From Brachyhypopomus gauderio (lineage: Eukaryota; Chordata; Actinopteri; Gymnotiformes; Hypopomidae), in the NCBI RefSeq assembly GCF_052324685.1, contig NC_135212.1, positions 46,134,712-46,198,711 on the forward strand: a stretch of DNA of 64,000 nucleotides, written 5' to 3'. Below the pieces are notes generated by a model. The model did not search any database and was not told where the DNA came from. It worked only from the letters and a program-made list of their open reading frames with translations. Both the position numbers and the translations under genes were made by a program. Positions 1-64,000 of this stretch are shown here, piece after piece (positions within the stretch are counted from its first letter, which is position 1; each line of letters begins with the position of its first letter).

Positions 1-108
1 ACACACACACACATACGCACTCACACGTACACACACACACGTACACATACACACACACGCATCCCTCTGGCCTGACGTGTGTGCGTGTGCGTGCACCCGC
101 GTGTGCAG

Positions 109-1523
109 GTGACCCGTCAGATCCAGGAGCACGAGCAGGGCTCGGCGCTGCGTGAGCAGATGTCCGGCTACAAGCGCATGAGACGGCAGCACCAGAAACA
201 GCTGCTGGCCCTGGAGAACAAGCTGAAGACGGAGATGGACGAGCACCAGCTGCGTCTGGACAAGGAGCTGGAGAACCAGAGGAACAACTTTGGCAGCGAG
301 GCCGACAAGCTGGGCAAGAAGCACCAGGCCATCCTGGAGAAGGAGGTTAGGGGCGGGTGCATGGCTGGGGTCAGGGGGCGGGGTCAGAGCCTCAGGGGCG
401 GGGTCAGGGCCGTGTAGATGCAGATGATGAGGAGGCAGGTTGGTCAGAGCAGACGGGACACTTTAGGACTGTTAGGAAACCACACTAATAAAGTTGAGCT
501 TCTACTGGAGTGAAACCTGGAGTGGTGTTGAGCATTGCTGAAGTGTAATATTCCACCGTGTTGGTGGAGTGTCACGTGTGTGTGTGAGTGTGCAGTGTGT
601 GTTGATGTGTAAATGTCGTCCCGCCTGCCAGACTAAAGCAGCACTGACTGAGGAGAAGAAGTTTCAGCAGCATATCCTGGGTCAGCAGAAGAAAGAGCTC
701 ACCACCCTGCTGGACTCCCAGAAACGCCAGTACAGACAGCGCAAGGAGCAGCTCAAAGAGGTACCGAACACCCCCGAACACCCCCAAACACCCCCAAACA
801 CCCCCAAACACCCCCGAACACCCCCAAACACCCCCGAACACCCCCACCGCAGAAGACCCTGCCGTCGATAGGAACAGGCTGTGTCCCCCTCAGCACTGCT
901 TACCTAAAGCCTCATTACCTCATTAACTACCAATTGAGCCCACTTGTTAACTGGCTTTAGCCTCTGAGCCAGTGCTAATGCTAACTAGATGTACCTTAAA
1001 TCATAAACCTTTTTATTTCAGGTTTTATTTAACTTGATCATTTTTATATTTTGGACCAATGTGCTTTTTCCTGTTTATTTTATAAAACGTTGTGTAGTAT
1101 CCTGTAATCTATGAAAATATTGTGTCTGAATATTGCGGGTATATCAGCGTAGAGCTTTTGGCACTGACTGGTCTTTATTAGCGTGTAACAAAACGCAGAC
1201 ATCATGATCACGTATATGATGCACTATGCAAAACGGGAGCAGTGCTCCCTCCCTGCGTTGAGCCTCCTTCAGCGTGTGTGCGTGTGTGTGCGTGTGTGTG
1301 CGCGCGTGTGCGTGCAGGAGCTGAGCGAGAACCAGTCCACGCCCAAGCGGGAGAAGCAGGAGTGGTTGGTTCGTCAGAAGGAGTGTCTGCAGCAGATCCA
1401 GGCGGAGGAGGAGGCGGGGCTTCTGCGACGCCAGAGGCAGTACTACGAGCTGCAGTGCCGCCAGTACAAGAGGAAGATGCTGCTGGCCCGACACAACCTG
1501 GAGCAGGACCTGCTCAGAGAGGT

Positions 1524-1560
<37 letters not shown>

Positions 1561-2012
1561 CCTGGAGCAGGACCTGCTCAGAGAGGTCACACACACACAC
1601 ACACACAACCTGGAGCAGGACCTGCTCAGAGAGGTCACACACACACACACACACACACACATGGCCTGGCGGTTAGAGAACTGGTCTTGTGTCCGGAGGG
1701 TCGTGGGTTTGATTCCCAGACAGGCCATGACTGAGGTGCCCTTGAGCAAGGCACCTAACCCCAACTGCTCCCCGGGCGCCGGGTTAGGCCTGCCCACCGC
1801 TCTGGGCATGTGTGATCCACAGCCCCCTAGTAATCACTAGTGTGTGTGTGTGTGTGTGTGTGTGTTCTGACTGCACAGATGGGTTAAAAGCGGAGGACAA
1901 ATTTCGATTGGGGTGTAAAAATCACAATTGACAAAAAAATATGGCACAATTTATGGCACATGGCACAACACACAACCTGGAGCAGGACCTGCTCAGAGAG
2001 GTCACACACACA

Positions 2013-2061
<49 letters not shown>

Positions 2062-2129
2062 CCTGGAGCAGGACCTGCTCAGAGAGGTCACACACACACA
2101 CAACCTGGAGCAGGACCTGCTCAGAGAGG

Positions 2130-2201
<72 letters not shown>

Positions 2202-2227
2202 CCTGGAGCAGGACCTGCTCAGAGAGG

Positions 2228-2261
<34 letters not shown>

Positions 2262-2517
2262 CCTGGAGCAGGACTTGCTCAGAGAGGTCTCACACACACA
2301 CACACACACACACACACAACGTGGAGCAGGACCTGCTCAGAGAGGTCTCACACACACACACACACACACAACGTGGAGCAGGACCTGCTCAGAGAGGTCT
2401 CACACACACACACACACACAACCTGGAGCAGGACCTGCTCAGAGAGGTCTCTCACACACACACACACACACAGACACAACTTGGAGCAGGACCTGCTCAG
2501 AGAGGTCTCACACACAC

Positions 2518-2561
<44 letters not shown>

Positions 2562-3067
2562 CCTGGAGCAGGACCTGCTCAGAGAGGTCAGGCCCCGCCC
2601 CCTAGAAGCTGATTGGACGACGAGTGTCTGTCTTATTTTAAAACTGAAATATTGTGGAAAAGGGGGTGTGGCTCAGGTAGCGGCTGTGTTAATTTGTCCC
2701 CCCCCCCCCCCTCTCCGCAGGAGCTGAACAAGCGTCAGACGCAGAAGGACCTGGAGTGTGCCATGCTGCTCCGTCACCACGAGTCCACGCAGGAGCTGGA
2801 GTTCAGGCAGCTGGGCCTGGTTCAGCGCACGCGGGCCGACCTGATCCGCACGCAGCACCAGAGCGAGCTCGCCAACCAGATGGACTACAGCAAGCGCCGA
2901 GAACAGGAGCTGCGACAGAAACACAGCGTGGAGGCCCGGCAGCAGCCCAAGAGCCTGAAGGTGGAGGGTGGGGGTGGGGTTGGGCGTATGGGTGGAGTTT
3001 GGGCGTGTGGGTGGGCATGTGTGCATGTTCCATGGTGCTCTCAAAACACATTAGTTTCATTACATAT

Positions 3068-3101
<34 letters not shown>

Positions 3102-5407
3102 GTCTGATGAGGTTTTATTTGAATGCCGTGTCATTATTGACACGTTTGCCCTTGATCCTCATTGGTCCGTGTTCCTGGTGCCCCCGTGTCTGCAGACGAA
3201 GGAGCTCCAGATCAAACGCCAGTTCCAGGACACGTGTAAGATCCAGACCCGGCAGTACAAGGCCCTGCGGAACCACCTGCTGGAGACCACGCCCAAGGCG
3301 GACCACAAGGCCGTGCTGAAGCGTCTGAAGGACGAGCAGACGCGCAAGCTGGCCATCCTGGCCGAGCAGTACGACCACTCCATCAACGACATGCTGTCGA
3401 CACAGGCTGTGAGTAAGGCAAGGAGATACCGCCGCCCTACGCACACACACACACAGACACACACACACGGGTCTGTCCCAAAACCCAGTAAGCTGCCTAA
3501 GTAGGCACTGATTACGTAGGCAGCATTCTACCTGACGTCCGTCCTCACAGAGCAGGTTATTGAGAGGCTGTAGTTGGAGGGCAGTCTCCTCACGGCTCTC
3601 GGTGTTCATTTACCTCAGGTTCTAGCATTGCCTTGACGGGTCAGCATGATGGGGGCTTCTCTTCCCGTTTTTATTGAGATTTTAATTTTGCATTAGATTA
3701 GCTACTTGTTGTCTAAGAACTGGAGACAACCTACATGTATGGAGTGGGAACACTACCATGGAAAACGTTGTCTATTAAGAAAACTGACTAGGTTTTGGGA
3801 CAAACCCATACGCATTCTCACACACACACACACACACACACACTCATGACATACGTTCTCTCACACACGTAAGGCGAAAAAAAACGTTTGTCGTTTCAGT
3901 CGTGTCATCTCGGCAAGTAGGCCTATACACATTTTTTGTTATTGTTTGCTTTTAAACCCTGTTGAACCTTTCCTTGTATTTTTTGCTGTTGTGTGGCAAT
4001 TTTTTTATATTTTCAGGCAGGCACATTTTATTTAAAATTTTTTGACATTTTGCACAGTGCCTGTCTGACAGTTCGATATGCGCAATGCGCACTGACGGTT
4101 AATGTTCTCTAACGTTTCATAAAGTAAATAAATAAGTAAATAAATAAAAGCTGAATAAAGCCAACCTACTGTGTTTATTCATTTATCTGAGTGTTTTAGG
4201 TTTTAACTTTGAAGAGAAAAAAAGTCCTGAATGACAACGGGATCCCGTTTAAGGTGCTCTAAATAAAAAAATAAACCCGATTTGACTATTAGTCGACTAA
4301 AGGGAAAAGCTGACGAATCAGATTCGACTATGAAAATCCTTAGTTGAATACACCCCTATTACGTACACTGAAGAACTGTGTAATACAGTGTCATTACGTT
4401 TTATCACAACTACAGTGTTCTGTAGTAGTAATTACCTCCCAGCAGATAATTGCTGTAATTCCCACGTGTCTCGAACCCTTGGGGGCGGCCGCTTGGGGGC
4501 GGGCCCGTTCCTGACGTGTCCCGCGTTCCTGACGTGTCCCGCGTTCCTGACGTGTCCCGCGTTCCCTCCTGCAGCTGCGCCTGGATGAGACGCAGGAGGC
4601 CGAGTACCAGGTTCTGCGCATGCAGCTGCAAGAGGAGCTGGAGCTGCTCAACGCCTACCAGAGCAAGATCAAGATGCACACGGACTCCCAGCACGACAGG
4701 GAGGTGAAGGACCTGGAGCAGAGGGTGTCCATCCGCAGGGCGCTGCTGGAACAGAGGGTGAGACGCTCGCTGGGGGGTTCCGGCCCGGCCCGGCCCGTTA
4801 CAGACCAGCGCCGACGGGCTGCTGAAATGCGGGTTTTGCTGCTGCCTAAATGTTTGTTTGTTTGTTTGTTTGGTTTTTTATTCTCTTTTGCTGCAGATCG
4901 AGGAGGAGATGTTGTCTCTGCAGAACGAGCGTTCTGAGCGGATCCGGACCCTGCTGGAGCGGCAGGCGCGAGAGATCGAGGCCTTCGACTCGGAGAGCAT
5001 GCGTCTGGGCTTCAGCAACATGGCGCTGACGGGCATCCCCGCCGAGGCCTACAGCCAGGGCTACCCCAACCCGCCGTCCTCAGGCCCGGGCGGCTGGCCC
5101 TCCCGTCCCGTGCCCCGCTCGGGCAGCCACTGGAGCCACGGGGTCCAGAACTCTGCGGCTCCCCCCGCCTGGCGGAGCCAGACCAGCACGGCCGGGTTCA
5201 GTCGGGCCGAGTGCGTCTCCATCCGGGACGGCGAGAGGGATTTGGACGGCCTGATCCAGAGGGGCCTGCCGGGCTCGCTGTCGTCGGCCTCCTCTTCGTC
5301 CTCCTCGTCTTCCTCGTCGCACCACCGCCTCCACTACGTACCGCAGCAGTATCACCACCAGAGCACCCCACTGCTGTACCGCGAGAGCCGCGAGAGGGAG
5401 AGGGAGT

Positions 5408-5440
<33 letters not shown>

Positions 5441-5817
5441 GCAGCAGCCTGGGGGGGGGCCACCACCACCACCACCACTCCTCCTCCGCCTCAGCCTACG
5501 CCCACGTGCACCACGTCTCCGCCCACGCCTCCTCGCAGTCTCTCGCTCTCCTCCCTCCGCCTCCGCCACCTCCCCCCATCTCTCTCTCTTCCTCCTCGCC
5601 TCCATCCTCCTCCTCCTCTTCCTCCTCTCAGGGCGGGTACGGCGGGAGGGGCGAGGGCCTGGTGGTGCGAGGGCCCAGTCTGATGGCTCTCAGGAGCAGC
5701 CCGGGGCCCCTGAGGAGGACGGCCTCGGGGGGAGGCCCAGCGGGGGACGCCGGCCTGAGCCGGAGCACCTCAGTCACCTCCCACATCTCCAATGGCTCCC
5801 ACCTCTCCTACTCCTAA
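109..5817 (+). CDS. taok2: TAO kinase 2, C-terminal coiled-coil part (3' half of gene, 7 exons)
   Basis: Ste20-family MAP3K that activates p38/JNK signalling and acts in the cytoskeleton; the kinase domain lies upstream of this window. Exons by splice signal and phase: 109-345, 632-760, 1318-1521, 2721-2960, 3196-3408, 4575-4757, 4897-5817 (TAA stop). All junctions are phase 0 and join into one open frame. The protein is a long charged coiled coil with TAO-specific stretches ([64 protein letters not shown]) and ends [20 protein letters not shown], close to the human TAOK2 short-isoform end; TAOK1/3 end differently. I see no equivalent of the long, membrane-spanning human isoform tail after KSLK. 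The last exon carries unusual runs of Ser, Gly, His and Pro. Identity is well supported; the 5' part is missing because of the window edge. Confidence 0.95.
1522..2590 (+). repeat. CA-rich compound minisatellite made from a taok2 exon end and its splice donor
   Basis: Immediately after the donor of taok2 exon 1318-1521 the intron is (CA)n broken by about 12 copies of a ~28-bp core ending TGCTCAGAGAG|GT. This core is the last ~28 bases of the exon plus the first intron bases. Cores end near 1585, 1633, 1999, 2088, 2129, 2225, 2284, 2342, 2393, 2442, 2506 and 2585. Small core variants exist (CGTGG for CCTGG, one TTGCTC). The last core runs into unique intron sequence starting GTCAGGCCCC, which suggests the original intron start. 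A SINE interrupts the array at 1662-1930. Confidence 0.9.
1662..1930 (+). mobile_element. tRNA-derived SINE (copy 1)
   Basis: The element begins with a tRNA-like head containing an A-box-like TGGCGGTTAGAG and a B-box GGTTTGATTCC. It continues into a body (CCTTGAGCAAGGCACCTAAC, CTCCCCGGGCGCC) and ends after a GT run with ACAAATTTCGATTGGGGTGT. A second copy of the same family is at 24923-25197 in the opposite orientation, so both ends are defined by comparison. I do not name the family. It sits inside the taok2 exon-end minisatellite. Confidence 0.75.
3070..3098. repeat. Poly(G) run
   Basis: About 29 consecutive G bases lie in the taok2 intron between exons 2721-2960 and 3196-3408. Runs of this kind are error-prone in sequencing and can form G-quadruplexes. 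Confidence 0.8.
3469..3807. mobile_element. MITE-like element with 17-bp terminal inverted repeats
   Basis: GGGTCTGTCCCAAAACC at the left end is the reverse complement, with one mismatch, of GGTTTTGGGACAAACCC at the right end, enclosing about 339 bp without coding capacity. It lies in the taok2 intron 3409-4574. I see no clear target duplication because the left flank is a CA repeat. The rest of that intron (3810-4570) is AT-rich and ends with repeat-like sequence near 4285-4360 and a short 17-bp tandem repeat at 4507-4564 just before the acceptor. Confidence 0.55.
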
Positions 5818-8800
5818 ATGTTGTGCAGGCAACATTTGTTTCATGGAAACCAGGGGAGAAGTTGGGGTTCTGGGGTTGGGTCTAAAGTGTTTAGAGGGTT
5901 CGTCGGTTCTTTTGTTAGTATTTAGTGGAATGACTCCCCCTTTTTAACAGTAAGTCAGGTGGAATTCGCCATAGCTGAGACATTGGCTCTTTCTCTGATC
6001 AGTATTTGGACTGCACGCAGCAGTTGTCACTTTTCCTTGTAAAGTCTCAGGGTTACTGGAGGGGGAGGGGTGCCTAGAAGGAGACAGAGAGCAGAGATGT
6101 CTTATGTGAGAAGATGAGGAGGATGTACTTGAGAATTCCAGGTGGGATGAGGGCGTGTCAGTACTGTAGGATAGGATGGTTATCCACCCTGTTCTGTTAG
6201 AGACTTTTTTTTGCAGTCCTAGGGAGCAAAACCTTTTGAGCATAAAATTTCAACAGGCTACCTCAGGCTTTTGCTCTTTCTCGAAAGGGCAGCGCTTGAA
6301 TTGCTTGCGTCTGGAAACCTGCACACCCTCATAACCAACACTACACTCCTGGCAAACTGTCCAGGAATAGTATGTTAACCAGTAACATCTACCAAACGGA
6401 CTCCCCCCACCAAACACCACCACTTCCACTTGAGCAAAAAAAATATACAGCTAGGTCATAATTATATTATCAGCAATTAAGTTCCAGTCAGTAGTTACCA
6501 CACATCACACCAGATTTACCTACAGCCACTGACATTGACACATCTAAAGCACGACATCATCATTAGATCGTCATTAGATCAAACACACTACAGAACCCCT
6601 TCTGGTGATGTCATAGAGCTTTTCAGGTAGTTCCTGATTGGAGCTTTAAGGACCCAGAAATGATAATTGAATTGCTAATATTAGCTTTATCACTAAAGGA
6701 GATCAGTATAGAAAGGCAATCACAAAGTGCATCGTGGTTAATATCAAGTTATAAAAAAAAAACTGTCTTAAAGATGTTACACTAAATATAAAAGAGGGTG
6801 CTTAAAACGATTGCTAGGTGGTTATGTATATAATACTAAAACCATACTAAACGAAAAAGTCAGAATGCACATTTGTATTAGGGACAAGGAGATTTTATTG
6901 TACTTTTTTGTGAACATTTTTTGTATTGCATTCTGCACACTGCCACCCAGAGACTCCACCTAAAGTGACCCCCCCCCCCCCCACCGCCCTTATATGGGCA
7001 TGCTGCCAACAGGCCTCTGGCAGAGCAATAATAGTCTTTCAGTGGTTCTACTAAACTAACTAATAGTTCATAGAAACAGTATCTGCTTCGTACTTGGCAT
7101 GTTGGGACAGGCCGTTCAAAAGGCAGCGCAGTGGTGGTATCTCCTTGTCCCTGGTTACAAAGGCATATGTATATATGATGTACATGTCCGTAAGTGAGCT
7201 GATTACAGCTCAGTGCATCAGACCCTAATGTACAGAGGCCATTTGTATACGTACACACTGCACATTTATATATGAGTGAGTATATATGTGGGTTATAACT
7301 GTCAGGCGTTTGACAGCAAGGTTTAGGATGTTCACTGATAAACACTTTTGATCAATATTGTACTTATATAATGTGTGTGTGTACATAAAAGCACTAACTC
7401 AAACTCTTGTATAGGATAATGGTAGTTTTGCTATGGGAACTATAGCAATTGAAAGTAAGAGCTTGAATATCATTATCAACTACTGCAGGTTTAATATTTA
7501 TGTTTTAACTAATTCTAAACTAATTCTGTCATTTTCTTTTTTATTGTTACATTCTTTTTTTATTTCTTCCTTTTTTAAGATTATTATTATTTTGCCAACA
7601 TTGACCACTAGGTGGAGAATGCAAGCGATGTTACTGTGATGGAGAACTTGGACAGGTCTTATTTTTTATGGGGTGGGGGGAGACTACCTATCCCAGCATT
7701 CCTTATTAAGTCTCAGGGTAGGAGTCTATTGAGCAGTGCATTGTTGGGATCGTAGTATTTTAGAGCCAGTATTAAACTTGTACAGAACATTTTAAGAGAA
7801 TTTTAGCTGTATAGAAAGGTTCTAGATAATTGTAAATTGCTAAAGACCTCTCTGATCCAGCATGTTTTGTCATGACGTTTTCTGCCTAAAGTTTTTTTTC
7901 TTTGTAGTTTACACTAATAACAACAATGCCTGTGTAACTGACCTGATAAGAATACAGATCTTGTCCTGTATGACATGCAGGTATTTCCACATTGAACGGT
8001 CTCACTACCTTCATACTGCCAACTCTTCACAAGCACCAGCGGTCCAACGAATGTTCTCCCTCTCATCCTCTCTCACCAGAGAGACCTGCAGTACCTCACG
8101 TGTTTCTGTTTTTCATTTTTTTTTTTGTTACATTACCTACATTTTACAGTTTTCACTCTCGCACTCCCCAATATCCTTTCCCTTACTAGCTGTGTGTTCA
8201 GCATTTCAGTGTGATTTTTATTTTATTTTTTGTTTTTATTTTTTAGTACCTGTTTTGTACAAATGTGTTTACCTTTGCAGAGGGAGCACGAGTGCACTCT
8301 AAACCTCTGCCTCTTCCTGTGTTTACAGCAAAACATCCTGCATTTGTTTTTGGGGTGTGTTCTGGGTGGGCTGTTTCCAAGCTGGGGCCTGAGAAGTGGG
8401 ATTGGTAGAGAAGTGTATGACGTCACCGTGGCCATTCTGCGGAGTTAGACGAACGTGGGTCGCTGAAGCCAAGGCGGGGTGCCCGTCTATACCTGCATAC
8501 GTGCTGACGTGGGATGCATGTGTATGTACAAGAGAGGGAGGAAGAAAGGGTCGTTCAGAGAAGTGCTTAACAAAAACGCCAAACTATGTTCAGGTTTATC
8601 AGAAGCTGAACTCAAGAAATGGAATATAGAAATTGTACAGAAACTATTAACAAGTAATTAAAAAGTACAAAAAAATCAATGTTTGAGTGGTTTTGCATGT
8701 CTGTTTTGTGTACTGTTACTTTGTGTTTGTTCTGATGCAACACCCAAAGGGCATATCGGCTGGCAAAATGGTTGCATTTTAGTATTGGGTCATCTCTGGT

Positions 8801-9880
8801 CAGTTCACGTAAAGTGTCCCAGTTTGTAACAGGGATGATGTGATGCATAAATTGCATTCTGCATTAAATCCTTAATCAGGATACCAGTTGGAAGTGACAG
8901 CCACATTTAGCTACCATGTGGACAGTCTTCATGCGCCCACATCTTCCTCCTATGTGGCCCGAACGTGACCGCCTGGGTTTTATGAGGACCATTAAAGACT
9001 ATGAGACCAAATTAAACAAGCCCGTTGTCCTTTGGACCAAAAGTGCAGTAGTTTTGGTGTCGTATCTAATCCGGTGACCTCATGCGGCACCCAAAGGGCA
9101 CATCATCTTGCAAAATGGTGTCTAGTCAGCTACTAGGATCATAATTGGGACCGTTAAAGCTCCATCCCCTAACCACCCTGCCCCCATTTAAAATTGAAAA
9201 CCTTTATTTCATAAAATGACATTCTAGAGCTTTTACCTGGTCTTTACAAATGTGATACTCTGTTTTGTGGTATGCCCTAGTCATCATGCCAGTTATATCT
9301 TTATATCATTACTCCTCTTGTCCTAGTCAAGGACATTATTTCTGAATAGATTAGGGTACATTTCTGAGCACTTTCAATGTACTTTAACCCTTAGGTGGTG
9401 TTACAGTGTGAAATCCAGTTTCAAAGCACAAACTAAGATGCATACACACTTGATCTGTCTTGTGTCTCAGGTTCACACTCAGCTGAATTCTGCATGAAAA
9501 CTATCTTTAGGATACTAATTGTGAAGGACAACCGCATTTAGCTACCGTGTGGACTGTCTTCCTCCATTGTGAGCCGTACGTAACCACGTGGGTTTTATGA
9601 GGACCATTAAAGACAGAAAACGAAACAAGCCCATTGTATTTTGAACCAAGACTCACATCCAGACGCTGATTTATTGTCATTCAGACCACGGAGTGCCGTG
9701 TCATGTGTCTGTAACCTCAGGAGCGAACGGCTGTCTAGAATGTGAGCCCACTGTACCATCATAATAAATGAGTTAAAACACCAATTGCAGTGTTTTTAGG
9801 TGTTGTGATTTCTGACGCCTGTTTGCTGCTGGTTCTCTGCTGATCCTATATACATAAATACAATTTGTGCAAAATAAAAA
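5818..9880 (+). other. taok2 3' UTR and flanking non-coding DNA
   Basis: This stretch is AT-rich with no credible coding exon. A polyadenylation signal AATAAA lies at 9763-9768, another at 9873-9878. Two diverged segments resemble each other: about 8731-9030 and 9480-9650, sharing CATTTAGCTACC and GGGTTTTATGAGGACCATTA; a short third piece at 9085-9118 repeats CACCCAAAGGGCA. If the 9763 signal is used the 3' UTR is about 3.9 kb. A C-run lies at 6968-6982. Confidence 0.55.
9763..9768 (+). promoter_or_regulatory. Candidate poly(A) signal for taok2
   Basis: A canonical AATAAA lies about 3.9 kb after the stop and about 450 bp before the cdipt start. It is the best-placed hexamer before the cdipt promoter, but its use is inferred. 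Confidence 0.4.
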
Positions 9881-10059
9881 AATTATATAAAATAATAATT
9901 TGACAACATCTGAAAACATTTTGACTGGTGTTTAACTCATTTATCATGCCCGTGTGCAGGTGTGCAGTGGGGAATTCGGTGCGATACCGGCGCAGAGTGT
10001 TCTCCCAGTGCACGTCGTGATGTGATTCACGGTGGGAAGCTTCGGTTCGGCGGCGCTGG

Positions 10060-10220
10060 TTCCGATGTTGTGATGTGACGTACCGGAAATGTGACGTCAC
10101 GGATGACGCTCCCACTTCCATCCTCGCGCAAAACAGAGGAGGAAACACGGCGAGTTATCTGGCACCACAGCTCGATTCTTAAGGGTGTCTCCGCTCCGAT
10201 CAAGTGTTACGGCCATTATA
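10060..10220 (+). promoter_or_regulatory. Probable cdipt promoter with CRE and ETS-type sites
   Basis: A perfect CRE palindrome TGACGTCA is at 10092-10099. It is flanked by CRE half-sites (TGACGT near 10076, ATGACG near 10103) and an ETS-type ACCGGAAAT near 10082. The block is CpG-rich and begins about 130 bp before the ATG. CRE plus ETS sites are common in TATA-less housekeeping promoters, which fits a constitutive lipid enzyme. Confidence 0.55.
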
Positions 10221-12458
10221 ATGGCCAAGGAAAATATATTTCTGTTCGTCCCCAACCTGATAGGTAAGTTACGCCTTTTTTGTGGCTAAGTAAGGAAAGT
10301 TATTGCTTTGGCGTAGCTAGCTACGTTAGACCACGGCTGGTCTTTAGTGCAGTGTTCAGAAATGTGCTCATCACTGTATGAATGACTCTCATTCTACATG
10401 TAGAGTTTGAACAGTAATTTAATAACCTACGCAGTTTAACGAGAAAATGTTCCGTTTTGAACCTGGCCGCGCCACAGCCACGGCTGACAGGATGCGAGTC
10501 CAACAACATCTTGATATGCTAACAGCTAACATACACTAGGTGGGCAACAGTAAGACATTCATTTTAGATCATTTGTTTCGAGTAGTTCCAGAGATATGCA
10601 CAGAGCCCTCACACCAACCCCACTGAACACCACCTTTGGGATTCACTGGAATGTCTATTGCAAATCAGTCCTTCTTGTCCACAAATGCTCTTTTGACTAA
10701 TGGGCAGACATTCCCACAAACAGTCTCCAAAATGTGGTGAAAATGCTTCACGTGAGATCCACTCTCGTGGGGGTGGACACGGACGGACGAAATATTAATA
10801 CCATGGTATGGGATGTACAACATGGTATAATGGTCATAGAGTAGCATATGGTTTGGTCATCTTACAGCAGCTTGTTGGCATCTTCCCACTTTAACTGGCA
10901 GCACTAATGATATGGCTTGCTCCCCCTAATCTCTTGTCTCCACTCCTCTTTCCTTTTCTGCACAGGCTATGCCCGAATTATTCTGGCTCTGTTGTCCTTC
11001 TATTTAATGCCCTGCTGTCCTGCGCCTGCAGTGTTCTGTTACTTACTAAGTGCACTGTTGGATGCATTTGATGGACACGCAGCTAGAGCCCTTAATCAAG
11101 GTAATTATGTTCAAGCTCTTCTAATTTTTAGTAATGTTAATGTAACTTCTCCTCTTAAATAATTTATTCTCTCTCTCTCTTTCTCTCTCTCTCTACCCCC
11201 CTCCCTCCCTCCCTCCCTCCCCCAGGCACTAAATTTGGTGCAATGCTGGACATGTTAACCGACCGCTGTGCCACCATGTGTCTGTTGGTGAACCTGGCTC
11301 TTCTCTACCCTTCCTACACCTTCCTCTTCCAGCTGAGCATGTGTCTGGATGTGGCCAGCCACTGGCTGCACCTCCACAGGTCAGCCACACCTTTCAGAGT
11401 GCTTACAGTGCATGCCCTCTTTGCCTGATAATGTGGTTACTTGTAGTGTCATGCTATATGCCAAAGGCTACCTTCGTAACAGTTCAGGACATCAAAGAGT
11501 AAATACTATTTCTAGTACTATGCCAGATGCATGATTAAATAATTATTACAAATATACAATATTACAAAAGTGTTCCTCTTTCTTTAGTTCATTGCTTATA
11601 AAGCCAACATGAGGGTTCATTTTCATGTTTTAGGGGCTGGTTTTGTACTGGAGATAAATGGGCACATGGCATTTCAGCTGTCTTTCATATTTCACACTCT
11701 TCAGTGACGACCCAGCCTGATTACACTTGTCTAGCTGTGTCTCAACTGAAAGCCTTTGATGTCTTTCCTCTGTCTCTCCCTCTGTTTGTCTCAGTTCTAT
11801 GATGAAGGGAGCAACCAGTCACAAGACCATTGACCTTTCTGGCAACCCTATCCTCAGGATCTATTACACCTCCAGGGTAATAGCCACATTCTATAAACCT
11901 GTGTTCTTATCTCTAAGTGGTCAGTGTTGTGGCCCAGAAACAAATGTTAACATTCAATAATGTGTTCGACAAATACACACACTCTGTCTTCCCACTGTTT
12001 TCCCCCCATAGCCGGTGCTTTTTTTCATGTGTATGGGGAACGAGCTGTTTTACTGCCTGCTCTATGTGCTGTACTACATAGAAGAGCCAGAGGGTGAGTA
12101 TCAGCAATGGCTGTTCTACTGTGTGTCCACCTAGATGCTCACATCCACATCTGGCTCTGTTAGGCTGAGTTCTCTTCCTCTTATTTGTGTTGAATTGATG
12201 TGTTTAGTGCCTGTTGCAGTGCCACAGTGATCTCCTTAGAATCCATCATAGACACAAAGGTCAGTGTAAACTCACTGTGTGTGTGTGTGTGTGTGTGATT
12301 GTGTTTCTGTAGTGTGGCTACAGTGTCTGCTGGGAGTGTGTGGCGTGGTGTGCTTACTGAAGTCGGGCATCAGCGCCCTACACCTCATCACAGCTTCCTG
12401 CAACATGGCTGCTATTGATGAGGCTGATCGTGAAAGAGAGAGGAGTAAGAACCAGTGA
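10221..12458 (+). CDS. cdipt: CDP-diacylglycerol--inositol 3-phosphatidyltransferase (PI synthase)
   Basis: Makes phosphatidylinositol from CDP-diacylglycerol and myo-inositol in the ER membrane, the entry point to all phosphoinositides. Exons: 10221-10263, 10966-11100, 11226-11379, 11795-11876, 12012-12093, 12313-12458. They sum to 642 nt, giving 213 aa, the same length as human CDIPT. The N-terminus MAKENIFLFVPNLIGYARI matches the family. The CDP-alcohol phosphatidyltransferase signature DG-x2-AR-x8-G-x3-D-x3-D is complete (DGHAARALNQG at the end of exon 2, then GAMLDMLTD in exon 3). Further family stretches are DVASHWLHLH, IDLSGNPILRIYYTSR and GNELFYCLLY. Several hydrophobic segments span the protein and the C-terminus is short and charged (DEADRERERSKNQ). 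Intact, no oddities. Confidence 0.97.
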
Positions 12459-13086
12459 GGAAGAATCAAAGCATCTTAAAGGGGGCGGGGCTAACGAGGA
12501 GAAAAGGTGCGAAGACTGGGTTGCTTAGACCATGACGGTTGAAATAGTTTAAAGTTTTGGATATTCTAAAAAGAAACACTGAGATTTATTTATTCATACA
12601 TTATTAGTAATAATGTAATGGAGGAGTACCAGAATGTTCATTTTTTAAATCTAATATATCTTTCATTTTTGCCACATTGTTAAATGATGTTTTGGTTTGC
12701 TCAACTCATCCCCTCTGCAGAATTATGGAATTATGTGCATTTGGTATTTACTTTCTTTGGGGAAATTAAATTAAATACAATTGTGTATCTGTTTACTATA
12801 TATAGTATTGATTTTATTGTTATTTTTGTCGTAAGGCTTGTATATGACAGTTTAGCCATATGCTGGTATGAATGAGTGGCATTTTCTGAATTGTTTTAAA
12901 ATTGAATGTACTTGTGACCTCGTAACCCATAAAGGAAAAAAAGAAATTCCTCTGTGTCATAACTGCACCGTATTAGTGGTTTGGGTTAGAGGGACGCTAT
13001 AAGCACTCTATTCCTCATCGTGGACGTTTTTTTTGTGCTGTAACATCATATGGCAATAAAAATATTCTTATACAACGAGACGCCTA
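12459..13086 (+). other. cdipt 3' UTR
   Basis: AT-rich sequence after the cdipt stop ends at a canonical AATAAA at 13055-13060, about 600 bp downstream. No coding exon is visible. Confidence 0.6.
13055..13060 (+). promoter_or_regulatory. Poly(A) signal for cdipt
   Basis: AATAAA lies about 600 bp after the cdipt stop and before the CpG-richer maz upstream region. The position is typical of a fish 3' end. Confidence 0.6.
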
Positions 13087-13199
13087 TTGTATAGTATGTT
13101 TACCGTATTTACATATTTCCATGTACTTCTCCGGTTCTTAAAAGTGATCACGATACTAACCGGTATTGCTGGTTTAAGTGATAGTGGTTTATCGGTTTG

Positions 13200-14362
13200 C
13201 ACTAAGTCTAACATGCCGTGTGATCTATGTTGCGTCTGCGTGTCTTCTGCGTCAGTCTTTACCTTTAAGGACCTGCGACATTTTTTCACCGCCAGTTCTT
13301 TTTTTCCACCCGAACGTCCAGCTGTCAACCGCCGCGGATCCGTTGTGTGCCGGGCGGGACGGTTTTTTATGATTTTAGGAAATCCTACACGATGTTTCGT
13401 GTGCGTTTATCGTGATTTACTTTTGGCATTTTGCGTCGGCCAAATTCGTGCGTTGGAGGGGGCGAGAGGACGACACTGCTGGAAAACATCGGATGGAGGA
13501 GGGGACGAGGACAGAGAGGGGGTGTTCACTCGCACTCCCATCCCTTTAAAACAAGGGGGACACGGCGGTGGGGGAGATAACGGGGCAGAGAAGACGGGAT
13601 AAAAAAAGAAAAGGAAGAAAGAGCGAGGGTGGGAGGGAGAGTGTTACAGAAAAAAAAGAAAGATGTCATCCTCTCGATTGAAATGCCGAGGCGGAGCCAT
13701 GGACTACGACCGATGAAGCGCTCGCCAGACAGGAATAAGATTTAACGCAACACCGAGGCTCACACAGCGCCCAGGCCCAGAAGGGGAATCTCAATAAAAT
13801 AGGTCGCACTTCCCACGCCAAACGTGCCGAGCCACCGCTGAGTACACAGCCAACATCAAACTCATTTTTGAACATTGTATTATGAGTATTTTTTTTTTTG
13901 CATGATTTTTTTTCACACGGCTGTCTCATTTATAAGCCACCATTCCAGCAAAAACTACATGTGATGTTTTATGTAAAGCATGATAAATATGACTTGTTCA
14001 ATTTTTAATTTGCGAATGTGGCGATATATTCGCTTAGAAAACTAAGGACTTCGTGGAAGATGTTGATATCAAGATACTTTTTAATTTTTACATTTAATTT
14101 ATCGCGTTTTAATACTAGTTGAATCGTAAGTTACTTTGCGTCATTGAGCGTGTTTTCTTTTATTAAGCACACAGTTTTGATACTATAATCGTTGTTTGTT
14201 ATCAGTCTCCTTTCGTTTGCGTTATAAAGGACAAATCAGGTGAAACATTTGAGATAATTGACGTAAAGGGACCCAAAAAGGAGATCTTATCCGCGTACTG
14301 TAACTCGGACGTAATTGTTCTAAATTATCATAACGACGTCAGTTCCATCATCGCTCCTCAAG
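13200..14362 (+). promoter_or_regulatory. maz promoter and 5' UTR region
   Basis: CpG content rises around 13230-13570, followed by a purine-rich stretch at 13440-13670 and AT-rich DNA up to the maz ATG. Open frames here are short and lack family similarity. The start of transcription cannot be placed from sequence alone. Confidence 0.4.
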
Positions 14363-16156
14363 ATGGACGCAGCTTGGAGCAATTTCCTTTTTCAGGTAAG
14401 ACACTTCAAATGTGAAGGGTGCTAAAGTTTAAATGGAGAATTTGTCTTTAAATAATTACCATGTTGTGAACTTGAGTACCGTTCTCACGTGAAGGTTTCG
14501 ACAAAAAGGCGAAGTATGTTCAAATTTGTGGTTTTGCACCTTCCAACTACAGACTCCTCCTTCGCAATCCCAAACGGAGACTGCTCTCCAATCAGATCTT
14601 CTGCCAGAGCTCACTGACGCTCCCCCGGACCCTCCCACAGAGCACATAGCCCCACCTCCATCCACAGTGGACACAGCAGCACTCAACGAGGAGCCAGAGC
14701 CAGGTGAGGGAGGGGGCCGTGGAGTGGGACCAGAGGGGAGGAAGGAGCAACAGAGGTCACGGTTTTCTACAGTTTCACAGTTGTCCGATCGCACCGAATA
14801 GTTGTATAAATAAACTCTGGTGTTGGAAGTTTTGGTCAGCCGTTGTGATGAGGCGATCCTTATCCAAGATTTTGAAATTCAAAGATAGTCCAATCATTAT
14901 GCAGCAGCTCTTGGTGGGGGTTTCAGGACAGAGAAAGGCAGTCCAAATGGAGGCACCAGGTCAATGTCTCATGCTAAAACAAACGTTTATGTATGTACTC
15001 AGTCATACGCCACTCAATGATGGCCTCTCTCTGGCTATAACCCCCCCCCCCTCTCTCTTTTTCAGTTAAGCCTGTCTCTCGGCCTGCCAGGCCTGCTCAT
15101 ATCTGCTCTATATGTAATAAGCAGTTTAAGAACAGTTATAACCTGCGCCGCCACCAGTCTGTTCACACCGGCGTGAAGATGAAAGACAGAGCAGCCCGAG
15201 AGAAAGTGGACGGAGGAAAGACGGGTGCGCGAGTGGAGAGGCAGACTATCCCTCTCTCTCTCCTCCACCTGTCCATTCCTGCTTCGATCCCAACGGCTGC
15301 AGACCCCTTGACTCACCCCTCCATCAGCAACCAACAGGTGGAGACGGTCGCCGTGTCTATTACTCCAGCAACTGTTGCCATGACGGTGGCCCAACCTCTT
15401 CCTGCGGTGGTGGTTACCGGGACAATGGTACAGGTGAGTTTTGAAGTCCCTCCCCCTTCTACATCTGTGCTTTAGGGTTTTCGCTCTGCCCCCTCTTGCT
15501 TGTCTCTGACTTTATTATTTTCATCTACATCTCCTTGTCAATGCCCATAAATATTACAATCAAATGAGAAGAACAAGAAGATAATTTCAACTCCCAAAAT
15601 CATCATCACCATGATTTAATAACTGACGCGTACCTTTACTAACACTATAGATTCGATTTTGATAGCCAATGATATCTAATGAAACGTACTTAAAGTCAAA
15701 AGGTTATTTATTTATCTGTTTATTTGTTTAATTATTGGTATATTGTCTTTTTCAAAGCTATCATAACAAAATCTCATAACAAACCCCGAATCTCTTCGGA
15801 GTCTTTTCCAGACTGCACCAACCTCCAATGCTACAGAGAACCCAAGCATTCCCGGCCCAATCCAGATCTCAATCCCAATCACAAACCCTCACCCTAATCC
15901 TACTCCTAATCCCAACCCAAGCCCAAATCCGGTACGGAAGAACCACGCTTGTGAGGCGTGTGGGAAGGCTTTCCGTGACGTGTATCACCTGAACCGACAC
16001 CGGCTCTCCCACTCGGACGAGAAGCCGTACTCGTGTCCTATCTGCCAGCAGCGCTTTAAGAGGAAGGACCGGATGAGCTACCACGTCAGATCCCATCAGG
16101 GTGGAGTGGAGAAACCGTACGTGTGTCCCCACTGCGCCAAGGGTTTCTCACGGTGA

Positions 16157-16201
<45 letters not shown>

Positions 16202-17911
16202 CAGGTCTACAGGCAAAATACACTCAAATACATATGGGTATGTTACTTTATACAGTATATAGCTAATCCCTAAATACACTCTAATTTCATGCATGTCAGC
16301 ATTCATTCAGAAACTCTTCTGAGAAGAGAGAAAACCTGTTTTGTTTATCTATGATCTGTAAACACAAATATATAAAGTAGCGATCAGGGTGCAGTTGACA
16401 CTCTCAGTGTTCACCAGTTCTCTTTTGTCTGCAGTAGGAGATTAAATTGCTGTCATTATACTGAAAGCTGGTGAGAGACGCCCTCATTACTAATTTGAGA
16501 CAGAAAATGGGTCAATGTGACAAGGGAAAGATGACCTCCATGCTGTATTTATCCCCATAACTCACAGTTAGACACAATTTCACTATATATACTCATATAT
16601 ACCCTGACCTACGATGACCTCATTTAGAAGGAATCCATTTTGCCGACGAGTCTAGCCCCGTTGCCCTTGGCTGTGTGGGTTTATTTGAGTACTCGTTTGT
16701 GATGCCTGATTGCTTTTAAGCCCTCTCTGTCACTTCCAGGCCTGACCATCTCAACAGTCATGTGCGGCAGGTGCACTCCACGGAGAGGCCCTTCAAGTGT
16801 CCGGTAATGTCAACGTCAGGACTCTCTCTCTCTCTCTCTCTCTCTTTCTGCCTTTCCACCTCTTTGCTCATTCCCTCTCCTTTGACTCTGTCTTTTTCAC
16901 TTTTTCTCAGCCTATCAACATTTTTCTTGACTGCAGGCTTATTAACCATCTATCCTCCGACTCCTCTGCAGTTTTTTTAGGCAAATAGTCTTTCAGTTCA
17001 GGCCAAACTCGTCAGGAGAACCTGCTGCTTTCACCATCTACGTATTCATGTCTTCAAACATGCGTGTTTACTCTCTGTGTGCAGGAATGTGCACATTCAA
17101 GCTACACGCGTGTATTTGATTGTTGTTTGTCATATATGTATCATCTGTGCATTTTAAGTGTGAATAACAGAGGTCCAGAATAAGTCAGTGTGTCTAGAGT
17201 GTATCGTGTGTGTCTGTTATCACGCACCCTTCTACTGTTTACAGACATGCGAGTCTGCGTTTGCCACTAAGGATCGGCTACGTGCTCATATGATCAGACA
17301 CGAAGACAAGGTTCCCTGCCACATTTGTGGCAAGCTGCTCTCTCCTGCATACATCACAGATCACATGAGGGTCCACAACCAATCCCAGCATCATGTTTGT
17401 CACCTGTGTAACCGCAGTGAGTTTCGATTGTGCTTTAATGGTTTGAATAAGAATGAATGTGGCTCTTGCATGTGTTAGCAGCCTATCCCCTTCCCACCTT
17501 CTCTAAACATCTATACCCTGAATTCTTTCGTATCATTTCTGAGTACTATTGTTTCCATGTCACTTGTCTCCCTCTTGTTTCTGCCCAGGTTTTACTACAC
17601 TGACCTACCTACGCGTCCATGCCCAGAAGCACCATGGGCAGGAGTGGAAAGAGAGCAGCGTGGGTCGAGGGTCAGGCCCTGGTGGCGTGCTGTTGTGCCA
17701 GCTCTGCGGGGTCCACTGTAAGACCCCCACCCAGCTCCAGGGCCACATGGCCACGCACGCTGCCCAGGCGGATGCCACCGCGCCCACCTCCATCAGCAGC
17801 AGTGCTTCTGGGGCCACGGTGGCCACTGCCACCTCAGTCTCCAGCGCTGCAGTCACGGTGGGCCTGCTGGTGACTGACTGCTCCAGCATCGCCCCCCAGA
17901 GCCACAGCTAG
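14363..17911 (+). CDS. maz: MYC-associated zinc finger protein (MAZ), eight C2H2 fingers
   Basis: Nuclear factor that binds G-rich promoter elements and acts in transcription and insulation. Exons: 14363-14395, 14553-14703, 15066-15433, 15812-16152, 16740-16803, 17245-17416, 17589-17911. They sum to 1452 nt, giving 483 aa (human MAZ 477). The short first exon encodes MDAAWSNFLFQ, like the alternative MAZ and VEZF1 start. Exon 2 has STVDTAAL, a MAZ-specific stretch. The first finger (CSICNKQFKNSYNLRRHQSVH) is separated by a Pro/Asn-rich linker from fingers 2-8, including CGKAFRDVYHLNRH, CQQRFKRKDRMSYHVRSH and FATKDRLRAH. Finger 4 is split by the exon 4/5 junction and finger 5 by the exon 5/6 junction. 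The last two fingers, after the point where VEZF1 diverges, favour MAZ over VEZF1. The tail is Ala/Ser/Thr-rich. Confidence 0.9.
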
Positions 17912-19250
17912 CCCCAGGCTGCTGGGGCAGGGATGGGGGGGGGCGCCAGGGTTTAGAACTTTTAAAGAAAGAAAAGGTAATGCCCACAGGTGTGATGAAC
18001 TGTCCACTTTACATGTTTATATGCGTAAACATTTATTTTGCTTGAATATTTACAAGCTAGGAAAGCAAAAGGCAAAAACCCTTAAAAACACCCTCTAAAT
18101 ACCTGATTAATCTCTCTCTCCTGTAGGCTGTTATGGAGGATCCAAACAAAAAACTCCCCACACCACTTCCCTTCATCCATGACACCTCACAGCTCGCAAA
18201 CATTCATAAAGAGTGAACAGACTTTAATCGTCGTTGGAGATTTTAAAGCAGGAATCTCAAGAGGTCATCCAATGTTTTCAACTCCTTGCAGACCTCCAGT
18301 CAAGACCTGTCGGATCTCTTTAGTCCGACCCGCATTGGTAGAACTGTTTCCTGTTCTATGAAGATCCATTGGACTGCTGTCTTGGATGTTAAACTGTCAC
18401 CTCAGTCACATCCCAGTAGTGAGATATCCAAGTGACACGAAGGCTGCTAAGTGTTGTCCCAGTTTATTTTAACATGCCTCTAGTGATAATGAATTTAGAA
18501 TGTTTAAAACTAATTATGATCTTTAGATACCCAAGTGTTTCCCAACCTTAACTGCCTTCAGTATTCGAACAAGATTACTAGAATGAATATTAAATTGTTT
18601 GTGTTGTCTGTATTGCAGCACATCTGAGCAGCCTTTGGAGGAGTTTTGCAATTGTGTGTTAGGGAATCAAATACAGTACCATTTCCTGTAATAAATTCCA
18701 AGAACCTGTAAAAGGTTCGTTCAGAATTAAATGTACAACAAATAATCGTATTGTTTATCATATGTGTGGATATTAAGGGACTATTGTTGAGTATTTTTTA
18801 AGAATTATCATCGTTGTTGATTTACCTTAAAATTTTTGACCAAGTATGTGAACATCGTTTGATGTTGCTTACGGAAACTGCATTAATGCTTTATCCTTGA
18901 CCATGTTTGTGTTGAAGCTTGTTGAACGCCAATATTTGTTGCTGTCACTGTATCAATATATAATTAATCAATGTACGAACAACGAACATGCACCTAATTA
19001 CACCAACTTTAACAGGAGTATGTTTTCCGTTATTTGCTTAATTGAATGTGGAGACAGGACGACCTATTGTTAGACTGGACAATGAAAGGTAGAGGATAAA
19101 AAAGCCACTGGGTCTTGTCACCATGTTTGTCTTTTTTTTTTTTTGCATGTATAATTTATTCCATGTATGAAAAAAAGATAATGATAGAGAAGGGTTAAAT
19201 TTCGCCTCTTTCGTTGTTTACACTGGTGGTTTTACCCTCCCCCATTCTCT
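17912..19250 (+). other. maz 3' UTR and intergenic DNA
   Basis: Non-coding, increasingly AT-rich sequence. AATAAA occurs at 18690-18695, about 780 bp past the maz stop, and is a plausible 3' end. A run of T is at 19132-19144. No gene is visible. Confidence 0.5.
18690..18695 (+). promoter_or_regulatory. Candidate poly(A) signal for maz
   Basis: AATAAA lies about 780 bp after the stop. It is the clearest hexamer between maz and the nlk1 promoter region. Confidence 0.4.
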
Positions 19251-20427
19251 CCGTATTCATCCCCCCCTCCTCCACCTCCTCCTCTCATCCTCATTCTGCC
19301 ACTGTTTCAAACAGCTGATTTTAGAGAAGCCGAGCGGCTGAATTCGGGCACCGGGACCGAGGGAGCAGCGGCACCGCGATGGAGCACACCGACTGAGATA
19401 CGACCACGATGCCTTTGTGTGTGTGTCCGTGTGTGTGTCCACTAATCTGGGACTGCTGCAGTGCCGTCGCTCGTAGCCGGGTCGCTCGCTAACTTCACAA
19501 ACATCTGCAGGGACCCGTCCTGGCCGGCCAGCCGCTCCACGTCCTCTCTCAACCATCATTTAAAACCATCAATGTGTTTCCTCTTCACACTTTAACAAAA
19601 ATATATATTTATTTATATATATATATCCGGTTGTATATTTTCGGAAGAAAAGCGGCTCGCGTTATAAATTCCCTCGCCGGAATATTTATGCACTAAGACG
19701 GACAGCAGTGTCGTTAGTCCGTTAGCCTAGATAGCTAGCTAGCTAACCATCGGCTGAGCTAACGCTAACTAGCTAGCTCGGCTATCTGGCTAGCAAACAA
19801 AGATGACCAGAGCGGACCGGGTTAGCTAGCTAGGCTAAGCTAAGCTAGGCTAGCTAACTGACTTGCAAGGCGAGTGGCTGCCCCAGAGGCACGACCCGTC
19901 TCCTTATTCGCGGACTAACCCACATAAGTGTTCACTTCGCGGTTGTGTGTGCCCGACCCGGCCGGTCGTCCTGGTTTTAAACACACGCCCGTCGCGTTAT
20001 TGCGCCGTGTCGCACGGTGTAGTGGTCGGCCAGCGGCATAGCGTCGCGTCTAGCCGGCGGAGCTGCTGTCGGAAGTCCTGCCGGATACCGGTGCCTCAAA
20101 TTATTATTATTTTTGTTCTCTGGCTTCAGAAGAGAAGTTAAAAGAGCTTAAATGTCGTTAATGTTTGAGCTGGTCCGCTAGGTCACTCGACATCCAGAGT
20201 AAACTCACTTAAGTCGCCGCTACCTCATCAGTCCCGTATCAGATACTCGAGTTGTGCGAGGCCGGTAGGGTTTAAACAAGTTGCGTTGCGAGTTTTACCA
20301 TCAGGGTGTGGACGTGTGTGTTTTTACACTTTTTTTTAGATACTATTACATGTTTTAATGGGATTAATAAGCACGTCTAGCGTTATATATCACCAAACGG
20401 TTTCTTCGGCTGGCTTGTATCGGTATA
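19250..20427 (+). promoter_or_regulatory. nlk1 promoter and 5' UTR
   Basis: A CpG-rich block (19310-19560 and 19860-20300) precedes the nlk1 ATG. At 19720-19860 the sequence is dominated by GCTAGC/AGCT motifs, with a quasi-palindrome at 19821-19858 whose ends GTTAGCTAGC and GCTAGCTAAC are exact reverse complements. The transcription start cannot be fixed from the sequence. Confidence 0.5.
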
Positions 20428-27738
<7,311 letters not shown>

Positions 27739-28747
27739 GATGAAGCTGGTTAAAATAGAAGGAATCATGGGAAATGTAGTTTGCTGTAGAGGCATGCTTG
27801 TGCTTGATATGATTGGTTGCATTTGGTTCTTTCTGGATTATGTGGCTCTGAATCACTAGGGTTGGTGGTCAGCTGATATTGAAACAAAGAATATCCGAAC
27901 ATCCTTAAAAAAAACACACAAAAAACAAACAAAAAGTCCTGAAGACAATAGCTGTAATAGTGATGATTGAAATGTGCTGCTGAGAAGATGTTCATAGTGA
28001 CTGAGGTCGAGCATAAAAATATTTGCAAAGGAAAATCTCTTCATGACCTGCAGAGATGAGCTCTGATGACAGTGCCAGATGTGTGAAGTCTCTTAATGTT
28101 GTGCAATACCTATAGTGTGTGTGTGTGTGTGTGTGTGTTGGAGGGGGTGGTGGCCTTCAGCTGCCATTCAGAAAATGCTAACGCTTTATTCCTTAATGCT
28201 GTGGAAATGTTTGCTTGGTTCCTGAGGTCCGATTAGAGGTTCTTCACTGGTCCTGCAGTACGAGCTCACGCGCTTCACTGAGGCTCTCCGCGTAGTTCCT
28301 CCGACCCGTCTCTTCGGCAGGGTCTGCTCAGGCTCCGTGCTCCTCCTCACACCCTTGTAGGGTTTTTTTTTCTTTTTCACTTTTATTTTGGGCTGCAGTT
28401 GCTTTTACAGTTATGCTAGTTTAGGATGCTCTGAGAATAAGTGGGGCGAACGGTAAATGTGTCTAAAACAACACGCCTCTTTATGTAAGGGTGTTTTTGT
28501 GCGTGCGCATCTCCCCACACCATTATTTGTGCAAGGAACCGCATTGTTGAATATATTAAAGTGTGAAGTCTTAATTTTTAGAATGATCACGTTTTTGTCT
28601 GAAGCAGAATAGTCATACGTTTGGGGTTTTTTTTTTTTTTTTAGTTTTTTTTCCTTTTGTGTTTCAAACTAGTCTTGGTGTGTAGCCGCGTTTCACTGAG
28701 GAATCCATTTTGCTCCAATGAAGCACATGAGAATAGTCATGCACGTG

Positions 28748-28787
<40 letters not shown>

Positions 28788-30900
28788 AGGGGACATGCAG
28801 TGTTGCGTTCTGCTGTCAACATTCTCATTACCTCAGTAGACCCTCCGTCCGCTGGTCAAGTGTATTTAGACTAAACCCATCTGTTAACCGTGTACTGTAC
28901 TGGGATCTGTGCTAATATCCAAATGTACAGTGCCATACCACTGAACCACTACCCTTACAGCTCTCTCTGGTCTCCGTGTCTGTTGCTCTCTCTCGCTCTC
29001 GTAGGGAGCAGCGCGTAAAGAAACCTGGTTGTCGCTTTTGCAGGAAAATGCTGCTGTCCGTTTGACTGTTTTCACTTCAGCTAGAAACATAAATGGTCTT
29101 GAGCTCAGGTTTCATATCCTAGACTATACTGTAAACACACAGGGACCCTGGTCTGTGGCCAGGCCATTGTGGCTGATTCTTGGTGCTGTTTGTGAAAAGA
29201 CTCAGAAGGACTCCAGGAGACCGATTGTGCTCTAAAAGCTTGAGTGCAGTGCGTGTTGCCCACCACTAGGTGGTGATGAGTACACGAGCACACGGCACAA
29301 TACTGAACGTATACAAGCTGTTCGTGAAGAACGACCACTCGGATGGAGCCGCATGTGTATACTGATAAAGGTTTTTATTTGGGATCTACAGTTGCAGTAC
29401 TTCAGGAGTGCAGTAACTTTTCAAACTGTAATGTTATTTAATTTCATCATAGGAAAGTATTGTTTTATTTTGTCAATGTATTGTGACCAATTTTTGTTTT
29501 TTTTTGTTTTGTTTGGTTTTTTATTTTTATTTTTTAGGTTTTGTTGTTTGACCACTTTGCAGTTGTGTTAGTAGAAAAAATAGCAGTGTAGTGATGCAGA
29601 GTAATTTGGGCAGACTTTCATAAACTGGCTGTCGACTACAGAGGACGTTTCAGTTAATGGTGAGATTTGCATTAGTGCTAAGATCATAGAACTTAGACAT
29701 TTTATAATGAAACAGAATTTGTGATATTTGTGTTAATGACTATTATGACTAAGGTAACATGGAACCCTTGTTTTAAAAGATGGTTTTTTGTTTTTAGTTT
29801 ATTTATTTTCCTGTCATTGCATTTAAATGAAAATGTTTGTTTTGGGATTGTTTTTTGTTTTTTTAGTCGTGTTCACAACAAATACTTGAAATTTTTAAGG
29901 AAAAAAAGATGGCTTAGAATGAAATAGTCAATAAACAGATAGACACTGGACACTGCGTCTCGTCACATAAATTATTTGGCGTTGCTGTGCTGTTTTAGGA
30001 ATGGCTTATTTGTGGACTTTTGTCACAGCTTGAGAAAAAGGATTATTTGTGATACAGGATTCAGATAAGAGGTCATAGTTGAGCCCTATTAACCTTCAGA
30101 CCTGCTGTTACAAAAGCTTGGTCAGCAAAGCAGTTCAATACCAGGCATGCAATAATAGTTACTCAATCAAACCCACTTCTGCCTCGCTTGAGGCTGGAGA
30201 TGTAGTCACAAGTAACTATTTAGTCTTCATTTTTGCCCATGTTTAGGGGTGAAGATTTTTTGAGTGACAACTGCTGCTGTTCTGCTAAATAAGTGACCCA
30301 AAAAGGTAAGCAGTGCTCAAAACAACCATACCCGTCAACTGCATGTGAGCACTCCTCCAGGTAAAGCATATGAACTTTGTCTGATATAGTCCTCTGTCCT
30401 CTGTGTGGCCTGACAATGATCTGACTTTACAATGGCTAATTTTACATTACATCAAGCAAATACGGACTTGTACTGATCCCTGTGTCCAAAACACTGCTGA
30501 AATTTTAATGGTAATTAAAATTTAATAGAAATAAATTTAGACTAAAGAGGTCATGGTCCTTTAATATCTTCCTTCATAGACTCAGTAAAATAGACCTCTC
30601 TTGTGATCTAGTTTTGTTGATTATAAACATTTCTAAGACAAATCACGTGTTAATTGGTGATAATTGTGGAAATGTAGCATTGATTAATTGCCCTCGTAGC
30701 AATATTTAAAGTTGTATAAGGTCCTATAGTAAAATGCTAGGGCACGTCTATTATGTCTCGCATGAATAAACGGTGATCAAGCAACTACATCAGCTCTGAG
30801 CAGCCTACATAATCATTGCCGAGTGAAATTATATATACATACAGTCATTATATCCCTTACATCCATTATTTCTCATCATTGAATATCGAATTTCGGTCAA
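27739..30900 (+). other. nlk1 3' UTR and intergenic DNA
   Basis: AT-rich sequence with GT microsatellites at 28114-28138 and 28749-28783 and a T run at 28627-28643. AATAAA at 29930-29935 would give a ~2.2-kb 3' UTR. No further exons were recognised. Confidence 0.5.
29930..29935 (+). promoter_or_regulatory. Candidate poly(A) signal for nlk1
   Basis: AATAAA lies about 2.2 kb past the nlk1 stop, after a T-rich stretch and before AT-rich intergenic DNA. Confidence 0.4.
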
Positions 30901-30959
30901 CTATTTTAACAGTCAGGCCTGTTAAAAGGTGAAAATTGGGGTTTCATTAAAATTGCAAG

Positions 30960-31968
30960 ATGCAATAGTTAACAAACGCGTCCCATCAGGTCACTTGGTT
31001 CCGACTCTCCATTGGCGGGGGACGGTGTCGGTCAGTGAAACACACCGACGCGTTAAACGTGTGATCGCTGGACCTGCACGTCCCGGCCTATCGCACGTCG
31101 TCCGTCGGCAGTCGCGGCGCACATTTAAAAGTAAAATCGGTGTGGTGGACACATTTGGAGCCGAGCCCGAGGTCCGCGGTGTGGGGGAGATGCGCCGCAG
31201 AGAGACGCGTGTAGAGAGGAAGGTGAGACGGGACGGTTGTCGGTACCGGAGCAGACATCACCGCTTTTAATCACCTTTATCATCTGGATTATGTTGTTCT
31301 GACTCGATCACGCCAGCTAACCGCGACTCATCAAAAAATCGTCAGCTAGATAACTTCGACTTTTCTAGCACCGTTTCTCCCGTTCGTGTGCTAATTATTG
31401 TATTAATATAGTTAATTAGCTGAATGACCGCGTTAAATCACATAACCAACTGGATTTAGCGGCTTTAGCTCGTTTTAACCTGCGAGATATTTCTCCAGCT
31501 ATTGATGACTAATTCTAGCTGTCTCGCAAATTCTGGAAATTTCCTTTAACTGCAATAGTCAAATTACCCACAGTTAGCAATATATATACACACATATATA
31601 CAATACATATATGTGTGTGTGTATTTTAGTGCAATCTAAACGCTTTTAAAGCGTAACACGGTTCGCCAGGTAGTGTGCGGATCCATCAAGGCGACGTGCC
31701 GCATTTGCACAAGTGTCCCCGGTCCAAACGCAGCGCAGCGCGGCCCTGCCGGAGGAGGTTCGTGGGAGATTATTATCCAGTTTATTGCATTAAACCGAAA
31801 TCAAGATTAATACATGTTTAACTGATTTGGGAGGGCGAAAAAAAAACAGAACAAAAAGCCCGAGGTGCTGGCATCCACTCGCTTTGGGTCCAGCTCGACG
31901 TCCAGCCCAGTTAAAGCAGTAAATCTCGGGCTGCCGTGTGATTAACGCGCTTCTCTCGCCCGGTGTCG

Positions 31969-32051
<83 letters not shown>

Positions 32052-32525
32052 GTTATTCGGGCTGCGGTCGTGTGTGCGTTAAGCTGCGTGAGGCGGAGAT
32101 TTCTAACGTGGACTTGTGCGTGATGGGCCGCGTTTAAGCCCCACAGTCACGGAGGGCTCCGTGTTTCACACGGGTCTGCGTTAACCAGGAGCCCGTCCCG
32201 GTACGGCGCCCGTCCGTTACGTGCAACCCAAACCCGGTTCGCTTTACTGTCGGGTAGTCGGTGGAGGCGGCAGTTCGGGTGCCAGTGCGACAGGGACCCG
32301 GCTGCTCGCACGTCTAGCGCGGTCTCCTCGCTGTCTCTGCTCTCTCGGTTCGCCAGTGTCCCGTCTGAAGCTCTCTGGACTCCAGCACCATGTGGACGGA
32401 CTCACGGACGCCTCCCGGACCTCGACACCGGCTCCCCGCGCCGCTGTGAGCGACTCCCGGGCCCCGACAGGACGCCGCTCCGCTGATGTAAACGTCTGGT
32501 TGTTCGTTTGTTTGTTTGTGTTTTT

Positions 32526-32577
<52 letters not shown>

Positions 32578-34759
32578 TGTGTGTGTGTGTGTGGGCATGG
32601 CCAGTCTGTTATTTGCACTATAATAACGGAAACGTGTAGTTAAAAACCCCCAAAAATCCACCTTGCTTGCTGAACATTTGGAGGCGCGGGGCCTTAATTC
32701 ATGAAGACAACCGGTTCAGTCTCGGTGTCTGGTTCGCCCTTTTCGTGTTTTTATTTCATCCCTTCTCGCTTTGAATTGGTATTGTAGTCCATACGGGACA
32801 CAATGACGGATCCGTTACGAGGCCGATTAGCGTCTTGCAAAATGCATAACGTGTCCGTGTCCTCCCCGCCTTCCGTGTGTGGCGAGCCGCTCCGCAGCCG
32901 CACCGACGTGCCGTAGAAACAATGGAGCCCCGCGTTAGCCCCGCGTTAGCCCCGCTAGCACCGCGCTGAGGGGACATCCGTGTGGAAAAGTCCAAATGTG
33001 TGATTTTGTCCCCCCCGTCACCGTGTCCGCAGTATTTACCGTCACCTCTAATGTTGTTTATGATTTTATTGTTTTGTTTGTTTGTTTGTTTGCCAGTGAT
33101 AAATACTCGATAAAGTGGTGAGCTGGGACCGACACGACGTAGCATGCTAACAGACGCGTTTCAGAAAAAAAGATGCCAGAAAATTCTCCTCAGACGTTAA
33201 TATGTCGGTGAATTGCGTTTTTAAAAAATGCTCCGACTAAACGAGTGTAGTAAACGAGTGTAGCCCGTAGAAGTCGCTCGTCTTGTGGGCTCGGCGGTAT
33301 AAATGAAGCGGCCGCGTCTGCGGATGCAGTAACGGTAACGCGGGGCGCTTGATCCATCATCCTGTCGGATCATTTCAGGACATTCGGGACCGCCACTGGC
33401 CCGCAGCATCGCTTCTTGTGTGCTGTCAAGTTCATTAGTCGGTTTTATCATAACGTTTGGGGGTTTATGTGCCTTTTTTATTACTGCTGTTTGTCCGCTA
33501 TTGTGTTTTGATGTTATTTGGTGCTGTATTTACAGGCCTCAGTGGGTACGCGGTACTAGTGAGGGGAGACACTCCTTGTCCTCTCCCCAATGATACCCAG
33601 CCTGGTTTAGCTTCTGTACCGTTGAATGAAACCTTCCACCCCTCCAGTCTCTTAACTGTCTGTCCCATGTCCCTCCTGAAACCTGCAGTAATCTTCCTAA
33701 ATCTCCATCTTGCTAATCCTTTCTGAGTCTATTCTGATAAACTCCCCATACCGAACATGGATTAGAGAGGACGAGTCACAATCTAACTTGTCATAATTAC
33801 AGAATTAAAGTCACTTTTATTTGTGGGTATGTATATTGCGGGTATGAAACGTTTGAGCATATTTATTGTATTCCAGCCATTATCCAAGTAGAGGATGACA
33901 CACTGTAGCTTAGCCTTAATTTCTTTGTGAATAATGACCTCTCCTTGAAGAAGCTGTTTTTGAATACTCTTCTCAGCACCTGTATTTTGAGTACACCTTA
34001 CTTGTTCTTGACCATAACACAGTAATTTAATTGAAGCCCAACACTATTTTACCTTCGTGTGAATTCCTAAATTTGTCATTGTTGACACATTATTCAGTCT
34101 GCAAATCTGCACACTTACTGATTCTCTTGTTCTAATTTTAGGTTGTTGCAAGATTTTTTGCCCATGCAGGGCAAAGCTTGGATAAAGAGCATGAAAGCAG
34201 TTCTTGCATTACAAATAGAAAAGCAAACAAATGCAAATCAGTACAGCAAAAAGAAAGCACAAAGAAAATGTTAATGCAAAATGCTAGTACGTTAACTCTA
34301 AGATGTACCATTTTATGATATATATGGTTTGAAAACAATAATAATGCTACACTGTTAAATTGAGCATTTGTGGATTTGTAGTAATCTAATTGTCATTTAA
34401 CCTCAGCAGTTAAATAAGTGTGCTTGTAATTACAAATGTATTGCAGTATTCTTTTACTGTGTAATTATGTGCAATAACTGTAATTAACAATTATGATGAG
34501 GTTCAGTAGTTCAGTTCTTTGCTGAATTGCCACTTTTTTATGTGTGTTGGAGTGGGTGAGTGTCTGATTAATACTTAATAGTCATACAGGAATAAGTCAT
34601 TTATAGTGTTATGCTGCTGTCTCTGCAAATTGTGTTTAATTGTTTGTTTGTCAGGACAATGATTTTTGTAGAAACGTGTAAATAGTGGCGAGCATCATCA
34701 TATCCATGAGCTGTGCTGCACCCCCTGCCTGGTTGCTAAGATGTCAGTCTTGATTGCAG
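30960..34759 (+). promoter_or_regulatory. Probable tlcd3b promoter and 5' UTR region
   Basis: CpG-rich blocks at 30975-31265, 31670-31760, 32040-32500 and 32790-32970 lie upstream of the tlcd3b ATG. A good donor GAAG|GTGAGA at 31222/31223 could end a non-coding first exon that joins the acceptor TTGATTGCAG at 34750-34759. GT microsatellites are at 31971-32050 and 32527-32592. The remaining 33400-34700 is AT-rich with nothing recognised. Confidence 0.4.
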
Positions 34760-34785
34760 AGACAGGCACCACCGCCAGGGGGAGC

Positions 34786-42673
<7,888 letters not shown>

Positions 42674-43079
42674 GACGGCGGGGGAGGAGCACTGGGAGTG
42701 TGTTTCCTTTTTCTTTTCCCCTCCCTCCCCCCCCTTTCTTTTTAACCAAGGTCTCACTGGGGTAACTGGGGGCTCGGTACATATTCCAAGCAGTGTCCGC
42801 GTCACAGTGTCCGCATCACGCCGCCGGACGAGCATGTTCTCACGCCTGTGTCACGCTTCATCCATGCTGAAGAGAGTCGGACACTCGAGTCCTACATGTG
42901 TGGGGAGGGGCGGAGAGGTTTAGGCCTCATCCGTGCACGACCACTACCGTACGCACTGCAGGAGGACGGGCAGGGAGGGGCTGACGCTGCAGGACGGGTG
43001 GAGATGGTCTAGAGCCGCCCAGGGGCTCAATCTGAAGAACGAGGAATGAAATGAACGGCTGAGGGAGGGATCATTATGT

Positions 43080-43640
43080 AGGGCCTCTCCGCCCCTACCA
43101 CTATCCGCCCCTACCACTATCCGCCCCTACCACTATCCGCCCCTACCACTATCCGCCCCGCCTCTCTCCGCCCCGCCTCTCTCCGCCCCGCCTCTCTCCG
43201 CCCCTACCACTATCTGCCCCTACCACTATCCGCCCCTACCACTATCCGCCCCTACCACTATCCGCCCCGCCTCTCTCCGCCCCGCCTCTCTCCGCCCCTA
43301 CCACTACCCGCCCCGCCTCTCTCCGCCCCTAACACTACCCGCCCGCCTCTCTCCGCCCCTAACACTACCCGCCCGCCTCTCTCCGCCCCACCACTACCCG
43401 CCCCGCCTCTCTCCGCCCCTACCACTACCCGCCCCGCCTCTCTCCGCCCCTACCACTACCCCCCCCCACCCCTTTACGGCCCCACCCTCTCCCCGCCCCC
43501 ACCCCTTTACGCCCCCGCCCTCTCTCCGCCCCGCCTCTCTCCGCCCCTAACACTACCCGCCCCGCCTCTCTCCGCCCCACCACTACCCGCCCCGCCTCTC
43601 TCCGCCCCCACCCTCTCCCCGCCCCGCCTCTCCCCGCCCC
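43080..43640 (+). repeat. GC-rich minisatellite A (CCGCCCC units)
   Basis: Irregular mix of 15-16-bp monomers such as CCGCCCCTACCACTAT and CCGCCCCGCCTCTCT, plus a CCGCCCCCACCCCTTTACG type. The last monomer type also builds the array at 57675-57940. It lies in the tlcd3b 3' region. Confidence 0.88.
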
Positions 43641-44038
43641 CACCCCTATGCGTCTGCCTCAATCCCGTCACTTGTGTCACGTTTCATGGACCAGAATTTA
43701 AGGGATCAAGTGCGTAGCAAATGTCAATGGATGTCATTTATTTATTATTTATGTAGACTCTAATTTTAATGATTTATTCCAGACCTTTTTAATTTATTTG
43801 TTTTTATTCTTTAGCGCTGTTTGTTTTTACATTTTAAACTACTGATCCCCCCTCTGATTCACTGTTAGAAGAGAATAGAGAATGTTGTGAAGAAGCCAGG
43901 AGAAACTCACAGGCTGTGCACCCCAGTTGAAGGGTGGAGCTTCTCTAAGGCCATGTCCAGACGTCTGTGTTCAGTCTGGCTCAACACAGGGGCTGCCTGC
44001 CTCTGCTCCCCGTCACCTACCATCCACCAAAGTTCAGT

Positions 44039-44044
44039 AATAAA
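44039..44044 (+). promoter_or_regulatory. Candidate poly(A) signal for tlcd3b
   Basis: AATAAA lies about 1.4 kb after the stop, past the GC-rich minisatellite. Use of this site is inferred. Confidence 0.3.
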
Positions 44045-44939
44045 ATTCACGTGCAAATGAAAGACTTCATTGAGTGGATCAGGGCTGTAGGGCTGGAGCT
44101 GGATAGAGACTCTCCAGGAGTGGAACCGCCCCGCTGGTCCACAGGGTGGCGCTAACCTTCCGCCTTTCCTCGGCTGCACCCCTGGGTCGATCCATAACGC
44201 CATTGTCTGCAGTTCTAAATGGTCGGACTGGGTGCTGAGGTCCGTGGGCAGGTGAAGATGGAACTGGCTTTGGCCTTGGAGTTTGGATGAGCGGTGCCAC
44301 TCTGCTGTTTGACTTCTTCAGTAGGTGTTTCCAGGTTGCACACAGACTGATATTAGTCAGTACCACAAACAGTATTATATGGGGAATGGGAGGTGTCTTG
44401 TGTTCCATTGGTGTGTGCCTGTTTCAGCAGTGGTGGTTAGACTGCCTCTCCACTGGGAATGCATTGAAAATGTGGAGAGGGTTTTACACACTGGTTCAAA
44501 GACCCTTGGTCCTTATTATCCACTGTTCTAGGTTTTCCAGGAGTTGAGAGTTTTGTTTCTGTTATTTATTAGAACATTTTTGAAGTATGTTCCAGTTTTA
44601 TTTATTCCATTTACAGGATAAATGTTCTCAACAGGCATCTATGTAGCTACAATTGCCTCGTTTTTCTTGCTTGCGGTACTGTGAGTGGGTAGCTGTCCAC
44701 TGGAGTGTCAACTAAGCAGAACCCTAAGGGACGAAACCCCCAGGAGGGTGAAGGAGGCGGAGCCAGCATCCTAGAGGCGGAGCCAGCATCCTGGAGGCGT
44801 GTCTCTTCACCAGAGCAGCTGTGCACCGTTCGAGGTTTTCCTGCTGCACGACCTGCTGAACATGCCCCTGAATGTTGACTTTAGTGGCACTGACCTTTGT
44901 AGATGGAAGACAAGCGCTCTGTTACCTGCATGGGAGATG

Positions 44940-45138
44940 GGATGCTATGAATCTTCTGACATTCTGTTGATATTGATTTAATTTGAGTAATTTATGAATT
45001 ATTTATTAGGTTTGACTGTACATATGATACATCTACCAATGTTCTGCTGAATAGGCACCTGACTGCCTGCCTGAAGTCTCTAATGTTTCTTGTTCTCTCA
45101 GCTAAAATATACTGTATTGTCTTCTTCTGTACTCAAAC

Positions 45139-45178
<40 letters not shown>
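44940..45178 (+). repeat. Direct duplicate, left copy
   Basis: The sequence from GAATCTTCTGACAT through GACTGTACATATGATACATC to a GT run is repeated at 46375-46595 with a few changes. The two copies bracket the inverted nlk1 exon 8 duplicate. A short frame that opens in both copies is unlikely to be a gene. Confidence 0.8.
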
Positions 45179-45184
<6 letters not shown>

Positions 45185-45308
45185 TGAGAGACTCGGAGAG
45201 AGAAGCAGGAATGACAGCAGTAAATAAAACAGGCCGCCCTAAGGAAGAGCTAGACTGTAAAGGATACCGTAAGCCCTGAAATTAGTGAATGGAGTGTGTG
45301 TGTGTGTG

Positions 45309-45655
45309 TGTACTCACCGGATCAAAGACGAGCATACGGCACAGAAGATGAACGGCCTCGTGGGTAGCTGCGTCTGACAGCATGTACAGAACAGACAGTG
45401 AGGGCTGAAGGAGAAAGAAACGGGACGTCGTCAACAACCTGTGAATCACGGGGCCGTTCTCAGTCAGCTAGTTAAGTTACTGACCTACTCGGTTCTGTTA
45501 AGCTCAGTCAGAAACGTTTTATAGAGCTGAATCTTCTGTGGGGACGGGAAGCGTCTAAACACACGGCTGACGGAGCAAAGCCACCTGCAGCTGAGGCCTG
45601 TGAACTCTGGCAGGACTCCTCAGCCAGGGTGGGCGGGGCCAGGGCAGCCCTGTGG
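45309..45655 (-). repeat. Inverted duplicate of nlk1 intron 7/exon 8 segment
   Basis: Read on the minus strand this matches 26144-26508 nearly throughout. The copy differs by lacking one GC-box repeat, by an extra 12 bases near 45586-45600 and by a changed donor base (GTGAGTAC versus GTGAGAAC). Confidence 0.92.
45318..45404 (-). pseudogene. Orphan copy of nlk1 exon 8
   Basis: These 87 bp are identical, base for base, to nlk1 exon 26416-26502 (kinase C-lobe piece with HEAVHLLCRMLVFDP). They retain an acceptor (CCTTCAG) and a donor (GTGAGT) on the minus strand. No other nlk1 exon is nearby on that strand, so by itself it encodes nothing useful and is best seen as a duplicated exon fragment. 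Confidence 0.9.
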
Positions 45656-46374
45656 AATTAACATTGGGCAAAAGGTTTTAGTTGTTGCTTCTCTAACTAA
45701 AATAGATGGACCTAATAGTATTTTTATGCTGAATTTGAATCTTAGAATTTTATCAGCCTTGGTTTTTCAGTTTCAGAACAATTAGTTTTACATTAAGTTC
45801 ATATTACCTATTAATAAATAAGGCTGTTAATGCACTTAAATATGTACAAACTTACTTCTAAAGGGTGCAGTGCATGAGGTTTGCCTGTGTTTGACCTCAG
45901 GAACATCCCACTTAAGTGACTCACTGTTGTCTGCTCATATAGAGGCACTCTCATTGGTACCACCTTATTATACATAACAACATGCAAGTATACTGGAACT
46001 ATGGGAGATAGAGAAGTACTGAACATTTTTGCGTTCAGTGTACAAACCCCCATAATAAACTGTTCAGCATGCAGGCCTCTACATTTGCTCAGCCTCTTCA
46101 CAACAGAGTTGATGAATGTTACTTAATGACATTGAACTTTGCCTTATCTTTCTTGAAGAAATGATTTGAGCAAAGGAAATGGAACAAATGGTCACAAATG
46201 GAAAATGCTCGTGGACATCAAAGATAAATTCCTAAAATAGTAATAATTTAAGTTGGACATGGGTGTGACCTGTCCTGTGACGCAGACCGACGGGTTTCTG
46301 CCATACGTCAGTGGTTCGCGACACAAATCTGTGGTCCTCGCCGTGGTGACGGGAGGAATGGGTGATGGAGCACT

Positions 46375-46595
46375 GAATCTTCTGACATGCTGTTGTAATT
46401 GTTATTGATTAATTTGAATTATGTATTATTTATTTGGGGAGATCCGACTGTACATATGATACATCTACCAATGTTCTGCTGAATAGGCACCTGACTGCCT
46501 GCCTGAAGTCTCTAATGTTTTTTGTTCTCTCAGCTAAAATATACTGTACTGTCTTCTTCTGTACTCAAACACTGTGTGTGTGTGTAAGAGAGAGT
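46375..46595 (+). repeat. Direct duplicate, right copy
   Basis: Matches 44940-45178 closely (for example the shared block CCAATGTTCTGCTGAATAGG). Differences include TTTTTTG for TTTCTTG and a shorter GT run. Confidence 0.8.
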
Positions 46596-46802
46596 GAGAG
46601 CACAAAGCAGTCACATTAAAAATGATCGCATATCTGTACCAACCGACGTGATTGGTGGTCTTGGAGCGTTTTTAAGCATTAAGCATCCCTAATACTGAAC
46701 AACCCAGAGTGCTGACAAAGCTAGTGCGTCACTGGGAGACCAGCACACTGGAAATACAAATTTAATTGCGAGTGGTTTTGGGAGATGATGTTAAGGTGTG
46801 GG

Positions 46803-46957
46803 CAGGGCCGGAGTGGGACACTTTTTCAGCCCGGGAGTTTTATGACCAAATCCGGCCCAAAATTATTTTTCCCTCCCAATCGGCCCAAACTAGAGACTGA
46901 CATGAACCGGCCCATCGGGAATCCTCCCGAATCTCCCGATTAGCCACTCCGGCTTTG
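46803..46957. mobile_element. Small hAT-type MITE
   Basis: A 155-bp element with ends CAGGGCCGGAGTGG and CCACTCCGGCTTTG (inverted, two mismatches). It is flanked by GGTGTGGG and GGTATGGG, an 8-bp target duplication with one mismatch. Eight-base duplications and a CAGGG-type start are typical of the hAT superfamily. Confidence 0.65.
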
Positions 46958-47016
46958 GGTATGGGGCTGTCTTCAGTGTGCTGGGGGCCTACGCAGCCTG
47001 TGCGCTATTCAGCCTG

Positions 47017-47124
47017 GGGTGGGTTTCCCGAAACGTTCGTAGCGCTAAGTACTTCGTAACCTCGTATGAAACGTATGAGGTTAAGAAGTACTTAGCGCTA
47101 AGAACGTTTCGGGAAACTCACCCC
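47017..47124. mobile_element. Palindromic MITE-like sequence
   Basis: The ~108-bp sequence folds back on itself almost completely. The left arm GGGTTTCCCGAAACGTTCGT pairs with the right arm reading GAACGTTTCGGGAAACTCAC, and TAGCGCTAAGTACTT recurs inverted inside. It sits about 50 bp left of the large foldback element. Confidence 0.7.
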
Positions 47125-47167
47125 TGTTTGGTGCTGAATCAAACGAGCGGAAGGAGGCGTGAAAGGA

Positions 47168-47176
47168 GTCGCATCA
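47168..47176 (+). repeat. 9-bp target site duplication, left
   Basis: GTCGCATCA directly precedes the left terminus of the foldback element and recurs exactly at 56926-56934 after the right terminus. Confidence 0.85.
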
Positions 47177-47749
47177 ACGAGGCTGAAGTTGGTTACTTAT
47201 TCGCAGTTTGAGATTCGTTTGGTTACTTATTCGTAGCTCCGTATTCGGCGGCTGAAGTTGGTTACTTATTCAAAAAGGTTATGTTCACGATGCGTGTTTG
47301 CTGCGCAATTTGTTTAAAAGCGATAGATTAAACGTTACATTAAACGAGCGTAGGAGCAGACATTTAAGAGGTTATTGTTTCCCATACTGATTTTGTGAAT
47401 GTAAAAAATAAAAATATAATGAAAGCATTTCATTTGTAAAATGGTTTCTATTTCAAGTCGTTTCAATTGTATGCAGTTTGTACATGATGATTGAATTCGT
47501 CATTTCTAACGTAAGGAAACATATTCTTAGATTTGAAACTAAGAACACAGAAATGCTGTTCTAGAACACAAATAATCGGAAGAAGAAATACCAGCACACA
47601 ACATGACATTGAGCAGTGGGCAGATAGGTGAACGCATTTTAAAGGGGCAGTTTCAGAGGATTATTGAAAGCCTTATTGATGGTGGGCCAGAGAAATAACA
47701 AATGCATCATGAAGAACAGGTCACTCCCTAAGAGAGGAACCTGATTTTA

Positions 47750-49740
47750 GCCTCAAATCTAACTGGAAACATGGCATATTGAGTAGTTAAGTGCACAGGT
47801 GAAATGGATCAGAGGGGCATGTTCAGAGGCCTGCTGTATGCCTGTAATGTCTTGGGCCAGGCAAAACTCAATTGACTCATACATAACTAGTTCCTATATG
47901 TAAGAGAAACCTGATTTTGGCCTGGCCCAGAATCATTTTATGCCTCAATTCTAACTGGAAACATGGCATATTGAGTAGTTAAGTGCACAGGTGAAATGGA
48001 TCAGAGGGGCATGTTCAGAGGCCTGCTGTATGCCTGTAATGTCTTGGGCCAGGCAAAACTCAATTGACTCATACATAACTAGTTCCTATATGTAAGAGAA
48101 ACCTGATTTTGGCCTGGCCCAGAATCATTTTATGCCTCAATTCTAACTGGAAACATGGCATATTGAGTAGTTAAGTGCACAGGTGAAATGGATCAGAGGG
48201 GCATGTTCAGAGGCCTGCTGTATGCCTGTAATGTCTTGGGCCAGGCAAAACTCAATTGACTCATACATAACTAGTTCCTATATGTAAGAGAAACCTGATT
48301 TTGGCCTGGCCCAGAATCATTTTATGCCTCAATTCTAACTGGAAACATGGCATATTGAGTAGTTAAGTGCACAGGTGAAATGGATCAGAGGGGCATGTTC
48401 AGAGGCCTGCTGTATGCCTGTAATGTCTTGGGCCAGGCAAAACTCAATTGACTCATACATAACTAGTTCCTATATGTAAGAGAAACCTGATTTTGGCCTG
48501 GCCCAGAATCATTTTATGCCTCAATTCTAACTGGAAACATGGCATATTGAGTAGTTAAGTGCACAGGTGAAATGGATCAGAGGGGCATGTTCAGAGGCCT
48601 GCTGTATGCCTGTAATGTCTTGGGCCAGGCAAAACTCAATTGAATCATACATAACTAGTTCCCATATGTATGAAGAACCTGGTTTTGGCCTGGCCCAGAA
48701 TCAATTTAGCCCTCAAATTTAACTGGAAACACGGCATATTGAGTAAAGCGCATAGGTGAAATGGGTCAGACGGCCAAGTTCAGAGGCCTGCTGTATGCCT
48801 GTAATGTCTTGGGCCAGGCAAAACTCAATTGTATCATACATAACTAGTTCCTATATGTATGAGGAATCTGGTTCTGGCCTGGCCCAGAATCATTTTATGT
48901 GTCAAATTTAACTGCAAACATGGCATATTGGGTAGTTAAGCACACAGGTGAAATGGTTCACAGGGCCAAGTTCAGAGGCCTGCTGTATGCCTGTAATGTC
49001 TTGGGCCAGGCAAAACTCAATTGTATCATACATAACTAGTTCCCGTATGTATGAGCAACCTGGTTTTGGCCTGGCCCAGAATCATTTTAGCCCTCGAATC
49101 TAACTGGAAACACGGCATGTTGAGTAAAGGGCACAGGTGAAATAGTTCAGAGGGGCAATTTCAGAGGCCTGCTGTATGCCTGTAATGTCTTGGGCCAGGC
49201 AAAACTCAATTGTATCATACACAAGTAGTTCCTATATGTATGAGGAACCTGTTTTTGGCCTGGCCCAGAATCATTTTATGCCTCAAATCTAACTGCAAAC
49301 ATGGCATATTGGGTAGTTAAGCACACAGGTGAAATGGTTCACAGGGCCAAGTTCAGAGGCCTGCTGTATGCCTGTAATGTCTTGGGCCAGGCAAAACTCA
49401 ATTAAATCATACACAACTACTTCCAATATGTATGACGAACCAGTTTTTAGCCTGGCCCAGAATCATTTTATGCCTCAAATCTAACTGGAAACATGGCATA
49501 TTGAGTAAAGCGCACAGGTGAAATGGTTCACAGGGGCAAGTTCAGAGGCCTGCTGTATGCCTGTAATGTCTTGGGCCAGGGAAAACTCAAATGCATCATA
49601 CACAAATAGTTCCTATATGTATGAGGAGCCTGAATTTAGCCTGGCCTAGAATCATTTTAGCCCTCAAATCTAAATGGCAAAATGGCATATTGACTAAGCG
49701 CACAGGTGAAATGGTTCATGAGGTGGATTTAAGAGGCCTG
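47750..49740 (+). repeat. 192-bp tandem array, left foldback arm
   Basis: CTAACTGGAAACATGGCATA recurs at 47759, 47951, 48143, 48335 and 48527, an exact 192-bp spacing; these first units are nearly identical. Later units (from 48719) are more diverged. The array continues beyond the hAT insertion at 52455-52870. Each unit contains TTGGGCCAGGC and GCCTGGCCCAGA, an inverted pair. Confidence 0.92.
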
Positions 49741-49748
49741 CTGTATAC

Positions 49749-49756
49749 ATGTAAGG
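49749..49756 (+). repeat. 8-bp target duplication of hAT insertion, left
   Basis: ATGTAAGG precedes the hAT left end and recurs at 52447-52454 immediately after its right end. Confidence 0.92.
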
Positions 49757-52446
49757 CAGGGGTCCCCAAACTTTTTCCTGCGAGGGCCAAATAACTTTTC
49801 TCTTCTCTGATGGGGGGCCGGGGTCAGTTTGAAACAGAAAAGTTTGACAATCACAGGGGTGCTGCAACATTTATTGTTTTCAGAAAGCGACACATAACCA
49901 AACATTAATAACACTTTCCGGGATCTTCACACAAAAAAGTCAAGAAATAAACAATAACACTATTAACAAACTAAATATTAACCATTAACAAAATAAATAA
50001 CAATATTTATGAAATAATAACTAAATAATCCTCTCTGGGTTCTTCACAGAAAAAAGTCTGGTAATAAATAATAACACTATTAACCAACTAAATAACACTA
50101 TTTAAGATAAAAATAACACCATTATTAAAATAAATAACACCAAAAAATGCTCTCTGGGTTCTTCACAGAAAAAAAAAAGTCTGTGGAACATTAACTTTCT
50201 GTTGTGCCGTGCACATCTTAACAGGTAAAGTTGTCAGAACAGAATTTCTTCCTTAAATGACTCATATGAGTAGTCCCTCAAAGTTCTCGTGTTCCTTCCT
50301 TATAATCCTTTTGTAGATTGTAGGTTCTAGAAGGCTTGTAGATACCTTTCTCTCTCGTCAACTTCCTTGTGACCTACACAGCACAATACATTTTTTATGC
50401 ATTTTATCCCAGTAGATTTTATGATCATATTTGTTTATACTCAGAATGACTCATTCAAGTCAGAAAAGTGAGCTTACCTATGTATGTTCATCAGTGTGAA
50501 CTGTGGGCCTGCATTTGGCTGGTGAGAAGTTGAATGTCAGGTTCCATTCTAGTCACAGCCAGTCTCAAACACTGATGCAGATGTTCATCTGTCAATCTTG
50601 ATCTCAGCGAAGTTTTCAGGAGTTTCATGTGCGAAAATGTTTGTTCGCAGATATACGTGCTTCCAAAAAGTGTGGACATCTTCATTGCGTGTTTTTTTAT
50701 GTTAGGGTACGTGTCGTTTGGGAGTGCGGCATAGAAGTCAATAAGACTGTTGGGCTTGAACATGTCTTTCAGAACATCACAGTTCTGTAACTCGGCCAAC
50801 TCAAACTGATAAGAAGGCTGGGCTTCATCGATGTCGGCAACAAAGGGGTTCTGGAAAAGACGGATTTCTTTTGCATGAACATGTAGTTCACGGAATCGCA
50901 CACCGAACTCCGCCTTGAGCATTTCCAGTGCTTCCACGCACTTTTCAGTTGGGAACGGGACCGCTGGGTTCTCTGCAGAGAGGTTTTGGGTAGCAGGGAG
51001 ATGGACGAAGTTGTGCTTTTTCACTTGCTCCAAAAGCAGCGCTAGTTTCACCTCAAATGCTTTTATGTGGGAATACATGTCGCAAATGAGTTTCCCCTGG
51101 CCTTGTAGCTGCAAGTTAAGGCTGTTCAGAATTTCTGTCACGTCTGTTAAAAATGCCAGGTGCCATTTCCACTCTGGGTCCATCAGCTCTGGGACCGTTT
51201 TGTCTTTTGAATGAAGAAATGCGTTAATTTCAGGTAGCAGCTCGTAAAAACGCCTCAAAACTCTGCCCCGGCTCAGCCATCGGACCTCTGTGTAATACAG
51301 CACGTCGCCGTGCGCAGACTCCAGCTCAGACAGGAATTGTTGGAACTCCCTGTGTTTAAGTCCCTTTGCTCTGATTAAGTTTATGCATGACACCACAACC
51401 TTCATGACAGAATCCCACTTCAACACTTTGCAGCACAGTGCCTGCTGGTGAATTAAACAGTGGACTTGTAGCGGGGCGGTGAGACCCCGCTCTTCCATCT
51501 CCCGCTTCACGCGTCCTGTTAGACCCCGAGACGCGCCCACCATACTAGGAGCCCCGTCAGTCGTAATGCTGGCAAGCTTTGACCAGTCCAGGTCCAAGTC
51601 TTCCATGGTTTGGCATACTTTGCCGAAAATATCCTCCCCCGTTGTAGTCCCTTTGAGACTTTGGAGGGCTGCCAACTCCTCGCTCATCTCAAAGTTTGCG
51701 TTAACTCCACGAATGAAAATTACCAGCTGCGCTGTGTCCTGCACATCCGTGCTCTCATCCAATGCTAATGAAAAAAAGTCAAATTCTTTTGTCTTCTGCT
51801 GCAGCTGTACATACACATTACCCCCGATTTCTTCGATGCGTCTGGTGATTGTACTCGCTGACAGACTCACTGCATTGAAGACATCTTTCTTCTCGGGACA
51901 CACTTCCTCCGCGACAGCATTCAAACATTTCTTAACAAACTCTCCATCCGTGAAAGGTTTACCGCTGCTTGCTATAATTTGAGCAACCCGAAAGCTGGCC
52001 CGAACGGATGACTGGTTCAGCTGAGCTTGGCGTACAAATGTATTCTGCTGAGCTAACAGTCCACTTTTTAACTTTAACAGTTTGTCTGCCCGCATTTGGC
52101 CTTGCAAACTATCATACTGGTCTTTGTGACGGGATTCATAGTGCCGTCGTAGATTGTATTCTTTGAATACCGCAAGCGCCTCTAGATGAGACAAACAGCC
52201 TTTTCTTTGCATTGAACAAAAAAATAATCGTTTGTCCACTGCAGGTTAAATACCCTACATTCAGAATCAATTTTTCTCTTACCTAACCTTTTCGCCATTA
52301 CGTTCTCTTTCACAAGGAGCAGTATTTTTTTCCCTGGGGGTAGGGGGGAGGGGGTGTTCCGGGGGCCAGGTCAAATGTTCCGGGGGCCGGGTCAAACGTG
52401 GAGGCGGGCCGTATCCGGCCCGCGGGCCGTAGTTTGGGGACCACTG
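49757..52446 (-). mobile_element. hAT transposon inserted in left foldback arm
   Basis: A 2690-bp element with termini CAGGGGTCCCCAAACT and AGTTTGGGGACCACTG (inverted, one mismatch) and a perfect 8-bp target duplication ATGTAAGG, all hallmarks of the hAT superfamily. It carries one transposase gene on the minus strand. The region between the left end and the gene (49760-50490) is A-rich and has a repeated block, TCTCTGGGTTCTTCACAGAA at 50031 and 50151. The right arm of the foldback shows the same site without the element, near 53736-53760. Confidence 0.93.
50491..52239 (-). CDS. hAT-family transposase, frameshifted in its N-terminal zinc finger
   Basis: A 582-codon frame resembling hAT transposases related to the GTF2IRD2/ZBED-type vertebrate genes. 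It has the BED-type finger remainder (EYNLRRHYESRH), acidic catalytic motifs (LALDESTDVQD, ITTDGAPSMVG), CLIHQQALCCK, EVRWLSRGRVLRRF and the C-terminal dimerisation region (ICEQTFSHMKLLKTSLRSRL). The expected start is an ATG at 52296-52298, whose frame runs 38 codons (MAKRLGKRKIDSEC...) and hits TAG at 52182-52184. Comparison with related proteins suggests a small deletion (about 4 bases) just there, which removes part of the first zinc-binding CxxC and shifts frame. The annotated ATG at 52239 is thus an artefactual start, and the real similarity begins about 16 codons in. Probably inactive, but young. Confidence 0.88.
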   Translation of the reverse strand: MDKRLFFCSMQRKGCLSHLEALAVFKEYNLRRHYESRHKDQYDSLQGQMRADKLLKLKSGLLAQQNTFVRQAQLNQSSVRASFRVAQIIASSGKPFTDGEFVKKCLNAVAEEVCPEKKDVFNAVSLSASTITRRIEEIGGNVYVQLQQKTKEFDFFSLALDESTDVQDTAQLVIFIRGVNANFEMSEELAALQSLKGTTTGEDIFGKVCQTMEDLDLDWSKLASITTDGAPSMVGASRGLTGRVKREMEERGLTAPLQVHCLIHQQALCCKVLKWDSVMKVVVSCINLIRAKGLKHREFQQFLSELESAHGDVLYYTEVRWLSRGRVLRRFYELLPEINAFLHSKDKTVPELMDPEWKWHLAFLTDVTEILNSLNLQLQGQGKLICDMYSHIKAFEVKLALLLEQVKKHNFVHLPATQNLSAENPAVPFPTEKCVEALEMLKAEFGVRFRELHVHAKEIRLFQNPFVADIDEAQPSYQFELAELQNCDVLKDMFKPNSLIDFYAALPNDTYPNIKKHAMKMSTLFGSTYICEQTFSHMKLLKTSLRSRLTDEHLHQCLRLAVTRMEPDIQLLTSQMQAHSSH

Positions 52447-52454
52447 ATGTAAGG

Positions 52455-53321
52455 CATTGGGCCAGGCAAATAACATATGCATCATACATAACGCTTTACT
52501 ATATGTAAGAGAAACCTGACTTTGGCCTGGCCCAGCATAATTTTATGCTTCAAATCCAACTGGAAACATGACACATGGAGTGGTGCGCACAGGTCAAATG
52601 TTGCAGAGCAGCAATTTTAGAGGCCTGCTGTATGCCTGTAAGGTCTTGGGTCAGGCAAAACTCAAATGCTTCATAAATAACACGTTACTCTATGTACGAG
52701 AAACCTGATTTTGGCCTGGCCCAGTAACATTTTAGCTCTCAAATCTAACTGAAAACGTGACACATGCAGTGGTGCGCACATGAAATTGTTCAGGTTGATT
52801 TCAGAGGCTTCCTGTATACCTTTAAGGCGCTGGGCCAGGCAAATAACATATGCATCATACATAACAGGTTCCTGGCCCTCAGATCTAACTGGCAATATGG
52901 CATATTGTGTAGTTTTGCACAAGTGAAATGATACAGTTCAATTGCAGATGCTTGCTGCTATATGCCTCTAATGTCTCAGGCCAGGCAAAAGTCATGCATC
53001 ATATTAAACATGTGCCTATCTATTGGATAAACTAGACTTCAGTTTGTATAATAGTATTTCTAATGCAGTTAAAATATTATATAATGTTAATAGTGCAGTC
53101 TATTAATATTTTATTTTTAGAGAAATTTCAACTACATACTAGTAGGCTTTATTCATGTAATCACACAAATGAATACTCCAACATTGAGACCAGGTTTCTC
53201 CCTAAAAGAAAATCATCATAACTCCAAATTCAATTTCCATTGGTAAATTCAATGCTTGTTTCAGCTCTGGCCAGGAATAGCCCTTTATTCTCAAGAATCA
53301 AGCTAGGTTTCTCTTACACAT
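52455..53321 (+). repeat. Inner left-arm units and central spacer of the foldback
   Basis: 52455-52873 continues the tandem units and matches the right arm inverted, up to AACAGGTTCCT. 52874-53321 is the unmatched, AT-rich centre with one decayed unit and no coding sequence. Confidence 0.75.
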
Positions 53322-56300
53322 AGGAACCTGTTAGGTATGATGCATATGTTATTTGCCTGGCCCAGCGCCTTAAAGGTATACAGGAAGCCTCTGAAATCAC
53401 CCTGAACAATTTCATGTGCGCACCACTGCATGTGTCACGTTTTCAGTTAGATTTGAGAGCTAAAATGTTACTGGGCCAGGCCAAAATCAGGTTTCTCGTA
53501 CATAGAGTAACGTGTTATTTATGAAGCATTTGAGTTTTGCCTGACCCAAGACCTTACAGGCATACAGCAGGCCTCTAAAATTGCTGCTCTGCATCATTTG
53601 ACCTGTGCGCACCACTCCATGTGTCATGTTTCCAGTTGGATTTGAAGCATAAAATTATGCTGAGCCAGGCCAAAGTCAGGTTTCTCTTACATATAGTAAA
53701 GCGTTATGTATGATGCATATGTTATTTGCCTGGCCCAATGCCTTACATGTATACAGCAGGCCTCTTAAATCCACCTCATGAACCATTTCACCTGTGCGCT
53801 TAGTCAATATGCCATTTTGCCATTTAGATTTGAGGGCTAAAATGATTCTAGGCCAGGCTAAATTCAGGCTCCTCATACATATAGGAACTATTTGTGTATG
53901 ATGCATTTGAGTTTTCCCTGGCCCAAGACATTACAGGCATACAGCAGACCTCTGAACTTGGCCGTATGACCCATTTCACCTGTGTGCTTAACTACTCAAT
54001 ATGTCATGTTTCCAGTTAGATTTGAGGGCTAAAATGATTCTGGGCCAGGCCAAAACCAGGTTCCTCATACATATGGGAACTAGTTATGTATGATACAATT
54101 GAGTTTTGCCTGGCCCAAGACATTACAGGCATACAGCAGGCCTCTGAACTTGGCCCTGTGAACCATTTCACCTGTGTGCTTAACTACCCAATATGCCATG
54201 TTTGCAGTTAGATTTGACACATAAAATGATTCTGGGCCAGGCCAGAACCAGGTTCCTCATACATATAGAAACTAGTTATGTATGATACAATTGAGTTTTG
54301 CCTGGCCCAAGACATTACAGGCATACAGCAGGCCTCTGAACTTGGCCCTGTGAACCATTTCACCTGTGTGCTTAACTAAATATGTCATGTTTCCAGTTAG
54401 ATTTGAGGCATAAAATGATTCTGGGCCAGGCCAAAACCAGGTTCCTCATACATATGGGAACTAGTTATGTATGATACAATTGAGTTTTGCCTGGCCCAAG
54501 ACATTACAGGCATACAGCAGGCCTCTGAACTTGGCCCTGTGAACCATTTCACCTGTGTGCTTAACTACCCAATATGCCATGTTTGCAGTTAGATTTGACA
54601 CATAAAATGATTCTGGGCCAGGCCAGAACCAGGTTCCTCATACATATAGAAACTAGTTATGTATGATACAATTGAGTTTTGCCTGGCCCAAGACATTACA
54701 GGCATACAGCAGGCCTCTGAACTTGGCCCTGTGAACCATTTCACCTGTGTGCTTAACTAAATATGTCATGTTTCCAGTTAGATTTGAGGCATAAAATGAT
54801 TCTGGGCCAGGCCAAAACCAGGTTCCTCATACATATAGGAACTAGTTATGTATGATACAATTGAGTTTTGCCTGGCTCAAGACATTACCGGCATACAGCA
54901 GGCCTCTGAACTTGGCCCTGTGAACCATTTCACCTGTGTGCTTAACTACCCAATATGCCATGTTTGCAGTTAGATTTGACACATAAAGTGATTCTGGGCC
55001 AGGCCAGAACCAGGTTCATCATACATATAGGAACTAGTTATATATGATACAATTGAGTTTTGCCTGGCCCAAGACATTACAAGCATACAGCAGGCCTCTG
55101 AACTTGGCCGTCTGACCCATTTCACCAATGCGCTTTACTCAATATGCCATGTTCGCAGTTAGATTTGAGGGCTAAAATGATTCTGGGCCAGGCCAAAATG
55201 AGGTTCCTCATACATATAGGAACTAGTTATGTATGATGCATTTGAGTTTTGCCTGGCCCAAGACATTACAGGCATACAGCAGGCCTCTGAACTTGAACCT
55301 GTGAACCATTTCACCTGTGTGCTTAACTACTCAATATGTCATGTTTCCAGTTAGATTTGAGGCATAAAATGATTCTGGGCCAGGCCAAAAACAGGTTCCT
55401 CATACATACAGGAACTACTTGTGTATGATACAATTGAGTTTTGCCTGGCCCAAGACATTACAGGCATACAGCAGGCCTCTGAACTTGGCCGTCTGACCCA
55501 TTTCACCTATGCGCTTTACTCAATATGCCGTGTTTCCAGTTAAATTTGAGGGCTAAAATGATTCTGGGCCAGGCCAAAACCAGGTTCCTCATACATATGG
55601 GAACTAGTTATGTATGATACAATTGGGTTTTGCCTGGCCCAAGACATTACAGGCATACAGCAGGCCTCTGAACTTGAACCTGTGAACCATTTCACCTGTG
55701 TGCTTAACTACTCAATATGTCATGTTTCCAGTTAGATTTGAGGCATAAAATGATTCTGGGCCAGGCCAAAAACAGGTTCCTCATACATACAGGAACTACT
55801 TGTGTATGATACAATTGAGTTTTGCCTGGCCCAAGACATTACAGGCATACAGCAGGCCTCTGAACTTGGCCGTCTGACCCATTTCACCTATGCGCTTTAC
55901 TCAATATGCCGTGTTTCCAGTTAAATTTGAGGGCTAAAATGATTCTGGGCCAGGCCAAAACCAGGTTCCTCATACATATGGGAACTAGTTATGTATGATA
56001 CAATTGGGTTTTGCCTGGCCCAAGACATTACAGGCATACAGCAGGCCTCTGAACTTGAACCTGTGAACCATTTCACCTGTGTGCTTAACTACTCAATATG
56101 CCGTGTTTCCAGTTAGATTTGAGGCATAAAATGATTCTGGGCCAGGCCAAAAACAAGTTGCTCATACATATAGGAACTAGTTATGTATGATGCATGTGTT
56201 ATTTGTCTGGCCCGACGCCTTATAGGCATACAGCACACCTCTGAAATTGCCCCTCTGAACCATTTCAGTGCGCTCTCTGTGCACTTAACTACTCAATATG

Positions 56301-56340
56301 CCGTGTTTCCAGTTAGATTTAAGGTATAAAATGATGTTGG
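53322..56340 (-). repeat. Tandem array, right foldback arm, with 381-bp higher-order units
   Basis: Inverted relative to the left arm. TAACTACCCAATATGCCATG recurs at 54181, 54562 and 54943, and ACAGGTTCCTCATACATACA at 55391 and 55772, each 381 bp apart. Here two ~190-bp subtypes alternate as dimers, unlike the monomeric left arm. There are about 16 monomers in total versus about 12-13 on the left. Confidence 0.9.
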
Positions 56341-56925
56341 ATCAGGCTAAAATCAGGTTCCTCTCTTAGGGAGTGACCTGTTCTTCATGATGCATTTGTT
56401 ATTTCTCTGGCCCACCATCAATAAGGCTTTCAATAATCCTCTGAAACTGCCCCTTTAAATGCGTTCACCTATCTGCCCTCTGCTCAATATGCCATGTTGT
56501 GTGCTGGTATTTCTTCTTCCGATTATTTGTGTTCTAGAACAGCATTTCTGTGTTTTTAGTTTTCAAATCTAAGAATATGTTTCCTTACGTTAGAAATGTT
56601 GACGAATTCAATCATCATGTACAAACTGCATACAATTGAAACGACTTGAAATAGAAACCATTTTACAAATGAAATGCTTTCATTATATTTTTATTTTTTA
56701 CATTCACAAAATCAGTATGGGAAACAATAACCTCTTAAATGTCTGCTCCTACGCTCGTTTAATGTAACGTTTAATCTATCGTTTTTAAACAATGTGCGCA
56801 GCAAACACGCATCGTGAACATAACCTTTTCGAATAAGTAACCAACTTCAGCCGCCGAATACGGAGCTGCGAATAAGTAACCAAACGAATCTCAAACTGCG
56901 AATAAGTAACCAACTTCAGCCTCGT

Positions 56926-56934
56926 GTCGCATCA
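56926..56934 (+). repeat. 9-bp target site duplication, right
   Basis: GTCGCATCA after the right terminus, identical to 47168-47176. Confidence 0.85.
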
Positions 56935-57670
56935 CAGGTGTCGTTAGTGGGAACGCCCACACGAGGCTGCTCAACTAAGCAAAAATCTGCGAAATGCTGC
57001 CGCATGGTGGTTAGAATTAACTGTCTTCATTACAAGTATTAAACGTGATCCCGAGAAACGCTTTTATTTGAAAGATATTCAGTACAGTTGATTGTGATGT
57101 TTTAAATAATGGGTGCGGTATCATTTAATTTACTTTTAATATATGGCTAATAGCTTCTGTCTCACTCGACCTTGATGTTTGATTCAAATGTAGGCTTTCT
57201 GAAATTGACTTTACATTTGTTTAACTTCAGAACCTTTGCTATAATGGTCGACATTGTGGGCCTTCAGTGCATTCTATCAACCCTGAGCTAGAGAAGAAAT
57301 ATTGTTTATGACACCCCAAAGTAAAACATGAAACTTCTGTTATCATTTGAAAAGAAACTTTGTATTTCGTAGAGTCAACATAAAGCATGTGAATTCTGAA
57401 GAACAGAAAACACATGCACATTGAGCAACCTTACTAACATAGCTAAAATAACAAATATATTGAAACCCATAAAACAGATGGAATCATAAACATTGTTGTG
57501 CTATAGCACTAAAAAGAAAAGCAAATCTCATATTTTTCATTATGTGTTCATTATGTGCAGAGAACTAACCTATAGGCCTAAAACATGAGGAGATTTCTGA
57601 AATACATTTATCTCCGTTTTATTGGGTTTCATTTATATGAATTGTCTGTACTTGGCTATGCAGCAGCAGC
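56935..57670. other. Non-coding flank right of foldback
   Basis: AT-rich DNA with only short chance frames. No gene, RNA gene or recognisable repeat family was seen. Confidence 0.4.
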
Positions 57671-57674
57671 CAAG

Positions 57675-57945
57675 TATCCGCCCCGCCTCTCTCCGCCCCC
57701 ACCCCTTTACGCCCCCGCCCTCTCTCCGCCCCCACCCCTTTACGCCCCCGCCCTCTCTCCGCCCCCACCCCTTTACGCCCCCGCCCTCTCTCCGCCCCCA
57801 CCCCTTTACGCCCCCGCCCTCTCTCCGCTCCGCCTCTCCCCGCCCCCACCCCTTTACGCCCCCGCCCTCTCTCCGCCCCGCCTCTCCCCGCCCCCACCCC
57901 TTTACGCCCCCGCCCTCTCTCCGCCCCGCCTCTCCCCGCCAATTC
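57675..57945 (+). repeat. GC-rich minisatellite B (CCGCCCCCACCCCTTTACG units)
   Basis: Tandem copies of a ~34-bp unit (CCGCCCCCACCCCTTTACG followed by CCCCCGCCCTCTCT), with CCGCCCCGCCTCTCC monomers intermixed. The same two monomer types occur in the 43080-43640 array. Long Pro-rich or Arg/Gly-rich frames on both strands follow from the repeat and are not genes. Confidence 0.9.
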
Positions 57946-58204
57946 ATGGCAATGCAAAGTGTGCAAGAACCAACCACATTTTGTTCACAACTATAATGCA
58001 TTTTAATTAGCCCCAGAACATGTGTAAAGTCCATTGAACGGAAAGACTGGCGATAACGGGCCCATAAGCTACATTTTATTTATTTATGCTTTTGTGTTGC
58101 AATGTTTTGTGGCTTTATGCTACAAAAAACGGTCATAATTCATTTTTATATTTTCCATCCATTTTATCCCTTAGATCTAAACCCACAGTTTGTTACTGTG
58201 CCTT

Positions 58205-58445
58205 TATCAATCAATCAATAAATCTAATTTTATTTATATAGCGCTTTTTACAACAGTTGTTGTCACAAAGCAGCTTTACAAGTGCCGAGTCCTAGCCCCC
58301 AGTGAGCAAGCCAAAGGCGACAGTGGCAAGGAAAAACTCCCTAGTTTTTTTGCATGAGGAAGAAACCTTGAGAGGAACCAAGACTCAGGGGGGGAACCCA
58401 TCCTCCTCTGGCCGACACCAGTCACCATGACAACAACAACAATTT
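58205..58445 (+). mobile_element. Fish interspersed repeat fragment
   Basis: The block TTTATTTATATAGCGCTTTT ... CACAAAGCAGCTTTACAA ... GGCAAGGAAAAACTCCCT ... AAGAAACCTTGAGAGGAACC is a sequence I recognise as repeated in many fish genomes. I do not assign a class. A 24-bp unit (TTGGATATAAGCTAGAACTC) is repeated three times just after it at 58603-58670. Confidence 0.55.
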
Positions 58446-58834
58446 AGACAGAAAGAAGAGAAAGAAAAGAAAAAATATGTAATAATGTCCATCATGATGT
58501 AGGCATCCGGTTAGGCAGGAGGTGGCTGGCCCAGGATGGATCGCTGGTCTCCTCATCTCATTATTCCTCAAGCAGGCAGGCAGCCATGAGGAGAAATGAA
58601 ACAGGATATAAGCTAGAACTCTAAATTGGATATAAGCTAGAACTCTAAATTGGATATAAGCTAGAACTCTATTCGGATTGGCTGCCCGGTATTGTTCCGC
58701 ATTCTAAAAGCACCGGCTCTGTTTGAAATAGCCTACTACATACTACTGGCGTACTGTTTGGGCCCCAAATCAGTATGCAGTATGCAGTATGCCAGCAAAA
58801 TGAGATTTTCCAGTACGCGAAACATCCCTGGATG

Positions 58835-60015
58835 CAGGGCTGGCCCTTCCATTAGGCAATATAGGCAAATGCTAGGGGTGCCGTCTGTCCTGGGGGTGGG
58901 GCGCTCGCGTGCCTGCGGTTTTTCCTGTTTTTTGTCTTTTTTTAAATTAATTGATAAATATGAAAACAAACAAAGGCCACATAATCATAACTTAATTGTT
59001 TAATTGTTTCTCTGTGGGGAGAAAGACAACATCACAGGGTGAGTGACATCTCCTCTTAAAGATGTCAAAAAGGCAGACGTCCTCTGCTGCCCAGGGTAGA
59101 AAAAGAAGAAAAGTGGAAGAAGAAAGGCGGTAAAAAACCAGAGGTGTATAATGGTTATATATGGTGAATTAACACTATACTGTATGTTGTACTGTAAAAG
59201 TTCTCTTCAGGAAAGTAGTTACTAGCTAGCAAGTAACTCATATAGGTTTGCTTGCTCTCCTTTTTATTTGAAACAAATCCAAAATGCTGACAATCTGTAG
59301 CAGTGGTGTATTTCTTTGAAACCAGCTCGCTTGACCCACAACTTACACTCGTCGTTGTCGCCCCCCCCCCCCCCCCCCGATCTTAGTGAACACCGCCACT
59401 CCATAACCAATCAGTGAGCTCCAGCTGCTGACTCCGCCCACAGATATTTTAATGGATGCGCCAAATGGCTTAAATGCCCCATTTTCAAAGTAGAGATTTG
59501 GCACGTTGCGTCACGTCACGTGGTTAATATGCTGCCTCAATTTTATAATACTGTCATCATACTGCCCAGTCCTAGTAGGTGCTATTATTAGCTTAGCTCA
59601 GCAAGTTTTAAAAATAAATATATATTAAAACCCAAATATGCTCCTCTGTTCATTTCAGATGCACTTTTGAAATAATAACAATGTGCATTGATTTGCACTG
59701 GTGGTAGTTGTTTTTTTATTATTATTTATTATTAATATTTAAAAGTTGTTCTCTAAATAGAGAATAAAAATTTATTTTGTACTGCTCACTGTTTTAAAAT
59801 GAGAAAATCCACTAAACAGCTAGCGAATAATCAATCGTTATTTACGTAGGTAGCTTGAGAACCACAATAAAACTTGGCCATCTCCATGTGGACAGTATTG
59901 ATTCTAGAGTCTCTGGTTTGCAAAGGTTGCACATTTCCATTGCTGTAGTTTAAACTTTGTCAGCCCTTTGGGGCCCCCTACTGGCCTGGAGCCTCTGCTT
60001 ATGGGGGACACTGTA
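58835..60015 (+). mobile_element. Degraded hAT-type element with ZMYM-like leader remnant
   Basis: CAGGGCTGGCCCTTCCATTA at 58835 resembles hAT termini. Downstream, 59062-59133 encodes a 23-aa start peptide (MSKRQTSSAAQGRKRRK) of the kind seen at the N-terminus of fish zinc-finger-MYM/hAT transposase-like proteins, then stops. 59962-60010 (GGGGCCCCCTACTGGCCTGG) looks like a 3' end. No transposase core remains and the right boundary is uncertain. Confidence 0.35.
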
Positions 60016-60478
60016 ATAACAGATATACATGCTGACAGTGCAGCAGACCTATGCATGATATGAAAAAACAACTCCTACTTCTCAAAACTAATGACCTGTT
60101 AAGGATCAATGATCATAGCAGAACGTATTCAGAACATTGGCTCTGATATCCATATTACAGTCTGCATTCTTTAAGCAAAAACATATGATTTCATTTCTTA
60201 CCTGTTCTCTCCACTGCATTGTAATGTATTTTATTTTACTATTTTACTGTATGCACTCTGTTTTCCACTGTGGTTCGATGCTGGATTTTCACATTTCTTA
60301 CTCCTGATGGAAAAGTGTTGGAATTGTAGTTTCAACATTGTGTTGAAACGTTCAAGTAAGATTGACAACCTGTGAATACGTGTTGTTTGTAGAATTGTGA
60401 TATTTTATGGTGGCAGTAGGTAGGCTAGAGACCCAGTGCTCAACTGTAAACGTCTCGTACAATGAGAAAACTAAGCTT

Positions 60479-60577
60479 TTTTGAGGTAACGTTTGAGATA
60501 AAAGTTGGCCTGCAGTTGACTAGCAAAATCAATTCTATAATTTTGCTATCAACTGCAAGCCAACGTTTACCTCAAAT
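60479..60577 (+). other. Imperfect 100-base hairpin
   Basis: CTGCAGTTGACTAGCAAAAT pairs with ATTTTGCTATCAACTGCAAG, extended by TTGGCC/AGCCAA and a basal stem TTTGAGGTAA/TTACCTCAAA, with a ~10-base loop and an internal bulge. It could be a MITE or an RNA hairpin; the sequence alone does not decide. Confidence 0.5.
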
Positions 60578-61041
60578 GTTTGGAGATATGGTGTTTTTTA
60601 AATTTGCAATCACTGACCTAGATGTTGAATCGTGTTCAACTGTGGAGGTGGAATTATGATTACAAATTGTGGTCGAAATCCACTTCACTAGATTTAGCTT
60701 CTTTTAGCACGCTAACCACAGGATATTCATTTGTAACATTTCAAAAACACCGGTGTTACAAGAGGCTCTGGAGGGAAAAGTCAATCTGCCGACTTCAAGA
60801 CAGGGTGGAACCACTCTGGCGATTGACCAGCCAGGATAGACTGGGTGATCAATCATCGAACTGGGCTCTTTGGGCTTAAACACACAGGTGCTCTAATGTT
60901 TCAGAGGATGTAAAGTGTGAGAAACAATTGTGTTTTTGGAACATTAAAGCATGCAAATTTATAATATCAAATTTTGAAAGCTGAAAATGAAAACAGTTCT
61001 CTTTAATATCTTCTTCTATTGCACATCTCAGATTACAGTGA

Positions 61042-64000
<2,959 letters not shown>

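Follow-up and report, generated by a model that had tools for sequence, protein, structure and literature searches.

The window (the whole 64-kb stretch of DNA that was analysed) corresponds to C2:46134712-46198711 of the 796.5-Mb genome of Brachyhypopomus gauderio, and family searches were run across that same genome. It includes an element of 9,749 bp (47177-56925) bounded by two 9-bp copies of GTCGCATCA. Its features, numbered from the first base of the window, are given below.

47168..47176, no strand: left 9-bp target site duplication GTCGCATCA (sequence match in the window)
47177..47743, + strand: left terminal domain of the inverted repeat, 567 bp, starting with ACGAGGCTGAAG (end-to-end alignment)
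47189..47271, + strand: three TTGGTTACTTATTC copies (starts 47189, 47219 and 47258), candidate transposase sites (motif count in family ends)
47744..49754, + strand: left-arm tandem array of 192/189-bp units (TRF and unit comparison)
49749..49756, no strand: left 8-bp duplication ATGTAAGG of the nested hAT-like element (sequence match)
49757..52446, - strand: nested hAT-like transposon, 2,690 bp, with ends CAGGGGTCCCCAAACT / AGTTTGGGGACCACTG (ends and 8-bp duplication)
50491..52245, - strand: 584-aa open frame of the nested transposon (open frame; sub-cut-off Pfam hAT dimerisation match)
52447..52454, no strand: right 8-bp duplication ATGTAAGG of the nested element (sequence match)
52447..52873, + strand: inner left arm, the array continued beyond the nested element (99% complementary to 53322-53748)
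52874..53321, no strand: central loop, 448 nt (self-comparison; found in other copies)
53322..53748, - strand: inner right arm (complementary to the inner left arm)
53439..56363, - strand: right-arm tandem array of 192-bp units and 381-bp double units (TRF)
56364..56925, - strand: right terminal domain of the inverted repeat, with final letters CTTCAGCCTCGT (end-to-end alignment)
56926..56934, no strand: right 9-bp target site duplication GTCGCATCA (sequence match in the window)

The flanking sequence GTCGCATCA does not occur a third time in the window on either strand. The outermost 57 bases are identical to the reverse complement of the opposite end, and the terminal domains, about 570 bp, can be aligned between the two ends with few differences. 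Exact inverted termini and a perfect 9-bp target duplication had both been claimed in an earlier note on this DNA, and both were confirmed. The long terminal pair (47177-49754 versus 56925-54315) shares 89.7% identity over 2,624 columns, and the inner arms (52447-52873 and 53322-53748) are 99% complementary over 427 nt. No further family copies were found inside the 64-kb window.

The centre is mostly the nested 2,690-bp hAT-like transposon, which the earlier note had missed. This insert has an 8-bp duplication and CAG-type terminal repeats, as expected of hAT. A hAT dimerisation domain was detected in its 584-aa frame at E=0.01, which is under the Pfam cut-off, and comparison of the frame with solved structures gave no match at E≤0.01. 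Judged by eye, the frame appears broken close to its N-terminus. When the insert was deleted by script, the rejoined left arm was identical to the right arm at 120 of 120 bases across the insertion site; hence the right arm serves as a built-in empty-site control. The hAT-like element inserted in the left arm after the foldback had formed.

Removal of the insert together with a single copy of its duplication leaves 7,051 bp, comprising a left arm of 2,999 bp (the second 8-bp duplication copy left out), a right arm of 3,604 bp and a loop of 448 nt. Pairing of the arms nearly to the centre, as proposed in the earlier note, therefore holds once the insert is removed but not with the insert present. 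The stem, put at 3 kb in the earlier note, consists mostly of 192/189-bp tandem repeats facing each other, and their array nature had been overlooked. The window copy indeed lacks a gene of its own, as the earlier note said; larger relatives do carry genes (see below).

The two arrays, with 192/189-bp units, lie in mirror orientation and have TRF copy numbers of 10.5 (left) and 15.3 (right). Counting matches to a 40-base motif, with as many as 14 mismatches tolerated, gave 13 units in the left arm and 16 in the right arm. Near the loop the units pair by position across the arms (L10 with R13 at 100%, L11 with R14 at 99% and L12 with R15 at 99%), and within one arm these three units are only 73–79% alike. 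The partial units bordering the loop are unpaired between the arms (71%). Further out, the left arm has four identical units in series, and the right arm has the 381-bp double units. The positional pairing near the loop, taken together with the arm-specific outer units, indicates that the mirror image predates the last rounds of unit gain. The latest unit gains took place separately in each arm.

A genome-wide search with the 30-bp terminus, allowing up to 2 mismatches, revealed 250 matches (133 forward and 117 reverse), compared with 0 for the reversed pattern used as a control; hence chance is excluded. Positions were listed for 99 exact termini among the 250. The outer 567 bp used as a query gave 506 candidate places, and the 40 that were scored were all 97–100% identical, plus one 57-base piece. 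The 23-bp terminal pattern had 0 matches in the prokaryote and virus collections. Neighbouring exact termini no more than 30 kb apart formed 23 facing pairs, with a median length of 5.3 kb (range 1.45–21.0 kb), and 3 pairs that do not face each other.

Loci were read in 20 fetched stretches and in 30 short loci from the 567-bp search, and further pairs by short fetches. Both ends were readable at 16 loci, window included, and the 9-bp flanks were identical in 15 of these; the exception, L029, is a rearranged copy on C15 with unequal flanks. The short fetches added three neighbouring pairs, all with equal flanks (21.0 kb and 12.5 kb on C6, 13.0 kb on C21). Overall, a matching 9-bp duplication is present in 18 of 19 neighbouring end pairs, all 18 sequences are different, and they show no strong base preference. 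For six fetched copies (L043-L046, L048 and L049), a second end was not found within reach.

The reading of the earlier note, a foldback transposon with further copies to be sought by these ends, is thus supported by common exact ends and varied 9-bp duplications at many loci. An alternative without a transposon would be an inverted segmental duplication or a palindrome created in assembly, as foldback repair or misassembly can yield near-perfect large palindromes. However, many loci on many contigs have these exact ends, each with a perfect 9-bp duplication of its own, and six copies have fixed arm-specific differences, as described next. This alternative was ruled out on these grounds, and the chance that it is correct is regarded as negligible.

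The transposon family includes six copies, on six contigs and with the window copy among them, in which the loop is 99.3–100% identical; in three more copies it is about 96–97% identical. Each of the six has one A and one B version of the terminal domain, one at each end. The A and B versions are told apart by 4 substitutions and 2 one-base indels, all 6 of them fixed, and their assignment was taken from a FastTree tree with supports of 0.66 (A) and 0.94 (B). An A/B-type pattern was likewise found in L040 and L047. The conserved loop and the presence of one A and one B arm in every copy showed that the foldback transposed in one piece. Copies at new sites in these subfamilies derive from the complete mirror image, and its arms were not equalised in the process. 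In the same tree, both arms of the single copy L033 group together, as do all four arms of L038 and L039. This grouping fits homogenised or newly made mirrors, and a history of separate arms is not general in the family.

Two-sided arrays are present in 12 of the 15 complete copies, with 3–25 units per arm; the other three are short copies with one-sided arrays. The loop is whole or nearly whole in 9 of the 15. The TTGGTTACTTATTC motif lies at offsets 13, 43 and 82 (up to 1 mismatch), and all three copies were found in 26 of the 30 ends. In Galileo, transposase sites have been mapped in the terminal repeats (PMC3688188), and by likeness to that element the TTGGTTACTTATTC copies are candidate binding sites for the enzyme.

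The window element is therefore very probably a non-autonomous member of a recently active family of cut-and-paste foldback transposons. In the mechanism proposed, an enzyme encoded elsewhere would recognise the terminal ~100 bp with its three TTGGTTACTTATTC copies. The element would be excised at ACGAGG...CCTCGT and inserted at a putative staggered cut of 9 bp, with little preference as to target sequence. The two arms and the loop travel as one mirror-image unit. After movement, the ~190-bp arrays expand and shrink independently in each arm, and in the window copy the hAT-like element entered the left arm later. The likeliest source of the enzyme may be a larger gene-bearing branch with the same terminus, in which DUF6729 is the common gene.

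This branch is represented by X (C14:21587273) and Y (C2:9645634), in which the family terminus and array are followed by common gene-bearing DNA. X and Y share 97–99% identity along some 12.4 kb of X, and no similarity was detected between their flanks; hence the large members moved too. No right terminus of X or Y was found within the 16.8 kb read. X presumably runs into a Gypsy-type insert, and the DNA common to X and Y holds what we take to be a nested LINE. Both carry a frame for a YqaJ nuclease, with Pfam E-values of 2.6e-17 (X) and 4.6e-16 (Y). Another frame in X and Y has a SWIM-like C-x-C...C-x-H pattern by eye, for which Pfam found nothing. A further coding segment corresponds to the first third of the DUF6729 domain (Pfam E=7.4e-23, positions 1-85 of 229) and is oriented towards the terminus.

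DUF6729 has 108 matches genome-wide, many with near-identical scores, and the fragment from X used as a query gave 73 matches from 79 candidates. The best five by E-value share 93–100% identity, and all are oriented towards an exact terminus. The distance from the far edge of the match to the terminus is 12.0 kb (X), 13.7 kb (Y), 12.2 kb (C14:21811479), 1.8 kb (C137) and 20.4 kb (C2:9736603), as compared by eye against the 99 listed exact termini. X is the locus of the query itself, and Y shares both its history and its nested LINE; fresh cases thus amount to three of the five. For 13 more copies (83–95% identity) no exact terminus was found within 30 kb, and one of these, on C16, has one about 108 kb off. 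The YqaJ family is very large in this genome (2,081 candidates, 133 scored), and among the 133 scored matches only those of X and Y fall in stretches known as this foldback family. No relatives of DUF6729 were found in viral contigs and phages, and the literature search revealed no publications on DUF6729 / PF20499.

The earlier note had suggested a search for an autonomous relative next to a MULE or other transposase: larger relatives have the same terminus and a DUF6729 gene, but no MULE domain lies near the listed termini. DUF6729 is the leading enzyme candidate. The idea that its protein mobilises the family, as an unrecognised transposase either MULE-like or of a new superfamily, is given a chance just short of even. 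The best five matches adjoin a terminus in one orientation, and the 108 matches with many near-identical scores are as for a mobile family. On the other hand, the portion read covers just the N-terminal domain, only three of the five cases are fresh, and the 13 copies at 83–95% lie away from the listed exact termini.

MULE and KDZ domains were also considered as the enzyme and are disfavoured, as each has 12 matches in the genome and none is near the 99 listed exact termini of the 250. For KDZ, none lies within 200 kb of these termini or within 170 kb of DUF6729 matches. KDZ / Zisupton elements produce a target duplication of 8 bp, and this family makes 9 bp. Duplications made by P-superfamily elements are likewise shorter than 9 bp. 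A P-superfamily foldback resembling Galileo would account for long, internally repetitive terminal repeats with repeated transposase-binding sites, which Galileo has (PMC3688188) and which are seen here with the binding function as a supposition. Nevertheless, Galileo belongs to the P superfamily and its transposase has a THAP domain (PMC3688188), and with a target duplication of 9 bp here, longer than the P type, this explanation is considered very unlikely.

A Mutator-superfamily foldback (MULE or Rehavkus), moved by a MULE-type transposase with DUF6729 and YqaJ as passengers, is an alternative that we consider less likely than not. The 9-bp duplication in 18 of 19 neighbouring pairs falls in the MULE range of 8–11 bp (PMC6446971), and the Tetris and Tm1 foldbacks were assigned to this superfamily by their authors (PMC4079207, PMC3169594). 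Rehavkus shares with the fish elements a 9-bp duplication and a minisatellite inside the element, but it is described from arthropods and annelids and has terminal repeats of 26–400 bp and a PHD finger transposase (PMC6446971). Against this assignment, none of the 12 Pfam MULE matches in the genome comes closer than 170 kb to a DUF6729 match or to any of the 99 listed exact termini; proximity of MULE and KDZ was read by eye against 99 of the 250 termini, and the Pfam MULE model may miss divergent MULEs.

Among known systems, Tetris and Tm1 are the closest in build. Tetris of Drosophila virilis, like the elements described here, has an outer flanking domain, tandem repeats (~220-bp) and a geneless middle, with 8–10 bp duplications and an array length that varies by unit duplication (PMC4079207). 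In the account given in PMC4079207 an autonomous copy of Tetris was not found, whereas gene-bearing relatives were found for the fish family. Tetris is an insect element with terminal repeats of up to 1,735 bp, compared with 3.0–3.6 kb here, and the two are likened by build only. Tm1, a Mutator/Foldback element of the root-knot nematode, also has composite terminal repeats with a variable number of units, 9-bp duplications, a non-autonomous majority and, in one copy, a nested second transposon; it differs in its 13–15 bp units, element lengths of 1,080 and 2,593 bp and FLYWCH-MULE transposase (PMC3169594). ISL2EU (PHIS) elements resemble the large copies in that their second gene encodes a YqaJ exonuclease domain, but have an AT dinucleotide duplication, terminal repeats of 6–259 bp and a THAP-DDE transposase (PMC4482050). 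The duplication in the fish family is 9 bp, despite the presence of YqaJ in two large copies.

No description of a fish foldback family was found in the literature, as searched by title and start of abstract, and Repbase may list the present family under another label; the foldback passage in PMC6431247 concerns Drosophila and not fish. As far as searched, the vertebrate host, arms of at least 3 kb, arm-resolved movement as a unit and the link to DUF6729 are new. In flies, such builds are a known source of inversions, as for Galileo and DAIBAM (PMC4079207), and a young high-copy vertebrate family with 3-kb arms would feed inversions, double-stranded RNA and fragile sites. The arm records of the subfamily to which the window copy belongs show that repeated transposition of a mirror-image unit is possible without homogenisation of its arms. 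Arrays of nucleosome-like unit length that turn over separately in each arm let one observe directly how satellite DNA might arise, and the DUF6729 link provides a testable candidate for a new transposase.

A much larger member may be present on C14. The left flank of X is AATTTATTC. On the same contig, at a distance of 236,453 bp, lies a terminus that faces X, adjoins a DUF6729 gene and is followed by CATTTATTC. In this pair (C14:21587273-21823725), 8 of the 9 duplication bases agree, and the far terminus is the only intact right terminus genome-wide whose flank has no more than 1 mismatch to that of X. In the same search, a place on C10 agreed at 9 of 9 flank bases but has a terminus with 2 mismatches, and the control also gave 1 match; thus, matches this loose arise by chance. 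Both flanks were read for four far facing pairs, and they agree in the X pair only: a pair on C2, 111 kb apart, agrees at 5 of 9 flank bases, and the two others (C14 and C15) disagree too. Flank-pattern searches of the genome gave no partner terminus for C2:9756960 and C137:64779 and one match for Y, which has a terminus with 2 mismatches and lies on a different contig. Among the gene-bearing copies, none was seen to combine both termini with a perfect duplication.

From these ends, a single 236-kb insertion would be the marginally favoured interpretation of the C14 pair. The other explanation, two half-elements separated by chance or rearrangement, is given somewhat less than an even chance; it would account for the 8 of 9 agreement, given the loose matches seen by chance on C10 and in the control, for the single agreement among four far facing pairs and for the three other gene-bearing ends left orphaned. 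It is at odds with a unique intact right terminus that faces X on the same contig with a near-matching flank, and with the presence of DUF6729 on both sides. In addition, agreement of at least 8 of 9 bases has a chance of about 1e-4 per pair, and two of the far pairs had been put forward earlier on the basis of their genes.

Ising's composite TE of Drosophila and Teratorn of fish are known mobile units that span tens to hundreds of kb (PMC6431247). The former is bounded by foldbacks and the latter holds long inverted repeats, which bears on the 236-kb candidate; however, Ising's TE carries host DNA between its foldbacks and Teratorn is a piggyBac-herpesvirus fusion (PMC6431247), whereas the candidate is known by its ends. 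The broadest form of the DUF6729 proposal appears unlikely as a whole: DUF6729 would be an unrecognised transposase of its own lineage that makes 9-bp duplications. Element sizes would span from less than 2 kb up to 236 kb, and the largest unit would have DUF6729 genes in both of its mirror arms. Such a unit could shift hundreds of kilobases in a single event, as the foldback-bounded TE does in Drosophila.

Other mobile DNA was seen in two further copies. The 15.5-kb copy on C1 was considered as an autonomous member and rejected: its extra DNA has a Tc1-type transposase frame (Pfam) and one frame that we take to resemble a retrovirus gag, and both were read as nested inserts. The copy on C33 contains what is presumably a Gypsy-type element.

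Two left termini of the foldback family were found in the same direction on contig C6 of the window's own genome assembly (G000:C6:33075169 and 33080715), with 5.5 kb between them. Both are preceded by TAAATACAT, and the single right end, at C6:33093194, carries the same flank. The arrangement at C6:33075169-33093194 is likely a tandem duplication taking in the left end. The family copy L029 (G000:C15:21643293-21646853) is also rearranged; its terminus pieces overlap, and its flanks, GAGCAACAT and TCCACATAT, are unequal.

Matches to DUF6729, the candidate transposase of the family, are clustered, with near-identical scores, on G000 contigs C148, C27, C18 and C67, and at C3:41.66-41.80 Mb and C16:9.8-10.5 Mb. 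For some of the matches on C1, C3, C9 and C212, an open frame of 551 aa spans the whole DUF6729 domain. YqaJ nuclease genes, which two of the larger relatives with the same terminus carry, are very numerous in this genome (2,081 candidates). Among the 133 that were scored, clusters occur at G000:C22:1888684-1939501 and on C9, C15, C141 and C166, and at some places the genes stand in rows with a spacing of about 8.3 kb.

In the window, an imperfect palindrome of 109 bp (47016-47124; self-complementarity 88%) lies ~45 bp to the left of the foldback element and has the appearance of a small inverted-repeat element. Positions 1-40000 include plentiful (TG)n arrays and open frames that presumably resemble the TAOK, MAZ, NLK and TLCD3B genes.
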